NCBI RefSeq assembly: GCF_026341515.1
Contig: NZ_JAPEOK010000001.1
Span: 5,084,001-5,148,000, forward strand
Reading direction: 5' to 3'
DNA length: 64,000 nt
From: Streptomyces sp. NBC_00878
GTDB taxonomy: Bacteria > Actinomycetota > Actinomycetes > Streptomycetales > Streptomycetaceae
Shown: one piece after another, positions 1 to 64,000 of the stretch
Layout: every line of letters begins with the position of its first letter
How positions within the stretch are numbered: position 1 is the stretch's first letter
The notes under the pieces: generated by a model
Told to the model about the DNA's origin: nothing
The model's input: only the letters and a program-made list of their open reading frames with translations
Databases searched by the model: none
Made by a program: the position numbers and the translations under genes

Positions 1-611
1 ACGCGGCCCGTGCCGTCCACGACCACGACCTCGACGGCGTACAGGTGATCGACGGTCAGTCCGTGCTGTCGGGAGAGCAGGCCGAACCCGCCGCCGGACA
101 CGTGCCCGCCGACCCCGACCGAATAGCACAGGCCCCCGGGGACGGTGACGCCCCACTCCTTGTACAGCGTGTCGTAGACGTCCATCAGGGTGGCGCCGGC
201 CTCCACCGCGAAGGCCCCGCGCGACTCGTCGAAGTACACCCGCTTCATCAGGGACATGTCGACGACCAGGTCGACATCCCGGTGGAACACGAAGTCGGCG
301 AGGCAGTGGCCGCCGCCGCGCACCGTGATGCGGAGCCCGTCGCTCACGGCCTTGTCGACGGCGTCCCTCACCTCTGCCGTGGAGCGGACCAGGCGTACCT
401 CGCCGGGTGAAGCGGTCCACCGTCGGTTCACGCCCGTGGTGAGCTCGGCGTACCTGCTGTCGCCCGGCCGCACCGACACCGGCGAGGCCGCCGGGGCGGC
501 CTCCCGCACGGCCCCCGCGGCACTCGCCGGACCGGTACCGGCGGCCACGGCGGTGGAGGCCAGGCCGGCCGCACCGAGGACGATTCTTCTGCGACTTACG
601 TCCCGGTCCAC
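1..611 (-). CDS. FAD-linked oxidase, BBE/AknOx-like, Tat-exported (C-terminus beyond window)
   Basis: Reading leftwards from a GTG at 611-609, preceded by a purine-rich GGAAGGAAA ribosome site, gives 203 open codons that run off the left edge. The N-terminus has a twin-arginine signal (S-R-R-R-I-V-L-G, residues 6-13) and an Ala-rich stretch, so export by Tat is likely. An FAD-binding PCMH domain follows: R-G-G-G-H with His at about 102, and L-C-Y-S-V-G-V-G-G-H with Cys at about 162, then G-G-G-F-G. His plus Cys at these places is the signature of bicovalently flavinylated oxidases such as AknOx and GOOX, which oxidise sugar or polyketide alcohols. It lies 126 bp downstream of the MFS gene on the same strand, so it is probably the last visible member of the frnE-like/MFS operon. 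The substrate is unknown. Confidence 0.8.
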   Translation of the reverse strand, partial: MDRDVSRRRIVLGAAGLASTAVAAGTGPASAAGAVREAAPAASPVSVRPGDSRYAELTTGVNRRWTASPGEVRLVRSTAEVRDAVDKAVSDGLRITVRGGGHCLADFVFHRDVDLVVDMSLMKRVYFDESRGAFAVEAGATLMDVYDTLYKEWGVTVPGGLCYSVGVGGHVSGGGFGLLSRQHGLTVDHLYAVEVVVVDGTGR

Positions 612-737
612 GGGATTTCCTTCCTCTTCTCCAGCCTTCGTCAACTCGTTGGTTTTCGTTCGCCGCGACGGACCGGCGCTGCGTGGCCAGGGCAACAGGC
701 CGCCCTCGCGGGGCACTTGAGCGATCCCGGCGCGGAG

Positions 738-2192
738 TCAGCCGCTCAGCTCCTTCTCGGTGTGCCCGGACGCCGGCACGCGGGCCGCCCCGGAGCCCGC
801 GCGGGCGACCGCGGCGAGCGGGGCGATGACGGCGCCCGCCAGGCCGACGGCGGTGGCCAGCCAGAACAGCGAGGTGTAGGTGGAGCCGGTGACCGTGCCG
901 CCCGTCGCGCCGGCGCTGAGAAAGGCCGCCGCCAACTGGCTGCCGACGACGCCGCCGACGGTGCGGGCGATGTTGTTGATGCCGTTGGCCGTACCCATCC
1001 GGGTGGGCGGTGCCAGCGCGCCGATGAGTTTGGGCAGGGCGGCCATCACCAGTCCCGTCCCGACCCCGACCAGGGCGTAGAAGACCAGGTGCTGCCACAT
1101 GGCGGTGTGTGCCGCGGCGAGCAGGGCCGAGCCGACCGCGCACACGAGGAAACCGATGACCAGTGGCGCCCGTTCGCCGGCGTGCCGGGCGATCCAGCCC
1201 ACAGCCATGCTCGCGGGCAGCACGGTGAGCGCGCCGGGGAGCATCAGCAGGCCGGCCAATGTGATCGTGGCGCCGAAGCCGAAGCCGGCGGCCTCGTGGG
1301 GCGTCTGGGCGAAGCGGGGCAGGGCCACGTAGAAGACGTAGGAGAGCACGCCGAAGGCGAAGGCCGACAGATGGGTCAGCAGCATCGGCCGGTGGGTGAA
1401 CTCCGCGATGTCGACCAGGGCGTTGCTCCTGCCGGACTCGACCGCCGCGAGCACCGCGAAGAAGCAGAGGGCGAGCAGGAAGAGCCCGAGGACCCGCCAG
1501 GAGGTCCAGCCCCAGCCCGGGCCCTCGGTGAGGGCCAGCAGCAGGGCCACAAGACCCAGGCCGAGCAGCGCCGCACCGGCCAGATCCAGGCGCCCGCCCT
1601 CGGTGTGCCGGCTGTCCGGCACCCACCAGGCGACGAGGACGAGGCTCACCGTGGCGAGGATCGCGCCGAGGACGAACAGCGCCCGCCAGGAGAAGTGGTC
1701 GGCGAGCAGACCGCCGACGACCAGGCCCCCGCCGGCCCCGACGCCCACCACACCCGAGACCATGCCGGTGCCGAGGTGCAGTCGCTTCGGCGGAAGCGTC
1801 TCGCGCAGGATGGCGAAGGCCAGCGGCAGCACGGAGAGCGCCGAGCCCTGCACCACGCGGGCGGCGATGAGCTGTCCGATGGTCTGGGCGGCGGCCGCGC
1901 CGAGGGTGCCCAGACCGTAGACGGCCAGCACCCACAGCAGAACGCGGCGCTTGCCGTACTGGTCTCCCATCCTGCCGATGAGCGGGGTGAGGACCGCGCT
2001 GGACAGCAGGAAGGCGCTGAGGATCCAGGCCGACCACTCGGGTGTGGTGTGCAGTTCGCTCTGCAGCAGCCCGAGGGCCGGTACCAGGAGGGTCTGCATG
2101 AGGGCGTAGCCGAAGACGGCGATGACCAGGGCGGCGAGAATCCTGCCCGATCCGGCCGTTCCCTCCGCGGGGGCGTCGGTAGGAGTGGTCAT
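738..2192 (-). CDS. MFS drug/metabolite exporter (DHA2-like)
   Basis: 484 aa, rich in hydrophobic helices over its whole length. The motif after the second helix, G-R-M-G-D-Q-Y-G-K-R-R, is the MFS motif A (loop 2-3), and the length and helix density suit a 12-14 TM DHA2-type proton-driven exporter. Its ATG overlaps the stop of the upstream FrnE-like gene in an ATGA quartet, which indicates translational coupling. In this context, beside polyketide tailoring genes and an HxlR regulator, the likely role is self-resistance or product export. The substrate cannot be read from the sequence. A long open frame on the opposite strand is only a GC-driven shadow. Confidence 0.9.
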   Translation of the reverse strand: MTTPTDAPAEGTAGSGRILAALVIAVFGYALMQTLLVPALGLLQSELHTTPEWSAWILSAFLLSSAVLTPLIGRMGDQYGKRRVLLWVLAVYGLGTLGAAAAQTIGQLIAARVVQGSALSVLPLAFAILRETLPPKRLHLGTGMVSGVVGVGAGGGLVVGGLLADHFSWRALFVLGAILATVSLVLVAWWVPDSRHTEGGRLDLAGAALLGLGLVALLLALTEGPGWGWTSWRVLGLFLLALCFFAVLAAVESGRSNALVDIAEFTHRPMLLTHLSAFAFGVLSYVFYVALPRFAQTPHEAAGFGFGATITLAGLLMLPGALTVLPASMAVGWIARHAGERAPLVIGFLVCAVGSALLAAAHTAMWQHLVFYALVGVGTGLVMAALPKLIGALAPPTRMGTANGINNIARTVGGVVGSQLAAAFLSAGATGGTVTGSTYTSLFWLATAVGLAGAVIAPLAAVARAGSGAARVPASGHTEKELSG

Positions 2193-2881
2193 GCTTCGTT
2201 CCTCTCACGGCTGAGCAGATGGAGTTCGGCGGCGATCGCCTCGGCGGTCGCGGTGGCGCCCAGGGACCAGCGGTCGCCGACGACGAGGGCGGGCACGCCC
2301 ATGACGCCCAGGTGCGCGGCGCGTTGCTGGTCCTCGGCCACCTCGGCGGTGAACTCGTCGCCGTCGAGCACCTCTTGGGCCCGCCGGGCGTCGAGACCGA
2401 CGTCCGCCGCCAGCTCGCGCAGGACCGTCCGGTCGGCGATGGGCCGTCCTTCGGTCCAGTACGCGGTGTACAGGCTCAGTACGGTCTCGGTGTCCCGGCC
2501 TTCCCGCCGGGCCAGGTGGACCAGCCGGTGGGCGTCGGTGGTGTTGCCCGGCCGCGCGCGGTCGGGGCGGAACGGCAGGCCGTCGGCCGCGGCGACGGCA
2601 CCGATGCGGTCCATCGCCGCCCGCCCCGCCGCCCGGCTTCCGTTGAACTGCGCCAGGTAGTCGTACAGGTCGCCGGAAGGCCGCGCCCCGGCCGGCCGGG
2701 GGTCGAGCTGGAAGCTGCGCCAGCGCAGCCGGAAGGCGTCCGGGTCGGGCAGCAGGGCGAGCGCGGCGACGATGCGACGAGTTCCGTAGTAGCAGTGCCC
2801 GCACACGAAGTCGGACCAGACGTCGAGGTCCGTCGCGCGCGTCCCCGAGGTGTCGGTACTGGTGGGTCGAGGGGCAGTCAT
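2189..2881 (-). CDS. FrnE-like DsbA-family thiol oxidoreductase
   Basis: 230 aa from ATG 2881. I prefer this start to the in-frame ATG at 2902 because the earlier codons would run into the palindromic promoter region. The thioredoxin-fold DsbA domain starts at about residue 19 with D-V-W-S-D-F-V-C-G-H-C, placing the redox pair at Cys27 and Cys30. The rest matches the 2-hydroxychromene-2-carboxylate isomerase/FrnE family. FrnE was named from the frenolicin polyketide cluster, which fits this neighbourhood. It has no signal peptide, so it is probably cytoplasmic. It is first in an operon with the MFS exporter (ATGA overlap) and is divergent from the HxlR gene, probably its regulator. The exact reaction is unknown. 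Confidence 0.85.
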   Translation of the reverse strand: MTAPRPTSTDTSGTRATDLDVWSDFVCGHCYYGTRRIVAALALLPDPDAFRLRWRSFQLDPRPAGARPSGDLYDYLAQFNGSRAAGRAAMDRIGAVAAADGLPFRPDRARPGNTTDAHRLVHLARREGRDTETVLSLYTAYWTEGRPIADRTVLRELAADVGLDARRAQEVLDGDEFTAEVAEDQQRAAHLGVMGVPALVVGDRWSLGATATAEAIAAELHLLSRERNEA

Positions 2882-2904
2882 GACACCGACCATAGGAACC
2901 ATGG

Positions 2905-2935
2905 CTAACTTTCAGAAAGGACATACCTGGAGGTA
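2905..2935. promoter_or_regulatory. Divergent operator region between frnE-like and hxlR genes
   Basis: The 64-bp gap between the two divergent starts holds two perfect inverted repeats. CTTTC-A-GAAAG lies at 2909-2919 and TACCT-GG-AGGTA at 2924-2935. HxlR-type dimers bind such inverted repeats, so autoregulation and control of the divergent operon are likely. The second repeat also contains the GGAGG that can serve as the hxlR ribosome site, about 12 nt before its ATG. Confidence 0.55.
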
Positions 2936-2945
2936 AGCTCATTCC

Positions 2946-3353
2946 ATGAAGGATGGTTCCCAGCGTGCGGTCCACGAGCCGCTCGACCCCTGTGACGCAT
3001 TTAACAGCGACTGTCCGGGACGGGAGGTTCTCAACCATCTGACCAGCCGCTGGGGCCTGTTGATCCTGGTCGCCCTGCGCAGCGGCCCGCTGCGCTTCTA
3101 CGAGCTGCGCGCGCTGGTGGACGGCATCAGCGAGAAGATGCTGTCGCAGAACCTCCGCACACTGGTGCGCGACGGACTGCTGTCGCGCGAGGTGCTGCCG
3201 TCCGTGCCGCCGAGCGTGCGGTACGCGCTCACGCCGTTGGGTGCGGATGCGGCCCTTCCCCTGGAGACCATGCTCCGCTGGGTGCGCGACAATGCCCTGA
3301 CGGTGCTCGCCGCACAGGAGGACCACGACCGCCGGGCCGACTCGCCCGTCTGA
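2946..3353 (+). CDS. HxlR-family winged-helix regulator
   Basis: 135 aa, the usual HxlR length. The fold starts at about residue 14 with the family pattern of an N-terminal Cys (Cys16, Cys23) before the first helix. It continues with L-T-S-R-W-G-L-L-I-L-V-A-L, then the recognition region I-S-E-K-M-L-S-Q-N-L-R-T-L and the wing Y-A-L-T-P-L-G. The cysteines resemble those used as redox or electrophile sensors in some family members (for example HypR); this is inference. It is transcribed away from the FrnE-like/MFS operon over shared palindromes and is the obvious candidate to control it in response to the exported product or to quinone or thiol stress. Confidence 0.9.
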   Translation: MKDGSQRAVHEPLDPCDAFNSDCPGREVLNHLTSRWGLLILVALRSGPLRFYELRALVDGISEKMLSQNLRTLVRDGLLSREVLPSVPPSVRYALTPLGADAALPLETMLRWVRDNALTVLAAQEDHDRRADSPV

Positions 3354-3371
3354 GACCAAGAAGCGCCGGGC

Positions 3372-3468
3372 GCCGTACCGGACGTACCGCGCGCCGTCCC
3401 GGACGAGCCGCGTGGTGCCGTCCCGGATGTGCCGTGTGGTGCCGTCCCGGATGTGCCGCGTGCCGCGG
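3372..3468. repeat. About four tandem copies of a 24-bp GC-rich unit
   Basis: Immediately after the hxlR stop the sequence CCGTCCCGGATGTGCCG with a GTG-rich tail is repeated with 24-bp spacing. The first copies are diverged and the last two nearly identical. The tract lies between two convergent genes (hxlR and the LLM oxidoreductase) and has no coding role that I can see. Confidence 0.7.
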
Positions 3469-3472
3469 GGGC

Positions 3473-4495
3473 TCATCCCGCCACGCCCGACTTCTCCAGT
3501 GCCTGTGCGCATCCCCGCAGGATGGCCAGGCGCTCCTCGGGGGCGACCGCCGCGGCCGAGACCATGATGCCGAGCGTGGTGACCCCGGCCCCGGCGTACT
3601 CGGCCATCCTTTCGGCGATCCGCGGGACGGGACCGATGAGCGCGGTCCGGTCGATGAGGTCCACGGGCAGTGCCGCCCCGGCCCCGGCCCGGTCGCCCGC
3701 GGCCAGCCGGGCCCTGAGCTCCTCGGCCGCCCGGCCGTGTCCGAGTCGGCGGGCCAGCGCGCAGTACACGTTGCGCTCGGCGTCACCCATGCCCATCAGG
3801 TACACGTACTGGCCGCGCAACCGGTCCGCGGCGGTGGCCGGATCCGGCCCCACGGCCGTGGGCAGACAGGGCAGTACGTCGAAGCCGTCCAGGTCCTTGC
3901 CCGCCCGCTTGCGTCCCTCGGTGATCGCGCCGACCGCGTCGGCCACCGCCTCGGGCGAGGTGAAGACCCCGATCCAGCCGTCGGCGATCTCACCGGCCAG
4001 CCGGAGGTTGCGCGGCCCGACGGCCCCGAGATAGACGGGGAGGTCCACCGGCGCCGGGCCGGTCAGGAGCCGGACCGGAGCCGGATCGCCGACGGAGTAG
4101 TGGCGGCCGCGGTACACGACCGGTTCGCCGGACAGCACCCGGCGGACGATCTCCACGTACTCGCGGGTCCGGCCGAGCGGCCGGTCCGCGTCCGCGCCGT
4201 ACCAGCCCCGCGAGACATCGGGGTTGGAGATGCCGAGACCGAGCCGGAAGCGGCCGCCGCTCAGTGCGTCGAGGGTGGCGGCGGTCAGCGCGGCGAGCCC
4301 CGGCGGGCGCGCCGGCATCTGCATCACGCCGGAGACCAGGGCCAGGCGCCGGGTCTGCCCGGCGACCAGTCCCAGCAGGCTCGCGGCATCGGACCGGAAG
4401 CCCTCCGGGGCGAGCACCGCCGCGTATCCGAGCTCTTCCGCGGTACGGGCGAGGTCCGCCGCACCCTGAAGGGTGAGATTGACGGCGAGGCGCAT
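3473..4495 (-). CDS. LLM-class F420/FMN-dependent oxidoreductase
   Basis: 340 aa from ATG 4495, with AGGAGG about 9 nt upstream. It has the luciferase-like TIM-barrel pattern: an N-terminal strand R-L-A-V-N-L, then L-A-R-T-A-E-E-L-G-Y, the R-F-R-L-G-L-G-I-S region, and G-R-T-R-E-Y-V-E-I-V-R-R-V-L before the substrate loop. In Streptomyces this family mostly uses coenzyme F420 (or FMNH2) to reduce enones or oxidise alcohols in tailoring steps. It lies 45 bp downstream of the second SDR on the same strand, forming a three-gene operon KR-SDR-LLM that reads away from the SnoaL-like gene. F420 versus FMN cannot be settled from the sequence alone. Confidence 0.85.
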   Translation of the reverse strand: MRLAVNLTLQGAADLARTAEELGYAAVLAPEGFRSDAASLLGLVAGQTRRLALVSGVMQMPARPPGLAALTAATLDALSGGRFRLGLGISNPDVSRGWYGADADRPLGRTREYVEIVRRVLSGEPVVYRGRHYSVGDPAPVRLLTGPAPVDLPVYLGAVGPRNLRLAGEIADGWIGVFTSPEAVADAVGAITEGRKRAGKDLDGFDVLPCLPTAVGPDPATAADRLRGQYVYLMGMGDAERNVYCALARRLGHGRAAEELRARLAAGDRAGAGAALPVDLIDRTALIGPVPRIAERMAEYAGAGVTTLGIMVSAAAVAPEERLAILRGCAQALEKSGVAG

Positions 4496-4540
4496 GGCGC
4501 CGGCCTCCTGGGGTGTGGGGGTCAGGGGGTGGTCGGTGTG

Positions 4541-5281
4541 TCAGAGGAGGTGGCAGCCGCCGTCGACGTACACGACCTGCCCGGTGGTGTACGTCGCGTC
4601 GAGGAGGTGGCCCACGGCACGGGCGACGTCCTGCGGGACGCCCACCCGGCGCAGGGGCGCGTTCTGCCGTACGTAGTCCGCGATCGGCGCGAAGAAGGGG
4701 TCGTTCGCCGTCCAGTGGGTCTCGATCAGGCTGGGGGCGACGGCGTTCACCCGGACCTGTGGCCCGACCGCCTTCGCGAGCAGCCTGGTCATGTGCTCGA
4801 CGGCCGCCTTGCTCACCGCGTACGGGATGGAGCTGCCCGCCGTCCTGCTCCCCGCGATGGACGAGACGTTGACCACCGTGCCGTTTCCGGTCGCGGCCAG
4901 GTGCGGCATGGCGGCCACCGTGGTCTGCCAGGTGCCGATGACGTTGAGGTCCAGGATGTCGCGCCAGACGTCCGGGCCGGCGGCTTCGAGGTCGTGATGG
5001 GGGATCACTCTGGTCCGGCCCGCGCTGTTGACCAGCACATCCAGGCGGCCGAACCGCTGGACGACGGCGGCCACCAGAGCACGGGCCCCGGCCTCGTCCG
5101 CGACATCGGCCCGGACGTACACCGCGTCCGGCAGCGAGGCCGCCACCTTCTCGCCCTCCTCCACGGAACGCGAGGAGTTGACCGCGACCCGGTGTCCGAG
5201 CTCTCCCAGGTGTCGCGCGATCGCCTCCCCGATCCCGGACGAGGAGCCGGTCACCAGCGCGACGGGGGCGTCGGCGCGCAT
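4541..5281 (-). CDS. SDR-family ketoreductase (second KR of the operon)
   Basis: 246 aa from ATG 5281, whose A is the last base of the upstream KR stop (TGATG overlap), so it is translationally coupled. It is a classical SDR with the cofactor motif T-G-S-S-S-G-I-G (residues about 10-17), N-S-A-G in place of the usual N-N-A-G, catalytic Ser in the N-V-S-S-I-A-G strand, Y-A-V-S-K, and the C-terminal Y-V-D-G-G-C-H. The arginine and serine after the second strand (N-S-S-R-S) favour NADPH. A pair of SDRs beside an ActIII-type enzyme recalls granaticin-type clusters, where a second reductase acts on a later carbonyl; that role here is inference. Confidence 0.88.
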   Translation of the reverse strand: MRADAPVALVTGSSSGIGEAIARHLGELGHRVAVNSSRSVEEGEKVAASLPDAVYVRADVADEAGARALVAAVVQRFGRLDVLVNSAGRTRVIPHHDLEAAGPDVWRDILDLNVIGTWQTTVAAMPHLAATGNGTVVNVSSIAGSRTAGSSIPYAVSKAAVEHMTRLLAKAVGPQVRVNAVAPSLIETHWTANDPFFAPIADYVRQNAPLRRVGVPQDVARAVGHLLDATYTTGQVVYVDGGCHLL

Positions 5282-6066
5282 CAGTAGTTGCCCAGTCCAC
5301 CGCAGACGTTGAGCGCCTGGGCGGTGACGGCCGCGGCGTCGTCGCCGACGAGGTACTCGACCATGGCGGCCACCTCCCGCGGCTCCACGTAACGGCCCAT
5401 GGGTACCCGCGCCGTGATCCGGTCGAAGGTCTCCTGCTCGCTGACCCCCCAGATGCCCGCGTAGTGCGCGCGGACCCGTTCGGCCATCGGCGTCTCCACG
5501 AAGCCCGGGCACACCGCGTTGACGGTGATGCCGGTGCGGGCCAGTTCCAGCCCCAGGGCCTTGGTGAAGCCGACCACACCATGCTTGGAGGCGGAGTACG
5601 GAGCAGCGTGCACCACACCCTGTTTGCCGCCCGTGGACGCGATGTTGACGATGCGGCCGCGCTGCCGCTCCCGCATCCCGCCGGTGGTGAGCACCTCCTT
5701 GGTCATGAGGAAGACGCCGGTGAGGTTGGTAGCGACGACGTCGTTCCACAGCTCGTCGGGGATCTCGGTGGTGGCACCGCCGCCGCTGCGGCCGGCATTG
5801 TTGACCAGGATGTCGACGGGCCCGTGGCGCTCCACCGCGGCGCGGACATACGCACGGATCTGCCCGGGGTCGGTGACGTCGCACACGATGCCGTCGGCAT
5901 CGTGTCCCTGCTCCCGCAGTTCCTTGACGGTGGCGGCCAGCCTGCCCTCGTCCCGGGCGCAGAGGTGGAGGCGGGCGCCGAGTCCGGCCAGCCGCTTGGC
6001 GATCTCTAGGCCGATGCCGCTGGTCGCTCCGGATACCAGGGCCACCGGCGAGGCGGTCGCGGTCAT
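5281..6066 (-). CDS. Aromatic polyketide ketoreductase, ActIII-like (C-9 type)
   Basis: 261 aa from ATG 6066, with GGAGGG about 5 nt upstream. This is exactly the length of ActIII, and the sequence is very similar to that family throughout. Features include S-G-A-T-S-G-I-G-L-E-I-A, the C-A-R-D-E region for NADPH, N-N-A-G-R-S-G-G-G, the I-A-S-T-G-G-K-Q strand, Y-S-A-S-K-H-G with the catalytic Tyr and Lys, and the terminal C-G-G-L-G-N-Y. Such enzymes reduce the C-9 carbonyl of a nascent octaketide or decaketide on its ACP. In other clusters the KR sits next to KSalpha/KSbeta/ACP; none of these is within the window. It heads the KR-SDR-LLM operon and is divergent from the SnoaL-like gene. Confidence 0.93.
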   Translation of the reverse strand: MTATASPVALVSGATSGIGLEIAKRLAGLGARLHLCARDEGRLAATVKELREQGHDADGIVCDVTDPGQIRAYVRAAVERHGPVDILVNNAGRSGGGATTEIPDELWNDVVATNLTGVFLMTKEVLTTGGMRERQRGRIVNIASTGGKQGVVHAAPYSASKHGVVGFTKALGLELARTGITVNAVCPGFVETPMAERVRAHYAGIWGVSEQETFDRITARVPMGRYVEPREVAAMVEYLVGDDAAAVTAQALNVCGGLGNY

Positions 6067-6114
6067 GAACCCTCCGTAGGGTCGGGGCCATTCGTTCCGC
6101 CGAGACTCCAAGGA

Positions 6115-6170
6115 CCCGGTGGAGCCGTACTGGAGGCCCCGTGGACCGCCGCGCTCCACCGGGCCTCCAG
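6115..6170. promoter_or_regulatory. Two interleaved perfect inverted repeats in the KR/SnoaL-like divergent promoter
   Basis: Arms of 11 bp (CCCGGTGGAGC at 6115-6125 and its complement at 6153-6163) are interleaved with arms of 10 bp (CTGGAGGCCC at 6130-6139 and its complement at 6161-6170). The second halves overlap by three bases, so only one of the two stems can form at a time. The block sits in the 155-bp gap between two divergent tailoring genes and could be an operator or an attenuator-like RNA switch. Confidence 0.5.
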
Positions 6171-6221
6171 CGTCCCGGCCGACGATGTGCCTCCCCGCAG
6201 CCGAACGGCAGGAGGAACCCG

Positions 6222-6653
6222 GTGACCGAGAGCAATGCCGTACTGGCCGAGCTCTATGCGCGAGTCCAGCACTTCTACGCCCATCAGATGCAGGCTTTGG
6301 ACGCGCTCCGCTTCGAGGAGTACGCGGCCACGTTCACCAAGGACGGCACTTTCCAGCACTCACCAGGAGTCGAGCCGGCGGTCGGGCGGGACGGGATCGT
6401 CGCCGAACTCGTCGCCTTCCACAAGCGGTTCGACGACGACCCGGTACGACGCCGCCACTGGTTCAACCACATCGCCCTGGTGCCGCAGGCCGACGGTGCC
6501 CTGCGGTCCACGGTCTACGCGCTGGTGGTGACCGTACGGCCGGGCGCCAGGCCGGAGATCGCCCCCAGCTGCCTGGTGCACGACGTGCTGGTGGTCGAGG
6601 ACGACGCGGTACGCCTTCGGTCCCGCCGGATCGAGCACGACCAGATGTTCTGA
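6222..6653 (+). CDS. SnoaL-like / NTF2-fold protein
   Basis: 143 aa from GTG 6222, preceded by GGAGGA at 6211-6216. This start fits the ribosome site better than the longer open frame that begins at 6141 inside the promoter repeats. The composition and pattern (Y-A-R-V-Q-H-F-Y-A-H-Q-M-Q-A-L-D, then F-T-K-D-G-T-F, then R-H-W-F-N-H) fit the SnoaL_4/NTF2 superfamily. These are small alpha+beta barrels that act as polyketide cyclases, hydroxylases or dimeric binding proteins. In the present context a ring-closure or hydroxylation helper is plausible, but I cannot name the reaction. It is followed after 66 bp by the convergent SARP gene. Confidence 0.75.
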   Translation: MTESNAVLAELYARVQHFYAHQMQALDALRFEEYAATFTKDGTFQHSPGVEPAVGRDGIVAELVAFHKRFDDDPVRRRHWFNHIALVPQADGALRSTVYALVVTVRPGARPEIAPSCLVHDVLVVEDDAVRLRSRRIEHDQMF

Positions 6654-6719
6654 GCCGCCGGGCTCGGTCGTCGGCGGAACCTCGCGGACCGTCCGATCAG
6701 CTCGCGTACCTCAGGGGAA

Positions 6720-7526
6720 TCAACTCGCGTACCGCACAAGGGAGTCGGCGGGACCGTCCAGGGCGGGGTCCCCGTCGAGCATCGCCTGGTGCAACCGCTG
6801 CAGCCGCGGGGTCGGCTCCACGCCCAGTTCCGCGTGGAGCCGGCCCCGCAGCTGCCGGAACTCCTCCAGGGCGCGCCAGGGACTGCCCGCCCGGTAGAGC
6901 GCCGTCATCAGCTGGGCGCAGAGGTTCTCGCTGAGGGGATGGCCGGCGCTGAGCATCCTCAGTTCGGCGAGCAGAGAGCTGTGCCGGCCGAGGCGAAGGT
7001 CCGCCTCGATGCGCTGTTCGAGCGCGGTCAGCCGGGCCTCCTCCATGCCGATCACCTCCAGTGCGAGGGCCGGCCCCGTGGGCACGTCGGCCAGCGCCGG
7101 CCCCCGCCACAGGCCCAGGCCCGCGCCGAGCAGAGCCGAGGCGGACGACGCGTCGCCGGCCTCCAGTGCCCTGGCACCCCGTGCCGAGAGGTCGTGGAAC
7201 TCGGCCAGGTCGTTGCCCAGACCGGCCGGGACGAGCCGGTAGCCGCCGTACGACGTGGAGAGCACGTCCTTCGGCGAGACACCCGGGCTGTGCCCCAGGG
7301 CGTCGGCGATGCGCCGACGCAGCTGCAGGATGTACGTCTGCAGTGTGGTCGTGGCACTGCGTGGCACCGCGTCTGCCCAGACCTCCTCGATCAGGGTGTC
7401 GATCGGGACACTGCGTCCGGACCGGAGCGCCAGCAGGGCCAGGATCTGCCTGGGTTTGCCGGCGGTGGGGACGATGGATGCGCCGTTGTAGTCGACGGTG
7501 AGCGGACCCAAGACCCGTGTCTTCAC
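6720..7526 (-). CDS. SARP-family pathway activator (winged helix plus BTAD)
   Basis: 268 aa from ATG 7526. An OmpR-like winged helix covers roughly residues 1-95 (V-L-G-P-L-T-V, then K-P-R-Q-I-L-A-L-L-A-L, then Q-T-Y-I-L-Q-L-R-R-R-I, then G-G-Y-R-L). The bacterial activator domain follows from about 100 to 250. This is the ActII-ORF4/RedD/DnrI size class that switches on antibiotic clusters. I see no TTA codon, so unlike actII-ORF4 it should not need the bldA tRNA. The 3' end shows a local duplication: the segment around the stop (TCAxCTCGCGTACC) occurs twice, about 21 bp apart. It should regulate the surrounding polyketide genes. Confidence 0.92.
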   Translation of the reverse strand: MKTRVLGPLTVDYNGASIVPTAGKPRQILALLALRSGRSVPIDTLIEEVWADAVPRSATTTLQTYILQLRRRIADALGHSPGVSPKDVLSTSYGGYRLVPAGLGNDLAEFHDLSARGARALEAGDASSASALLGAGLGLWRGPALADVPTGPALALEVIGMEEARLTALEQRIEADLRLGRHSSLLAELRMLSAGHPLSENLCAQLMTALYRAGSPWRALEEFRQLRGRLHAELGVEPTPRLQRLHQAMLDGDPALDGPADSLVRYAS

Positions 7527-7580
7527 AGGTTTTTCTCCGTTCTGCGATCGTCTTGTGGCGAAGCGCAGTCGGATCCTGAC

Positions 7581-7666
7581 ACTCCGTGCCGCTTGATTCC
7601 CAGGGCGTACGACACGAGTTGGCGCGTGAACTCCGCACAGCGGGACGTGAGTTGTTCACACTCCGC
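7581..7666. promoter_or_regulatory. Candidate SARP target region: three ACTCCG motifs
   Basis: The 230-bp gap between the divergent SARP and MBL genes holds ACTCCG at 7581 and ACTCCGC at 7630 and 7660 on the + strand. The last two sit in similar surroundings (GTGAACTCCGC and TCACACTCCGC). SARPs bind short direct repeats near -35, but the 30-bp spacing here is not the classical 11 or 22 bp, so this is only a candidate. Confidence 0.3.
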
Positions 7667-7756
7667 TGGGCGACGGCCCGTCGGCGGCGCTCAAGTCGGC
7701 CTCCATCCCCGGAGCCGACGATGCGCGAGACCCACGATGCCCAGGAGGAAATCCGT

Positions 7757-8674
7757 ATGACTGTGGAACACGCAGGAGTGGAACCGCGGCTCGACGAGGT
7801 CGCCGACGGCGTCTTCGCGTATGTACAGCCGGACGGCGGCTGGTGCCTCAACAACGCCGGGTTGATCGTCTCGGGCCGGCATGCGGCCCTGGTGGACACC
7901 GCCGCCACCGAGGCCCGCACCCGGGCGCTGCGCGGCGCTGTGCTCGCCGCGGCGCAGGCTCCGCCCCGCGTGGTGGTCAACACCCACGCGCACGGCGACC
8001 ACACCTTCGGCAACTTCGTCTTCCCCGAGGCCGTCGTCGTGGGGCATGAGCGCACGCGCGAGGAGATGGCCACGGTCGGCCTCCATCTGACGGGCCTGTG
8101 GCCCGAGGTGTCGTGGGGCGCCGTCGAGGTCGTCCTTCCCGACATCACCTACCGGGACCGCATGACCCTGCACATCGGCGGGACCACGGCGGAACTGCTG
8201 CATCCGGGCCCCGCCCACACCACGAACGACACCGTGGTCTGGCTCCCCCGGGAGCGGGTCCTGTTCACCGGAGACCTGGTGATGTCCGGGGTGACGCCCT
8301 TCTGTCCCATGGGCTCGGTGGCCGGTTCCCTGCGTGCCCTCGCCGTGCTGCGGTCCCTCGGTGCCCACACCGTGATACCGGGCCACGGCCCGGTCCGCGG
8401 CCCTGAGGTCCTCGATGCCGCGGAGGGATATCTCCAGCTCGTCCGGCGTCTCGCCCGCGAGGGCACGGCGGCCGGAATCACTCCGCTCCAGGCCGCTCGG
8501 GCCGCGGACCTCGGTCCGTACGGGGAGTGGGTCGACGCGGAACGGCTGGTGCCCAACCTGCACCGGGCGTATGCCGAGGAACGGGGCCAGGCCGTCGGTG
8601 ATCCCGCCGACATGCCCGCACTCTTCGCCGAGATGGTGGAATTCCACGGAGGACGCCCGGTCTGTCAAGCCTGA
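7757..8674 (+). CDS. MBL-fold hydrolase, ActIV-like cyclase/thioesterase candidate
   Basis: 305 aa from ATG 7757, with AGGAGGA at 7743-7749. It has the metallo-beta-lactamase metal motif H-A-H-G-D-H (about residues 76-81), the later H-P-G-P-A-H-T and F-T-G-D-L-V that provide further His and Asp ligands, and I-P-G-H-G-P near residue 210. Among type II polyketide genes, MBL proteins such as ActIV act as second-ring cyclase and thioesterase. The presence of an ActIII-like KR and an ActVB-like flavin reductase nearby makes that reading attractive, but family membership alone does not prove it. The 3' end overlaps that of the convergent flavin reductase by 10 bp. Confidence 0.85.
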   Translation: MTVEHAGVEPRLDEVADGVFAYVQPDGGWCLNNAGLIVSGRHAALVDTAATEARTRALRGAVLAAAQAPPRVVVNTHAHGDHTFGNFVFPEAVVVGHERTREEMATVGLHLTGLWPEVSWGAVEVVLPDITYRDRMTLHIGGTTAELLHPGPAHTTNDTVVWLPRERVLFTGDLVMSGVTPFCPMGSVAGSLRALAVLRSLGAHTVIPGHGPVRGPEVLDAAEGYLQLVRRLAREGTAAGITPLQAARAADLGPYGEWVDAERLVPNLHRAYAEERGQAVGDPADMPALFAEMVEFHGGRPVCQA

Positions 8675-9177
8675 ACGACCTCCTCGGCGAGGCCGCCCCA
8701 GGCGCGGAAGGACCCCCGCTGGTACAGCACGGGCCGGCGGGGGCGCACGCGCGCCGTCTCCATCCGCCCGATGAGCAGCGTGTGGTCCGCCACCTCCACG
8801 GCGCGCAGCAGGGAGCACTCGGCGTGTGCCAGCACCCCCTGGTCGAGGATCGGCACCCCGGGCACCGCGGCCCCCGGCAGCCACCGCAGGCCCTCGAACT
8901 TGTCCTGTGCCCGGCCGGCGAACGCCCGTGCCGTCGGCTCACCGTCGTCCGCGAGCAGATGCACCGCGAACGCGCGCCGCAGCAGCAGGGACGGCAGGGT
9001 GCGCGAGCCTCGGTCCGCGCACACCAGCAGCAGGGGCGGGTCCGGAGAGACCGCCGAGAACGCGTTGCAGGTGAAGCCCTGGGGCCTCCCGTCGGCATCC
9101 GCCGTGGTCACCACCGCCACGGCCGTGGGTATCGAACCGAAGAATCCCCGGAACGCTGCCGGATCCACCCGTGTCAT
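8665..9177 (-). CDS. Flavin reductase of a two-component monooxygenase (ActVB/HpaC-like)
   Basis: 170 aa from ATG 9177. A longer reading from 9240 adds 21 residues without family similarity. It shows the flavin-reductase-like split barrel: F-R-G-F-F-G-S-I-P-T-A-V-A-V-V-T-T, then G-F-T-C-N-A-F-S-A-V-S-P-D-P-P-L-L-L-V. Such enzymes supply FMNH2 to a partner monooxygenase, as ActVB does for ActVA-ORF5. No monooxygenase partner gene is visible in the window, so the partner is either to the left or elsewhere in the genome. It is the last gene of the polyketide-like block before the two-component system. Confidence 0.88.
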   Translation of the reverse strand: MTRVDPAAFRGFFGSIPTAVAVVTTADADGRPQGFTCNAFSAVSPDPPLLLVCADRGSRTLPSLLLRRAFAVHLLADDGEPTARAFAGRAQDKFEGLRWLPGAAVPGVPILDQGVLAHAECSLLRAVEVADHTLLIGRMETARVRPRRPVLYQRGSFRAWGGLAEEVVQA

Positions 9178-9355
9178 GCCGCCTCCGTGCCAGCTGAGGG
9201 ACGGCCGGGCTCCTCCCGGCCGGCACACCCAGAGCGTCACCGTCCGCGGTGGAGACGCGGTCGAGACGTACTGGTGCGCGAGGCTTTTGGTATTTTTTGG
9301 GTCCCAGGCTGACCGACACCCAGGATCTGCCGCTTCCCGACCCGCCTCGGTTGTC

Positions 9356-10033
9356 TCAGTGACCGATGTCGTGGTCGCCGGCCTCGACGACTCCGCTCTC
9401 GTAGGCGAAGATCACGATCTGGATTCGGTCACGCAGGCCGAGTTTGTTGAGAATGCTCGACACGTGCGATTTGACGGTGGCGGGCCCGATGAAGAGCTGG
9501 GCGGCGATCTCCGAGTTGCTCGCGCCTCGCGCGACGGCGCCCACGATCTCGCGTTCGCGGTCGGTGAGTCGCTCCAGGCGGCCCGCCACGGTGGTGTTGA
9601 CGACACGTCGCTCCGCGAACTGGCCGATGAGGCGCCGGGTGATCGACGGTGCCAGCAGCGCCCCGCCCTCGGCCACGGTGCGCACGGCAGTGGCGAGTTG
9701 CTCGGGAGGAATGTCCTTGAGCACGAAGGCACTGGCACCGGCACGCAGCGCCTTGTACACGTACTCGTCCGGATCGAACGTGGTCAGGATCAGCACGCGC
9801 ACATCCCAGTCCGCCTCCCGCAGGATCCGGGAGGTGGCCTCGATGCCGTCCATGCCGGGCATGCGGATGTCCATGAGGACCACGTCCGGACGATGCGTAC
9901 GTGCCGCGTCCACGGCCTCGAGTCCGGTTCCGGCCTCGGCCATGACCTCGATGTCGTCATGGACCCGCAGAATCATGACGAAACCCCGGCGGACCAGCGC
10001 CTGGTCATCCACGACGACGACACGGATAGTCAC
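9356..10033 (-). CDS. NarL/LuxR-type response regulator
   Basis: 225 aa from GTG 10033, which overlaps the kinase stop in a GTGA quartet. The receiver domain (V-V-V-D-D-Q near the start, phospho-acceptor Asp in V-L-M-D-I-R-M-P-G, Thr in L-I-L-T-T-F, Lys in F-V-L-K-D) is followed by a LuxR helix-turn-helix from about 150. Its motifs are L-T-D-R-E-R-E-I-V and N-S-E-I-A-A-Q-L-F-I-G-P-A-T-V-K-S-H-V. Partner of the kinase immediately upstream. Its likely target is the divergent MMPL transporter gene or the pair itself. Confidence 0.92.
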   Translation of the reverse strand: MTIRVVVVDDQALVRRGFVMILRVHDDIEVMAEAGTGLEAVDAARTHRPDVVLMDIRMPGMDGIEATSRILREADWDVRVLILTTFDPDEYVYKALRAGASAFVLKDIPPEQLATAVRTVAEGGALLAPSITRRLIGQFAERRVVNTTVAGRLERLTDREREIVGAVARGASNSEIAAQLFIGPATVKSHVSSILNKLGLRDRIQIVIFAYESGVVEAGDHDIGH

Positions 10034-11256
10034 GCGGGCTCTCCTCCAGTGGGCAGCTGGGCGGCCAGCCGGAATCCGCCACCGGGACGCGGCCCCGCAT
10101 CGAGGCTGCCCCCGAGGAGGAGCGCTCTCTCCCGCATGCCCACGATCCCATGGCCGGGCACACCGCCGTTGGCTCCGGCCGACACCGACGGGACGGCGGC
10201 TCCGCGGCCGTCGTCGAGCACCTCGATGGTGAGGCCGCCACTCTCGCAGCTCAGGCGCACCTCGGTACGGGTCCGCGGTCCGCTGTGCTTGAGCACGTTG
10301 GTCAGTGCCTCCTGGACGATGCGGTACGCCGACAGCTCCACGCGGGCCGGGAGCGCACCGTGGACACCGCCGGTGACCGAGACGTCCAGACCCGCCTCGC
10401 GGACCTGCTCGACGAGTTGGTGAAGGTCGGCCAGCCGGGGCTGGGGGCCCAGCCCGTCGCGGCCGTCGTCCGGCCGCAGTACTCCCAGCAGGTGACGCAG
10501 TTCGTCCAGCGCCTGGCGCCCGGCCTTCTCGACAGCGGCCATCGCTTCGATGGCCTCCTGAGGATCGTGGGCGGCCACCATCCGGGCGGCACCCGCCTGC
10601 ACCGTCATCATGCTCACCCGGTGGGCGACCACGTCGTGCAGTTCGCGGGCGATGTGGGTGCGCTCCTCGGCGACGATCCGGCGCGCCTCGGCGGCCTGCT
10701 CCTGGCCGCGTCGGGCGCGGCGCTCCGCACGCAGCCGCAGACGCCGGCCGACGTACCAGGCCACGCACATGACCACGGCGCCGAAGCCGACGTCCCCCCA
10801 GGGGGAGGAGTGCAGCAGGCCGTCGATCACGAGCGCGGCCATGGCGCCGACGATGGCCGCGGCGGTGGCGAGGCTGCTCCGCCGGGTGTCCGCGGTGTAT
10901 CGCCCGACGCTGTACAGCGCCACGATCACGTACCCGCCCGCGTTGGAGTAGTTGCTCGCCAGCGTCGGCGCCCAGGCGGCGAGGGCCACGAACACGACCG
11001 CGAGGGGTTCGCGGCGACGCCGGTAGAGCGCCCCGCCGGCCACCGCGAACAGCAGCAGGACCGGGACGGGCACCTCGGTGATCGGGCGAACGCCGACCGC
11101 GTCGCCGGGTCCTTCCTCCAGGAACACCGTGGCCACAAGCATGGCGGCAGCCAGGACGGCGTCCGCGCTCCGCGGCCACCGGGCGAAGGGCCCGCGGAAC
11201 CTGCCCGGCACGTCGCGGACCAGCTTCTCCGAAGGCAGCGCCGTGCGGTTCATCAT
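10030..11256 (-). CDS. Sensor histidine kinase (HisKA_3 type)
   Basis: 408 aa from ATG 11256. About four to five membrane helices lie between residues 30 and 175. The dimerisation/phosphoacceptor segment E-R-T-H-I-A-R-E-L-H-D-V-V-A-H-R-V-S follows, and then a HATPase_c domain with V-L-D-D-G-R-G and G-H-G-I-V-G-M-R-E-R. There is no large extracytoplasmic loop, so it is an intramembrane-sensing type like DesK or LiaS. It pairs with the downstream NarL-type regulator (GTGA overlap) and is divergent from the MMPL gene over a 295-bp gap in which I see no clear operator. Confidence 0.92.
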   Translation of the reverse strand: MMNRTALPSEKLVRDVPGRFRGPFARWPRSADAVLAAAMLVATVFLEEGPGDAVGVRPITEVPVPVLLLFAVAGGALYRRRREPLAVVFVALAAWAPTLASNYSNAGGYVIVALYSVGRYTADTRRSSLATAAAIVGAMAALVIDGLLHSSPWGDVGFGAVVMCVAWYVGRRLRLRAERRARRGQEQAAEARRIVAEERTHIARELHDVVAHRVSMMTVQAGAARMVAAHDPQEAIEAMAAVEKAGRQALDELRHLLGVLRPDDGRDGLGPQPRLADLHQLVEQVREAGLDVSVTGGVHGALPARVELSAYRIVQEALTNVLKHSGPRTRTEVRLSCESGGLTIEVLDDGRGAAVPSVSAGANGGVPGHGIVGMRERALLLGGSLDAGPRPGGGFRLAAQLPTGGEPA

Positions 11257-11551
11257 CGCTCCGTCACAAGGCTTCCGGCCATCTGGCGTTGGTCATCAGG
11301 GTGCACCGGGCACGCCATCGTAGGTCCAGGTCGAAGACGCGGTCACCCGCCTGTGGGCGGATCCCGCCCTCCCCCGTCAGCGGGAGATGCCGCCGCGTTC
11401 TCCCCCTCCCGCGCCGGAGCCCCGAACCCGTCCGGCGGCGGGGGACAGCACCGGCGCCGGAACCCACGATGGAACCGCTCACGAATCCTGCCTCCGGGGC
11501 GCCACGGACCGGCGGCGGACGGCGGCCATCTCACGGGGAGCCCACACAGCC

Positions 11552-13786
11552 ATGAACCGATTCACCCGTCGTATCGGCAGGGCGAGCGCACGCCGGCCAT
11601 GGGTCACCATCGCCACCTGGGCGGTTGCCCTCCTCCTCGTGCTGCCCCTGGCCGGCACGGTCGGCGGCTCGTTCGTCGACGACCTGGTCGCTCCCGGCAG
11701 CCAGAGCGAGGAGGCGATGGAACTGCTCGAAGAGCGCTTCCCTGAAGCGTCGGTCGGCACGGCCATGGCGGTCTTCGCCGTGCCGGAAGGGGAACGGCTG
11801 GAGCGCCACCGGCCTGCTGTCGAAGCCGCCGTCGCCCGGATCGCCGACGTGGAGCACGTCGCAACGGCAGCCGATCCCTTCACCACGGACGCGCTCTCGT
11901 CCGACGGACGTATCGGCTTCGCCCGGATCACGTTCGACGTGCCCACGATGAACGTGCACCCCAAGGAGACCGCTGCGCTGGCCGACGCGATCGAACCCGC
12001 GCGCGGGGACGGCGTCGTCGCCGAGCTGGGCGGTGACGCCGTCTTCATCAACGCCGAGACTCAGACGTCGGGTGCGGAGGCGGTCGGCCTGCTGATCGCA
12101 CTCGTCATCCTGGTGGTGGTGTTCGGCACGATCGTGGCCGCGCTGGTCCCGATCGCGCTCGCCCTGGTGGCCGTCGCCGCCGGCCTGGGCAGCATCACGC
12201 TGCTGGCCAACGCGATGGACGTCTCCACCGCCGCACCCACGATCGGCGCGATGATCGGCCTGGGCGTCGGCATCGACTACGCCCTGTTCATCGTGGCCCG
12301 CCACCGCGAGAACCGCGCGGCCGGCCAGGACAACGCCACCGCCCTGTCGAACGCCATGGCGTCATCGGGCGCGGCCGTCCTGTTCGCCGGCGGCACCGTC
12401 ATCGTGGCGATGTCCGCTCTCGCGCTGACCGGCCTGGGCTTCCTGACGTCGATCGGCCTGAGCACCGCCCTGGTCGTGCTCTTCTCCGTGGCGACCGCCC
12501 TGACGTTGCTGCCCGCCCTGCTGTCGTTGCTGGGCGACCGCGTCCACGAAGGACGCCGTGTCCGCAAGGGGCGCCGTGTAGGCAAAGGGCGCCGTGTCCG
12601 CGAAGGACGCCGCCTGGACCGCGAGCGCCCTGTGAAGAAGGCCGAGGACTCGGCGTGGTGGCGCTTCGCCCACCGGGTGTCCGGACGCCCGTGGCGCTAC
12701 CTGCTCGCCGCGTCAGCGGTCCTGCTCGCGCTGGCCGCCCCCGCGCTGCGTATGGAGACCGGCTTCCCCGACGCCGGCGACGATTCCACGAGCTTCACCC
12801 ACCGCCGCGCCTACGACCTGCTGGCCGAGGGCTTCGGTCCGGGCTTCAACGCCCCCCTGCTGATCGTCGTCGACCTGACCCGCCCCGGTGCCGACGCCGA
12901 GGACGTCCCCGCGCTGTCCGGGCGCATCGCCGCCGACCCCGGCATCGCCACGGTCGGCGAGCCACAGACCTCCGCGGCCAAAGACACCGTCGTACTGCCC
13001 ACGTTCCCCACCACCGCCCCCGCGGATGCCGAGACCTCCCGGACCCTTGAGCGCGTCCGTGACCTCGTCCCCGACAACGTCGCCGTATCCGGCCTGACCG
13101 CCATGACCGACGACCTCACCGAGCAACTCGCCGACACTCTGCCGGCCTTCATCGCCGCGATCCTGGCCACGTCGTTCCTGCTGCTGATGGTGGTGTTCCG
13201 CTCCGTCGCCCTGCCGCTGAAGGCCGCCGTGGTCAACCTGTTGTCCATCGGCGGGGCATACGGCGTGGTGGTCGCCGTCTTCCAGTGGGGCTGGTTCGGG
13301 GGCCTCTTCAACCTGGAGGGCCCTCTGCCGATCGCCTCGCCCATGCCGACGATCTTCTTCGCGGTCCTGTTCGGCCTGTCCATGGACTACGAGGTGTTCC
13401 TGCTCTCGCGCGTCCGCGAGGAGTACGCCGCCACGGGCGACGCCACCGAATCGGTGGCACGCGGCATGGCGGCCACGGGCCGCGTGATCACCTCTGCCGC
13501 ACTGATCATGACGGTGGTGTTTCTCAGCTTCGTCGCCAACCCGTCGCCGCTCGTCAAGATGATGGGCCTGGGCCTGGCGACCGCGATCGTGCTCGACGCC
13601 ACGATCGTCCGCATGGTGCTCGTGCCCGCGGCCATGGCGCTGATGGGGCGCGCGACCTGGTGGCTGCCCCGCTGGCTCGACCATCGGCTGCCCCACATCA
13701 GCGCCGAGGACGCCGCCGACCGGCACCCTCGCCCCGAGCCGGTGCGCCCACAACCAGGTACCTGGCCGTCCCAACAACCCCGGTGA
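11552..13786 (+). CDS. MMPL/RND-superfamily membrane transporter
   Basis: 744 aa from ATG 11552; longer in-frame starts upstream fall in non-conserved sequence. The layout is the MmpL duplication: one TM helix, an extracytoplasmic domain, five helices, a charged cytoplasmic loop, then the same again. Signature segments are G-V-G-I-D-Y-A-L-F-I-V-A-R-H-R-E (first half) and L-S-M-D-Y-E-V-F-L-L-S-R-V-R-E-E-Y (second half), with the Asp-Tyr pair used for proton relay. It probably exports a lipid or hydrophobic metabolite. Oddity: the central loop (residues about 333-356) is a basic hexapeptide repeat encoded by four 18-bp tandem units. The gene ends 2 bp from the convergent gvpK stop. Confidence 0.9.
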   Translation: MNRFTRRIGRASARRPWVTIATWAVALLLVLPLAGTVGGSFVDDLVAPGSQSEEAMELLEERFPEASVGTAMAVFAVPEGERLERHRPAVEAAVARIADVEHVATAADPFTTDALSSDGRIGFARITFDVPTMNVHPKETAALADAIEPARGDGVVAELGGDAVFINAETQTSGAEAVGLLIALVILVVVFGTIVAALVPIALALVAVAAGLGSITLLANAMDVSTAAPTIGAMIGLGVGIDYALFIVARHRENRAAGQDNATALSNAMASSGAAVLFAGGTVIVAMSALALTGLGFLTSIGLSTALVVLFSVATALTLLPALLSLLGDRVHEGRRVRKGRRVGKGRRVREGRRLDRERPVKKAEDSAWWRFAHRVSGRPWRYLLAASAVLLALAAPALRMETGFPDAGDDSTSFTHRRAYDLLAEGFGPGFNAPLLIVVDLTRPGADAEDVPALSGRIAADPGIATVGEPQTSAAKDTVVLPTFPTTAPADAETSRTLERVRDLVPDNVAVSGLTAMTDDLTEQLADTLPAFIAAILATSFLLLMVVFRSVALPLKAAVVNLLSIGGAYGVVVAVFQWGWFGGLFNLEGPLPIASPMPTIFFAVLFGLSMDYEVFLLSRVREEYAATGDATESVARGMAATGRVITSAALIMTVVFLSFVANPSPLVKMMGLGLATAIVLDATIVRMVLVPAAMALMGRATWWLPRWLDHRLPHISAEDAADRHPRPEPVRPQPGTWPSQQPR
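12548..12619 (+). repeat. Four tandem 18-bp units inside the MMPL gene
   Basis: Units start at 12548, 12566, 12584 and 12602 and encode variants of [E/K]-G-R-R-[V/L]-x. The reading frame is kept for any whole-unit change, so the length of the basic loop can vary without inactivating the transporter. Confidence 0.85.
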
Positions 13787-13788
13787 CT

Positions 13789-14238
13789 TCACTCGATCCT
13801 TCCGTCCCGCGGCAGGAGGGTGCCGAGTGGGCCCAGGTCGAGGTTGAGGTCTTCGGGACGGAGCCCGTAGCGGTGGCGCAGTTCCGTCATGCGGTCGTCA
13901 AGGATCATCAGTGTCATGCCGACTCGCTCCTCTTCGGCCTCGGAGAGATCCCCCTGGTCCACCCTGCGGATCGCCTGTCGCTCCATCAGCTGCCGCAGCA
14001 GTTCCACGACGGTCAGCACCAGCTTGATGAGATCGCGCTCGACGGTCTCCTGGTCCAGGCGCAGCCGCTGCGAAGGCGAGCCGTTCCGGCGGGCGGCATC
14101 GTGCTGGACCCGCTCGGACTGGACCGGCTCGGACTGGACCGGCTCGGACTGGACCGGCTCGGACTGGACCGGCTCGGACGAATCCGACAGTGCGGCGAAC
14201 GGCGTTGGTCGTCCGTGGACCGGCCCTTCGTTCTCCAT
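13789..14238 (-). CDS. gvpK: Gas vesicle protein GvpK
   Basis: 149 aa from ATG 14238. The core (residues about 60-140) is GvpK: V-E-R-D-L-I-K-L-V-L-T-V-V-E-L-L-R-Q-L-M-E-R-Q-A, then R-R-V-D-Q-G-D-L-S, and the terminal D-L-N-L-D-L-G-P-L-G-T-L-L. GvpK is an accessory protein needed for gas-vesicle formation in other organisms. The N-terminal extension carries a pentapeptide repeat S-E-P-V-Q (about five copies) encoded by 15-bp tandem repeats. It is the last gene of the minus-strand gvp operon, 19 bp after gvpS, and is convergent with the MMPL gene. Confidence 0.93.
   Translation of the reverse strand: MENEGPVHGRPTPFAALSDSSEPVQSEPVQSEPVQSEPVQSERVQHDAARRNGSPSQRLRLDQETVERDLIKLVLTVVELLRQLMERQAIRRVDQGDLSEAEEERVGMTLMILDDRMTELRHRYGLRPEDLNLDLGPLGTLLPRDGRIE
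14101..14175 (-). repeat. 15-bp tandem repeat in gvpK (five units)
   Basis: GGACTGGACCGGCTC is repeated four times exactly (14116-14175) after one diverged unit (14101-14115). It encodes the S-E-P-V-Q repeat on the minus strand. Confidence 0.9.
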
Positions 14239-14257
14239 GCCCCTTCCTCCCGTCCTT

Positions 14258-14482
14258 TCAACTCGGCCACGGCGGTGGCGCCGCGGCTTCCACCGAGGTG
14301 ATCAGGGCGCGTAACGAGACATGGACCAGATCCACATCCGCGATGCACAGCGTGAGGTCGCCGGTGAGGACCACGCCGCCGGCCAGCAACCGGTCCAGCA
14401 GGTCGACCAGCGCGATGTCCCCGGTCCCTGTCCCCGCCTCGTACGACCCTGGCCCCGCCTCGTACGACCCTGTCCCGTTCAC
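14258..14482 (-). CDS. gvpS: GvpA-family minor structural protein, GvpS position
   Basis: 74 aa from GTG 14482. A single GvpA/GvpJ-type domain covers residues about 22-65: I-A-L-V-D-L-L-D-R-L-L-A-G-G-V-V-L-T-G, then L-T-L-C-I-A-D-V-D-L-V-H-V-S-L-R-A-L-I. Its place between gvpL and gvpK matches gvpS of the S. coelicolor gvp order. The N-terminus has a twice-repeated G-S-Y-E-A-G motif from a 21-bp duplication. The GTG overlaps the TGA that would close gvpL if that gene's frame were restored, which supports the view that gvpL is interrupted. Confidence 0.85.
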   Translation of the reverse strand: MNGTGSYEAGPGSYEAGTGTGDIALVDLLDRLLAGGVVLTGDLTLCIADVDLVHVSLRALITSVEAAAPPPWPS

Positions 14483-15269
14483 AGCAGCCCCCGCGGCTCG
14501 TCCTGTGGCACCGCGGCGAAGGAGTACGGCGCCCAGGGGCCGTCACCTCCAGCCTTACTCCCTCCACCCCGCCGCCGAGTTCCCGCACGCGCGCCCGGAA
14601 CTCCTCGGAGCGGTCCCGGGGCACCAGATAGGCGGCGTTGACGACGTTCTGGCCGGGGCCCGGGGAGAGCTGGGCGGATTGCGGGCGGTGGCGGCGCGAG
14701 TCGGCGGCCAGCCCGGCGAGTCCGGCGTCGACGCGCTCACCGAGCCGTGCCGCGGCCTGCCACGCGCCCTCCCGGCTGAGCCGCTCGTTCCGTCGCCGCC
14801 GCAGGTAGTCCCGACCCGTACCGGCGCTCGCCCCGGACCCGGACGGCTCACTGGGCACGACGCCGCCCAGCGCGTACACCTTGACGCCCCACTCCACGTG
14901 CCCGGACAGGCGCGAGAGCAGATCGGCGAAGTGAACGCGCCGCTCCCTGAGCCGCAGCTTCAGCCGCTCGTCATCGATGTGGACGGTGGCCAGCCGCAGC
15001 GGGAGTACCGCGGTGCGGCCGGCCAGCGCCTCCACCACGGTGTGATGCTCGCGGGCCAGCCGCTCCAGCTGATCAAGGTCGTCCAGCCGTAGCTTGACCG
15101 CCTGCTCGGTGAACTCGTCGGCGGGTACGTCGCTCGCCGCCGACGCGAGACCGCAGGCCTCCACCAGACGCACCGGGCGGCCCGCGATGCCGCGCAGGCC
15201 GCCGACCGTCTCCTCCGAGCCGTCGAACGGCAGCAGCACTCCGTACGCGTACAACACCGATTCGGTCAT
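14479..15269 (-). pseudogene. gvpL: gvpL (GvpF/GvpL family), C-terminus broken by a one-base frameshift
   Basis: From ATG 15269 (ATGA overlap with the upstream gvpJ stop) the frame gives a normal GvpL/F protein: V-L-Y-A-Y-G-V-L-L-P, then V-L-P-L-R-L-A-T-V-H, then W-G-V-K-V-Y-A-L-G-G, up to G-V-R-L-E-V-T at about 14541. There the frame breaks. As read, it continues through gvpS and gvpK as a 539-codon nonsense fusion within the longer open frame. Shifting by one base at the G4 run 14536-14539 restores W-A-P-Y-S-F-A (compare P-P-Y-S-F-V ending the gvpF product) and a TGA at 14479-14481 overlapping the gvpS GTG. This is either a true mutation or a base-calling error in a homopolymer. Confidence 0.85.
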
Positions 15270-15664
15270 GGCCCCTTCTCCGCGGCGCGCTCGCGCAGCG
15301 CCGTGAGCTCGGCGCGCAGGCGCGTGTTCTCGTCCGCGAGTTCCGCCTGCCCACCGACGGCACGGGCCCGCGAGGAGAGCGACGGGTCGTGCTCCCACCA
15401 GTCGATGCCCATCTCCCGAGCGGTGTCGACGGAGACGATCAGAAGCCGCAACTTGATGGTGAGCAGTTCGATGTCGAGCAGGTTGATCTTGATGTCTCCG
15501 GCGATGACCACGCCCTTGTCCAGCACACGCTCCAGGATGTCGGCCAGGTTGGCCGATCCGCCCTGCTGGGGCCCGAAGGACGCCTGTCCGGTGGCGCGCG
15601 GCCTGGGCGCCGGTGGCGGTGCGCCGCTCCATAGGGTCGGTTCGCTCAAGGTCGGTTCACTCAA
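15266..15664 (-). CDS. gvpJ: GvpA-family protein, GvpJ position
   Basis: 132 aa if started at the TTG at 15664. A second TTG 15 bp on is equally possible because the start region itself is a 15-bp duplication encoding S-E-P-T-L twice. The GvpA-type domain (N-L-A-D-I-L-E-R-V-L-D-K-G-V-V-I-A-G-D, then I-E-L-L-T-I-K-L-R-L-L-I) is followed by G-I-D-W-W-E and a C-terminal coiled region, as in GvpJ. The 5' end overlaps the gvpG stop by 8 bp and the 3' end overlaps the gvpL start in ATGA. Probably a minor vesicle component concerned with shape or nucleation. Confidence 0.85.
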   Translation of the reverse strand: MSEPTLSEPTLWSGAPPPAPRPRATGQASFGPQQGGSANLADILERVLDKGVVIAGDIKINLLDIELLTIKLRLLIVSVDTAREMGIDWWEHDPSLSSRARAVGGQAELADENTRLRAELTALRERAAEKGP

Positions 15665-15923
15665 GGCTGTCCTCCCAGCGCTGTGGGTTCACGGTGGGAC
15701 GGATGCGTTCGAGCCGATCGAGCAGTTCGTCCTCCCGTCTGTCGAACTCCGCCTGATCGATGTCCCCGGCCAGCAGTGAACCCTCCAGCTCGGCGAGTTC
15801 ACGATGAAACGGGGTGGGGTCGTAGTACTCGCGTTCCGCCGCGGCCAGGGCCTGATCGAGTGCCCAGACGATTCCGCGTACGGGCCCGAACGGCGCACCG
15901 AGCAGGCCGGTCAGCAATCCCAT
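15657..15923 (-). CDS. gvpG: Gas vesicle protein GvpG
   Basis: 88 aa from ATG 15923. It has the typical small GvpG pattern: hydrophobic start M-G-L-L-T-G-L-L-G-A-P-F-G-P-V-R-G, then A-E-R-E-Y-Y-D-P-T-P, then E-L-A-E-L-E-G-S-L-L-A-G-D-I and a charged helix. GvpG is an essential accessory protein in several systems. It lies 15 bp downstream of gvpF and overlaps gvpJ. Confidence 0.9.
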   Translation of the reverse strand: MGLLTGLLGAPFGPVRGIVWALDQALAAAEREYYDPTPFHRELAELEGSLLAGDIDQAEFDRREDELLDRLERIRPTVNPQRWEDSLE

Positions 15924-15938
15924 GTGGAGCCCTCCGCC

Positions 15939-16652
15939 TCACACGAAACTGTACGGCGGCAGCGGCCCGGAGAGTCTGAACTCCACTCCGTGGCCGAAGC
16001 CGTCGGCGAGCTTCCGCACGGCGGCCGCGCACTCCTGCGCCCGCTCCCGCTCCACGAGAAGGCTCAGGCTGAAGAAGGCCTCGCCGCTGGGACCTCCCAC
16101 CGACTCGCGGAAGGCCAGCGGGCGCAGGGCCCGCCGGATCTCCTCTCCGAGCTGAGACTGCCGGGCCTCGACCTCGGCACTGATGATCTCGCCGAGCGCG
16201 ACACGGTCCTCGTGCGTTCCCTCTCCGGCCCGGGTGAGCGCGTTCAGCCGCCGCGCCTCGTCGTTCTGGCTGAGCACCTCAAGCAGCGCGGTGTCCTGGT
16301 CCTGCAGGACCTTGACGTTGAACTCGACGCGGTCCTCGACCGCCCTCAACTGCCCCGTGAACTCCGCTTCGTGCCCGGCGAGTACGTCCCGCACGGCCTC
16401 GTCGTCCGCGGCGAGCATGCCGAACCGCATCGGAAGGACCGGCCCGGACTCGCTGAGCGATCGCGTTACTTCCTGATGCATCATCAGATCGCGGCGTTTG
16501 GCGCGCAGTTTCCCCGGCGCGTCACTGATGACGGCGGCCACCGATCCGCCGCGGACGACCCGCAGCGGGGCCGGGGTCTCCCCGACCCCCCTGGCGCCGT
16601 CGACCGCCAGGGGATGCCCGGCGTCGGTGATGGCGTAGACGTAGACAGTCAT
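15939..16652 (-). CDS. gvpF: Gas vesicle protein GvpF
   Basis: 237 aa from ATG 16652. It has the GvpF/GvpL two-domain fold: V-Y-V-Y-A-I-T-D-A-G at the start, G-P-V-L-P-M-R-F-G-M-L in the middle, E-F-N-V-K-V-L, and the terminal P-L-P-P-Y-S-F-V. GvpF contacts GvpA early in assembly in other species. It is 10 bp downstream of gvpA. The intact C-terminus is a good internal reference for judging the frameshift in gvpL. Confidence 0.93.
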   Translation of the reverse strand: MTVYVYAITDAGHPLAVDGARGVGETPAPLRVVRGGSVAAVISDAPGKLRAKRRDLMMHQEVTRSLSESGPVLPMRFGMLAADDEAVRDVLAGHEAEFTGQLRAVEDRVEFNVKVLQDQDTALLEVLSQNDEARRLNALTRAGEGTHEDRVALGEIISAEVEARQSQLGEEIRRALRPLAFRESVGGPSGEAFFSLSLLVERERAQECAAAVRKLADGFGHGVEFRLSGPLPPYSFV

Positions 16653-16662
16653 GCCTCAGCCC

Positions 16663-17079
16663 TCAACTCTCGTCCATCCGTTGCGTGGTGGCGCGAATGG
16701 GGGCGTCTGCCGGGGCCTCCGCCTGCTGGCCTCCGAGCAGTTTCTGGGATTCGGTCAGCGCGCCCGCACCGACCGTGTGGGGCAGCGCGGACTGGCCCGC
16801 GTTCTGGATGACTGCCGGGGCGTCGCCGAAAACGGGGAGGCCGCCGTTGCCCTGGTGCTCCAGGTCGAGGCGGTTGCAGGCCTCGGCGAAGCGCAGATAG
16901 GTGTCGACACTGGCGACCACGACGCGTATGTCGACGCGAAGGACCTCGATGCCGATGACCGCGACCCGGATGAACACATCGATCACCAGCCCCCGGTCGA
17001 GGATGAGTTCGAGGATGTCGTAGAGTCCGCCATCGGTCTTCTGGGCTCGTGGTGCGGCGTTTTGAGTGATCACGGTCAT
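16663..17079 (-). CDS. gvpA: Gas vesicle structural protein GvpA
   Basis: 138 aa from ATG 17079. The conserved shell-forming core is at residues about 18-65: G-L-Y-D-I-L-E-L-I-L-D-R-G-L-V-I-D, then E-V-L-R-V-D-I-R-V-V-V-A-S-V-D-T-Y-L. A 70-residue hydrophilic tail follows, as in other actinobacterial GvpA proteins. Upstream is a 17-bp tandem repeat (17175-17259) separating it from gvpO. Whether the proteins form gas-filled vesicles in Streptomyces is not established; the genes are linked to osmotic stress in some species. Confidence 0.92.
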   Translation of the reverse strand: MTVITQNAAPRAQKTDGGLYDILELILDRGLVIDVFIRVAVIGIEVLRVDIRVVVASVDTYLRFAEACNRLDLEHQGNGGLPVFGDAPAVIQNAGQSALPHTVGAGALTESQKLLGGQQAEAPADAPIRATTQRMDES

Positions 17080-17174
17080 GGATGTGTTCCCCCTGACTGC
17101 CTTTGCGTGGAATGGGCGCAGAGTCCCTGCGCCGTGGGGTTCGGAGCGGCGCGGATCGGTGAGCGCTTACTGCC

Positions 17175-17259
17175 GGTCGGCGTTTACTGCCTGTTGACGC
17201 TTACTGCCCGTCGACGTTTACTGCTCGTCGACGTTTACTGCTCGTCGACGTTTACTGCC
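17175..17259. repeat. Five 17-bp tandem repeats between gvpO and gvpA
   Basis: Units start at 17175, 17192, 17209, 17226 and 17243. The last three share the core CGTCGACGTTTACTGC and the first two are diverged, with a partial unit before them. Each unit contains TAA on the minus strand, and the last one supplies the gvpO stop codon. The array fills most of the 172-bp gap upstream of gvpA and could affect its transcription or mRNA. Confidence 0.9.
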
Positions 17260-17644
17260 GGTTGACTTGACCACGGGGATAGCGGCGGCTGCGCGCGTAA
17301 CTGATCACGTCGCCGTCCGCGTCCAGTTGGACGATGTACGTAGCCAGCACACTGGTCGAGTCGGGGACCCGCTCCAGCTCCAGCACCTCGACGTTCACCG
17401 TCCAGCCGTCCTTGCTGCGGGCGAGCGCGGAGACGGACTCCGTCTCCCGCCCGAGCAGTACGGACAGCTGCTCACGGGCGTTCTGGATCGCGGTCAGGAG
17501 GCTGGTCCGCACGGGCACGGCGCGCGGTAGACCCGCGGCGCCTTCCACATTGGCCCGACCAGCCTCGACGCCGCCCCTGTCCGGTGTGTTGTCCGTGTGC
17601 TCGCTGATGATCAGGCCCCCGCCCGCATCTTGCCGACGCTGCAC
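17252..17644 (-). CDS. gvpO: Gas vesicle protein GvpO
   Basis: 130 aa from GTG 17644; the first about 35 residues are poorly conserved and the true start could be later. The core Q-L-S-V-L-L-G-R-E-T-E-S-V-S-A-L, then D-G-W-T-V-N-V-E-V-L-E-L-E-R-V-P and terminal Y-x-R-x-R-R-Y-x-R-G is GvpO. It is the first gene of the operon, as in S. coelicolor. Its stop codon lies inside the 17-bp repeat array. Confidence 0.88.
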   Translation of the reverse strand: MQRRQDAGGGLIISEHTDNTPDRGGVEAGRANVEGAAGLPRAVPVRTSLLTAIQNAREQLSVLLGRETESVSALARSKDGWTVNVEVLELERVPDSTSVLATYIVQLDADGDVISYARSRRYPRGQVNRQ

Positions 17645-18098
17645 TTCGCCTTTCAGACTGGCACTTGGCTACTCCCCTTACCCGGCATCAGTCACGCCAC
17701 ACCTCAGACATCCCCGTTTTTTCGCTCGCGTGACATTTCGACGTCCACGACCGGGCCGCGAATTGGATCACCGGCCCCTGGGATTGCACGTCACAGCCGT
17801 TGAGCTGCCCGTGGCACGGCATCTTGCCAGTCATTTGATCAAACCCTTTGATCCAATCCTTTGATCGAAAAGCGCCGCGTGTGTCGGCGAAACCGCTGCC
17901 CGAGGCTCGCTGTCCCGTCCGCGCCGGGCGGACGACCAGGCTTCTTCGCACCGCATTGCGCGCAGTGACAAATTGGCGTTCGCCTCGGCGCGGTTGTTCT
18001 CGCTTCATCACGAAGGAATCCGCTCCACCGCGCTGAAAACATGGCGGGGCTGTCGCCACTTGGAAGGTCGACACCGACATTGTGCTGCGAGGAGCCAG
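17645..18098. other. Intergenic region between gvpO and a lipoprotein gene
   Basis: 454 bp without a convincing gene on either strand. Open frames here are short or shadow neighbouring genes and lack family patterns. The only structure I see is the 13-bp-spaced TTTGATC array at 17834-17866. Promoters for both divergent genes should lie here. Confidence 0.5.
17834..17866. repeat. Three TTTGATC motifs at exact 13-bp spacing
   Basis: TTTGATC begins at 17834, 17847 and 17860; the first is part of the perfect palindrome TTTGATCAAA. The motifs stand between the divergent gvpO and lipoprotein genes, about 190 bp before gvpO. They look like direct-repeat operators or promoter elements for the gvp operon. 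Confidence 0.55.
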
Positions 18099-19031
18099 AT
18101 GCGGAATTCCAAGGTCCGAAGGAGCAAGCTCCGGCCAATTCGTTCCAGGAATGTGATCGCGGGAGCCGCGGTCCTGTTCCTGGCCGCCACAGTGGGGTGT
18201 ACGGGTGGGTCCTCGGCGTCTTCCGGCGAGAAGAACCGAAGCGGGAGCACTCCGGTTCTGGTCAGCAGTGTCGACCTGGACCTCCCCCTGGGCGCCTACC
18301 TGCTGACACCAAGGCAGGTGAACGACCTCTCCCAGGCCCACAGCAAGCTCGTGGAACGGTGCATGGCCCGTCTCGGTTTCGACAACGCCACCACCGAGCC
18401 GGAGGAACTCAAAGCCCCCATGGGGCTGCGTTCCTTGAACGAACGGCGCTACGGGCTCACGAACGCAGAGGAGGCGGCCGACCTGGGCTACCGGTTGGGT
18501 GACCGGGACCCCGCGGCTCAGCCGCAACGGGAACCGGGCAAGTGGAGCCCCGCGCAGGCCGACGCCTTGACCGGCGAGGGTGCGGCCACCGTCAACGGAC
18601 GGCCGGTCCCGAGAGGCGGATGCGTCGGGGAGGCACAGCGAGAGCTGCGGGCAGACAGCCCTGAGCTCACCGACCGCGACCTCGCGCAGCGGTTGTCCAC
18701 GGACAGCTACAACCGTTCCCGGCAGGACTCCCGGGTGCACGACGTCATAGGCGAGTGGTCCGCCTGCATGGCGAAACGAGGCTTCCACTACGCCGACCCC
18801 TTCGAGGCCACGCGAGACCCACGCTTCAGGGGTGCGCTCTCGGCCGCGGAGATCTCGACCGCGACGGCGGATGTCTCCTGCAAGCGGGAGACCAATCTCG
18901 TCGGCGTCTGGTCCACCGTCGAGTCCTCCTTCCAGCGATCGCTGGTGAAAAAGCATCACGACAAACTGCAACGGCTACGACGAGCCAATCAGACCGAATC
19001 AGCGGCCGCACGAACGGTGCTTCGCCGCTGA
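18099..19031 (+). CDS. Secreted lipoprotein with two Cys modules, function unknown
   Basis: 310 aa from ATG 18099, preceded by GAGGAG. A longer frame from 17973 has no signal features. There is a basic N-terminus, then a hydrophobic stretch ending in the lipobox A-T-V-G-C, so lipidation at about Cys34. The mature part has V-E-R-C-M-A-R-L-G-F and, further on, W-S-A-C-M-A-K-R-G-F. This C-[M/L]-x-x-x-G-[F/M/W] module recurs in the lipoproteins and kinase at 24.6-29.2 kb. No enzymatic motif is visible. It faces away from the gvp operon and precedes an I36-like gene. Confidence 0.75.
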   Translation: MRNSKVRRSKLRPIRSRNVIAGAAVLFLAATVGCTGGSSASSGEKNRSGSTPVLVSSVDLDLPLGAYLLTPRQVNDLSQAHSKLVERCMARLGFDNATTEPEELKAPMGLRSLNERRYGLTNAEEAADLGYRLGDRDPAAQPQREPGKWSPAQADALTGEGAATVNGRPVPRGGCVGEAQRELRADSPELTDRDLAQRLSTDSYNRSRQDSRVHDVIGEWSACMAKRGFHYADPFEATRDPRFRGALSAAEISTATADVSCKRETNLVGVWSTVESSFQRSLVKKHHDKLQRLRRANQTESAAARTVLRR

Positions 19032-19078
19032 GGCCCGTGCCCCTACCGAGGGGCGTACGAAGAAAAGAACACCACGGA

Positions 19079-19185
19079 ACACCAGACACCGGACACCGGA
19101 CACCGGACACCGGAACACGGGAAACCGGGAAACCGGGAAACCGGGAAACCGGAACACGGGAAACCGGAACACAGGAAACCAACAA
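19079..19185. repeat. Short tandem repeats upstream of the I36-like gene
   Basis: Two simple repeats lie back to back. ACACCGG is repeated about four times from 19085 and GAAACCGG (8 bp) about four times from 19120, with degenerate copies to about 19185. They occupy the 5' untranslated region or promoter of the inhibitor gene, about 30 bp before its ATG. Confidence 0.8.
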
Positions 19186-19214
19186 CCCGATCTTCAGAGA
19201 GGGACACCGACACC

Positions 19215-19730
19215 ATGAGACAGAAAGCCAAGGCCACCACATTACGAATGGTCGGCATTGTCGCCGGGCTGATGCTGGCGCTGACCGTCCCATCCACCGC
19301 ATCAGCGCAGGAAGCCCCCTTCAGCGCCGACACGTCAGGCGGGTTGGGCACGGCAAAGAGCAGCGCGCCGTCACTGAACCAAGGCCGCGGGATCATGGCC
19401 GGCAAGGACGGACTGTGCAATCTGGGAGAGTTCTGCCTCTGGTACCAACCGGACTTCGGGGGCGCCCTGATCGACTTCGCAGGAAATGACCCCAACTACT
19501 TCGACGACAAGTTCATCGCGTCGGAATTCACCGTAGCCCAGAACACCGGCAGCTTCCTCAACGGAAATCCATACAGCTACGTGCTGGGCTGCATCGACGT
19601 GAACTACATGGGGGTCTGTGGATACGCCGATCCGTACGGATCGCCCTACGGCTGGTACGGCAATTTCGTTCCGCAGTTCGACCGGTTGCTCGTGTCGCAC
19701 TACTTCTTTGGCACAGGCGACCCGGCCTGA
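19215..19730 (+). CDS. Secreted peptidase inhibitor, family I36-like (SMPI type)
   Basis: 171 aa from ATG 19215 with an ideal Sec signal peptide (basic start, hydrophobic core, A-S-A cleavage site at about residue 31). The mature protein has the I36/beta-gamma-crystallin-like pattern G-L-C-N-L-G-E-F-C-L-W-Y, then F-G-G-A-L-I-D-F-A-G and paired cysteines. This is typical of Streptomyces metalloproteinase inhibitor relatives. It probably acts outside the cell against secreted proteases. It is followed by a strong hairpin terminator. Confidence 0.78.
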   Translation: MRQKAKATTLRMVGIVAGLMLALTVPSTASAQEAPFSADTSGGLGTAKSSAPSLNQGRGIMAGKDGLCNLGEFCLWYQPDFGGALIDFAGNDPNYFDDKFIASEFTVAQNTGSFLNGNPYSYVLGCIDVNYMGVCGYADPYGSPYGWYGNFVPQFDRLLVSHYFFGTGDPA

Positions 19731-19742
19731 CCGTCAGAAGGC

Positions 19743-19774
19743 ACGCCGCAGGACGCGTTCGCGTCCTGCGGCGT
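19743..19774. terminator. Hairpin terminator between convergent genes
   Basis: Perfect inverted repeat with 15-bp arms (CGCCGCAGGACGCG plus A-T closing pair) around a TT loop, 13 bp after the inhibitor stop and 47 bp before the end of the convergent PucR-type gene. No T-run, as is usual in Streptomyces. Confidence 0.85.
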
Positions 19775-19820
19775 CGCCGTGCCGACGTCCACCGCTGGTT
19801 CTCCACCGAGCGGTGCGCGT

Positions 19821-20993
19821 TCAGCCCCGCGCGAGTGTCTGGTTCACCACGACGCTCAGGACCCGTATGCCGTGAGTGGAAGCGGGATGGATCCCGATGA
19901 GGTCCTGAACACGTTGGAGGCGGTAGTCCAACGTCCGAGGATGGACGTTCAGCGCCTCCGCCGTACGCGCCCGGTTCATATCGTTCCGGTAGTACATGTT
20001 CAGTGTGGTGATGAGGTCAGGCCCGTGAGAGAGCCTCCTGCCGAAGTCGCGCAGCCAGTCGGTGGCCTCCGGCAGCCGCGCGACGCCGAGTTCGACGAAG
20101 ACATCGGCCAGGGTGTGCAGCTGCCGTGGCCGGGCCTGGACCGGGGCCACCCGGCTGACACTCCGCGCTTGGGCGAAGGCGTCGGCCAGCGCACCGACGC
20201 AGCCGGCACTCGTGCCGATCGCGCACCCACTCCCCACGGCCTCGGCGGCATCGCGCACCAGGCGGAGCGCCTGGTCCTCCACCATGGCATCGGCCGACTC
20301 GCCGGAATTGCCGGGCGTCAGGGCTACCAATTCCTCGGGGGCGTGCCACATGATCGGCATTCTTCGGTGCTGCAGCAGGGCCTGGGTGATCTCCTCACGC
20401 CGGGCGTCCGTGGGACGGGCGCGGCCGGGGAAGCGGAGGACGGTCACCAGATAGCGCGGGCTCAGGCGCACGCCGACGCTGTCCGCCAGGCTCGGCGCGG
20501 CAGGATCGTCGGCGACGAGAGCTTCCGTCAGCGTACGGACGCGGCCGACAAGGGACACACCCTGCTGCTGCCTCTCCACGTAACCGGACATGTAAGCGTC
20601 AGTGCCCCGCGTTCCCTGCGGACCGAACCATCTCATCAGCCGCATGAGATCGTCTCCGTCGCAGGCCTCGGTCGCCTCCTGGATCTCACGCAGCATCAGG
20701 CTGGTATGCAGGACGACCAGCCGCTTGTGCGATAACAAGGGCAGCCGCTTCTCGGCCCGCTGTCCCCCCACCGACGCCATCAACGCGAGATCCTCCGCGT
20801 CGAGGGGCTGCTCCTGCTCCGCCAGTTCAACGGTCCGGCGCCTCAACCACACGGTGTAGTCCAGCGCCTCCGCCCGAGAACGCATGTCCCGCTCCAGCAC
20901 GTGGTACTCGTTGATCTCACGCCGGTAGACGTCCACCGCGTGGTGTGCGTTGGCGTCCACTCGTTTCATCAGTTTCGCGAAGAGATTCTCCAT
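19821..20993 (-). CDS. PucR/CdaR-type transcriptional regulator
   Basis: 390 aa from ATG 20993. The C-terminal helix-turn-helix of the PucR_HTH type covers about residues 325-385: Y-Y-R-N-D-M-N-R-A-R-T-A-E-A-L-N-V-H-P-R-T-L-D-Y-R split by the turn, then I-G-I-H-P. The middle resembles the GGDEF-like domain of the family and the N-terminus (1-150) is helical. No ligand-binding residues can be named. A perfect GACACGTGTC palindrome 27 bp upstream may be its own operator. It lies between the inhibitor gene and the ABC operon, either of which could be its target. Confidence 0.82.
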   Translation of the reverse strand: MENLFAKLMKRVDANAHHAVDVYRREINEYHVLERDMRSRAEALDYTVWLRRRTVELAEQEQPLDAEDLALMASVGGQRAEKRLPLLSHKRLVVLHTSLMLREIQEATEACDGDDLMRLMRWFGPQGTRGTDAYMSGYVERQQQGVSLVGRVRTLTEALVADDPAAPSLADSVGVRLSPRYLVTVLRFPGRARPTDARREEITQALLQHRRMPIMWHAPEELVALTPGNSGESADAMVEDQALRLVRDAAEAVGSGCAIGTSAGCVGALADAFAQARSVSRVAPVQARPRQLHTLADVFVELGVARLPEATDWLRDFGRRLSHGPDLITTLNMYYRNDMNRARTAEALNVHPRTLDYRLQRVQDLIGIHPASTHGIRVLSVVVNQTLARG

Positions 20994-21019
20994 GTCACCC
21001 TCCGGATCTCACCCTGGTT

Positions 21020-21031
21020 CGACACGTGTCG
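21020..21031. promoter_or_regulatory. Perfect 12-bp palindrome upstream of the PucR-type gene
   Basis: CGACACGTGTCG stands 27 bp before the regulator start in the 188-bp gap that also separates it from the end of the ABC permease gene. Candidate autoregulatory site. Confidence 0.45.
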
Positions 21032-21181
21032 CGTGCAACCGGCCCCGCGCGGGCAGGCCTCACGGGTTCGTCCGAACTGCCGTTGCTGGATTGCCCTGTT
21101 GTGACGTTTCTCGGCGAATCCGATCGTCGACGGACGCAGCTCTTCGGCAGGGACAGTCACCGTGAGCCCAGCCCGCGTTCG

Positions 21182-22597
21182 TCAGGTTGTGGCGAGTGCT
21201 TCGGTGGGGGTGAGCCGTGAGGCGCGGATGGAGGGGTAGACGCCCGCCGCGATACCGACGAGGAAGGCCCCGCCGATACCTCCGGTGACGGAGGTGAGCG
21301 GGATGACGGGCGGCCACCCCTGGTAGGCGGCGTAGCCGAGGGTGGCGAGGGTGCCGAGGAGGGCGCCCGCGAGACCGCCGAGGCTGGAGAGGATCACGGC
21401 TTCGACGAGGAACTGGCTGCGGATCTGGGCGCGGTTGGCGCCCAGTGCCCGGCGCAGCCCGATCTCACGGCGGCGTTCCAGCACAGAGATGATCATGGTG
21501 TTGGCCACTCCGATCCCGCCGACCAGCAGAGCGACACCGGCCAGGCCGAGGAACAGATCGGAGAAGGCGCTCTCGGTGACGCGCTTGGCGGCGAGGGCGT
21601 CGGAGGGGCGGCTGATGCTGACCAGGCCGGGCAGTTGGGGGTAGACGGTCGCGGGGAGGACGGACCGCACGTCCTCGATGGCGTTTTCCCTGGCTTTGAC
21701 GTAGACCACGGTGGGATGGCCGTCGAAGCCCAGGTACGTGCGTGCGGCGTCCCAGCCGACCAGGACGGACTGTTCGAGGTCGGAGGTGAGCGGCATCGGA
21801 TCCAGGATGCCGATCACGGTGAACCAGCGGTTGTCGATGTAGACCTGGGGAGCGGTACCGCCCGGACGGATCGTGCCGAAGCCGAGCCAGGCGGCGGCCT
21901 GATGGCCCAGGACGACAGTGGGGAAGCGCGCGGTCGAGGCACTGAGGAAACGGCCGGAGGCGACACTGCCGTTGATCGAGGCCAGCAGGTTGTTCTGGGC
22001 CGCGAGCACACTGATACCGGCGCTGGCGTTGGGATCCGACCTGTCCGTGCGCTGAACGGTGGTGTGGGTGTTGGCGATGGCGCTCGCCCGGGTCACCGGC
22101 CCGATACGGCGGGCCATGGCCGCCGCGTCGGGGGGCAGCAGTACGGGCGGGTCCTGGTTGGGCTGCGGCTGCGCCTTGAGCATGTTGGTGCCGAGCGCGG
22201 TCAGCTCGGCGAGCACCGCCTTCTGACTGGACGCCGGAATCCCGGTCACCACGATCATGGTGGCGATGCCGATCGAGATACCCAGGGCAGACAGTGCCGC
22301 GCGCATCTTACGGATCCGTACGCCGATCCAGCCCAGCCGCAGGATGTCGCCCGGGGAGAGCCGGACCGAAGCCGTGAGCTGGCCGGCGGCCGCCCCGGTG
22401 GCCGCCACGGCGGTGCCCCGTCGGCGGGTGCCCCGGCGGCGGGTGCCCCGGCGGCGGGTGCCCCGGCGGCAAATGCCGCGCCTGTCACCTTTGCGGTACC
22501 TGCCGGGAGCTTCGGGGATTTCATGGACTTCGGGGACTTCGAGGGTGTCGGTCTTATCGTCCCCTCGGTACGCGGGGGTGGGGCGGGCGTCGTTCAT
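21182..22597 (-). CDS. MacB/FtsX-type ABC transporter permease
   Basis: 471 aa from ATG 22597 (ATGA overlap with the ATPase stop; GAGGACG ribosome site). It has an N-terminal cytoplasmic tail, a first helix (residues about 100-125) with [14 protein letters not shown], a large extracytoplasmic MacB-PCD domain, and three C-terminal helices with [12 protein letters not shown], the FtsX coupling motif. Oddity: the tail at residues about 40-62 is an R-R-R-G-T repeat from 15-bp tandem units. It forms a tripartite system with the ATPase and the peptidoglycan-binding adaptor. Its cargo is unknown. Confidence 0.9.
22422..22466 (-). repeat. 15-bp tandem repeats in the permease 5' region
   Basis: Three perfect CGGCGGGTGCCCCGG units, flanked by degenerate partial ones, encode the R-R-R-G-T repeat in the N-terminal tail of the permease. 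Confidence 0.85.
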
Positions 22598-23355
22598 GTT
22601 CGCGTCCTCGGGTGGGCGTCGGCCACGATCCGGCCGTCGCGGATCTCCACCCGGCGGGGCAACCGGGCCGCGATGTCGCGGTCGTGGGTGATGATGGCGA
22701 TGGTGGTTCCCTCTTGGTTGAGCTTCACCAGCAGCTCCAGTACCGCCCGCCCGTTGACGGTGTCCAGGGCGCCGGTGGGCTCGTCCGCCAGGACGAGGGC
22801 CGGGCTGTTGACCAGTGCGCGGGCGATCGCGACGCGTTGGCGTTCACCGCCGGACAGCTGGTGCGGGGCGTGGCCGGTGCGGTGGGCCAGGCCGACCCGG
22901 GCGAGGGCCTCGCGGGCCAGCGGCAGCCGACGGCGGCGGGGTACCCCGGCGTACAGCAGCCCGGTGGCGACGTTCTCGGCGGCGCTGAGCCCCTCGGTGA
23001 GGTGGAACTGCTGGAAGACGAACCCCAGCCAACGGCCCCTGAGCACCGACAGCCGCCGGTCGGACAGCCCCGCGACGTCCTGGCCCGCGACCTCGACGGT
23101 GCCGCTGGAGGGCAGATCCAGGGTGCCCATGATGTTCAGCAGCGTCGACTTGCCCGAACCCGACGGCCCGAGGATGGCCAGCAGTTCCCCCTGCCCGATC
23201 GTCAGCGACACATCGTCCAGGGCGGTCACTCCGCCCGGGTAGGACTTGGTCGCCCGCTCCACCCGCAGCACCGGCCCGCCCGGCAGGGACGGCGACGGGA
23301 GCGGAAGCGTCGACGGGACCAAGGACGGGAGCGGGGGCGAGGACGGGCCGTTCAC
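22594..23355 (-). CDS. MacB/LolD-type ABC transporter ATPase
   Basis: 253 aa from GTG 23355 (GTGA overlap with the adaptor stop). Walker A is [10 protein letters not shown]-loop F-V-F-Q-Q-F, ABC signature [10 protein letters not shown], Walker [13 protein letters not shown] and switch His in I-I-T-H-D. The F-Q-Q-F-H-L-T-E segment is typical of the MacB/LolD/FtsE branch that works with mechanotransmitting permeases. It drives the neighbouring permease. Confidence 0.95.
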
Positions 23356-24650
23356 GAGGCGGTCTCCACCCGCAGGCCGGGCGTGACACCGGTGCCGCTG
23401 ACCTCGACCATGCCGTCGGCGAACAGACCGGTCTTCACCTCCAGCAGAGTGCCGTTCGGACGCTGCACCGCGTAGCCTCCCCCGCGCAGCGCCACCAGCG
23501 CCGTGACCGGGACCGCCAGCACCCCGCGACGGGTCGCCGTCGCGAAACGGACCTGCACCGGGGCGGAGTCCAGCTTCGCCACGTCGCCGGGACGCACCGG
23601 CGTGACGGTGACGTTCAGCTTCGGCGGTTCCTCGTTACCGGTCGGCTGCTCCGCGGTCTCCTGCACGGTCTGGCTGATCGCTGTGACGGTGGCCGGGATC
23701 TCCTTGGCGTCGGGCAGCTCGACCGTCACCCGGGCACCCGAGGTGATTCCCCCCACGTCCGTGGCGTTCACCGAGACCGTGATCGCCTTGCCGGTCGAGG
23801 TCACCGACATCAGCGGCTCCGCGACCGGGTCGCCCAGCCGCGCCTGGACCGCGTTGACCCGGACCCGCCCGGGCAGCACCACGATCTGCTCGGCGCCGAG
23901 GGTCCCGGTCGCCTTCATTCCGACGTACCTCTGCCAGCGCTTCACGGCCGCGGCCAGCGTCGGCGTGTACACAGAGCCCGCCGAGGAGGACGGCACGGCA
24001 CCGACGTCGTAGCCCAGCGCCCGCAGATTGTCCGCGACGACGGTCACATCCCGTCCCCGGGGCCCGTTCACAGACCGCCGCTGCCCACCGTCATCAGTCG
24101 GCACGGCCGCCTTGTCAGGAACGGCAGGACTGCCCGAGGCGGCAGGACTGCCCGAGGCGGCCGAGTCGGCAGGAGCGGTCCGGTCGGCACCAGCCTTCGA
24201 GTCGGCAGGGCCGGCAGGGTCGGCAGAACCAGTCGGGCCGGTCGGACCGGTCGAGGCCGGCACCCGCAACGTACGGAACATCGGGGTGTCCCCGTAGAAC
24301 ACCACCACCGGCTGGTCGTCCGCCCGGTACAGCACATGCCCACGGGCCACGGTGGTGCCCACGGCGGGCAGTTTGGTGACCACTGCCTCCGCCGTTCCCT
24401 TCACCGGCGTCTGTACGCCGAAACCCAGCGTGCCCTGCAGTGTCTGGCTGTCCGACAGATCGGTCTTGGTCACCGTCGTGGTACTCACCCTGACCTTCGC
24501 GGCCTTGTCCACGGCCGGCTTCGACGTATGCCCGCCGAACACCAACACCCCGGACAGCGCACCCGTGGCGGTCAGGGCCGCCACGACGGCCGCGATCCAC
24601 TTACGGTTCCTGCCCCGGGGGGCATCCTCGGCGCTACCCATCGTTGTCAC
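23352..24650 (-). CDS. Membrane-anchored adaptor with peptidoglycan-binding domain
   Basis: 432 aa from GTG 24650 (an ATG three codons on is possible). One TM helix at residues about 18-40 is followed by a HlyD-like lipoyl/beta-barrel part. Then comes a low-complexity Ala/Ser/Gly/Pro segment (about 130-195), a PG_binding_1-like helix bundle ([10 protein letters not shown], then [10 protein letters not shown], about 207-245) and a C-terminal barrel. This fusion is common in Gram-positive MacB-type transporters, where it links the pump to the wall. It overlaps the lipoprotein gene upstream by 17 bp and the ATPase gene downstream by 4 bp. Confidence 0.85.
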
Positions 24651-24900
24651 CGTGAGTTTTCTCCTTGCAGTTCTTCTCGATCAGCATCATTTCGGTGGCG
24701 CTCATGTCGGACCCGCCGGTATAGGTCCAACCCCCGCCGGAGGCGGCCCGCACCGTGATGCCACGGTCGGCCAGACACGCCCGCCACGCCTTCGCGCCGT
24801 CGTCGCCGTCGTCTCCGTCACGGCCGCTGCCGGACCCGCAGGCACCGAGGCTGACCGCGCAGGCCAGCGCGACCAGCGCGGCGCCGCTACTTCTTGCCAC
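24634..24900 (-). CDS. Small lipoprotein, half-length relative of the two upstream lipoproteins
   Basis: 88 aa from GTG 24900, chosen because the hydrophobic signal and lipobox S-L-G-A-C begin just after it; an earlier ATG would start inside the previous gene. The mature part has an Asp/Gly-rich linker, W-R-A-C-L-A-D-R-G-I-T-V-R, then G-G-W-T-Y-T-G and a final N-C. This aligns by eye with the C-terminal half of the two upstream lipoproteins. The gene overlaps its neighbours on both sides (14 and 17 bp), so it is firmly part of the operon. Confidence 0.7.
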   Translation of the reverse strand: MARSSGAALVALACAVSLGACGSGSGRDGDDGDDGAKAWRACLADRGITVRAASGGGWTYTGGSDMSATEMMLIEKNCKEKTHGDNDG

Positions 24901-25540
24901 CGAAGGCCGCCAGCTCGCAGTCGCGTACGATCTTGGGCTGCTGGTCGTCGGGGACACCTGAGCCCGAATCGTCGTCGTAGGTCCAGGTGAGCCCGTTTCT
25001 GCCGGCGCTGTTGTCCTCGGTGAGATGCACCCGCATCCCGTGATCCCGAAGACACTTCACGTTGGCAACCCAGTCGTCCCGGTAGTGCGGGTTCCGCTCC
25101 GGATCCAGTTCCGGTGCCCCGAGCGGCAGTTTGTTCCTGCACGCCTTCGCCGCCGACTGCGGTATCGGATCGGCCACGCCCGGCCGCCAGCCGGGCTTCT
25201 TGGGTCCCTCCCGTTCGACGGGCTTGGTGTAGTGGGCACCGTGCTTGACCAGGCACGCGTTCCACGCGTAAATCAGCACCTGACGCTCCTGGTCGGTCAT
25301 GTCCAGCCGCATCTGAGGGCGGCCCGAGGACGTCTCGGCCTCATCCGAACCGCCGCCACCCTTCGACGCCGACGCCGACGCGGAAGGAGCCCCGGAACTC
25401 GGCAGCGAGGCCACCTCCTTCGTGCCGGATGCCGTCTCGTCTCCACCACTGCCGCCGCACGCGGTGAGTACCAGCAGACAGACCACTGGCGCGGCCCGGG
25501 CGGCAGAGACTCCCCAGGAGATGGTGCGATGTGCTGACAT
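24887..25540 (-). CDS. Lipoprotein, paralogue of the next gene upstream
   Basis: 217 aa from ATG 25540 with GAGGA upstream. The lipobox is L-V-L-T-A-C, followed by a Gly/Ser-rich linker. The mature domain has R-P-Q-M-R-L-D, then A-W-N-A-C-L-V-K-H-G, then D-P-I-P-Q-S-A-A-K-A-C, L-P-L-G-A-P-E-L-D-P-E-R-N-P-H-Y-R-D-D, K-C-L-R-D-H-G-M-R-V-H-L, and D-C-E-L-A-A-F: four mature cysteines that could form two disulphides. It is clearly paralogous to the 25816-26511 product. No known domain comes to mind; its genetic link to the wall-bound ABC exporter suggests a substrate-capture or signalling role. Confidence 0.8.
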   Translation of the reverse strand: MSAHRTISWGVSAARAAPVVCLLVLTACGGSGGDETASGTKEVASLPSSGAPSASASASKGGGGSDEAETSSGRPQMRLDMTDQERQVLIYAWNACLVKHGAHYTKPVEREGPKKPGWRPGVADPIPQSAAKACRNKLPLGAPELDPERNPHYRDDWVANVKCLRDHGMRVHLTEDNSAGRNGLTWTYDDDSGSGVPDDQQPKIVRDCELAAFGGKK

Positions 25541-25815
25541 ATCGGGTCCTCGAATCGTCGATGGTCGCTGATCGGCCGACCGCCGGGCATGGCTTTCCAC
25601 GCGACGACGTACGTGACGGCGTATGGGTGGCCTATGCAGTGGCGTACGTGACTGCCTGCGCGATGGCCTGGTTACGGAGGTGCCGGTGAGGTCAGTGGCC
25701 GACGGCGGCGCCGGGCGAGGCCATGTCGGGGGAGGCCGTGTCGGGTGCTACCACCGGACCAGCGCCCGGATCACCCGGTGACTTGATCGCCGCGGCACCG
25801 CCCGTGCCCGCGCTG

Positions 25816-26511
25816 TCATTTCCCCTTGAACGCTTCCAGCTCACACGCCTTGGCGATCTGCTCGTCGCCGTCGCCCACCGTCTTCTCCGAGCCGTCGTAG
25901 TTCCAACTGAGGCCATTGGCGTGCACGCTGGTGTCGGCCACGAGGCGCACGTGCATGCCGCGCTTTTTCATGCACCGCAGCTGGGCGAGCATGTCGTCCC
26001 GGTACTTCGGATTCCTGGAGGGGTCCAGTTCGGGCGGCCCGAGCGGCAGCCTGCCCGTGCACGCGTTCTTCGCCGACTGGGGCACCGGATCTTCCACGCT
26101 TCGCAGAGGCCCCTTGGGGCCTGTCTTCGACCAGTTCTCCAGGGTCGCCTTCGACCACCGGGCCCCGTGCCGCGCCAGGCACTCGTTCCAGGCGTTGATG
26201 AGCGCCTTCCGCCTGGCCGGGGTGTCGTCGAGACGCATCTGGGGGCGATTCGCCCGATCCGCGTCGGCGTTCCTGCCGCCGGCGTTCGTGGCGCTCTCGC
26301 CACCTGCGTCCGTACCGCTCGTGCCGCCTGTGGCGGGGGCCGAAGCGTTGTGCGTCGGGATCGAGGCGACCTGCGGCTTCGCCGCATCGCCACCGCCGCA
26401 CGCGGTGAGCGTGAGGAGGGCGGCGGCCGCCAAGGCGGCCAATGCCGCTCCACGTACCCCACGCACCCCACGTACAGCCGGACCTGACGTCCGGCGTGTG
26501 GAAGAAGTCAT
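25816..26511 (-). CDS. Lipoprotein, first gene of the ABC-export operon
   Basis: 231 aa from ATG 26511. The N-terminus is basic, then an Ala-rich hydrophobic stretch ends in lipobox L-T-L-T-A-C. After a Thr/Gly/Ala-rich linker comes the same four-Cys domain as in the next gene: R-P-Q-M-R-L-D-D, W-N-E-C-L-A-R-H-G-A-R-W, D-P-V-P-Q-S-A-K-N-A-C, P-E-L-D-P-S-R-N-P-K-Y-R-D-D, R-C-M-K-K-R-G-M-H-V-R-L, and A-C-E-L-E-A-F. It is divergent from the OmpR-type response regulator across 123 bp. The 275-bp gap to the next lipoprotein holds no gene I can support. Confidence 0.8.
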   Translation of the reverse strand: MTSSTRRTSGPAVRGVRGVRGAALAALAAAALLTLTACGGGDAAKPQVASIPTHNASAPATGGTSGTDAGGESATNAGGRNADADRANRPQMRLDDTPARRKALINAWNECLARHGARWSKATLENWSKTGPKGPLRSVEDPVPQSAKNACTGRLPLGPPELDPSRNPKYRDDMLAQLRCMKKRGMHVRLVADTSVHANGLSWNYDGSEKTVGDGDEQIAKACELEAFKGK

Positions 26512-26634
26512 GGCGCGGACACTAGGAAAGGAATGTCGGAAAACTATCGGGAAGTTGTGGGGAAGCTGCTCCTTCGGCCTCAGAGGACTCCGCGCACGGT
26601 ACGGCGAGGCTCGGGACTGCTTAGTCTCGTCGTC
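26512..26634. promoter_or_regulatory. Divergent promoter; leaderless start likely for the response regulator
   Basis: The response-regulator ATG at 26635 has no purine-rich ribosome site in front. TAGTCT at 26622-26627 is a fair -10 element whose start point would fall at or next to the ATG, so a leaderless mRNA is likely. The lipoprotein operon must also be read from this gap. No clear direct repeat for an OmpR-type dimer is visible. Confidence 0.4.
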
Positions 26635-27366
26635 ATGTGCGCACACATACTGGTGGCGGAGGACGACGTACTGCAGGCCGCCCTGGTCCGCCGTTGTCTC
26701 GAAAGCGAGAACCACCGCGTCGTGATCGTCACGGACGGCAGAGCCGCGATCGAGGCGGCCCGCCAGGATCCGCCCGACCTTCTCGTCCTCGACGTGATGA
26801 TGCCCAGGATCGACGGCCTCGACGTGTGCCGCGTACTGCGCGCCGAGTCCGATCTGCCGATGCTGATGCTGACGGCCCGTGCCGCCGAGGACGATCTGCT
26901 GCTCGGCCTCGACCTGGGCGCGGACGACTACATGACCAAGCCGTTCAGCCCTCCCGAGCTGATGGCACGCGTCCGCACGCTGCTGCGCAGGGCGGGCAGG
27001 ACGGCCACCCCGCCCGATCCGGTCCTGAGGGTCGGTGCGCTCGCGGTCGATCCGGAACGGCACGAGGTCACCGTCGACGGCCTCCTCGTCGACTGCACGC
27101 CCGGAGAGTTCCAGCTGCTCGCCCTGCTGGCCGCCGAGCCGGGAAGGGTGTTCTCCCGCCAGCAGATCATCAGCCGTCAGTACGGCATCGACGGGAGCCT
27201 CACCGCCCGCGCGGTGGACGGGCACGTGATGAACCTGCGCCGGAAGATCGAGCCTGTCCCACGCCGCCCGGTCAGGCTGATCACGGTGTACGGCGTCGGA
27301 TACAAACTCGTGAACGGCGAGGCCGCCGCGCGCAGGCAGGACAGGGACGGGTCACGTGAAGAGTGA
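26635..27366 (+). CDS. OmpR/PhoB-type response regulator
   Basis: 243 aa from ATG 26635. An in-frame ATG at 26533 would add 34 non-conserved residues. Receiver domain: A-E-D-D at residues about 8-11, phospho-acceptor Asp in L-V-L-D-V-M-M-P, L-T-A-R, and K-P-F-S-P-P-E-L. The winged-helix domain runs from about residue 135 (E-V-T-V-D-G, then L-T-P-like G-E-F-Q-L-L, and V-Y-G-V-G-Y-K). Its 3' end overlaps the kinase GTG by 11 bp. It is divergent from the lipoprotein/ABC operon, which is its obvious target. Confidence 0.93.
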   Translation: MCAHILVAEDDVLQAALVRRCLESENHRVVIVTDGRAAIEAARQDPPDLLVLDVMMPRIDGLDVCRVLRAESDLPMLMLTARAAEDDLLLGLDLGADDYMTKPFSPPELMARVRTLLRRAGRTATPPDPVLRVGALAVDPERHEVTVDGLLVDCTPGEFQLLALLAAEPGRVFSRQQIISRQYGIDGSLTARAVDGHVMNLRRKIEPVPRRPVRLITVYGVGYKLVNGEAAARRQDRDGSREE

Positions 27367-29242
27367 CGTGCCCCTGCGCAGCAGTCTTCTGCTGAAGCTG
27401 ATGGCACTGTCCATGCTGGTCACGGCATGCTCGATCATCGCCACCGCCTGGCTGACGGTCCACAGCACGGCCGTCGCCATCCGGCAGGAACAGGGGCAGG
27501 TGCTCGACGGCGAGCACAAGATCTACGACACCCTGCTCGGATACGCCGCGACCCATCACGACTGGCGCGGCGCCGGTCCTCTGGTCAAGCGCCTGGCCGA
27601 GCAGAACGGGCAGCGCATCACCCTCACCGACACCAGCCGCAGACCCCTTGTCGACTCGGCTCCCGCCGCCGAGGCCAAGGAACAACCGCTGCCCGCCGAG
27701 GCGTCCACGACCGTCGACCCGCTCGCCGTCGACAAGGTCCCGGGCACCGGCAGGACCGCGAAGGCAGCGGCGGACGTTCCCTGCACATCAGCAGAATCGG
27801 CTGAACCGGGCCTCGGGTGCAGGACCGCCAACGGCTCGCCGCCAGCGCCGGCAACCGGCTCCATCGATCCTCGCGCCGTCGGCCCGTTCCTCCTGAAACG
27901 GGACGAGCGAAGGATTCAGAACATACGGGTGGCCAAAGCCGCCAACTGCCTGCGCGAGGAAGGGTGGAACGTGGGCATCACGGAACGCCCCACCGGCCGG
28001 TCGGTCATCGAGATCCCGGCGCCCGAGATACCCCTGCCGGACATGTGCGGCGTCAAGATGGTGGACCTGCCGCTGCCGACCGAGGCAGACGCGCTCAAGC
28101 AACTCGACAAGCTGGTGGCTGCCTGCCTGACCCGTCAGGGCGCGCCCGCCGTCTCGATGAACCTCGACATGTCCTGGTCCCAGAAGACCAAGAAGGTCGG
28201 GCCCGCGAACTACCAGACGGTCTCCTCCTGCGTGGACACCGGCCGCAAGGAGCAGCTCCTGCCCTACGTGACCGTTCCCGCGCTGCTGTTCCTCGGCCGT
28301 CCCGCACAGACCACGTCGACGTTCCTCGACCTGTCGCCCACCAACCGCGCCCGGATCGCCGGCGTCACGGCCCTGGTGCTGCTGGTCACCACCCTGTTCA
28401 CCGCCGTGGCCGGCCTCAGGATGGTCAGACCGCTGCGGGCGCTGGTGACGGCCACGCGCCGGATGACGGCCGGAGATCTGTCGACCCGCGTCAGGATCGG
28501 GGCCAACGACGAGATCGGCAGCGTGGCCACGGCGTTCAACGCGATGTCCGAACAGCGCGAGCGGTCGGAGAAGTTGCGCAGGTCGATGGTGAGTGACGTC
28601 GCTCACGAGCTGCGTACGCCCCTGAGCAACATCCGCGGCTGGCTGGAAGCGGCCGAGCACGGTATCGCGGTGCCCGACCAGGCACTGCTGTCGGCCCTGG
28701 TGGGCGAGGCGGTCGTGCTCCAGCACATCATCGACGATCTGCGGGACCTGTCCGCGGCCGACGCCGGCGAGCTGCGTCTCATGAGGGAACGCGTGGACAT
28801 CGCCGACCTGCTCGACCAGGTCGCCACCGCGCACCAGGGGAACGCGAAGGAGGCGGGCCTTCGCCTGGAGACCCGGTGCGTGGACTACCCGGAGGCGGTG
28901 GCCGACCCGGTGCGGCTGCGACAGGCCATCGGCAATCTCGTGTCCAACGCGGTCCGGTACTCGCGGCCCGGCGGGCACGTCACCCTGTCGGCCCGTACCG
29001 AGGACGGGCAGGTGGTCGTCGAGGTGGCCGACACCGGGGACGGCATCGCGCCGGAGGACGTGCCCCGGCTGTTCGACCGCTTCTGGCGGGCCGAGGGATC
29101 ACGCAGCCGGCAGACCGGCGGCAGCGGACTCGGCCTGTCCATCGTCCGCAAGCTGGCCGAGGCGCACGGCGGAACGGCGACGGCCAGGAGCACCCTGGGC
29201 GTCGGCTCCGTCTTCACCCTGCGCATTCCCGTCGAACCGTGA
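27356..29242 (+). CDS. Sensor histidine kinase with a Cys-rich extracytoplasmic domain
   Basis: 628 aa from GTG 27356. TM1 is at about residues 10-35, then an unusually large outer domain (about 40-330), TM2 at about 335-358, HAMP, HisKA with V-A-H-E-L-R-T-P-L (His at about 417), and HATPase with N-L-V-S-N-A-V-R, D-T-G-D-G-I-A and G-G-S-G-L-G-L-S-I-V. The outer domain has six cysteines and two stretches of the lipoprotein module: A-A-N-C-L-R-E-E-G-W-N-V and V-A-A-C-L-T-R-Q-G-A, followed by W-S-Q-K and S-S-C-V-D. It may therefore recognise the same ligand as the lipoproteins of the divergent operon. It ends 8 bp before a small 7-bp-stem hairpin (29251-29266). Confidence 0.92.
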   Translation: MKSDVPLRSSLLLKLMALSMLVTACSIIATAWLTVHSTAVAIRQEQGQVLDGEHKIYDTLLGYAATHHDWRGAGPLVKRLAEQNGQRITLTDTSRRPLVDSAPAAEAKEQPLPAEASTTVDPLAVDKVPGTGRTAKAAADVPCTSAESAEPGLGCRTANGSPPAPATGSIDPRAVGPFLLKRDERRIQNIRVAKAANCLREEGWNVGITERPTGRSVIEIPAPEIPLPDMCGVKMVDLPLPTEADALKQLDKLVAACLTRQGAPAVSMNLDMSWSQKTKKVGPANYQTVSSCVDTGRKEQLLPYVTVPALLFLGRPAQTTSTFLDLSPTNRARIAGVTALVLLVTTLFTAVAGLRMVRPLRALVTATRRMTAGDLSTRVRIGANDEIGSVATAFNAMSEQRERSEKLRRSMVSDVAHELRTPLSNIRGWLEAAEHGIAVPDQALLSALVGEAVVLQHIIDDLRDLSAADAGELRLMRERVDIADLLDQVATAHQGNAKEAGLRLETRCVDYPEAVADPVRLRQAIGNLVSNAVRYSRPGGHVTLSARTEDGQVVVEVADTGDGIAPEDVPRLFDRFWRAEGSRSRQTGGSGLGLSIVRKLAEAHGGTATARSTLGVGSVFTLRIPVEP

Positions 29243-29516
29243 CGTGCGAACCCCCTGCCCAGGGGGCTGCGGGCCGCTCGTCGGGTGCGCTGAGCACGCC
29301 CCGTGGTCTGATACGCTTTTCCAGCGACATCGGCCCGCAAGAAAGCCTCAAACCGGCCACTGGGAACCACCAGTCCGGCGGCGGCGAGGCAGTCCGACTG
29401 TCGCAGTGAGCGTCAGCTCACGACGGGATGAAGACTTCGCGGGACGTTCTGCGACGATAAGAATCCCGTTGGGAGCACGCAATCCCGTGTGCAAGACTGT
29501 TCGCACACAACAGCTT

Positions 29517-29591
29517 GGTCCTGTGGAGCAGTTTGGAGTGCTCGCCACCCTGTCAAGGTGGAGGCCGCGGGTTCAAATCCCGTCAGGACCG
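29517..29591 (+). tRNA. tRNA-Asp (GTC)
   Basis: 75 nt with 7-bp acceptor GGTCCTG/CAGGACC, D-loop with GG, anticodon loop CTGTCAA (anticodon GTC) and T-loop TTCAAAT. CCA is not encoded. It is followed 23 nt later by tRNA-Phe and so probably co-transcribed. It is almost identical to the tRNA-Asp after hrpA, with a T/C difference in the D-loop. Confidence 0.97.
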
Positions 29592-29614
29592 CTGAGATTC
29601 CTCGCGAATCTCGC

Positions 29615-29688
29615 GGCTGGGTAGCTCAGTTGGTACGAGCGACCGCCTGAAAAGCGGTAGGTCGCCGGTTCGACCCCGGCCCCAGCCA
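29615..29688 (+). tRNA. tRNA-Phe (GAA)
   Basis: 74 nt with acceptor GGCTGGG/CCCAGCC, D-loop GG, anticodon loop CTGAAAA (GAA) and T-loop TTCGACC. CCA is not encoded. A strong terminator follows 7 nt later. Confidence 0.97.
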
Positions 29689-29695
29689 CAGCACA

Positions 29696-29719
29696 GGCCC
29701 CGATCCCCGGATCGGGGCC
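29696..29719 (+). terminator. Rho-independent-type terminator of the tRNA-Asp/Phe unit
   Basis: 11-bp stem GGCCCCGATCC/GGATCGGGGCC with a CC loop, followed by TTGTTGT. Confidence 0.9.
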
Positions 29720-29810
29720 TTGTTGTATGCCACGCACGCCCCGGCCGTACGCCGCGTCGCCCGGCGCCGTATGCCGTTTCGTTCGCCGCTTCGCATGCCA
29801 CGTTGCCCGT

Positions 29811-29850
29811 CGCGGTGTGCACCGCGGTGCACACCGCGTTGCACACCGCG
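29811..29850. promoter_or_regulatory. 28-bp perfect palindrome plus an extra half-site upstream of hrpA
   Basis: The left arm CGCGGTGTGCACCG (29811-29824) is followed directly by its exact complement (29825-29838). A third half-like copy, TGCACACCGCG, follows at 29840-29850. The block ends about 48 bp before the hrpA ATG. Candidate operator for a dimeric regulator, or a strong mRNA hairpin. Confidence 0.6.
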
Positions 29851-29898
29851 CAAAAGCGTTCGCCCCTCGTTTCTCCGAGGTGAGATCCTGGGGAGCGT

Positions 29899-32800
29899 AT
29901 GTCTACGCATCCTGCCCCCGCCCTCGGCGATCTCGCCCCCCGTCTGGCCGAGCTGTCACTGCGCGACGCGCACCGGCTCGGGCGCAGGCTCGAAGGCGCG
30001 CGCCGGATCCGCAAGCCCGAGGCCCGGGCCGCCGTCACCGCCGAGATCGAGGCGGAGGTCACCAAGGCCGCGATCCGCATGGCCGAGCGGCGCACCCGTG
30101 TGCCCGCGATCACCTACCCCGAGCAGCTCCCGGTCAGCCAGAAGAAGGACGACATCGCGGCGGCCATCCGTGATCACCAGGTCGTCATCGTCGCCGGCGA
30201 GACCGGTTCCGGTAAGACGACCCAGATCCCCAAGATCTGTATGGAACTCGGCCGTGGCGTCCGCGGCATGATCGGCCACACCCAGCCCCGCCGTATCGCC
30301 GCCCGGACCGTCGCCGAGCGCGTCGCGGACGAGCTCGACGTCCCGCTCGGCGAGGCCGTCGGCTGGAAGGTGCGCTTCACCGACCAGGTGAACCCGGACG
30401 GCACCTTCGTGAAGCTGATGACGGACGGCATCCTGCTGGCCGAGATCCAGACGGACCGCGAACTGCTCGCGTACGACACGATCATCATCGACGAGGCCCA
30501 CGAGCGGTCCCTGAACATCGACTTCCTGCTGGGCTACCTCGCCCAGCTGCTGCCCAAGCGGCCGGACCTCAAGGTCGTCATCACTTCCGCGACCATCGAT
30601 CCCGAACGCTTCTCCCGCCACTTCGGGGACGCCCCGATCGTCGAGGTCAGCGGCCGTACGTACCCCGTCGAGGTCCGCTACCGCCCGCTCCTCGAAGAGG
30701 AGGGCGACGACTCCGACCGCGACCAGATCACCGCGATCTGCGACGCCGTCGAGGAGCTCCAGGGCGAGGGCAAGGGCGACATCCTGGTCTTCCTCTCGGG
30801 CGAGCGCGAGATCCGCGACACGGCGGACGCGCTGACGAAGAAGAACTACCGCTTCACGGAGGTCCTCCCCCTCTACGCGCGCCTCTCGCACGCCGAGCAG
30901 CACCGCGCCTTCCAGCCGCACACCGGCCGCAGGATCGTTCTCGCGACCAACGTCGCCGAGACCTCCCTCACCGTCCCGGGCATCAAGTACGTGATCGACC
31001 CGGGCACGGCCCGTATCTCCAGATACAGCCACCGTACGAAGGTCCAGCGGCTCCCGATCGAGCCGGTCTCGCAGGCCAGCGCCAACCAGCGCAAGGGCCG
31101 CTGCGGCCGGACCAGCGACGGCATCTGCGTCCGCCTCTACTCCGAGGACGACTTCCTCGCCCGCCCGGAGTTCACCGACGCCGAGATCCTCCGTACGAAC
31201 CTGGCGTCCGTCATCCTCCAGATGACCGCGGCCGGTCTCGGCGACATCGAGAAGTTCCCGTTCATCGACCCGCCGGACCACCGCAACATCCGCGACGGCG
31301 TCCAACTCCTCCAGGAACTGGGCGCGTTGGACCCGGCCCAGAAGGACGTACGCAAGCGGCTCACGGACAGCGGCCGCAAGCTCGCCCAGCTGCCCGTGGA
31401 CCCGCGCCTGGCCCGGATGGTCCTGGAGGCCGACAAGAACGGCTGCGTACGCGAGGTCATGGTGATCGCGGCCGCGCTGTCCATCCAGGACCCGCGCGAG
31501 CGCCCGGCGGAAAAACAGGCGCAGGCGGACCAGCAGCACGCCCGCTTCAAGGACGAGACGTCCGACTTCCTCGCGTATCTCAACCTCTGGCGGTACGTGC
31601 GCGAGCAGCAGAAGGAGCGCGGCTCGTCGTCCTTCCGCCGCATGTGCAAGCAGGAGTACCTGAACTTCCTGCGGATCCGCGAGTGGCAGGACATCTACAC
31701 GCAGCTGCGGACCGTCGCCAAGCAGATGGGCATCCATCCGGAGGAGCCTCCGGCGGGTACTGCCGCCCCCGAGCAGCAGGTCCATCTCTCCCTGCTCGCC
31801 GGCCTGCTCTCCCACATCGGCATGAAGGACGTGAAGGAGGCAGGGGGCGAGGGCGGGAGGAACACCGGGAAGAACGAGTATCTGGGCGCGCGCAACGCCA
31901 AGTTCGCGATCTTCCCCGGCTCGGCCCTCTTCAAGAAGCCCCCGCGCTTCGTGATGTCCGCCGAGCTCGTCGAGACCTCCCGCCTCTGGGCCCGGGTCAA
32001 CGCGAAGATCGAGCCCGAGTGGGTCGAACCGCTCGCGGAACACCTGCTGAAGCGCACGTACAGCGAACCGCACTGGGAGAAGGACCAGGCCGCGGTGATG
32101 GCGTACGAGAAGGTCACGTTGTACGGCGTGCCGATCGTCGCCCAGCGGAAGGTCAACTACGGGCGGATCGATCCGGAGGCCAGCCGCGAGCTTTTCATTC
32201 GCAACGCCCTGGTCGAGGGCGACTGGCGTACGCACCACAAGTTCTTCGCGGACAACCGCAAACTCCTCACCGAGGTCGAGGAGTTGGAGCACCGCGCCCG
32301 GCGCCGCGACATTCTCGTGGACGACGAGACGCTGTTCGACTTCTACGACCAGCGGGTGCCCGAGCACGTCGTGTCGGGCGCGCACTTCGACTCCTGGTGG
32401 AAGCACAAGCGCCACGAAGAGCCAGAACTGCTCGACTTCGAGCGGTCGATGCTCATCAACGAACGGGCCGGGGATGTCAGCAAGGACGACTATCCGGACA
32501 CGTGGCGCCAGGGCCCGCTGAAGTTCCGGGTGACCTATCAATTCGAGCCAGGTGCGGACGCGGACGGCGTGACCGTCCACGTCCCGCTCCAGGTGCTGAA
32601 CCAGGTCACGGACGAGGGCTTCGACTGGCAGATCCCGGGGCTGCGGGACCAGGTCGTGACGGAGCTGATCCGTTCCCTCCCGAAGCCGATCCGGCGGAAC
32701 TACGTCCCCGCCCCCGACTTCGCGCAACGGTTCCTGGACCGGGCGGTGCCCCTCCAAGAGCCGCTGTCCACGACGATGGCGCGCGAGCTGAAGCGCATGG

Positions 32801-33903
32801 TCGGGGTGGAGCTGACGGCCGACGACTTCGACTGGTCCCGGATCCCCGACCACCTGAAGATCACGTTCCGGATCGTCGACGAGCGGCGGCGCAAGCTGGC
32901 CGAGGACAAGGACCTGGAGGCCCTGAAGCTGCGCCTGCGGCCGAAGGCGCGCCAGGCCATCTCGCAGGCCGCGGCGGCCACGGCCGAGCGGCAGGGCGGC
33001 GAGTCCCTGGAACGCAAGGGCCTCACGGACTGGTCCATCGGCTCCCTCACCCGCGTCTTCGAGACGCGTCGGGCCGGCCAGCCGGTGAAGGCGTATCCGG
33101 CCCTGGTCGACGACGGAGCGACGGCGACCGGACCGACGACGGCCACCGTGTCCGTACGCCTCTTCGACACCGAGGCCGAGCAGCAGCAGGCCATGTGGAA
33201 GGGCACGCGGCGGCTCATCCTGCTGGGCATCCCGGTGAACCCGGCGAAGTTCGCCTCGGACAAGCTCACGAACGCGCACAAGCTGGCCCTGTCCGCGAAC
33301 CCGCACGGCTCGGTCCAGGCCCTCTTCGACGACTGCGCGACGGCCGCCGCCGACAAGCTGATCGCCGACTTCGGCGGCCCGGCCTGGGACGAGGAGTCGT
33401 ACCGCAAGCTGTACGAGAAGGTGCGCGCGGAGATCGTCGACACCACGGTCCGTACGGTCGACCAGGTCCAGCAGGTCCTGGCGGCCTGGCAGGCCTGTGA
33501 GCGCCGCCTGAAGGGCGTACGGAGTCCGGTGCTGCTCGCGAACCTCACGGACGTACGCAAGCAGCTGGACGCCCTCGTGAAGCCCGGCTTCGTGACGGAG
33601 ACGGGTCTGCGGCGGCTGCCGGACCTGATGCGCTACCTGGTGGCCGCGGACCGCCGGCTCCAGCAGATGCCGACGAACGTCCAGCGGGACACCAGCCGCA
33701 TGGAGAAGGTCCACGAGATGCAGGACGAGTACGCCTGGCTCCTGGAGCAGATGCCGCAGGGGCGTCCCGTCCCGTCCTCGGTCCTGGACATCCGCTGGAT
33801 GATCGAGGAGCTGCGCGTCAGCTACTTCGCGCACGCTCTGGGCACGGCGTACCCCGTCTCCGACAAGCGCATCGTGAAGGCCATCGACGCCGCTGTCCCG
33901 TAA
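29899..33903 (+). CDS. hrpA: ATP-dependent RNA helicase HrpA (DEAH box)
   Basis: 1334 aa from ATG 29899 with GGGGAG upstream. Helicase motifs are G-E-T-G-S-G-K-T-T-Q (Walker A, about 107), D-E-A-H-E-R-S (motif II), T-S-A-T-I (motif III) and Q-R-K-G-R-C-G-R (motif VI, about 395). Helicase-associated and OB-like parts follow, then the long DUF3418-type C-terminal region found in full-length HrpA. The length agrees with the family (about 1300). HrpA works on structured RNA and ribosome rescue in other bacteria. It stands alone between two tRNA-Asp loci. The 1300-codon open frame on the opposite strand is a codon-bias shadow. Confidence 0.97.
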   Translation: MSTHPAPALGDLAPRLAELSLRDAHRLGRRLEGARRIRKPEARAAVTAEIEAEVTKAAIRMAERRTRVPAITYPEQLPVSQKKDDIAAAIRDHQVVIVAGETGSGKTTQIPKICMELGRGVRGMIGHTQPRRIAARTVAERVADELDVPLGEAVGWKVRFTDQVNPDGTFVKLMTDGILLAEIQTDRELLAYDTIIIDEAHERSLNIDFLLGYLAQLLPKRPDLKVVITSATIDPERFSRHFGDAPIVEVSGRTYPVEVRYRPLLEEEGDDSDRDQITAICDAVEELQGEGKGDILVFLSGEREIRDTADALTKKNYRFTEVLPLYARLSHAEQHRAFQPHTGRRIVLATNVAETSLTVPGIKYVIDPGTARISRYSHRTKVQRLPIEPVSQASANQRKGRCGRTSDGICVRLYSEDDFLARPEFTDAEILRTNLASVILQMTAAGLGDIEKFPFIDPPDHRNIRDGVQLLQELGALDPAQKDVRKRLTDSGRKLAQLPVDPRLARMVLEADKNGCVREVMVIAAALSIQDPRERPAEKQAQADQQHARFKDETSDFLAYLNLWRYVREQQKERGSSSFRRMCKQEYLNFLRIREWQDIYTQLRTVAKQMGIHPEEPPAGTAAPEQQVHLSLLAGLLSHIGMKDVKEAGGEGGRNTGKNEYLGARNAKFAIFPGSALFKKPPRFVMSAELVETSRLWARVNAKIEPEWVEPLAEHLLKRTYSEPHWEKDQAAVMAYEKVTLYGVPIVAQRKVNYGRIDPEASRELFIRNALVEGDWRTHHKFFADNRKLLTEVEELEHRARRRDILVDDETLFDFYDQRVPEHVVSGAHFDSWWKHKRHEEPELLDFERSMLINERAGDVSKDDYPDTWRQGPLKFRVTYQFEPGADADGVTVHVPLQVLNQVTDEGFDWQIPGLRDQVVTELIRSLPKPIRRNYVPAPDFAQRFLDRAVPLQEPLSTTMARELKRMVGVELTADDFDWSRIPDHLKITFRIVDERRRKLAEDKDLEALKLRLRPKARQAISQAAAATAERQGGESLERKGLTDWSIGSLTRVFETRRAGQPVKAYPALVDDGATATGPTTATVSVRLFDTEAEQQQAMWKGTRRLILLGIPVNPAKFASDKLTNAHKLALSANPHGSVQALFDDCATAAADKLIADFGGPAWDEESYRKLYEKVRAEIVDTTVRTVDQVQQVLAAWQACERRLKGVRSPVLLANLTDVRKQLDALVKPGFVTETGLRRLPDLMRYLVAADRRLQQMPTNVQRDTSRMEKVHEMQDEYAWLLEQMPQGRPVPSSVLDIRWMIEELRVSYFAHALGTAYPVSDKRIVKAIDAAVP

Positions 33904-33996
33904 CGGCGCCCGCACAGTGGGTGAGTTCGCTCCCGGGGCTCACCCTCCTGTACAGTTTCGTCTCGCAGCGCAACGCAAGATCGCACTGCGAAACAT

Positions 33997-34071
33997 GGTC
34001 CTGTGGAGCAGCTTGGAGTGCTCGCCACCCTGTCAAGGTGGAGGCCGCGGGTTCAAATCCCGTCAGGACCG
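33997..34071 (+). tRNA. tRNA-Asp (GTC), second copy
   Basis: 75 nt, same as the copy at 29517 apart from the D-loop base (GCAGCTTGG instead of GCAGTTTGG). Anticodon loop CTGTCAA. A TACAGT box about 45 bp upstream may be its -10. A 16-bp-stem terminator follows. Confidence 0.97.
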
Positions 34072-34080
34072 CATCAGATG

Positions 34081-34116
34081 AGTGGGCCCGCATCCGAATC
34101 CGGATGCGGGCCCACT
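34081..34116 (+). terminator. Terminator of the second tRNA-Asp
   Basis: Perfect 16-bp stem AGTGGGCCCGCATCCG with loop AATC, 9 bp after the tRNA. Confidence 0.9.
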
Positions 34117-34192
34117 GTCGTTGCTGCGACGACCGGGGCGCAGCTCCGTCGCCAGGGGCGCGGGGCGGTGACACTATGCGGCTCCGCCGCGA

Positions 34193-34232
34193 TGGGGGTC
34201 CCCCCGCTCGAGCGAAGCCGAGAGTGGGGGAG
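34193..34232. repeat. Dispersed extragenic palindrome, GGGGGTCCCCC...AGCGAAGCCGAGAG type
   Basis: The core GCTCGAGCGAAGCCGAGAG is flanked by G5-T-C6 and G5. A close copy lies at 55506-55544. Such elements are scattered between genes in Streptomyces genomes. Confidence 0.8.
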
Positions 34233-34433
34233 CGACAAGCCCCCACCGGCGTGCAGCCGCGCACGGCACCGCAAGCCCTTCCCCTTGGGCGCACCCCCAA
34301 GAAACGCCCCGCATCCGGCAACAGAGCGCCACACCAGCCCCACAGGCCCCGCGGAGCGCATCCTGGGCTTGACGCCGTCACATTCCGCCAGTACCTAGAA
34401 ATCAGGGTCCACGACACCCCACCGGAGGTGACC

Positions 34434-34625
34434 ATGGCGGCGTCCGTTCGGCATGAGACGCGAGCCCTGCTCCGCGCCCACCTGTCGGCCGCCTCCGAGT
34501 ACCGCCATCGGACGAGGCACTGCCCCATCTGCCACCGACTCCTCCGGCTGGCCTCCGAGAGCGCTCCCTTCGACCAGGAGAGCCTCGAAAACCCTCACGA
34601 GGACGAGAGTCCCTCCCCGGCGTGA
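34434..34625 (+). CDS. Small zinc-ribbon-like protein (probably DUF6274)
   Basis: 63 aa from ATG 34434 with GGAGGTG 5 nt upstream, a near-perfect ribosome site that sets the start inside a much longer open frame. The sequence is R-H-E-T-R-A-L-L-R-A-H-L then H-C-P-I-C-H-R-L-L-R-L-A: one C-x-x-C with flanking histidines that could bind a metal. I recall similar short proteins between hrpA and bldC in other Streptomyces, but have no function for them. Confidence 0.7.
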   Translation: MAASVRHETRALLRAHLSAASEYRHRTRHCPICHRLLRLASESAPFDQESLENPHEDESPSPA

Positions 34626-35164
34626 GCGGACCGCACGACGCGCCCCGCACCCCAACTGCCCCTCGGACGACGCGAGATGCGCGCCGCCTCCTTTAGCGCA
34701 GGTACGCCGCCCACAACAAGGACCATGACGTGTGACGGGTGTCACCGCATAAGTTTTCAAACTCGCGGAACTTAGCCCCCACCTACAACTGGTCAATTTA
34801 ATATGTGCAATTGCACCCCGCTTCGGGGCCACGCACAGCTGATCCGACAGGTCCCCCCAGACTGCGGCCAGGCCGCTCACAGACCGGCCCCGCACTCTGT
34901 GCGCGCGCCATGACCAGCGCGTCATCGGCGCATCAGCAGCCCATGACCAGGTGCCATCGGGCACCGCCCGGCACCCCCGGCGCACAAAAAGATCGCGCTG
35001 GACCCGGCGGAGTCCAGCGCGATCTACGACGCACCCTTGTTGCTGTTTGGTTGTTGCTCGGGCGTGGACCCCGTTGGGGCGGGATCCGCGTCGCTTGGAG
35101 CTTGGGTTCGGGCAGTCCGGCAAGTTGGGGGAACTACCGAAATGCCCTGCTATGCAGTTGTTGT
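34626..35164. other. Intergenic region before bldC 3' end
   Basis: 539 bp with no supported gene. It has an AT-rich pocket (about 34741-34816), a perfect GTGCAATTGCAC palindrome at 34805-34816, and the bldC terminator at 34990-35025. Confidence 0.55.
34990..35025 (-). terminator. Intrinsic terminator of bldC
   Basis: Stem AGATCGCGCTGGAC/GTCCAGCGCGATCT (14 bp) with an 8-nt loop. On the minus strand it is followed by TTTTTGTG, a classic U-tract, about 140 nt after the bldC stop. Confidence 0.9.
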
Positions 35165-35371
35165 TCAGGCTTCGCTGCGCTGCTGCGGGATGCCCGCGAG
35201 CAGGGCGCGGACCTCCGCTTCGCGGTAACGGCGATGGCCGCCGAGCGTGCGAATCGAAGTGAGCTTGCCGGCCTTCGCCCACCGCGTGACCGTCTTAGGG
35301 TCCACGCGGAACATCGTGGCGACCTCAGCCGGGGTCAGCAGCGGCTCGGCATCAGGGGTGCGAGCGGTCAT
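35165..35371 (-). CDS. bldC: Developmental regulator BldC (MerR-like HTH)
   Basis: 68 aa from ATG 35371 with GAGGAGG upstream, exactly the size of BldC. A longer frame from 35410 overlaps the leader hairpin. It has the winged helix-turn-helix L-L-T-P-A-E-V-A-T-M-F-R-V, D-P-K-T-V-T-R-W-A-K-A-G, then T-L-G-G-H-R-R-Y-R. BldC binds head-to-tail on direct repeats and delays entry into development in Streptomyces. Its gene is monocistronic here, with its own terminator. Confidence 0.97.
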   Translation of the reverse strand: MTARTPDAEPLLTPAEVATMFRVDPKTVTRWAKAGKLTSIRTLGGHRRYREAEVRALLAGIPQQRSEA

Positions 35372-36012
35372 GAGCGGCCTCCTCGGGAGAACCGAACCTT
35401 CTCGGTTCATTCCTCTAAATTCTGCACCTTGACCCGCGTTGCCCGAAATGGCGGATGCGGGTCGAGTCGGTTATAGGACGAACGGCTTGTCCTCGGCACT
35501 ACAACTACACCATCTGTCCAACCGCGTCGGCCAAACCGATGGAATTGCCCTCCCAGGTGTCCATCGGCGACGGAAGCCAATGGACCATGCCATAGCGGAC
35601 AGTCACGCCGCTGTGACGATCAGTCACAGGGCGATCAGGAGCCATCAGACCCCCCATAGCGCACAATGCCGAGATTCCACCCATAGGCGGGCAGAAGGAG
35701 CCCTCCCCGGACTCCTTGTCCTATTTTGGCACGAGGAGGGGCGTTAGGCGCAAGGTCCGCGTAAGTGCCGTCCGTCACGCTTACCCCGTAAGACCCGGAT
35801 AGGGACTTACGTCCTGTCAGATGCCGTGACGCATAGAAACCATCGGCCCCACAGGTGCCCTGCCGCCCCGCCGTCCGAACCATCGGCGCCGGTATGCGAA
35901 CTCAGTATGCCGACCCCTCGAACAACCTGTCGGCCGACCCCTCGAACGGTTCGCCGGCCGGCCTGTCGGCTTCTCGACCCTCCGGCGCTCCGGCGCTCCG
36001 GCTCCCCGGCCC
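35372..36012. other. Intergenic region between bldC and the next upstream gene
   Basis: 641 bp that must hold the bldC promoter and a long leader. I see no tRNA or conserved small gene. Open frames are unsupported and lack ribosome sites. Apart from the hairpin at 35389-35408 nothing stands out. Confidence 0.5.
35389..35408 (-). promoter_or_regulatory. Leader hairpin just upstream of the bldC ribosome site
   Basis: On the minus strand GAACCGA and TCGGTTC (7-bp arms) enclose a 6-nt loop. The hairpin ends about 17 nt before the bldC ATG, touching the region of the GAGGAGG site. It may tune translation. Confidence 0.45.
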
Positions 36013-36879
36013 TCAGTTCGCCGAGCGGCGGTCCCGGACCGAGCGCCACCGCTCCACGAGCCGACCGTACGCCTCCCCGGCCGCGGGCCCGTCTCCGGTA
36101 CGCAGCGCCTCGATGCCCGCCGCGACGTCCGCCGCCGAATGGTCGCCGTCGAGCTCCCCGGCGGGCAGGACGTGCACCAGGCCGCCGTAGTCGAGCTCCA
36201 CCAGCGAGCGCGGATGGAACTCCTCCAGCCACCGCCCCACGTCCACCAGACCGTCGATGAGCGGCCCCTCGTCGAGGGCGTCCCGCAGCGTCCGCAGGCC
36301 CCGCGCCACCCGCCGCCGGGCCTGCACCATCGGCGTCCGGTAGCGCAGGACGGGCGGGTCCTCCGCCGCCCCCGGGGCGCCCCCTGAGCCGGTTCCCTTG
36401 TCGTACTCGCGCTCCTCGTCCGACACCAGGACGAACCAGTTCAGCGGGACCTGCCAGGTCGACGTGCGGATCCACGGCCGGGCGTCGGGATTGCGGGTCA
36501 GCCAGCGCTCGTAGTCCTGGGTCGCCTGATGGCGTACGACCGCCGGGAGCACCGCCTCCAGGACCGGCGCCGGCAGCTCCTCGGCCAGGTCGCCCAGGGC
36601 CTGCCAGCCACGCAGCCGGGTCCGCCAGGGGCACACGCACAGCACGCCGTCCACGTCCGCGACGAACGCGTCGCCGCTCTCCTGCACCGGCACCGGGACC
36701 GGCGGGATGGGCAGCAAGTCGGCCAGCGACCGGCGCAGTTCATCCTGGTAGGAGGGCCGGTCGGGCCGGCGCGCATAGCGGGCCCAGTGGCCGCGCTCCG
36801 GCTCCGGAAAAGCCGCCAGCGGTTCGTACACGCGCAGATAGGACGCGTACGGGACGATCAACGAGGACACCTTGGGCAC
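36013..36879 (-). CDS. Conserved hypothetical protein between bldC and vdh
   Basis: 288 aa from GTG 36879, chosen for its GGGAGGGAGC ribosome site; the open frame extends upstream to 37098 into the vdh promoter. No domain is recognised. It begins P-K-V-S-S-L-I-V-P-Y-A-S-Y-L-R-V-Y-E-P, has W-Q-V-P-L-N-W-F-V-L-V in the middle, and appears soluble without signal or TM segments. I recall a gene of this type at the same place in S. coelicolor, so it is a conserved syntenic actinobacterial protein of unknown role. It is divergent from vdh. Confidence 0.8.
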   Translation of the reverse strand: MPKVSSLIVPYASYLRVYEPLAAFPEPERGHWARYARRPDRPSYQDELRRSLADLLPIPPVPVPVQESGDAFVADVDGVLCVCPWRTRLRGWQALGDLAEELPAPVLEAVLPAVVRHQATQDYERWLTRNPDARPWIRTSTWQVPLNWFVLVSDEEREYDKGTGSGGAPGAAEDPPVLRYRTPMVQARRRVARGLRTLRDALDEGPLIDGLVDVGRWLEEFHPRSLVELDYGGLVHVLPAGELDGDHSAADVAAGIEALRTGDGPAAGEAYGRLVERWRSVRDRRSAN

Positions 36880-37112
36880 GCTTGCTCCCTCCCCCGCCGA
36901 CCCGACGGAAAACCCGCGAAACCCGCTCACAGGAGTGCGGGAAACCACAGCAAATCGTCCCACGCCCCATCGTGACCGTACTCCGCGAGAGGGTGATCCT
37001 GACCACTGCGCGGATGGCGGTCGCATCCAGGCTCTAATCTCATGCCACACAGACCTCCGCCACCCGTACGGAGGCCGCCCCAACCGCCGCTTCTTCACTG
37101 GGAGTCACCACC

Positions 37113-38210
37113 GTGACCGACGTAACCGGCGCGCCTGCTGATGTACTGCACACCCTGTTCCACTCGGATCAGGGCGGCCATGAGCAAGTCGTGCTCTGCC
37201 AGGACCGAGCCAGTGGCCTCAAGGCCGTCATCGCCATCCACTCGACCGCCCTGGGCCCCGCCCTCGGCGGCACGCGCTTCTACCCGTACGCGAGCGAGGC
37301 GGAGGCCGTCGCCGACGCGCTGAACCTCGCCCGCGGGATGTCGTACAAGAACGCCATGGCCGGGCTCGACCACGGCGGCGGCAAAGCGGTGATCATCGGT
37401 GATCCCGAGCGGATCAAGACAGAGGCGCTGCTCCTCGCGTACGGCCGGTTCGTGGCCTCGCTCGGCGGCCGGTACGTCACCGCCTGTGACGTCGGTACGT
37501 ACGTGGCCGACATGGACGTCGTGGCGCGCGAGTGCCGCTGGACGACCGGGCGCTCCCCCGAGAACGGCGGCGCGGGCGACTCGTCCGTCCTGACGGCCTT
37601 CGGCGTCTTCCAGGGCATGCGGGCCTCCGCCCAGCACCTGTGGGGCGACCCGTCGCTGCGCGGCCGCAGGGTCGGCGTCGCGGGCGTGGGCAAGGTCGGA
37701 CACCACCTCGTGGAGCATCTGCTGGAGGACGGCGCCGAGGTCGTGATCACGGACGTACGGGCGGAGTCCGTACGGCGAATTCTGGACAGGCACCCGTCCG
37801 GCGGCGTGACGGCCGTCGCGGACACAGACGCGCTCATCCGGGTCGAGGGACTGGACATCTACGCCCCCTGCGCGCTGGGCGGCGCCCTGAGCGACGACTC
37901 CGTACCGGTGCTCACCGCGAAGATCGTCTGCGGCGCGGCCAACAACCAGCTGGCGCACACGGGCGTCGAGAAGGACCTCGCCGACCGCGGGATCCTCTAC
38001 GCGCCGGACTACGTGGTGAACGCCGGCGGGGTCATCCAGGTCGCCGACGAACTCCACGGATTCGACTTCGAGCGGTGCAAAGCGAAAGCCGCGAAGATCT
38101 TCGACACCACGCTGGCCATATTCGCACGTGCGAAGGAGGACGGGATTCCGCCGGCCGCTGCGGCCGACCGGATCGCCGAGCACCGCATGGCGGAAGCACG
38201 CCGTCCGTAG
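37113..38210 (+). CDS. vdh: Valine (branched-chain amino acid) dehydrogenase
   Basis: 365 aa from GTG 37113. It belongs to the Glu/Leu/Phe/Val dehydrogenase family: substrate-binding G-P-A-L-G-G-T-R, catalytic Lys in [11 protein letters not shown], and NAD Rossmann motif [12 protein letters not shown]. The length matches Streptomyces Vdh. It deaminates valine, leucine and isoleucine to 2-oxo acids, feeding branched precursors to fatty acids and polyketides. A TAATCT box (about 37036-37041) is a reasonable -10. Transcribed alone, divergent from the hypothetical gene. Confidence 0.95.
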
Positions 38211-38512
38211 GGTCCGGGAGACCTGTCCCGGGCGTCTGGCGGGTACCCGTCGGCGGGTGTTGGAGAGAACTCTCACGTTCGTCGGCGGGTCGTTCGCCAA
38301 GAAGAGGTTAAAATCGCGGTTGACCAGCGAGGACAGGGCACCTCGCGGGTTCTGGGCACAGGCGCGTCCTGCGGGCGACGTACCGTATGGGCGCGGGCTC
38401 AGGTACCGTGGAAGCCCTACGGACCGGTCTCTCCACGGAGAGCCCGTTCCAGATCATGAACGCGTGTCAAGACTCTGGGGCCGTCGAGCCCCGTATCCGA
38501 GGGGGTCGAGCC
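38211..38512. other. Intergenic region vdh to DUF3073 gene
   Basis: 302 bp. A small inverted repeat GAGAG-AA-CTCTC is at 38263-38274, and a TTGACC at about 38319 could be a -35 for the DUF3073 gene. No strong terminator for vdh is seen, and there is no gene I can support. Confidence 0.4.
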
Positions 38513-38764
38513 ATGGGGCGCGGCCGGGCAAAGGCCAAGCAGACGAAGGTCGCCCGCCAGCTGAAGTACAGCAGCGGCGGGACTGACCTCTCGCGTCTGG
38601 CCAATGAGCTGGGCGCTTCGACTTCGCAACAGCCGCCGAATGGCGAGCCGTTCGAGGACGACGACGAGGAAGACGACCCGTACGCCCAGTACGCGGATCT
38701 CTACAACGACGACGAGGACGAGGACGACGAGTCCGGTCCCACGTCGCAACGCCGCGGCGCTTGA
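38513..38764 (+). CDS. DUF3073 small acidic-tail protein
   Basis: 83 aa from ATG 38513 (G-G-G-G-G-T ribosome-site region upstream; longer frames from 38387 are not conserved). It has a basic N-terminus M-G-R-G-R-A-K-A-K-Q-T-K-V-A-R-Q-L-K-Y, then D-L-S-R-L-A-N-E-L, and a C-terminal run rich in Asp/Glu with Y-A-Q-Y-A-D-L-Y. It is a widespread actinobacterial family of unknown function found next to purM. The charge split suggests a nucleic-acid-associated or autoinhibited protein; that is inference. Confidence 0.9.
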   Translation: MGRGRAKAKQTKVARQLKYSSGGTDLSRLANELGASTSQQPPNGEPFEDDDEEDDPYAQYADLYNDDEDEDDESGPTSQRRGA

Positions 38765-38799
38765 CGCTCCAGTTGAGCTTGTCGTTCTAGCTGCGCTTC

Positions 38800-38836
38800 A
38801 CCCGGTCCGGAGGGGTTACCGCCGGACCGGGTTTTG
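38800..38836 (+). terminator. Terminator after the DUF3073 gene
   Basis: ACCCGGTCCGG/CCGGACCGGGT, an 11-bp stem with an 11-nt loop, followed by TTTTG. Confidence 0.88.
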
Positions 38837-38900
38837 TGCGTGGGCGCTCCGCTGGGTTAGCGGGGTAACTACGGCGCGTTGTGATCTGCGGGTGATCGTG

Positions 38901-38938
38901 GGCTGGTCGCGCAGTTCCCCGCGCCCCTAAAGGGGCGC
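38901..38938. repeat. Dispersed repeat GGCTGGTCGCGCAGTTCCCC... with GCGCCCCT/AGGGGCGC hairpin
   Basis: The unit ends in the self-complementary GCGCCCCTAAAGGGGCGC. Variants of the same family start at 48034, 55345 and 59464. It lies between convergent genes and may add to termination. Confidence 0.75.
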
Positions 38939-38960
38939 CTCTCCAGCCCAGGCGTGTTGA

Positions 38961-40043
38961 TCAGATCGCGTAGTCGTTGATCAGGGCCGCGCCCGTCTCG
39001 TGGTTGCCGCGGTCGGCGATCTCGCCTGCTACCCAGGCCTCCACGCCTCGGTCGGCGAGTGTGGCGAGGGCCACATCCGTCGACTCCTCGGGGACGATCG
39101 CGATCATGCCGACGCCCATGTTGAGGGTCTTTTCCAGCTCCAGGCGGTCTACCTGGCCGGTGGTGCCGACGAGGTCGAAGACCGGGGCCGGGGTCCAGGT
39201 GGCGCGGTCGACGATCGCGTGGAGGCCGTCCGGGATCACGCGGGCCAGGTTGGCCGCGAGACCGCCGCCCGTGATGTGCGAGAAGGCGTGTACGTCGGTC
39301 GTGCGGGTCAGCGCCAGACAGTCCAGCGAGTAGATCTTGGTGGGCTCCAGGAGCTCCTCGCCGAGCGTGCGGCCGAACTCCGCGACATGCTGGTCGAGCT
39401 TCAGCTTGGCGCGGTCGAAGAGGACGTGCCGGACGAGTGAGTACCCGTTCGAGTGAAGCCCGGAGGCCGCCATGGCGATCACCGTGTCACCCGTACGGAT
39501 ACGATCCGCGCCCAGGAGGCGGTCCGCCTCCACGACGCCCGTACCGGCGCCCGCGACGTCGAAGTCGTCCGGGCCCAGGAGTCCCGGGTGTTCGGCCGTC
39601 TCGCCGCCCACCAGGGCGCAGCCGGCGAGGACGCAGCCCTCGGCGATGCCCTTCACGATGGCGGCCACGCGCTCGGGGTGGACCTTGCCGACGCAGATGT
39701 AGTCGGTCATGAAGAGCGGTTCGGCGCCGCACACCACGATGTCGTCCATGACCATCGCGACCAGGTCGTGGCCGATGGTGTCGTACACGCCGAGCCGGCG
39801 GGCGAGGTCGACCTTCGTGCCCACGCCGTCCGTGGCGGAGGCGAGCAGCGGTCGCTCGTACCGCTTGAGGGCGGAGGCGTCGAAGAGGCCGGCGAAGCCG
39901 CCGAGGCCGCCGAGGACCTCGGGGCGCTGCGTCTTCTTCACCCACTCCTTCATGAGCTCTACGGCGCGGTCGCCCGCCTCGATGTCGACACCTGCTGTTT
40001 TGTAGGACGCCGTTGCGTAGCTGGCACCAGTTGTCTCAGACAT
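38961..40043 (-). CDS. purM: Phosphoribosylformylglycinamidine cyclo-ligase (AIR synthase)
   Basis: 360 aa from ATG 40043. PurM hallmarks are S-A-T-D-G-V-G-T-K, M-V-M-D-D-I-V-V-C-G-A-E-P, G-G-E-T-A-E-H-P and H-I-T-G-G-G-L. It converts FGAM to AIR with ATP in purine synthesis. It lies 45 bp downstream of purF on the same strand, so the two form an operon. Confidence 0.97.
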   Translation of the reverse strand: MSETTGASYATASYKTAGVDIEAGDRAVELMKEWVKKTQRPEVLGGLGGFAGLFDASALKRYERPLLASATDGVGTKVDLARRLGVYDTIGHDLVAMVMDDIVVCGAEPLFMTDYICVGKVHPERVAAIVKGIAEGCVLAGCALVGGETAEHPGLLGPDDFDVAGAGTGVVEADRLLGADRIRTGDTVIAMAASGLHSNGYSLVRHVLFDRAKLKLDQHVAEFGRTLGEELLEPTKIYSLDCLALTRTTDVHAFSHITGGGLAANLARVIPDGLHAIVDRATWTPAPVFDLVGTTGQVDRLELEKTLNMGVGMIAIVPEESTDVALATLADRGVEAWVAGEIADRGNHETGAALINDYAI

Positions 40044-40088
40044 GACGGTGAGAACTTTCGTGTCGTACAGCGGTGTTGCTGCGAGGGC

Positions 40089-41618
40089 TTACGGGCGACG
40101 GATCGCGTCGGTCGCGGCGGTTGCCGCCGGGCCTGCCGCCAGCTCGGTCTCCAGGAGCTGCTTGCCGAGCAGTTCGGGGTCCGGAAGGTCCATCGGGTAC
40201 TCGCCGTCGAAGCAGGCGCGGCAGAGGTTCGGCTTGTCGATGGTCGTGGCCTCGATCATGCCGTCGATGGAGATGTACGAGAGGGAGTCGGCGCCGAGCG
40301 AGGTGCCGATCTCGTCGATGGTCATGCCGTTGGCGATCAGCTCGGCGCGGGTGGCGAAATCTATGCCGAAGAAGCAGGGCCACTTCACGGGGGGCGAGGA
40401 GATCCGGATGTGGACCTCCGCCGCGCCCGCTTCCCGGAGCATGCGGACCAGCGCGCGCTGCGTGTTGCCGCGCACGATCGAGTCGTCGACGACGACCAGG
40501 CGCTTGCCCTTGATGACTTCCTTGAGCGGGTTCAGCTTGAGGCGGATGCCCAGTTGACGGATGGTCTGGGACGGCTGGATGAAGGTCCGGCCGACGTACG
40601 CGTTCTTCACCAGACCGGCGCCGAACGGGATGCCGGACGCCTCCGCGTAACCGATCGCGGCCGGTGTGCCGGACTCCGGGGTCGCTATGACCAGATCGGC
40701 GTCGGCGGGGGCTTCCTTGGCGAGGCGGCGGCCCATCTCGACCCGGGAGAGGTATACGTTCCGGCCGGCGATGTCCGTGTCCGGGCGGGCCAGATACACG
40801 TACTCGAAGACACAGCCCTTGGGCTTCGCTTCCGCGAATCGGGACGTACGGAGGCCGTTCTCGTCGATGGCGACGAACTCGCCCGGCTCGATCTCGCGGA
40901 CGTAGGCGGCGCCGCAGATGTCGAGGGCGGCGGACTCGGAGGCGACGACCCAGCCGCGCTCAAGCCGGCCGAGGACCAGCGGGCGGATGCCCTGCGGGTC
41001 GCGGGCCGCGTACAGCGTGTGCTCGTCCATGAAGACGAGAGAGAAGGCGCCCTTGACCTGCGGGAGGACCTTCCCGGAGGCCTCTTCTATGGTCAGCGGC
41101 TTGCCGTCGTCGTCGACCTGCGCGGCCAGCAGGGCCGTGAGCAGGTCGGTGTCGTTGGTCGCCGCCACGCGCGGGGAGCGGCCGTCCGGCTGCTTGGGCA
41201 GGTCGGCGACCATCTCGGCGAGCTGCGCCGTGTTGACCAGGTTGCCGTTGTGGCCGAGTGCGATGGATCCGTGCGCGGTGGCACGGAAGGTGGGCTGGGC
41301 GTTCTCCCAGGTGGAGGCGCCGGTGGTCGAGTAGCGGGCGTGACCGACCGCGATATGACCGAGGAGCGAACCGAGGGAGGCCTCGTCGAAGACCTGGGAC
41401 ACGAGGCCCATGTCCTTGAAGACGAGGATCTGGGAGCCGTTGCTGACCGCGATTCCCGCGGATTCCTGGCCTCGATGCTGGAGGGCGTAGAGCCCGAAGT
41501 AAGTGAGCTTGGCGACCTCTTCACCGGGAGCCCAGACTCCGAAGACGCCGCAAGCGTCCTGGGGTCCTTTCTCGCCGGGGAGCAGATCATGACTGAGTCG
41601 ACCGTCACCACGTGGCAC
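40089..41618 (-). CDS. purF: Amidophosphoribosyltransferase
   Basis: 509 aa from GTG 41618. A short propeptide precedes Cys in D-A-C-G-V-F-G, which becomes the N-terminal nucleophile after cleavage, as in the Bacillus-type enzyme. The class II amidotransferase domain is followed by the PRTase domain with V-V-V-D-D-S-I-V-R-G-N-T. C-terminal cysteines (P-C-F-F-G-I-D and C-R-A-C-F) fit the 4Fe-4S cluster sites. It catalyses the first committed step of purine synthesis. Upstream gene of the purF-purM pair. Confidence 0.97.
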   Translation of the reverse strand: MPRGDGRLSHDLLPGEKGPQDACGVFGVWAPGEEVAKLTYFGLYALQHRGQESAGIAVSNGSQILVFKDMGLVSQVFDEASLGSLLGHIAVGHARYSTTGASTWENAQPTFRATAHGSIALGHNGNLVNTAQLAEMVADLPKQPDGRSPRVAATNDTDLLTALLAAQVDDDGKPLTIEEASGKVLPQVKGAFSLVFMDEHTLYAARDPQGIRPLVLGRLERGWVVASESAALDICGAAYVREIEPGEFVAIDENGLRTSRFAEAKPKGCVFEYVYLARPDTDIAGRNVYLSRVEMGRRLAKEAPADADLVIATPESGTPAAIGYAEASGIPFGAGLVKNAYVGRTFIQPSQTIRQLGIRLKLNPLKEVIKGKRLVVVDDSIVRGNTQRALVRMLREAGAAEVHIRISSPPVKWPCFFGIDFATRAELIANGMTIDEIGTSLGADSLSYISIDGMIEATTIDKPNLCRACFDGEYPMDLPDPELLGKQLLETELAAGPAATAATDAIRRP

Positions 41619-41690
41619 GCCACCGAGTGTAGGCGAGATCGACCACTGGTCCGAATTGGGGAATGCCGGGAATGCGTTGCCCCTAATGGA

Positions 41691-42593
41691 TCACTTGGCG
41701 GCGACCGCTTCGACGCCGGTGCCGTTTTCGCTGGTCAGAGTGAGCGTGCTGCCCTTCAGCTGGTATTTCACGGTCCCGCCGAAGAGCTTCAGGAGGGTCT
41801 TCTCGGTGTCCATGAGTGAGGGGGAGCACATCATCCGAGTGGTGCCCGGCGTGCCCAGAGTGATAGTGCCGTCGCCTACCGTCGCCTTCGCGGTCACCTT
41901 GTTGCAGCCGAGCTTGCCGCTCACCGTGCCCTTCTCGTCGAAGGTGAGGTGGACCTGCCCCTCGGCCTCGGAGACCAGGGCCACCGCCGAATCGCCCTTC
42001 GCGGCGTCCTTCGTCATCCCGGTGACGTTCCACTTGGTGCCGTAGAGCTCGGCGGGCTCGGCCGGCTTCTCGGCGGTGAGGTCCACGGTGGTTCCGTTCT
42101 CCATGGTGAGCGTCAGCTTGTCGTCGTTGAGCTCGGCCTTGGCCGTACTGCTGGAGATCACGCCGCCGAGCTGCGACTCGAAGTCCATCGTGCCCTTGGT
42201 CGTACAGGCCATCTCGGTCTTGACGGTGTTGTTGCCGATCGTGATCGTGTCGCCCTTGATCTCGGCGGTGGCCGCGAAGTGGTTGCAGCCGTAGTTGCCG
42301 CCCATCTTGCCGTCCTTGCCGAACTCGATGTGGGCACCGGCCGGGGCGAGCCGTGTCTTGCCGTCGACGGTCACGCTCTGCACGTTCCACTGTTTGCCGA
42401 TGATCTCGGTGGCCGTCCGGGTACTGACGGACCCGGCACCGGAACCGGAACCGGAACGGGAATCGGATGTGCCGCTGCCGCTCTCCGTCCCGCAGGCGGC
42501 CGTGGCGAGGAGCCCGGTGACGGTCAGGGCGCTGAGGCCGACCCGGGTACTGACGGCGCCGAGGGCGCTGAGGTTGAGACGCTGCGTGTGCAT
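41691..42593 (-). CDS. Lipoprotein with two META (HslJ-like) domains
   Basis: 300 aa from ATG 42593; an open frame extends further upstream but lacks signal features. The signal peptide has lipobox A-T-A-A-C (Cys about 34), then a Ser/Gly linker. Two repeats of the META domain follow: W-N-V-Q-S-V with G-N-Y-G-C-N-H-F, and W-N-V-T-G-M with L-G-C-N-K-V, each with a later conserved Cys (E-M-A-C-T, M-M-C-S-P). HslJ-type domains are linked to stress or antibiotic tolerance; the role here is unknown. It is an independent gene between purF and the next gene. Confidence 0.9.
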   Translation of the reverse strand: MHTQRLNLSALGAVSTRVGLSALTVTGLLATAACGTESGSGTSDSRSGSGSGAGSVSTRTATEIIGKQWNVQSVTVDGKTRLAPAGAHIEFGKDGKMGGNYGCNHFAATAEIKGDTITIGNNTVKTEMACTTKGTMDFESQLGGVISSSTAKAELNDDKLTLTMENGTTVDLTAEKPAEPAELYGTKWNVTGMTKDAAKGDSAVALVSEAEGQVHLTFDEKGTVSGKLGCNKVTAKATVGDGTITLGTPGTTRMMCSPSLMDTEKTLLKLFGGTVKYQLKGSTLTLTSENGTGVEAVAAK

Positions 42594-42700
42594 GCCGCTT
42601 TGACGGGGCGGGTGGGGTGCTTGGTTCCCTCGCCGGATAACGGCCGCGCAACGCCCGACCGCTGGGGCGGGCGCCGGGGTCAACGCGTGTTGGCGCCGGG

Positions 42701-43498
42701 TCAGCGCATAAGAGGAAGCAGCACGCCGAGGTCGGCGCGCTCCCCGCTCGCGCTGACCTTCGCGTCGTCGAGTGCCGCCTTCCACTCCACCCGCCCGGTC
42801 GCGAGCCTGATCCACGTCAGCGGGTCGGTCTCGACGACGTTCGGCGGGGTGCCGCGGGTGTGCCGCGGACCCGCCACGCACTGCACGACCGCGTACGGCG
42901 GTACGCGCACCTCGGTGGAGGCGCCGGGGGCCTTCGCGGCGAGCGCGTCGGCGAGGAGGCGGGTGCAGGCGGCGAGGGCCTGGCGGTCGTACGGGACGTC
43001 GAGCCCCGGGACGGCAGCGTTCAGGTCGTCGGTGTGGACAACGAGCTCCACCGTGCGGGTGACGAGATAGTCGGCGAGGGTCATCACTCCCACGCGCGTG
43101 ACGAGCAGCCGTCCGTCCCGGGCGCCTGGGAGGCGTTCGCCGAACCGGGCCAGGGTGCGCTCGTACAGCGCGTCGAGGTCCGGTTCGGCGGCGGCGAGCG
43201 CGTGCACGTCGTCGTCGACCTCGCCCGCGCGCGGGGCCGTGGCGAACGGCCAGTCGAGCAGCGCGAGCCGGGGCCCGGCGGGCTCGTCCTTGTCCAGCCC
43301 CCGGCTCACCGCCTCCACCGCCATCGCGAGATGCCCGGCCAACTCCCGCACGGTCCAGTCCCCGAGCCGCGTCGCCCCGGCGAGCTGCTCGGGGGTCAAC
43401 TCGCGCACCGCCGCCCGCACGTTCTCGAACTGGGCGAGTACCGCCGCGCGGGTCTTCGCCGGGTCGTAGGTACGGGCGCGCTTCTTGGCCGGGGGCAT
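42701..43498 (-). CDS. Maleylpyruvate isomerase-fold / sterol-carrier family protein
   Basis: 265 aa from ATG 43498. The N-terminal four-helix DinB/MPI-type domain has L-G-D-W-T-V-R-E-L-A-G-H-L (a metal-binding His in the family), then V-E-L-V-V-H-T-D-D-L near residue 155. The C-terminal part has D-P-L-T-W-I-R-L-A-T-G-R like SCP2-type tails. Members are mycothiol-dependent or of unknown chemistry. It is a conserved single gene between the META lipoprotein and the pur genes. Substrate unknown. Confidence 0.8.
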   Translation of the reverse strand: MPPAKKRARTYDPAKTRAAVLAQFENVRAAVRELTPEQLAGATRLGDWTVRELAGHLAMAVEAVSRGLDKDEPAGPRLALLDWPFATAPRAGEVDDDVHALAAAEPDLDALYERTLARFGERLPGARDGRLLVTRVGVMTLADYLVTRTVELVVHTDDLNAAVPGLDVPYDRQALAACTRLLADALAAKAPGASTEVRVPPYAVVQCVAGPRHTRGTPPNVVETDPLTWIRLATGRVEWKAALDDAKVSASGERADLGVLLPLMR

Positions 43499-43574
43499 GG
43501 TGGGAAGCGTACGTCGGGGGTTACCGGGTTTTCAGCGTCAGTGAGACCGAACTCATGGCCCCTGGAGGCGAGTC

Positions 43575-43714
43575 GTGAGAGAACTGCTTCACCGACTCCT
43601 CCTCGGGCCCCGGCGAGCGGCCCGCCCCTCCACGTGGCACGAGACACCCCCGGCCCCCTCGTACGCCCCTACCTCGTCGCTCACGAACTCTTCCACGGGC
43701 TGGAGGTCACGTGA
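43575..43714 (+). pseudogene. Small conserved-type gene, apparently frameshifted in a C-run
   Basis: GTG 43575 has an excellent GGAGGCGA ribosome site. The frame reads R-E-L-L-H-R-L-L-L-G-P-R-R-A-A-R up to about 43648. After the run of C around 43648-43660 the sensible reading moves one frame over (G-P-L-V-R-P-Y-L-V-A-H-E) and stops at 43714, overlapping the next GTG in GTGA. In the unshifted frame the protein runs on as low-complexity sequence. So the gene is either frameshifted or the sequence has an indel there. The product would be about 46 aa of unknown function. Confidence 0.45.
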
Positions 43715-44085
43715 GCGGACGGACCAGGCCGACAGCCACGCTCGTCCCCGTACGCTTCGTGCACGGCGCCACCGGCCCCGGGTGGGCCGAGTACGCCTGC
43801 CGGAGCTGCGCCCCCCGGCCAGAGAGCCAGAGTCCAGCCCGCCCTTGCCCGACCGTGACCATCTCCCCGCTGGCCGCCCCCGACGTGCGGAGACGATTGG
43901 CAGATTCGGGACACCGTCGACCGGGAAAAGGGCTGGTCACGGGCTGCCAGAGCTGTCCCAAATCTTCCAGTCACCCCCTGGACGGGCGGGGGCCGAGACG
44001 ACGAAGTCCCCCGCCCGGGACGGGCGGGGGACATCGGTCGGGTCGGGGCGGCCTGCCCGTCAGGCCAGGAGTGCCGGGATCGTGA
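43711..44085 (+). CDS. Small hypothetical protein upstream of the purL 3' end
   Basis: Up to 124 aa from GTG 43711, which overlaps the previous stop and has GGAGG in front. The N-terminal part looks natural ([20 protein letters not shown]). The C-terminal third runs through the strong hairpin at 44006-44032 and into the purL 3' end, so the real gene probably ends earlier and may itself carry an indel. No family recognised. Confidence 0.3.
44006..44032. terminator. Hairpin at the purL 3' end
   Basis: GTCCCCCGCCCG/CGGGCGGGGGAC, a 12-bp stem with a GGA loop, 28 bp after the purL stop in the direction of purL transcription. Confidence 0.85.
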
Positions 44086-46318
44086 GTTCGTGTGCCGTGC
44101 GCAGGTCCGTCAGGGGGAAGGTGAACTCGCCCTGGACCTCCACCGTGTCGCCGTCCACGACGCCGATGCGGGTGGCGGGGAGGCCGCGTGCCCCGCACAT
44201 GTCGTTGAAGCGGAGTTCCTCGGAGCGCGGGATCGCCACGATCGCGCGGCCCGCGGACTCGGAGAAGAGGAAGGTGAAGGCGTCGAGCCCGTCCGGTACG
44301 ACGAGGCGCGCGCCCTTGTCGCCGAGCAGGGCCGACTCGACCACGGCCTGGATCAGACCGCCGTCGGACAGATCGTGCGCGGAGTCGATCATTCCGTCGC
44401 GGGAGGCGGAGATCAGGATCTCGGCCAGGAGGCGCTCGCGCTCCAGGTCCACGGCCGGCGGCAGGCCGCCGAGGTGGTCGTGGATGACCTGCGACCAGGC
44501 CGAACCGCCGAACTCCTCGCGGGTGTCACCGAGGAGGTAGATCAGCTGCCCCTCCTCCCGGAAGGCGACCGGGGTGCGACGGGCCACGTCGTCGATGACG
44601 CCCAGGACCGCGACGACCGGGGTGGGGTGGATGGCCACCTCGCCCGTCTGGTTGTAGAGCGAGACGTTGCCGCCGGTCACCGGGGTGCCCAACTGCTGGC
44701 AGGCGTCGGCCAGTCCGCGGATGGCCTCCGCGAACTGCCACATGACGGCCGGGTCCTCGGGCGAACCGAAGTTCAGGCAGTCGGAGACGGCGAGCGGCTT
44801 GGCGCCGGTCGTCGCCACGTTCCGGTACGCCTCCGCCAGGGCCAACTGGGCGCCGTGGTACGGGTCCAGCTTGGTGTAGCGGCCGTTGCCGTCCGTGGCG
44901 ATCGCGACGCCGAGGCCGGACTCCTCGTCGATGCGGATCATGCCCGAGTCCTCGGGCTGGGCCAGGACCGTGTTGCCCTGCACGAAGTGGTCGTACTGGC
45001 TGGTGATCCAGGACTTGGAGGCCTGGTTCGGGGAGGAGACCAGCCTGCGGACCTGGTCCTTCAGCTCCTCCGAAGTCGCCGGCCTGGCCAGCTTGTTGGC
45101 GTCGTCCGCCTGGAGGGCGTCCTGCCAGGACGGACGGGCGTACGGGCGCTGATAGACCGGGCCGTCGTGCGCCACGGTCCGGGGGTCCACGTCTACGATC
45201 TTGCCGCCGTGCCAGAAGATCTCCAGGCGGTCGCCGTCCGTCACCTCACCGATCACCGTGGCGATGACGTCCCACTTGTCGCAGATCTCCAGGAAGCGGT
45301 CGACCTTCTCCGGCTCGACGACCGCGCACATCCGCTCCTGCGACTCGCTCATGAGGATTTCCTCGGGCGAGAGCGTCGAGTCGCGCAGCGGTACGTCGTC
45401 CAGCGTCACGCGCATGCCGCCCGAGCCGTTCGACGCCAGCTCGGATGTGGCGCACGACAGGCCCGCCGCCCCCAGGTCCTGGATGCCGACGACCAGCTTC
45501 TCGGCGAAGGCTTCGAGCGTGCACTCGATGAGCAGCTTCTCCTGGAAGGGGTCGCCGACCTGGACCGCGGGGCGCTTCGACGGCTTCGCGTCGTCGAAGG
45601 TCTCACTCGCCAGGATCGAGGCGCCGCCGATGCCGTCGCCGCCCGTGCGGGCCCCGTACAGGATGACCTTGTTGCCCGAACCGGACGCCCTCGCGAGGTG
45701 GATGTCCTCGTGCCGCATGACGCCGATGGCACCGGCGTTCACGAGCGGGTTGCCCTGGTAGCAGGCGTCGAAGACGACCTCGCCGCCGATGTTCGGCAGG
45801 CCCAGGCAGTTGCCGTAGCCGCCGATGCCCGCGACGACACCCGGGAGTACGCGCTTGGTGTCCGGGTGGTCCGCCGCACCGAAACGGAGGGGGTCCACGA
45901 CCGCGACCGGGCGCGCGCCCATCGCGATGATGTCGCGCACGATGCCGCCGACTCCCGTGGCCGCGCCCTGGTAGGGCTCGACGTAGGAGGGGTGGTTGTG
46001 CGACTCGACCTTGAAGGTGACCGCGTAGCCCTGGCCGACGTCCACCACGCCCGCGTTCTCACCGATGCCGACGAGGAGGGCGTCCGAGTGGGGGGCCTTC
46101 TCGCCGAACTGGCGCAGGTGGACCTTGGAGGACTTGTAGGAGCAGTGCTCGGACCACATGACCGAGTACATGGCGAGCTCTGCACCGGTGGGCCGGCGGC
46201 CGAGGATCTCCACGACCCGCTCGTACTCGTCCTTCTTCAGGCCCAGTTCGGCCCAGGGCAGCTCGACGTCGGGGGTCTCGGCCGCGTGCTCGACCGTGTC
46301 CAGAGGAGTCCGGCTCAT
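44060..46318 (-). CDS. purL: Phosphoribosylformylglycinamidine synthase subunit PurL
   Basis: 752 aa from ATG 46318, which overlaps the purQ stop (ATGA). This is the small-PurL type that works with separate PurQ and PurS. Motifs include [43 protein letters not shown] and [10 protein letters not shown]. It makes FGAM from FGAR using ammonia from PurQ. Last gene of the purS-purQ-purL operon. Confidence 0.97.
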
Positions 46319-47019
46319 GCGTTGACCAGCTTCTTGAGGATCGAGGTGAAGAAGGGGAGGCCGTCCGTGCGGCCGGACCCGACGAGGGGCTCCACCGCGT
46401 GCTCGGGGTGCGGCATGAGGCCGACAACGTTCCCGGCCTCGTTGGTGATGCCCGCGATGTCCCGGAGCGAGCCGTTCGGGTTGCCGTATCCGTCGGCGGT
46501 TTCGCCGCTCACGACGTACCGGAACGCGACGCGGCCCTCCGCCTCCAGCATGTCGAGGGTGCGCTCGTCGGCGACGTACCGCCCATCCATGTTCTTCAGC
46601 GGGATGTGGATCTCCTGGCCGGACTCGTAGTCGGCGGTCCAGGCCGTTTCCGCGTTCTCCACCCGCAGTTTCTGGTCACGACAGATGAAGTGCAGGTGAT
46701 CGTTACCGAGCATCCCGCCCGGGAGGAGATGGGCCTCGGTGAGGATCTGAAAGCCGTTGCAGATGCCAAGTACCGGCATTCCCGACTTCGCCTGCTCAAT
46801 CACGGTTTCCATCACCGGTGAGAAGCGCGAGATCGCTCCCGCACGCAGATAGTCGCCGTACGAGAAACCGCCGGGCAGCACCACGGCGTCGACCTGCTTG
46901 AGGTCCTTGTCCTTGTGCCAGAGAGCGACGGGTTCGGCACCGGCGATCTTGATCGCGCGCTGGGTGTCCCGGTCGTCGAGACTTCCTGGGAAAGTGACGA
47001 CGCCAATACGAGCGGTCAC
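46315..47019 (-). CDS. purQ: FGAM synthase glutaminase subunit PurQ
   Basis: 234 aa from GTG 47019 (GTGA overlap with purS). Class I glutamine amidotransferase: oxyanion strand [10 protein letters not shown], nucleophile Cys in V-L-G-I-C-N-G-F-Q, and His/Glu in M-P-H-P-E-H. It supplies ammonia to PurL. The 4-bp overlaps on both sides point to tight translational coupling and equal stoichiometry. Confidence 0.97.
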
Positions 47020-47285
47020 TTTCCGGCCTCCGCGACTTCCTCGACCTTGACGGTGAAGTCCTCGATCACGGTGTTGGCGAGGAAGGATTCCGCAAGTTCA
47101 TGGATGCGGGCGAGGGCGGCTTCGTCCACCGGTCCGTCCACTTCCAGTTCGAATCGCTTTCCCTGACGAACGTCGGCGATGCCTTCGAAACCGAGACGCG
47201 GCAGTGCACGCTGCACCGCCTGGCCCTGGGGGTCGAGGATCTCCGGCTTGAGCATGACGTCGACTACGACGCGTGCCACTGGCAC
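47016..47285 (-). CDS. purS: FGAM synthase subunit PurS
   Basis: 89 aa from GTG 47285 (a GTG two codons on is possible). It has the small alpha-beta PurS fold: [16 protein letters not shown], then [12 protein letters not shown] and A-N-T-V-I-E-D-F. It bridges PurL and PurQ. First gene of the operon, behind a palindrome-rich AT-rich promoter. Confidence 0.96.
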
Positions 47286-47649
47286 TCCCGGTGTGTGGTG
47301 CTGAGCAGGTTCCTTCAGACTACCCGCACAAAAATTCTACGCGGGTAGATTCGTAGGAATCTACGTGACGGCCATCACGATTCCGCATCAAGAAGCTATC
47401 TATGGCCTATCGGAGGGCTACCTTCACGAAAAATCCTGGGGAAGATCCGGATCGAGGCGCCGTCTCCTATTGCCTTGAGACACGCCAAGAGATTTAGTCG
47501 AGCTTCACATTGGATTGCCGGGCACTGTACAAAGGAATTGGCAAAAGCCGATACTTTGACCAATCGCCCATAAATGCAGCCGGACAGTCGGCATCTCCGC
47601 ACGCCATCGCGCGTCGCAGGAGAGGTGCCGCACGAAGGGACCGATATTC
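47286..47649. other. Intergenic region purS / lsr2-like, unusually AT-rich
   Basis: 364 bp with clearly lower GC than the flanks. Besides the pur palindromes (47320-47364) I see no gene. The AT content would suit binding of the Lsr2-family protein encoded next door. Confidence 0.5.
47320..47364. promoter_or_regulatory. purSQL promoter with nested inverted repeats
   Basis: CTACCCGC (47320-47327) pairs with GCGGGTAG (47341-47348), and GTAGATTC-GTAG-GAATCTAC spans 47345-47364. On the minus strand TAGAAT (complement of 47334-47339) is a good -10 and the second palindrome would cover the -35, the expected place for a repressor. The spacing to purS leaves a leader of about 40 nt. Confidence 0.5.
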
Positions 47650-47967
47650 GTGGCGCAGCGTGTCGTAGTCACTCTCTTCGACGACATCGACGGCTCGGAA
47701 GCGGCGGAAACGATCGCCTTCGGTCTGGATGGCAAGTCGTACGAGATCGACCTGAATCAAGCCAATGCAAAGAAACTGCGTCAGGCTCTGGAGCCGTACC
47801 TGGAGGCCGGCCGCAAGCGGTCGCGGTCCGGCAAGGCGTACCGGCAGACGGCGGTCGCGCCTGATCCGGCGGCCGTTCGGGCCTGGGCGCAGTCCCACCG
47901 GATGGAGGTGCCTGCGCGGGGGCGGATCCCCAAGCGGGTCTATGAGGCGTTCACCGCCGCGCAGTAA
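47650..47967 (+). CDS. Lsr2-family nucleoid-associated protein (Lsr2-like paralogue)
   Basis: 105 aa from GTG 47650. The N-terminal dimerisation strand-rich part is V-V-V-T-L-F-D-D-I-D-G-S-E-A-A-E-T-I-A-F. A basic linker follows, and a C-terminal DNA-binding domain has A-V-R-A-W-A-Q-S-H and R-G-R-I-P-K-R-V-Y-E-A-F, where R-G-R is the AT-hook-like minor-groove motif. Lsr2 proteins silence AT-rich foreign DNA, including secondary-metabolite clusters. Streptomyces have two; the one beside purS is, as I recall, the paralogue rather than Lsr2 itself. Confidence 0.93.
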   Translation: MAQRVVVTLFDDIDGSEAAETIAFGLDGKSYEIDLNQANAKKLRQALEPYLEAGRKRSRSGKAYRQTAVAPDPAAVRAWAQSHRMEVPARGRIPKRVYEAFTAAQ

Positions 47968-48033
47968 GTGAGCCGGGACTCTGTTGGGTGGGGTGTGGCT
48001 TCCGCGGGGCCGTTGTCGGGTGCCGGTTCGTTT

Positions 48034-48098
48034 GGGCTGGTCGCGCCCACGCGGCGGAGCCGCACATGTCACAGCCCCGCGCCCCTGAGGGGCCCGGT
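48034..48098. repeat. Dispersed repeat GGGCTGGTCGCGCCCACGCGGCGGAGCC... copy
   Basis: Shares a stretch beginning TGGTCGCGCCCACGCGGCGG and ending CAGCCCCGCGCCCCT with the copies at 55345 and 59464; a shorter relative is at 38901. All are between genes. GCCCCTGAGGGGC at the end can form a hairpin. Confidence 0.8.
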
Positions 48099-48223
48099 TC
48101 CCGGGCCCTCAACCGGACGCCATCCGGCCCTGGGAGCAGCCGACTTGCGCAGCACCCCCGCTGATCAGCTAGAGTCTGGAGCACGCCGAGGGGCAAGGTC
48201 GAAAGGTCCGGCCCCGGAGTCAC

Positions 48224-48295
48224 GCGGGTGTAGTTCAGTAGCAGAACATCCCCCTTCCAGGGGGAAGGCGCAGTGTGCAATTCCTGTCACCCGCT
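48224..48295 (+). tRNA. tRNA-Gly (TCC) with non-canonical D- and T-loops
   Basis: 72 nt. Acceptor GCGGGTG/CACCCGC and anticodon arm TCCCC-CTTCCAG-GGGGA are perfect, giving anticodon TCC (Gly). The D-arm GTTC-AGTAGCA-GAAC lacks the universal GG. The T-arm has GTGCAATTC where GTTCRANTC is expected, and its stem pairs poorly. Exactly such changes (no GG, GUGC for GT-psi-C) mark the staphylococcal tRNA-Gly species that escape EF-Tu and donate glycine to peptidoglycan. Streptomyces walls carry a glycine on LL-DAP, so a wall-dedicated role is possible. CCA is not encoded. It is followed 81 nt later by a normal tRNA-Gly. Confidence 0.88.
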
Positions 48296-48376
48296 CTGCA
48301 TCGCCGGTCTGGTCCAGACTTCTGGATCAGGTAGGCTGGTGCCCGCACCGATCGGTGAGAGCCGGTCGGAGGCAAT

Positions 48377-48452
48377 GCGGACGTAGCTCAGTTGGTAGAG
48401 CGCAACCTTGCCAAGGTTGAGGTCGCCAGTTCGAACCTGGTCGTCCGCTCCA
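48377..48452 (+). tRNA. tRNA-Gly (GCC), CCA encoded
   Basis: 73 nt plus encoded CCA. Acceptor GCGGACG/CGTCCGC, D-loop with GG, anticodon loop TTGCCAA (GCC), T-loop TTCGAAC. The tRNA body is identical to the copy at 52439-52511. Confidence 0.97.
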
Positions 48453-48470
48453 GCGAGTAGTAGTGAGAGA

Positions 48471-48498
48471 GGCCCTGGTCATCGCGACCGGGGTCTTT
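48471..48498 (+). terminator. Terminator of the tRNA-Gly unit
   Basis: 10-bp stem with two G-U pairs (GGCCCTGGTC/GACCGGGGTC), loop ATCGC, then TTTCT. The same loop and stem core occur after the second tRNA-Gly(GCC). Confidence 0.8.
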
Positions 48499-48671
48499 CT
48501 CGTATGCGTATCCGTATACGTCCGTATGCGTCCGTATGCGTATGCGTAGGTGTGCCGCCCCCGCCGGGCCGTCCGAACGTGTTCCGCTCGCCGGGGCCCT
48601 CTGACATTTGTCATGTGCAGTGGTGACAGCGTGCACTGCTCCGGGCCCTCCACCGCGGGGACGCTGGAGGC

Positions 48672-49646
48672 ATGAAGACGAACGAACACGTGATTGAGGT
48701 CAACGATCTACGACGCGTGTACGGGGGACAGTTCGAGGCGGTCCGGGGGGTGTCCTTCGACGTCGGCCGCGGGGAGCTGTTCGCGCTGCTCGGGACGAAC
48801 GGCGCGGGCAAGACCTCCACCGTCGAACTGCTGGAGGGCCTCGCGCCGCCGGCCGGCGGACGGGTGCGCGTCCTCGGCCACGACCCGTACACCGAACGCG
48901 CCGCCGTGCGCCCACGCATCGGCGTCATGCTCCAGGAAGGCGGCTTCTCGTCCGAGCTGACGGTCGCGGAGACCGTACGGATGTGGGCGGGCTGCACGAG
49001 CGGGGCGCGGCCGGAGAGCGAGGCGCTGTCCATGGTCGGCATGGCGCGCCGGGCCGATGTGCGGGTGAAGCAGTTGTCCGGGGGCGAGAAACGGCGCCTG
49101 GACCTGGCATGCGCGACCCTCGGACGGCCCGAGGTGCTCTTCCTGGACGAGCCGACGACCGGACTCGACGTCGAAGGGCGCCAGGAGACCTGGGAGTTGG
49201 TGCGCCAACTGCGCGAGACGGGCACGACCGTGGTGCTGACCACGCACTACCTGGAGGAGGCGGAAGGGCTCGCCGACCGGCTCGCGATCCTGCACGCGGG
49301 GCGCATCGCGGTCGCCGGGACCCCGGCCGAGGTGACCGCCACCCAGCCGTCCCGGATCTCCTTCGAGCTGCCCGCCGGCTACTTCCCCGGCGACCTGCCG
49401 CCGCTCGCCTCGCTCGGGATCACCGACCACGAGCTCGACGGACGGCTGCTCCGGCTGCGTACGCACGAGTTGCAGCGGGCCGCCACCGGGCTCCTGACGT
49501 GGGCCGAGCGGGCCGGGGTCGAGCTGCGGAGGCTCGATGTGCGGTCGGGGTCGCTGGAGGAGGCGTTCCTGCGGATCGCCCGCGAGGTGTCGCTGTCGTC
49601 GGAGCAGGTTGCGGAGCAGATTTCGGAGAAGGAGGGCGTGGCATGA
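48672..49646 (+). CDS. ABC transporter ATPase (drug-resistance type, DrrA/NatA-like)
   Basis: 324 aa from ATG 48672. Walker A is G-T-N-G-A-G-K-T-S-T, signature L-S-G-G-E-K-R-R-L-D-L-A, Walker B V-L-F-L-D-E-P-T-T-G-L-D, and the switch is T-T-H-Y. The C-terminal extension (about 235-324) is typical of ABC-2 exporters. It overlaps the permease in ATGA and heads a four-gene unit with permease, kinase and response regulator. TGACA-TT-TGTCA at 48602-48613 upstream is a candidate operator. Confidence 0.93.
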   Translation: MKTNEHVIEVNDLRRVYGGQFEAVRGVSFDVGRGELFALLGTNGAGKTSTVELLEGLAPPAGGRVRVLGHDPYTERAAVRPRIGVMLQEGGFSSELTVAETVRMWAGCTSGARPESEALSMVGMARRADVRVKQLSGGEKRRLDLACATLGRPEVLFLDEPTTGLDVEGRQETWELVRQLRETGTTVVLTTHYLEEAEGLADRLAILHAGRIAVAGTPAEVTATQPSRISFELPAGYFPGDLPPLASLGITDHELDGRLLRLRTHELQRAATGLLTWAERAGVELRRLDVRSGSLEEAFLRIAREVSLSSEQVAEQISEKEGVA

Positions 49647-50449
49647 GCGCGGAGACTGTGACCAAGGCCGCACCCGTGGGGGCGACGGTGACCGCGGCGG
49701 GGCGGATGACGGCTCTCGCGCGGGCCGAGCTGACGCTGCTCGGACGCACCAGGGCCACGTTCTTCGCAGCCCTGTTCGTGCCGCTGATCATGCCGCTCAG
49801 CCTTCGTTCGGCGGTCGACGGGATGGATCTGAAGGGGGCGGGGCTCTCGGTCGGCTCGGTCATCCTGCCCTCCGCCATCGGCTTCTCCCTGCTCTTCGCC
49901 GTCTACAGTTCGCTGGTGAGCGTGTATGCCGCCCGGCGCGAGGAACTCGTGCTCAAGCGGCTGCGTACCGGGGAGCTGCGGGACAGGGAGATCCTGGCGG
50001 GTGCCGCTCTGCCATCGGTCCTCATCGGTCTGGTGCAGTGCGTGGTGCTGACGGTCGCCTGCATGGCGCTCCTCGACGTGGGGGCGCCCGAGGCACCCCA
50101 TCTCGCCCTGCTGGGGCTCCTGTTGGGGCTCGCGATGTGGCCGGCGCTGGCCGCGGTCGTCGCCAGTTTCAGCCGGAGCGTGGAGGGCGCCCAGGTCGCC
50201 GCGATGCCGTTGCTGCTCGTGTCGATGATGGGCTCCGGCACCTTCATACCGTTCGAGCTCATGCCCGACCGGATCGCCACCGTCTGCGAACTGCTGCCGC
50301 TGTCCCCGGTGATCACGCTCATACGCGGCGGCTGGACCGGGGACCTCTCCGGCTACGAGGCCCTGGGTGCCATCGCCACGGCGGTGGCCTGGACCGTCAT
50401 CGCGGTGTTTGCTGTACGGCGGTGGTTCCGCTGGGAACCGCGGCGCTGA
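49643..50449 (+). CDS. ABC-2 type transporter permease
   Basis: 268 aa from ATG 49643, with about six membrane helices. The first follows A-R-A-E-L-T-L-L-G-R-T-R, and the later conserved region is S-R-S-V-E-G-A-Q with G-T-F-I-P-F-E-L-M-P. It partners the ATPase just upstream. ABC-2/DesK-DesR-like units are often detox or membrane-stress modules whose two-component system controls the transporter; that is inference here. Confidence 0.9.
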   Translation: MSAETVTKAAPVGATVTAAGRMTALARAELTLLGRTRATFFAALFVPLIMPLSLRSAVDGMDLKGAGLSVGSVILPSAIGFSLLFAVYSSLVSVYAARREELVLKRLRTGELRDREILAGAALPSVLIGLVQCVVLTVACMALLDVGAPEAPHLALLGLLLGLAMWPALAAVVASFSRSVEGAQVAAMPLLLVSMMGSGTFIPFELMPDRIATVCELLPLSPVITLIRGGWTGDLSGYEALGAIATAVAWTVIAVFAVRRWFRWEPRR

Positions 50450-50496
50450 GACGGCCGCGCGGCACGACCGGAAGACGGAGAAAGACGGAGGCGGAT

Positions 50497-51798
50497 ATGC
50501 GCAGGCCGGGGGTCTGGTGGCGGGCGAAGAGCACGCCGGCCAAGGTCGAGACGTACACGCGTTGGTCCTTCTACACCTTCCCGGTGGTCGAGGTGGCCGC
50601 GATCGGGCTGCCGACCTTCGCGGAGCTGGGGATGCCGCTCGCCCTCTGGCTGTTCCTGCCGCTGTGCGGGCACGCGCTGGTGGGCGTGCGCCTCGCCGCC
50701 CGGTCGCTCGACTGGGTGGGGGGCAGCCGCGCGCAGCCCGTACGTCTGGTCTGGGTACTCGGCGCCGTCACCGCGCTGCTCGGGATCACCGCGCTCGCCG
50801 TCCAGCAGCACGGTCCGGTCGGCGCGGACGCCGAGGGCGCGGCAGGCGGGTTCTTCATCGTGGTGCTGACCTTCGGCGTCGGCAACATGGCCCTCGGGAT
50901 GCGCAGCCGACGGCGCGTACTGGCGCTCGTGTGCGGCTGCACCGCGAGTACCGCGGCCGTGTCGGTCGCGCTCGGGATGCGGCCGTCAAGCGCGCTGGGC
51001 ATGGCGGCCGCGGTGCTGATCGCCGGCGGATTCATCGCCTTCACCTCCGTCTTCTCGGTGTGGCTGCTGAAAGCCGTGCTCGAACTCGACGCGGCCCGCG
51101 AGACCCGTACCCGCCTCGCCGTCGCCGAGGAGCGGCTGCGGTTCGGCCGCGATCTGCACGACGTGATGGGGCGCAACCTCGCGGTGATCGCCCTGAAGAG
51201 CGAGCTCGCCGTCCAGCTCGCGCGACGTGAACGGCCCGAGGCCGTGGACCAGATGATCGAGGTGCAGCGGATCGCCCACGAGTCGCAGAAGGAGGTCCGC
51301 GCGGTCGTACGCGGCTATCGCGAGGCCGACCTCGGCGCCGAACTCTCCGGCGCGCAGGGCGTGTTGACCGCGGCCGGGTTCGACTGCACGGTGACCGGCT
51401 CCCCCGCGGGCCTGCCCTCGGCGGTGCAGTCCGCGCTGGGCTGGGTCGTACGGGAGGCGACCACGAACGTGCTGCGGCACGGGGACGCGGGGTACTGCCG
51501 TGTGTCACTGCGGGTGGAGGGGACCCGCGTGGTCCTGACCGTGGAGAACGACGGAGTGGAGAGGGACAGGGTGCCGGTCACGCCCACCAGCAAGGGGTCC
51601 GGCCTCGCCGGGCTGCGGGAGCGGTTGTCGGCGGTGGACGGAACGCTGGAGGCGGGGCCGGTCGACGGTGACCGGTTCCGGGTGGTGGCCGAGGTTCCAC
51701 TGCCTCCGGCGGCCACCGCCTCATCGTCCTCGTCACCGCCACTGTCCTCTTTCCCGTCTCCCGCCCCGCGCCCCGTGAACGAAGAGGTCGCCCCATGA
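50497..51798 (+). CDS. Sensor histidine kinase (DesK-like)
   Basis: 433 aa from ATG 50497 with GGAGGCGG upstream. About five TM helices lie between residues 25 and 190, then HisKA_3 with F-G-R-D-L-H-D-V-M-G-R-N-L and HATPase_c with V-R-E-A-T-T-N-V-L-R-H and S-G-L-A-G-L-R-E-R. The Ser/Pro-rich tail overlaps the regulator start by 4 bp. Signal unknown; membrane state or the ABC substrate are plausible. Confidence 0.93.
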   Translation: MRRPGVWWRAKSTPAKVETYTRWSFYTFPVVEVAAIGLPTFAELGMPLALWLFLPLCGHALVGVRLAARSLDWVGGSRAQPVRLVWVLGAVTALLGITALAVQQHGPVGADAEGAAGGFFIVVLTFGVGNMALGMRSRRRVLALVCGCTASTAAVSVALGMRPSSALGMAAAVLIAGGFIAFTSVFSVWLLKAVLELDAARETRTRLAVAEERLRFGRDLHDVMGRNLAVIALKSELAVQLARRERPEAVDQMIEVQRIAHESQKEVRAVVRGYREADLGAELSGAQGVLTAAGFDCTVTGSPAGLPSAVQSALGWVVREATTNVLRHGDAGYCRVSLRVEGTRVVLTVENDGVERDRVPVTPTSKGSGLAGLRERLSAVDGTLEAGPVDGDRFRVVAEVPLPPAATASSSSSPPLSSFPSPAPRPVNEEVAP

Positions 51799-52415
51799 CA
51801 CCCGTACGACCCATCCGGCTGCTGCTCGCCGACGACGAGCACCTCATCCGGGGGGCGCTCGTCGCGCTGCTGGGTCTCGAGGAGGACCTGCTCATCGTGG
51901 CGGAGGCGGCCGGCGGGCCCGAGGCGCTGGCGATGGCCAGGGCCCACGAACCCGACGTGGCGGTACTGGATCTGCAGATGCCCGGGGCGGACGGTGTGAG
52001 GGTGGCCACATCGCTGCGGGCCGAACTGCCCGCGTGCCGGGTGCTGATCGTGACGAGCCATGGGCGGCCGGGGCATCTGAAGCGGGCGCTTGCGGCGGGT
52101 GTGCGCGGATTCGTCCCGAAGACTGTCAGCGCGCAGCGGCTCGCGGAGATCATCCGTACCGTCCATGCCGGAAACCGTTACGTCGACCCGGAGTTGGCCG
52201 CCGACGCGATCTCCGCCGGGGACTCGCCGCTGACCGCGCGCGAGGCGGAGGTGCTGGAGCTGGCCGCCGACGGGGCGCCCGTCGCGGAGATCGCGGAGCG
52301 GGCCGCACTGTCGCAGGGGACGGTACGGAACTATCTGTCGTCGGCCGTCTCCAAGCTCGGGGTCGAGAACCGTCACTCGGCGGTGCGTCTCGCGCGGGAG
52401 CGAGGTTGGGTATAG
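51795..52415 (+). CDS. LuxR/DesR-type response regulator
   Basis: 206 aa from ATG 51795 (ATGA overlap). Receiver: L-L-A-D-D-E-H, phospho-Asp in V-A-V-L-D-L-Q-M-P-G, Lys in F-V-P-K-T. HTH: L-T-A-R-E-A-E-V-L-E-L, then A-E-I-A-E-R-A-A-L-S-Q-G-T-V-R-N-Y-L. It ends 23 bp before the second tRNA-Gly. It likely controls the ABC genes of the same operon. Confidence 0.94.
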   Translation: MTPVRPIRLLLADDEHLIRGALVALLGLEEDLLIVAEAAGGPEALAMARAHEPDVAVLDLQMPGADGVRVATSLRAELPACRVLIVTSHGRPGHLKRALAAGVRGFVPKTVSAQRLAEIIRTVHAGNRYVDPELAADAISAGDSPLTAREAEVLELAADGAPVAEIAERAALSQGTVRNYLSSAVSKLGVENRHSAVRLARERGWV

Positions 52416-52438
52416 TTGCTCTCGCGCCACGGCGCAGT

Positions 52439-52511
52439 GCGGACGTAGCTCAGTTGGTAGAGCGCAACCTTGCCAAGGTTGAGGTCGCCAGTTCGAACCT
52501 GGTCGTCCGCT
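52439..52511 (+). tRNA. tRNA-Gly (GCC), second copy
   Basis: 73 nt, identical to 48377-48449 but without encoded CCA (TCA follows). Anticodon loop TTGCCAA. Terminator follows 10 nt later. Confidence 0.97.
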
Positions 52512-52521
52512 CAGCACGAGA

Positions 52522-52550
52522 AAGCCCCCGGTCATCGCGACCGGGGGCTT
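52522..52550. terminator. Terminator between tRNA-Gly and purC
   Basis: 12-bp stem AAGCCCCCGGTC/GACCGGGGGCTT with loop ATCGC, followed by CTTCTT. It lies between convergent units and could serve both. Confidence 0.9.
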
Positions 52551-52571
52551 CTTCATGCTCAGCGTGGGCGC

Positions 52572-53471
52572 TCAGCTCCAGGTGGTGCCCGTCAGGCGGT
52601 CGTACGCCTCCACGTACTTGGCGCGGGTCGCGTCCACGACCTGCTGGGGCAGGGCGGGCGGCGGGCGCTCGCTCTTGCGGTCCCAGCCGGACTCGGCGGA
52701 GGTCAGCCAGTCGCGGACGAACTGTTTGTCGAACGATGGCTGCGGGCGGCCCGGCTCCCACTGGTCGGCGGGCCAGAAACGGGAGGAGTCCGGGGTGAGC
52801 ACCTCGTCGGCGACGACGAGCGTCTCGCCGTCGAAGCCGAACTCGAACTTCGTGTCCGCGAGGATGATCCCGCGCTCGCGCGCGATGTCCCGGCCCCGGC
52901 CGTAGACGGCGAGCGTCGCCTGGCGCAGCTGGGCCGCGGTGTCCGCGCCGACCTGGCGGGCGACCTCCTCGTACGAGACGTTCTCGTCGTGCTCGCCGAC
53001 GGCGGCCTTGGTGGCCGGGGTGAAGATCGCGGCGGGCAGCTCCGAGCCGTCGGACAGGCCCTCGGGGAGGGCGAGACCGCAGACGGTACGGGTCTGGTTG
53101 TACTCGGCGAGACCGGAGCCGGTGAGGTAGCCGCGGGCCACGCACTCGACCGGGGCCATGCGGAGCGACGTGCAGACCATGGTGCGGCCCGCCCAGTCGG
53201 CGGGGGCGCCGGGCGGGAGTTCGGTGCCGAGGACGTGGTTCGGCAGCAGGTCGGCGATCTGGTCGAACCACCAGAGCGAGAGCTGCGTCAGGACACGGCC
53301 CTTGTCGGGGATCTCCGTGGGCAGCACCCAGTCGAACGCGGAGATGCGGTCGCTGGCGACCATCACGAGGTCGCCCGCCTCGTTCTGGTACAGGTCGCGC
53401 ACCTTGCCGGTGTGCAGATGCACCAGACCCGGCACCTCGACGGGCTCGGGCTTTTCTACGAATCCGGACAC
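52572..53471 (-). CDS. purC: SAICAR synthase
   Basis: 299 aa from GTG 53471. Motifs of PurC are G-K-V-R-D-L-Y, S-D-R-I-S-A-F-D, R-G-Y-L-T-G-S-G, and L-A-D-T-K-F-E-F-G with Glu/Lys ligands for ATP-Mg. It ligates aspartate to CAIR. Monocistronic by spacing (148 bp upstream gap to the next same-strand gene). Confidence 0.97.
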   Translation of the reverse strand: MSGFVEKPEPVEVPGLVHLHTGKVRDLYQNEAGDLVMVASDRISAFDWVLPTEIPDKGRVLTQLSLWWFDQIADLLPNHVLGTELPPGAPADWAGRTMVCTSLRMAPVECVARGYLTGSGLAEYNQTRTVCGLALPEGLSDGSELPAAIFTPATKAAVGEHDENVSYEEVARQVGADTAAQLRQATLAVYGRGRDIARERGIILADTKFEFGFDGETLVVADEVLTPDSSRFWPADQWEPGRPQPSFDKQFVRDWLTSAESGWDRKSERPPPALPQQVVDATRAKYVEAYDRLTGTTWS

Positions 53472-53619
53472 GGTTCCTCCCCGTCTTTCTGGCCAACTGG
53501 GTCGATTCTCCCGTACGGGAGGGACAGGGTCGGCCAGGGGCCGGGGGTGAAGGTCTTCCGCGAGCTCTCCACGGGCTCAGTTCTGAAGGTTTTCCACGGG
53601 CTCTACGGGCCCAACGGGC

Positions 53620-55152
53620 TCAGTCGCGTTTGCAGATGCGGTCCAGGAGGTTGGCCGTGGCGCGCTGGACGCGGGTGTCGACGTGGCCCGGGCGGTCCAG
53701 GGCAGGGGACCAGGCGAAGGTGCCGGACGCGAAGACGAGGGCACCGGACGGGGCGCGGTACACGGACGTCTCCTGGTGGCGGATGGCTCCCTCCGTGTCC
53801 CGGTACGGGGAGTGGGAGAGGAGCATGCGGCCCTGGTGCTCGGGGAGCGCGACGCGCGGGAAGTAGCGGTCGGCCTCACCGGCGACCATGCCTTCCAGTT
53901 CGTCGCCCTCGTGGGCGCCGGTCGCCTCCCACAGCCAGTGGTCGGCGTTGCGGACGACCAGGGGGTGGGCCTCGGGGACCCGCCCCGCGTACTGGACGCC
54001 CAGGATCTCCTGCTCGGGGCGGTCGACCTCGCGCCACAGTACGGGCTTGCCGGGGCCCCGGCGTTTGCGGCAGGTGAGCAGGCGGTCGGGGACGCCGGAC
54101 GGGGACGGGCCCAACTCCGCCTGCCAGTACATGGTGTTGGCGGAGAGGAAGACGAGGGACGTGCCGTGCTCACGGGCGATCTCCACGGTCCGGCGCATGG
54201 TCGTCGACCAGTACTCGTCGTGGCCCGGGAAGACCAGACCGCGGTAGCGGGTGGGATCGACGCGGCCGGCGTGCAGGTCGCGGGCGTCTGCGTACGCGAG
54301 GTCGTAGCCGTAGCGCTCGGCCCAGCGGATGAAGTCGTAGGCGTGGCCCACGTGGAGGGGGAGGCCCGCGCCCGCGAACGGCCGGTCGAACGACACCGTC
54401 GTGGCGGCGTCGGCCTCGCCGAGCAGCCGGCCGTGCTCGTCCCACGCGTGGTACAGGCTCGCGCCCGTGCGCCCGTCCTCCGGATAGAGGTTGTACGCCT
54501 GCCAGGTGATGTCCGGGAGGAGGAGCAGCAGGTCGGCGGGGTGGTTGTCGCGGACCGTGAACGGGATGTGGGAGCGGTAGCCGTCGTCGGTGGTGAGCAC
54601 GGCCACGTACGCGCCGACGCTCCAGTAGCTCGGGATCTGCAGCCGCCAGGAGAGCCACCAGTGGTGGCAGGAGACCGTACGGTCCGCGGCGAGCGGGGGC
54701 GGCTGCACGATGCCGGCGAGCCGCGGGCTGGTGGTGATCTTGCTGGCGCCGTCGCCTCCGTAGTGGCCGATGCGGTAGATGTCCACGCTGAAGCGCTGCG
54801 GCGGGTCGACCGTGATGTGGAAGTCGATGGCGTCGCCGGGGGCGGCCGCGCCGGTGGAGGCGAAGCCCTTGATCTGCCGGCGGACGTCGTCCGCCGTGCG
54901 GGGGTCGCCGGCGGTCTGGCGCGGGGTGGGGAGGTGCGGGCCGGTGGTTCGGTGGGGGTCGCGGTAGCGGTTGCCGGGGGAGGTCGCGCCGGGGGGTGGG
55001 GCGTGGTCCACGTACCACGGGACGACGTGGCCGGTGTCGTCGAAGTAGTGCTCGCTGCCGCGCAGCCACGGAACGGGGCCCTGTCCGAAGGGGTCGGTGA
55101 CGGCATGCGCCAGCGCTCCCGACTCCCACCGGCGAATCTGCTCCGACCCCAT
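53620..55152 (-). CDS. N,N-dimethylformamidase beta-subunit-like protein
   Basis: 510 aa from ATG 55152. It resembles the DMFase large-subunit C-terminal family: H-P-A-D-L-L-L-L-L-P-D-I-T-W-Q-A-Y-N-x-Y region, F-D-R-P-F, then F-P-G-H-D-E-Y-W-S, F-L-S-A-N-T-M-Y-W-Q, and D-R-P-E-Q-E-I-L-G. I see no signal peptide. True DMFases have a small partner subunit and iron ligands; no small subunit is adjacent, so the substrate is probably different. It is conserved, I believe, in this purC-purD interval of Streptomyces. Confidence 0.7.
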   Translation of the reverse strand: MGSEQIRRWESGALAHAVTDPFGQGPVPWLRGSEHYFDDTGHVVPWYVDHAPPPGATSPGNRYRDPHRTTGPHLPTPRQTAGDPRTADDVRRQIKGFASTGAAAPGDAIDFHITVDPPQRFSVDIYRIGHYGGDGASKITTSPRLAGIVQPPPLAADRTVSCHHWWLSWRLQIPSYWSVGAYVAVLTTDDGYRSHIPFTVRDNHPADLLLLLPDITWQAYNLYPEDGRTGASLYHAWDEHGRLLGEADAATTVSFDRPFAGAGLPLHVGHAYDFIRWAERYGYDLAYADARDLHAGRVDPTRYRGLVFPGHDEYWSTTMRRTVEIAREHGTSLVFLSANTMYWQAELGPSPSGVPDRLLTCRKRRGPGKPVLWREVDRPEQEILGVQYAGRVPEAHPLVVRNADHWLWEATGAHEGDELEGMVAGEADRYFPRVALPEHQGRMLLSHSPYRDTEGAIRHQETSVYRAPSGALVFASGTFAWSPALDRPGHVDTRVQRATANLLDRICKRD

Positions 55153-55344
55153 ACCGCGTCCCCTCCCTCGTGCCCCCGTCAGCCCGTGCAAGCCCCTGCC
55201 ATGTCACCGACCGGCCCCCCAGCACATCACATTCAGCACGCGCACGGTCACTGTTCGTCGCGAATTGGCGACAGGTGCCTCCGGCGGTTGGGCGGGGGAG
55301 GTTGAAGGGGGCTTGGGTTGGGGGGGTGCGTGCGGGTTGTTCGT

Positions 55345-55420
55345 GGCTGGTCGCGCCCACGCGGCGGAGCCGCATATGTCACAGCCCCGCGCCCCTGGGA
55401 GGCGGCTGCGCCGCGCCTCC
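55345..55420. repeat. Dispersed repeat, TGGTCGCGCCCACGCGGCGG family
   Basis: Matches the 48034 copy over the shared core (about 50 bp, CGCACATGTC becoming CGCATATGTC) and then extends with its own GGGAGGCGGC/GCGCCTCCC hairpin. Confidence 0.8.
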
Positions 55421-55505
55421 CAGCGAGCCCGGCCTCCCGGCCAAGCCAGCACGCGCCTCCCAGCCGGTCCGCATCACGGAGTCCGTCCGTGGCTTCCAGC
55501 CCGTC

Positions 55506-55544
55506 GTGGGGGTCCCCCGCTCTAGCGAAGCCGAGAGCGGGGGA
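55506..55544. repeat. Dispersed palindrome, AGCGAAGCCGAGAG family
   Basis: GTGGGGGTCCCCCGCTCTAG then CGAAGCCGAGAGCGGGGGAG; second copy of the element at 34193-34232, differing at a few positions that keep the pairing. Confidence 0.8.
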
Positions 55545-55675
55545 GTTTGAGGACGAGGCCGTTCAGGCTGGCAGCGGGGGTCTGGGGGCGGCAGCCCCCA
55601 GAAAGGGATGGGAATGGGTAGGGGCCGACGGGGGCGAAAGCGGGTTGGCCGTCGGCCGAGGCCGCGGCCGCGGCC

Positions 55676-57547
55676 TCAGACCAGCCGGACCGGTTTCTCC
55701 GGGCGTATGCCCAGGTGGAGGAGCCACGTTCGGAGAGGACCCGCGTCGCCCTCCTCGATCAGGCTCAGGACCCGCGGCCCCAGATCCACGGACCGCTCAC
55801 CGTTGATGAGCAGCGACGGCCCGTCGAGCCAGTCGAGCCCCGGCGCAGCCCCAGCCGTGTCCATCGCCGCACAACAGACCATCGCCGTGACATGGTCGGC
55901 CAGCAGCTCCCGCCCCGTCCGAGGCGGTTGCAGCGGAAAGAGCGGCAACGAGCCGTCGTCCCAGAGAGCCATGTCGGGACCGACCTGCCCGGCGGCCCCG
56001 GAGGGTGCGGCAGGCTCGGCCGACACCGCGGCCTCCTCCCGCGCCACCTCCGCACTCAGCCCCGCCGCGAGCGCCGAACTCCGCTCGTTCTCCGGCCCGC
56101 CGTCTTCTTCCTCGTACGCCGATTCCGCGTACGCCGACGCCTCACGCCTCTCCACGACCACCGGGTCATCAGGAACCCCAAGGTCACCAGAATCCCCAGA
56201 GTCACCCGGACCCCCCGCGCTGAGGTGATCCATCACCCGCGCCAAGGTCGGTCCCTCCGGATCCGAGGCCCCGGCCCCGGCGCCCGGGGAAGAACCCCCG
56301 GCCCGCGAGGACCGGCTCACGCCGAGTGCGTCCAGCACTCGATGCAACCGCGCCGCATCCGTACGCCACTTCCGGTCGACGACCTCGTCCGGATACTCGT
56401 CCCAGTCGACCGGAGCCCAGTCGGGCCCGGTCTCGGAGGGCCCGCCGTGGAAGAGGCGCGCGGCCAGCAGGGACGCCGCCTCGTCGATCGCACCGGGCTC
56501 CTCAAGAAGGTCGCAGGCAGGTCGCTCGCCGAGCCGGGAGGCGAAGCCCTCGGCCAGGCGGTCACGCCGCGAGAGCTCGGTGAGCGCCGCGACCACGCCC
56601 GCGTCGAGCCGGGACGGCCAGCGCCCCATCCGCCAGGCGGGCAGCGCGACCCGCGTCAGCAGCCGGTCCCAGCCCGCGTACGCCAGGCCCACCTGCTCCT
56701 GGGCGACGATCCGCAGACCGTAATCCACAGCCTGTGCACGCTCCGCCGCCGCGGCGGCGACACCCCGCTCCATCTCGGCGGCATGCCCGCGACAACTGCG
56801 CAGCAGAAGCCGCGCCACCCAGCCGACTCCGCCGAGCACGGTCCGGGACAGCGGCCCGCGGGGCGCCGAGGTCACGGCCACCGCCGCGTCGAGCCCCCGG
56901 ACGAAACGCCGCGCCGCGGCTATGTCCGGGTGCGCCGACGGTCCCGTCCCGGCGACGACCGGCGCGAGGACGGCGCGCAGTTCGCCGACTCGCATCCACC
57001 ACAGGAAGGGCGAGCCGATGACGAGGACGGGCGCGGCCGGCGTACGACGGTGGGCCGAGGGCAGGCCCCGTACGCCCGGTACGCCCGCTATCTCGTCGCG
57101 GGACTCCGGTTTGGGCGGGCCGTGGGCGGGGTGGGTGCGGTCCTCCAGCCAGCTGTCGCAGTCCGGGGTGAGCGCTATCGCGGAGGGCGCGGGCACTTCG
57201 AGGCGGTCGGCCAGGTCCCGCACCATGCGGTAGAGATCGGGCGCCGATTCCTCGGCGATCGTGACCGTGGGGCTCACGGCGGGCCGGGAGCGGGCGACGA
57301 CCAGCGCGATGCCCGCCGCGGAGAGGAGCACGAACAGGGCGAACCCGGTCACGATCCAGCGCGTGACGGCCCAGCCAGGGCCGTCGATGTGGCCCGTCGA
57401 CCCGCCGACGAGCAGCACGACGGCGACGGCCGCGGGCAGCAGTGCGACGGCCAGCGCCCGGCTGCGGACCCGCAGCACGGCGAGAGCCCGTGAGCGCGCG
57501 GCCTGCGCGCCCACCTCCACACCCATACCGGACACGACCGGTGTCAC
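55676..57547 (-). CDS. Large membrane-anchored protein, possibly a degenerate M48-like peptidase
   Basis: 623 aa from GTG 57547 (ATG 57526 possible). Two TM helices lie at about 33-50 and 63-85, then a domain whose order recalls M48 peptidases: R-D-L-A-D-R-L-E-V-P-A-P, A-P-V-L-V-I-G-S-P-F-L, E-L-R-A-V-L-A-P. At the place where H-E-x-x-H should be the sequence is A-P-V-V-A, so the zinc site is gone. A hydrophilic acidic/Ser-rich region (about 400-500) follows, then a conserved-looking C-terminal domain with G-R-E-L-L-A-D-H-V-T-A-M. Unknown role; I recall a hypothetical gene here next to purD in related genomes. Confidence 0.65.
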   Translation of the reverse strand: MTPVVSGMGVEVGAQAARSRALAVLRVRSRALAVALLPAAVAVVLLVGGSTGHIDGPGWAVTRWIVTGFALFVLLSAAGIALVVARSRPAVSPTVTIAEESAPDLYRMVRDLADRLEVPAPSAIALTPDCDSWLEDRTHPAHGPPKPESRDEIAGVPGVRGLPSAHRRTPAAPVLVIGSPFLWWMRVGELRAVLAPVVAGTGPSAHPDIAAARRFVRGLDAAVAVTSAPRGPLSRTVLGGVGWVARLLLRSCRGHAAEMERGVAAAAAERAQAVDYGLRIVAQEQVGLAYAGWDRLLTRVALPAWRMGRWPSRLDAGVVAALTELSRRDRLAEGFASRLGERPACDLLEEPGAIDEAASLLAARLFHGGPSETGPDWAPVDWDEYPDEVVDRKWRTDAARLHRVLDALGVSRSSRAGGSSPGAGAGASDPEGPTLARVMDHLSAGGPGDSGDSGDLGVPDDPVVVERREASAYAESAYEEEDGGPENERSSALAAGLSAEVAREEAAVSAEPAAPSGAAGQVGPDMALWDDGSLPLFPLQPPRTGRELLADHVTAMVCCAAMDTAGAAPGLDWLDGPSLLINGERSVDLGPRVLSLIEEGDAGPLRTWLLHLGIRPEKPVRLV

Positions 57548-57757
57548 CCCCTACTGCCCGCCCGGCGCGTGCATACCCAGCCACCGCCGACGAACGTCCA
57601 TGGCGTTGCTCACTCCCCCACTGTGGCACCCACGACTGACATCGCAATGCCGGTGGGCCAAGTGCCGGAACGCTTGCGCCGCACCCTAGTTGGGGCCCCG
57701 GCCCTCGTCAGCCGGATGGGGCATCGGTCACTCGATGGAATGGCTTTGGGTAGAGGT

Positions 57758-57811
57758 GGCTGACGAATGGGCCCCGGATCCAGTGCTGGATCCGGGGCCC
57801 ATTCGTCAGCC
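57758..57811 (-). terminator. Long perfect hairpin downstream of purD
   Basis: 25-bp perfect arms beginning GGCTGACGAATGGG, with loop GTGC. It lies 52 bp after the purD stop. No T-run. Confidence 0.88.
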
Positions 57812-57862
57812 AGAGTGGCCGCGTGTCGAACGTCGACGCAGGTGGACAGGCGTAACCATCGG

Positions 57863-59122
<1,260 letters not shown>

Positions 59123-59376
59123 GGGGGTCAGCCTAGCTGGAGGGGCCTTGGCGCTGAGGCGGCGCGGGGGGCATGGGTGGGGGGCATGGGCGGGTTTGTG
59201 GGGATGGGTTCGTGGGCGTGCGGGGCGGGCGCGGGCGGGCAGGGCGTGGTGTGGGGGCGAAGGCGGGTCGGGGTGCGGAGGCCGGGGGCGGGGGCGGGAC
59301 GTGATGGGGGTGCGGGTCGTGATGGGTGGCGGGAGCGGAGGGGGGTGGGGGCAGGTCGTGGTGCGTGGCCTGGTGC

Positions 59377-59466
59377 GGGTCGTGGCGGGTGGCGAGGGGG
59401 GCGGGTCGTGGTGGGTGGCGAGGGGGGCGGGTCGTGGTGGGTGGCGAGGGGGGCGGGTCGTGGTGG
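59377..59466. repeat. 26-bp G-rich tandem repeat, 3.5 copies
   Basis: Units start at 59377, 59403, 59429 and 59455 (partial). They are near identical, each with GGGTGG and a G6 run, so G-quadruplex formation is possible. Confidence 0.9.
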
Positions 59467-59518
59467 GCTGGTCGCGCCCGCGCGGCGGAGCCGCATATGG
59501 CGCAGTCCTGCGCCCCTT
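59464..59518. repeat. Dispersed repeat, TGGTCGCGCCCGCGCGGCGG family
   Basis: Third full copy of the family seen at 48034 and 55345, abutting the 26-bp array and 47 bp before the dnaX stop. Confidence 0.75.
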
Positions 59519-59564
59519 GCGCCCGCCTATGCCCGCCGGTCCCCCCTGCGCCCGCCAGGGCCGC

Positions 59565-62027
59565 TCACTCGTTGGAGAACTCCTCCATCACCGTCGCTCC
59601 CAGTTCCCTCACGATCAGTTCGTGGCCCGACAGGGCCGACTCGTCGAGGTCCGGATCGTCGTCCTCCGGGGTGTCGTCCTCGGGAGATACGGGGGGCGGT
59701 TCCGGAGCGGAGGGGCGGGAGGCGGGTGAGGGTCCCGGAGCGCCCGCGGATGCGGAAGCGGGTGCATGTGTGGACGTCGCCTGCCCCTGGGGCCCCGTGG
59801 CGGCGGGCCGGGAGGCGGCCTGAGCGGAGGGCTGCTGCGGGGTGGCGGGGTGGGATGCGGCCGGGGTCGCGGTGCCTCCCGACCCGTATCCGCCTCCGTA
59901 CCCACCACCTTGTCCCTGTCCTCCGCCATATCCACCACCTTGGCCTCCGCCTTGCCCACCGCCATAACCGGGCCCGGGCGCGGGCGGTGCTGCCGAACCC
60001 CCGGACGGGTCGACGACCGACTCGACCTTCCACTGCACGTTGAACTGCTCGGCCAGCGCCTGCTTGAGCACTTCCTCGCTGCCGCTGCTCGCGAAGTTGT
60101 CCCGCGCTCCCGCGTTGACGAAGCCGAGCTGGAGGGTGGTGCCGTCGAAGCCGACCACCTGCGCGTTCTGACTGAGCAGGATCCAGGTGAAGCGGCGTCG
60201 GTTCTTCACCGCCTCAAGGATGTTCGGCCACAGCATGCGGGGGTCGGGGCCGCCGCTCGGGGGAGCGGCGGGTGCGGCGTGCGCCGGAGGGGCGGAGGTG
60301 TACGTCGATGCCGGGGCCTGGGCCTGAGACGGGGGCTGAGCCTGGGCCGGAGGGGGACCGGACGCCGGCGTGGGCGGCTGTCCCCCGCCCGCGGGTGCTG
60401 CGGTCGGCCACCCACCGGGGCGCCGACCACTGCCCGCGGCGGTCGCGGCGGGCCAGGCACCGGGAGCACCGCCGGCCGCGGGAGCCGAGGGCGGCATCTG
60501 GGCGGGCGGCTGTTCCGGGGCGGGCGCGGGCGGACCGGGAGTAGCGGGAGGGGGCGGAGCCTGCGCAGGCGTGCCCCCCGTCGGGGCGTGGCCCGACTCG
60601 GGACCCGTATCGCCGCCGGGGCCTCCGGCCCCCCGTACAGCAGCGCGAGCCGCGGCGGCCCCGCCCCCCGGCGGAACAGAGGGCCCGGACGAAACGGGTG
60701 GAGCGGAGGGACCAGGCGGCCCGGATGGGCCGGGCGGCCCAGGAGCAACCGTGCCCCCGCCGCCCTGCATGCCCTGCCCCCCTCCGGGCATCCGCATCCC
60801 GGCATGCGCGTCGGGCCCGGGTACGTACCCCATGGGGGGCGCGCCGGCCGGCCCCGACGCCGTGAAGTTCACCCCGCGCTCGATCCGGTCGAGCCGGGCC
60901 ATGACGGACCGCTCGTCGCCGTACGCCGCGGGCAGCAGCACGCGCGCGCAGATCAGTTCGAGCTGGAGGCGGGGCGAGGTGGCCCCGCGCATCTCCGTGA
61001 GTCCTTCGTTGACGAGGTCGGCGGCCCGGCTGAGCTCGGCGGCGCCGAACACTCCGGCCTGGGCCGTCATCCGCTCCACGACATCGGTGGGAGCGTCGAT
61101 GAGCCCCTTCTCCCCCGCGTCCGGCACGGCCGCCAGGATGACCAGATCCCGCAACCGCTCCAGCAGGTCGGCGACGAACCGCCGAGGATCGTTTCCGCCC
61201 TCGATGACCCGGTCGACGACCTCGAAGGCGGCGGCGCCGTCCCCCGCGGCGAAGGCCTCGACCACGGAATCGAGAAGCGACCCGTCCGTATAACCGAGCA
61301 GCGAGGTGGCCATGGCGTACGTGACGCCGTCGTCCCCGGCGCCCGCCAGCAACTGGTCCATGACGGACATGGAGTCACGCACGGACCCGGCCCCGGCGCG
61401 CACGACCAGCGGAAGCACCCCGTCCTCGACGGGGCTGCCCTCGCGCCCGCACACCTCGCTCAGGTACTCCCGCAGAGTCCCCGGTGGCACGAGCCGGAAC
61501 GGATAGTGATGCGTACGCGACCGAATGGTCCCGATGACCTTCTCGGGTTCGGTGGTGGCGAAGATGAACTTGAGGTGCTCGGGCGGCTCCTCGACGACCT
61601 TCAGCAGCGCGTTGAACCCCGCCGACGTGACCATGTGGGCCTCGTCGATGATGTAGATCTTGTACCGGCTGCCGGCGGGCCCGAAGAAGGCCTTCTCTCG
61701 CAGGTCACGGGCGTCGTCCACACCGCCGTGGGAGGCGGCGTCGATCTCGATGACGTCGATGGAACCGGGCCCGTTGCGCGCGAGGTCGCGGCAGGACTGG
61801 CACTCCCCGCACGGCGTCGGGGTGGGCCCCTGCTCGCAGTTCAGACACCGCGCCAGGATCCGCGCACTGGTCGTCTTCCCGCACCCACGCGGCCCGCTGA
61901 ACAGGTACGCGTGATTGACCCGGTTGTTCCGCAGCGCCTGCTGCAACGGGTCGGTGACATGCTCCTGCCCGATGACCTCGGCGAACGACTCCGGGCGATA
62001 ACGGCGGTACAGCGCGAGAGACGACAC
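59565..62027 (-). CDS. dnaX: DNA polymerase III subunits gamma and tau
   Basis: 820 aa from GTG 62027, where the conserved N-terminus [11 protein letters not shown] begins; the frame continues upstream through the SRP RNA gene and is not coding there. AAA+ clamp loader: Walker [11 protein letters not shown], zinc cysteines (C-L-N-C, C-G-E-C, C), and I-I-D-E-A-H-M. A Pro/Gly/Ala-rich linker (about 430-700, including Y-G-G-G-Q repeats near 720) and a C-terminal tau-like end follow. I see no obvious slippery A-run for gamma production. It loads the sliding clamp at replication. Confidence 0.96.
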
Positions 62028-62256
62028 GCATACGAGGTTATAGGCGCCCACTGACAACGGGGACCGTCCACCGGGCTCCACCGACGCCACGGGCCCACAG
62101 GTCTTCCCCGAAGGCGCCCGGAAAGGGGTGCGGCAAGGGGTCCACAGCAAGGCGTCCTGTAAGAGGCCCGTTCCCCTCTGCCCATCGCCCGCCACCAGTC
62201 GCCGACGGCACCGCCGCCGACCACCATCTACCGCCGCCCGAACCCCGCAAACGCAA

Positions 62257-62348
62257 GCGCCCCTCACGCACCCGCCAGAGCCAACCTACCCTTGCTGCCT
62301 TCCGGCCCTGGGGGAGTTCAGTCAGATAGCGCCACGTGAGGGGCTCCG
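62257..62348 (-). ncRNA. ffs: Signal recognition particle RNA (small bacterial type)
   Basis: On the minus strand the apical domain GGCCGGAAGGCAGCAAGGGT is the conserved Ffh-binding loop. The outer helix GCCCCTCACG/CGTGAGGGGC closes it (62337-62346 with 62259-62268). Exact ends are uncertain by a few bases. Its place just upstream of dnaX is common in actinobacteria. Confidence 0.93.
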
Positions 62349-62419
62349 CACAGGGTACCCGATCTGAGCGGGGGGAACGAGTTCGCGAGCACTCCTCAAC
62401 GTCTTGTATTGTTTGCGGC

Positions 62420-62507
62420 GGAGGATTCGCCTAGTGGCCTAGGGCGCACGCTTGGAAAGCGTGTTGGGGGCAACCCCTCACGAGTTCGAATCTCGTATCC
62501 TCCGCCA
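62420..62507 (+). tRNA. tRNA-Ser (GGA), CCA encoded
   Basis: Class II tRNA with long variable arm: acceptor GGAGGAT/ATCCTCC, anticodon loop CTTGGAAA (GGA), variable arm TTGGGGGCAACCCCT, T-loop TTCGAAT, and encoded CCA at 62505-62507. The integrase gene immediately downstream suggests its 3' end is an attachment site. Confidence 0.97.
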
Positions 62508-62527
62508 GTGCCTCACCGGGCACGATG

Positions 62528-62563
62528 TCGAAGGGCCCCACCGCTTGCGGTGGGGCCCTTCGA
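62528..62563. terminator. Hairpin between tRNA-Ser and the integrase gene
   Basis: 17-bp perfect stem (TCGAAGGGCCCCACCGC) with a TT loop, between two convergent genes. It ends 7 bp before the integrase stop. Confidence 0.88.
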
Positions 62564-62569
62564 CGGTTC

Positions 62570-63853
62570 TCAGCCCTCGTTGTCCTGGTTTTTGTCCACA
62601 GCGGGTGTCTCCGGGGTTCCCCAGATGGCTTCGGCGATCTTCCGGGCAACGTCCTTGAGCATGGCGTCCGGCACGTGGAGGTACCGGGCTCGCATGCTTG
62701 CGGAGGTGCCCGGCTCCCACCCCATGATCTGATCAATGACCCGGGCCGGGACACCGAGCAGCATGAGCACAGTGGCGGCCGTGTGCCGGGCGTCGTGCAG
62801 CCGAGCGTTCCGAACCCTCGCGTCTTCCAGCAGTCGCTTCCAGTCGTGGTAGTCCGTGTTCGGGCTCAGCGGGCCACCCAGGGGCTTGGTGAACACGTAG
62901 TCCGACTCGATCCACAGGTTGCCGGCCGCCTTGCGCTCGCGCGCTTGCGTCTCGGCATGTGCACGGAGCATGGCGACCAGCGGGCCGGGCAGGGGCACGG
63001 CGCGTCGGCCCGCTCGGGACTTGGTGTTCTTGGTCTCGCGCCGGACCTGCACCTTGTCCCGGCAGTACCCCGCCTTCCGGCCGCACGGTGAGGCTTCCGG
63101 GCACCCGTGCTCGTATCTGGGACGCAGACGGTTCCGACGCAGCTTCAGGTACTCGTTGTCCAGGTCGACGTCAGACCAGCGCAGTCCGAGTGTCTCGCCC
63201 TGCCGCAGTCCGAGCGCCAGTGCCAGCATCCAACGGGCGCTGTTCCGGCGCTTGTTGGCTTCCAGCAACAGGCACTGAACCTCTTCCACGGAGTAGGGCT
63301 CAACCTCTGATTCGTCCTCTTCCATCCGCGGCGGCTTCGCCAGCGCGGCGGCGTTCTTCGCCGCGTAGCCGCGCCGTACCGCCTCCCCCAGGGCGGTGCG
63401 GGCCGTGCGGTGAGCCTGGTGAGCGGTACCGGCCTTGCGCGCCCCTTTCGCCTGCATACGGCGATACAGACTCTCCAGGTGCTCGGGCTGCAACCGGTCA
63501 AGGCGGTGCTTGCCGACACCGGGCACGAGGTGAACGCGAACGGCGACCTCGTAGCCGTCGTAGGTGTTCTCGCTGACGGTCGGCTTCGCAATGTTCTCAA
63601 CCCAGTGCTGAAGCCACTTCTCAACCGTCCAAGCCTTGCCCGGCTGTTGCGCCGAACCCGCGTCGCGCTGCTTCTCCAGCTTCTTGACTTCCCCGACCAG
63701 GTCCTCGCGCGTCTTGCGCGTCAGGTGCCGGCGGTACGGCTCCCCGTTGTCCTTGTAGCCCATCGGGACGCGGGCGTGCCAACGGCCGTCTTTCCCGAGG
63801 TAGATCGCGGATTCGCCGTTGGCGCGGCGGGTGCCCTTCTTCTTCTCTGCCAC
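62570..63853 (-). CDS. Tyrosine-type site-specific integrase
   Basis: 427 aa from GTG 63853 with GGAG upstream. An N-terminal arm-binding part (A-I-Y-L-G-K-D-G-R-W-H-A-R-V) is followed by a SAM-like core-binding domain (W-T-V-E-K-W-L-Q-H-W). The catalytic domain has Arg in G-L-R-Q-G-E-T-L-G-L-R-W, H-D-A-R-H-T-A-A-T and the nucleophile Tyr in R-A-R-Y-L-H-V. A Cys-bearing insert (Y-E-H-G-C-P, P-C-G-R-K-A-G-Y-C) is seen in actinomycete AICE/phage integrases. It is oriented toward tRNA-Ser with its 3' end 63 bp from the tRNA, the standard layout of an element integrated at a tRNA 3' end. Confidence 0.95.
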   Translation of the reverse strand: MAEKKKGTRRANGESAIYLGKDGRWHARVPMGYKDNGEPYRRHLTRKTREDLVGEVKKLEKQRDAGSAQQPGKAWTVEKWLQHWVENIAKPTVSENTYDGYEVAVRVHLVPGVGKHRLDRLQPEHLESLYRRMQAKGARKAGTAHQAHRTARTALGEAVRRGYAAKNAAALAKPPRMEEDESEVEPYSVEEVQCLLLEANKRRNSARWMLALALGLRQGETLGLRWSDVDLDNEYLKLRRNRLRPRYEHGCPEASPCGRKAGYCRDKVQVRRETKNTKSRAGRRAVPLPGPLVAMLRAHAETQARERKAAGNLWIESDYVFTKPLGGPLSPNTDYHDWKRLLEDARVRNARLHDARHTAATVLMLLGVPARVIDQIMGWEPGTSASMRARYLHVPDAMLKDVARKIAEAIWGTPETPAVDKNQDNEG

Positions 63854-63937
63854 AGGCAGGCTCCTGTTTCTTGGTGTCGGGATGGGGACCGGGGCGGCGG
63901 GCTGTCCTGTCCGGGAGTGCTGCCGCCCCGGGCGTGG

Positions 63938-64000
63938 TCAAGCGGCTCGTTTGGCTGCGCGTCGGCGGGCGAGGTATTCGGCGGGTGCGTCTGCGGGGAC
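63938..64000 (-). CDS. C-terminal end of an upstream element gene (partial)
   Basis: Twenty in-frame codons run from the right edge to a TGA at 63940-63938, reading A-P-A-E-Y-L-A-R-R-R-A-A-K-R-A-A before the stop. The basic Ala/Arg-rich end sits 84 bp before the integrase start, where elements of the pSAM2 type carry a replication initiator or excisionase gene. Too little is visible to choose. Confidence 0.4.
   Translation of the reverse strand, partial: VPADAPAEYLARRRAAKRAA

Follow-up and report, generated by a model that had tools for sequence, protein, structure and literature searches.

A conserved second tRNA-Gly(UCC) with an altered elbow in Streptomyces, a candidate glycine donor for the cell wall

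Streptomyces genomes carry, in addition to a canonical set of glycine tRNAs, a real and selected tRNA-Gly(UCC) gene whose D-loop and T-arm depart from the usual design in the same way throughout the genus. We came upon it in a 64,000-nucleotide stretch of the Streptomyces sp. NBC_00878 genome (hereafter the window), where an earlier note, made by a model from the letters alone, had proposed a tRNA dedicated to peptidoglycan synthesis. From the analysis below we consider it probable (about 0.6) that this odd tRNA is a specialised extra tRNA, likely the glycine donor of FemX, which is kept partly out of translation.

The gene is recognised over the whole length of the RF00005 model at 51.1 bits (E 3.1e-9), above the curated cut-off of 29 bits, and the match begins and ends exactly where the earlier note had placed the gene (Table 1). 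It is nevertheless an outlier: ARAGORN, which reported six other tRNAs in its scan of the window, missed it, and by score it ranks 65th of the 66 RF00005 matches in the source genome (11.1 Mb, 6 contigs, 99.98% complete). The arms that had been called perfect are so on reading, as both the acceptor stem (GCGGGTG/CACCCGC) and the anticodon stem (TCCCC/GGGGA) are fully paired; the D-stem (GTTC/GAAC) is sound, and the discriminator T73 lies at 48295. The elements usually recognised by glycyl-tRNA synthetase, namely C35, C36, G1-C72, C2-G71 and U73, are all present in the window copy and in each of 30 distinct alleles.

Table 1. Features of the odd tRNA-Gly(UCC) gene and its surroundings, in window positions
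Feature	Position	Strand	Basis or remark
Lsr2-like protein, 105 aa	47650..47967	+	Pfam PF11774 (E 9.4e-29) and PF23359
Promoter-like TTGCGC-N19-TAGAGT	48145..48175	+	upstream of the odd tRNA, by eye
Odd tRNA-Gly(UCC) gene, without encoded CCA	48224..48295	+	RF00005
5' acceptor strand GCGGGTG	48224..48230	+	pairs with 48288-48294; read directly
D-loop AGTAGCA	48237..48243	+	A18 (48240) replaces G18; G19 (48241) kept
Anticodon loop CTTCCAG	48254..48260	+	TCC at 48256-48258 is the anticodon; T33 and A37 normal
T-arm GCAG-T-G TGCAATT CCTGT	48270..48287	+	T bulge at 48274; loop at 48276-48282
Canonical tRNA-Gly(GCC), downstream neighbour	48377..48452	+	ARAGORN

The deviations are concentrated in the elbow. 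Set against the canonical D-loops of the source genome, AGTGGTA in tRNA-Gly(CCC) and AATGGTA in tRNA-Gly(UCC), the D-loop of the odd tRNA differs by a single replacement, that of G18 by A; the earlier observation of a D-loop devoid of GG can be refined to this one change, G19 being kept. In the T-arm, the loop TGCAATT preceded by G gives GTGC at positions 53-56, where GTTC is usual; G55 is position 48277 of the window and C56 position 48278. Because A18 and G55 occur together, neither partner of the G18:Psi55 contact remains, whereas both partners of the G19:C56 contact are kept. The T-stem, already described as weak, consists of G49.U65, C50-G64, A51-U63 and G52-C62, then a bulged U, then G53-C61. 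That GTGC sets the gene apart from other tRNAs agrees with our finding of GTTCRA in all 55 distinct ARAGORN-found tRNAs read from the source genome, a weak control as ARAGORN itself favours this motif. The canonical UCC and CCC tRNAs of the same genome have the acceptor stem, U73 and anticodon arm layout in common with the odd tRNA, but their positions 18-19 are GG, their positions 53-56 GTTC, and their T-stem has no bulge; the tRNA-Gly(CCC) is the closest of five tRNAs compared, at 74% identity. In a pattern search, another unusual tRNA of the source genome had a D-loop without the GG pair, a tRNA-Leu(UAA) (L088 in G000) that we take to be of the bldA type.

Conservation of these features was followed from the genus outwards. 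Among 61 relatives searched at the DNA level, each of the 37 that belong to the genus carries the odd gene, and the 42 copies recovered by BLAST from these genomes (15 alleles) all carry the T-arm GCAGTGTGCRATYCCTGT together with the D-loop AGTAGYA, their T-arms being identical except at R57 and Y60. Across the order, 229 of 245 genomes gave a match in a T-arm pattern search that tolerates up to three mismatches. These comprise all 227 sampled from the genus, among them G125 with its 4.8 Mb, so that the GTGC form, whose conservation in other Streptomyces the earlier note had left as a question, is indeed conserved there. They also comprise two of the three genomes from other genera of the family (G206 and G238, the third being G265), and none of the 15 genomes from other families of the order. 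Among the matches listed, variation is confined to position 49 (G206 and G271) and to the acceptor of G206. Widening the pattern to any UCC tRNA-Gly-like sequence whose position 55 is A, C or G gave matches in 12 of 396 phylum genomes and in 40 of 394 class genomes (overlapping samples), all of them members of the genus; with the UCC anticodon and a large part of the D-arm specified, this search covers designs of this kind and would let others escape.

The contrast with the surrounding DNA is sharp. Over 91 distinct loci, in an ungapped comparison anchored on the odd gene, majority-letter conservation is 0.96 inside the gene and 0.44-0.56 in the flanks, and it stays at 0.96 when the T-arm motif that served to choose the loci is left out of the count. 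Since the sets of 91 or 92 loci and 30 alleles hold T-arm-motif loci only, with identical locus windows dropped, they cannot show the invariance of the T-arm, which is carried instead by the 42 BLAST copies and the three-mismatch search. They do bear on the D-loop, by which no allele was selected: A18 and G19 are invariant in all 30 (AGTAGTA or AGTAGCA). The stems, meanwhile, vary in the manner of a functional tRNA. Acceptor pairs are kept in all 30 alleles, one of which has exchanged G3-C70 for A-U on both sides; pair 27-43 is TA, CG or AT (a G-A mismatch in 2/30), and pair 11-24 is TA or CG. Wobble pairs occur at 30-40 of the anticodon stem (G.U, 2/30) and at 13-22 (U.G, 2/30), and the anticodon loop reads CTTCCAG in 18 alleles and TTTCCAA in 12. 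In the T-arm, position 57 varies within the purines and position 60 within the pyrimidines, and pair 49-65 is G.U in 29 alleles and A-U in one. Conservation combined with two-sided stem changes points to a tRNA under selection whose unusual elbow is frozen, and since the T-arm is kept in 42/42 copies while changes in the D- and anticodon stems affect both strands, the weakness of its T-stem is not the product of drift. Tandem arrays of two or three odd tRNAs are found in 7 of 92 loci. Two to four copies were counted in ten genomes (G018, G035, G036, G079, G093, G098, G120, G156, G179 and G267), in tandem where positions are given, G267 being represented by its count of four.

The odd tRNA does not stand in for a missing isoacceptor. 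ARAGORN reading of the source genome gives canonical UCC, CCC and GCC glycine tRNAs, and each of 37 genomes of the genus has a match of at least 93% identity to the canonical UCC gene, every match, the one in the source genome included, reading as tRNA-Gly(UCC) with GG and GTTC. The second, canonical UCC isoacceptor whose existence the earlier note had asked about is therefore present throughout this sample; a role of the odd tRNA as sole UCC isoacceptor is ruled out, and decoding does not need it. The note would have given up a dedicated role had the odd tRNA been the one UCC isoacceptor of the genome and a normal decoder that binds EF-Tu; on the first of these points the outcome is in its favour. 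In four genomes (G009, G019, G020 and G030), exact repeats of 42-43 bases from the 3' part of the canonical tRNA-Gly(UCC) lie about 6-10 kb away from it, the pattern expected of an integrative element with this tRNA as its attachment site.

The odd gene also keeps a fixed address. A gene for an Lsr2-like protein lies upstream in 92 of 92 distinct loci, at a distance of 89-500 bases, and a tRNA-Gly(GCC) follows within 117 bases in 90 of them by pattern, the other two showing by eye a GCGAACGT variant of the same tRNA; the conserved locus beside a normal tRNA-Gly(GCC) that had been proposed is thereby confirmed. Boxes resembling TTGCGC and TAGAGT, with variants, recur by eye in the 12 upstream regions inspected, and a consensus promoter scanner reported no site. 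In G265, a member of the same family, the syntenic locus (L205) has the order Lsr2-like gene, tRNA-Gly(GCC), tRNA-Gly(GCC) and no odd tRNA, which would reflect loss through conversion or else the ancestral condition. The same genome holds, at L221:2001-2073, a tRNA-like sequence of 35 bits with an ordinary T-arm and an odd anticodon arm.

On the side of the presumed consumer, passages of PMC4790382 describe the FemX of S. coelicolor as adding a single glycine to the stem peptide, in line with the LL-DAP-Gly bridge, made by a FemX-type enzyme, that the earlier note invoked, and passages of PMC4790382 and PMC6001138 describe VanK as adding a single glycine on D-Ala-D-Lac precursors. FemAB proteins were found in all 199 sampled genomes of the genus and in 28 of 34 mixed genomes tested. 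The source genome has three, among which the FemX candidate (L113) has as its best PDB match 6snr, an S. aureus-type 'Lipid II:glycine glycyltransferase' (E 5.1e-32), and shares 84-88% identity with FemAB proteins from G238 and from four further genomes in the genus. Physical linkage between the odd tRNA and femX was considered and rejected, the nearest FemAB gene lying about 216 kb away. The two also part company outside the genus. G265 (99% complete) has a FemAB protein (E 2.3e-30) and no match to the odd pattern, and the glycine tRNAs in the part of its 70 tRNA matches that was read are canonical UCC, CCC and GCC; FemAB without a match to the odd pattern was likewise found in all 12 tested f3 genomes and in G037. 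Fem enzymes can thus work without the odd tRNA, at least with the amino acid, whichever it is, that they carry in those relatives, and FemAB-bearing relatives that lack it, one of them in the same family, speak against a strict requirement.

Taken together, these results suggest the following course. The usual glycine identity features would allow charging by glycyl-tRNA synthetase. By analogy with Staphylococcus, the loss of G18:Psi55 through A18 and G55, the bulged U and the weak A51-U63 pair may then lower the affinity for EF-Tu, which would leave much of the glycine on this tRNA unspent on translation. The spared Gly-tRNA could serve as donor for FemX, and for VanK where present, and these enzymes would attach it to the LL-DAP stem peptide as a branch of one glycine. 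Glycine codons would meanwhile be decoded by the canonical UCC, CCC and GCC tRNAs, whose presence we observe. That the odd tRNA is dedicated, as the earlier note had it, is supported in part. The extra UCC isoacceptor, the frozen GTGC and the staphylococcal parallel argue for the term, while the retained G19, the G.U at 49-65 and the FemAB-bearing relatives without the tRNA argue against it; with G19, C56 and this G.U pair kept and A37 normal, the odd tRNA could still take some part in decoding. On balance, we regard a dedicated role as the best inference.

Several of the same features would suit an ordinary isoacceptor for GGA/GGG with a lineage-specific elbow, in which A18/G55 and the bulge compensate for each other and EF-Tu accepts the result. 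The normal T33 and A37, the retained G19, C56 and G49.U65, an anticodon stem that is sound in most alleles and the adjoining ordinary tRNA-Gly(GCC) all agree with such a tRNA. Yet a canonical UCC tRNA in 37/37 genomes of the genus already provides decoding, the deviation is frozen across the genus, and G55 in a UCC tRNA-Gly was otherwise found, in a scan of 84,980 species, almost only in Staphylococcus, so we hold this explanation to be unlikely. Less likely again is that the glycine goes to another Gly-tRNA-dependent enzyme, such as the FemAB-like DhpK or BD-12 Orf11. Passages of PMC12945691 describe such enzymes of Streptomyces antibiotic pathways as users of Gly-tRNA. Many genomes of the genus, moreover, show more FemAB matches than one protein gives. 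The odd tRNA, however, occurs in every sampled genome of the genus, although FemAB-like antibiotic pathways of the DhpK and BD-12 Orf11 type are strain-specific, and it is present also where only one FemAB protein was found (G018, G070, G093 and G099).

The remaining explanations concern the nature of the RNA itself. Folded as an unmodified single strand, the sequence prefers a 3' GCGC-AGU-GUGC hairpin over the bulged cloverleaf (-30.8 against -24.9 kcal/mol, part of the gap being due to extra anticodon-loop pairs), and this hairpin could replace the T-arm in a tRNA-like regulatory RNA, as a sensor or protein-binding element. Covariation does not decide here, since the single G-to-A change at position 49 fits T-arm and hairpin alike. 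A regulatory RNA is nevertheless hard to square with T-loop variation confined to the usual R57 and Y60 classes and with an acceptor stem, U73 and anticodon that are all kept, and we think it very improbable. As for a decaying or inactive gene copy, the failure of ARAGORN and the low rank among the tRNA matches are what one would expect of it, but about 96% conservation between divergent flanks in 91 loci, two-sided stem changes and presence in 227/227 sampled genomes of the genus contradict it, and we give it practically no credence.

The parallel for the preferred reading, an extra glycine tRNA that supplies FemX, lies in Staphylococcus. Scanning the genome_contigs collection (84,980 species) for UCC tRNA-Gly with GTGC, the Streptomyces D-loop being excluded, returned 28 stretches: 23 from Staphylococcus, two from Afipia and one each from a Chloroflexi MAG, an Enterorhabdus MAG and Bacteroidia, the last three having by eye no clean G55/C56 loop. 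The parallel drawn by the earlier note is therefore both real and specific. The Bacteroidia stretch (L260:2981-3054, MS499-65) is a tRNA-Gly(UCC) among four tRNA genes, with a T-loop TGTGCGT as against TTCGAAT-like ones. The Afipia sequences (L251:5119-5195 and L249) resemble tRNA-Gly(UCC) by eye: they have G55 and C56 and no GG in the D-loop, and a bulged U of the T-stem sits where it does in the odd tRNA; neither ARAGORN nor Rfam recognised this sequence. An integrase-like gene lies about 1 kb away on L251 (PF00589, E 3.5e-5, below the Pfam cut-off), and from this neighbour our guess would be that the sequence sits on a mobile element.

A bolder proposal can be framed from these likenesses. 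Wall-only glycine tRNAs might have originated on at least two occasions, once in Staphylococcus and once in the Streptomycetaceae, by breaking the G18:Psi55 contact with G55; the Streptomyces tRNA would be excluded from the ribosome by A18/G55 and the bulged U, glycine bridging would depend on it, and G55 might be a general code for escape from EF-Tu, as the bulge and G55 in Afipia hint. We put this forward tentatively and consider it doubtful in its full form. If the proposed role is true, a tRNA gene would encode how Gly-tRNA is divided between ribosome and wall across a large, genetically tractable genus, tying tRNA supply to wall synthesis, in an arrangement that would have arisen convergently with Staphylococcus. 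It would show which changes (G55, position 18, the T-stem) release a tRNA from EF-Tu, account for a second UCC isoacceptor in every sampled Streptomyces genome, and make the diversion of an aminoacyl-tRNA from translation testable by gene deletion in S. coelicolor. A search of the openly licensed literature found no report of a Streptomyces counterpart to the staphylococcal wall tRNA.

The wall function of an extra tRNA-Gly(UCC) is shown only for Staphylococcus, which belongs to another phylum than Streptomyces. According to passages of PMC8007984 and PMC4052509, an S. aureus tRNA-Gly(UCC) with altered D- and T-loops is charged well and binds EF-Tu poorly, and passages of these two papers and of PMC9976931 describe it as supplying the pentaglycine bridge. 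Both organisms have a canonical set of glycine tRNAs and, in addition to it, a further UCC isoacceptor, both combine GTGC (G55) in the T-loop with an altered D-loop and a weak A51-U63 pair (42/42 Streptomyces copies, 30/31 staphylococcal ones), and both have FemX-type glycyltransferases; tRNA-model scores are low in both, at 49 and 51.6 bits in S. schweitzeri and 51.1 bits for the odd tRNA. The differences are equally clear. All 31 staphylococcal copies read have a D-loop without GG and TGC in the T-loop. The staphylococcal type has G18 and G19 both replaced (UU or CU), whereas Streptomyces has A18 and keeps G19. Pair 49-65 is A-U in 30/31 staphylococcal copies and G.U in 29/30 Streptomyces alleles, the latter being a strong EF-Tu pair in the passages of PMC4052509; because G19 and this pair differ, we do not file the odd tRNA in the staphylococcal group. 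The bulged T-stem U is without a staphylococcal counterpart, position 37 is by eye C or T in Staphylococcus and A in Streptomyces, and ARAGORN recognises the staphylococcal tRNAs and misses the odd one. A looser likeness, by description only, is to the pseudo-tRNA tRNA-Other of B. cereus, likewise an odd tRNA, which PMC3399842 describes as not working in translation and whose deletion alters the cell wall. Finally, the odd tRNA is 68% identical to a staphylococcal tRNA, less than the 74% to the tRNA-Gly(CCC) of its own genome; with the different D-loop, the bulge found on one side only and C37 or T37, this led us to reject common descent, and the likeness looks convergent, a design that appears to have arisen in Streptomyces independently of the staphylococcal tRNA-Gly.
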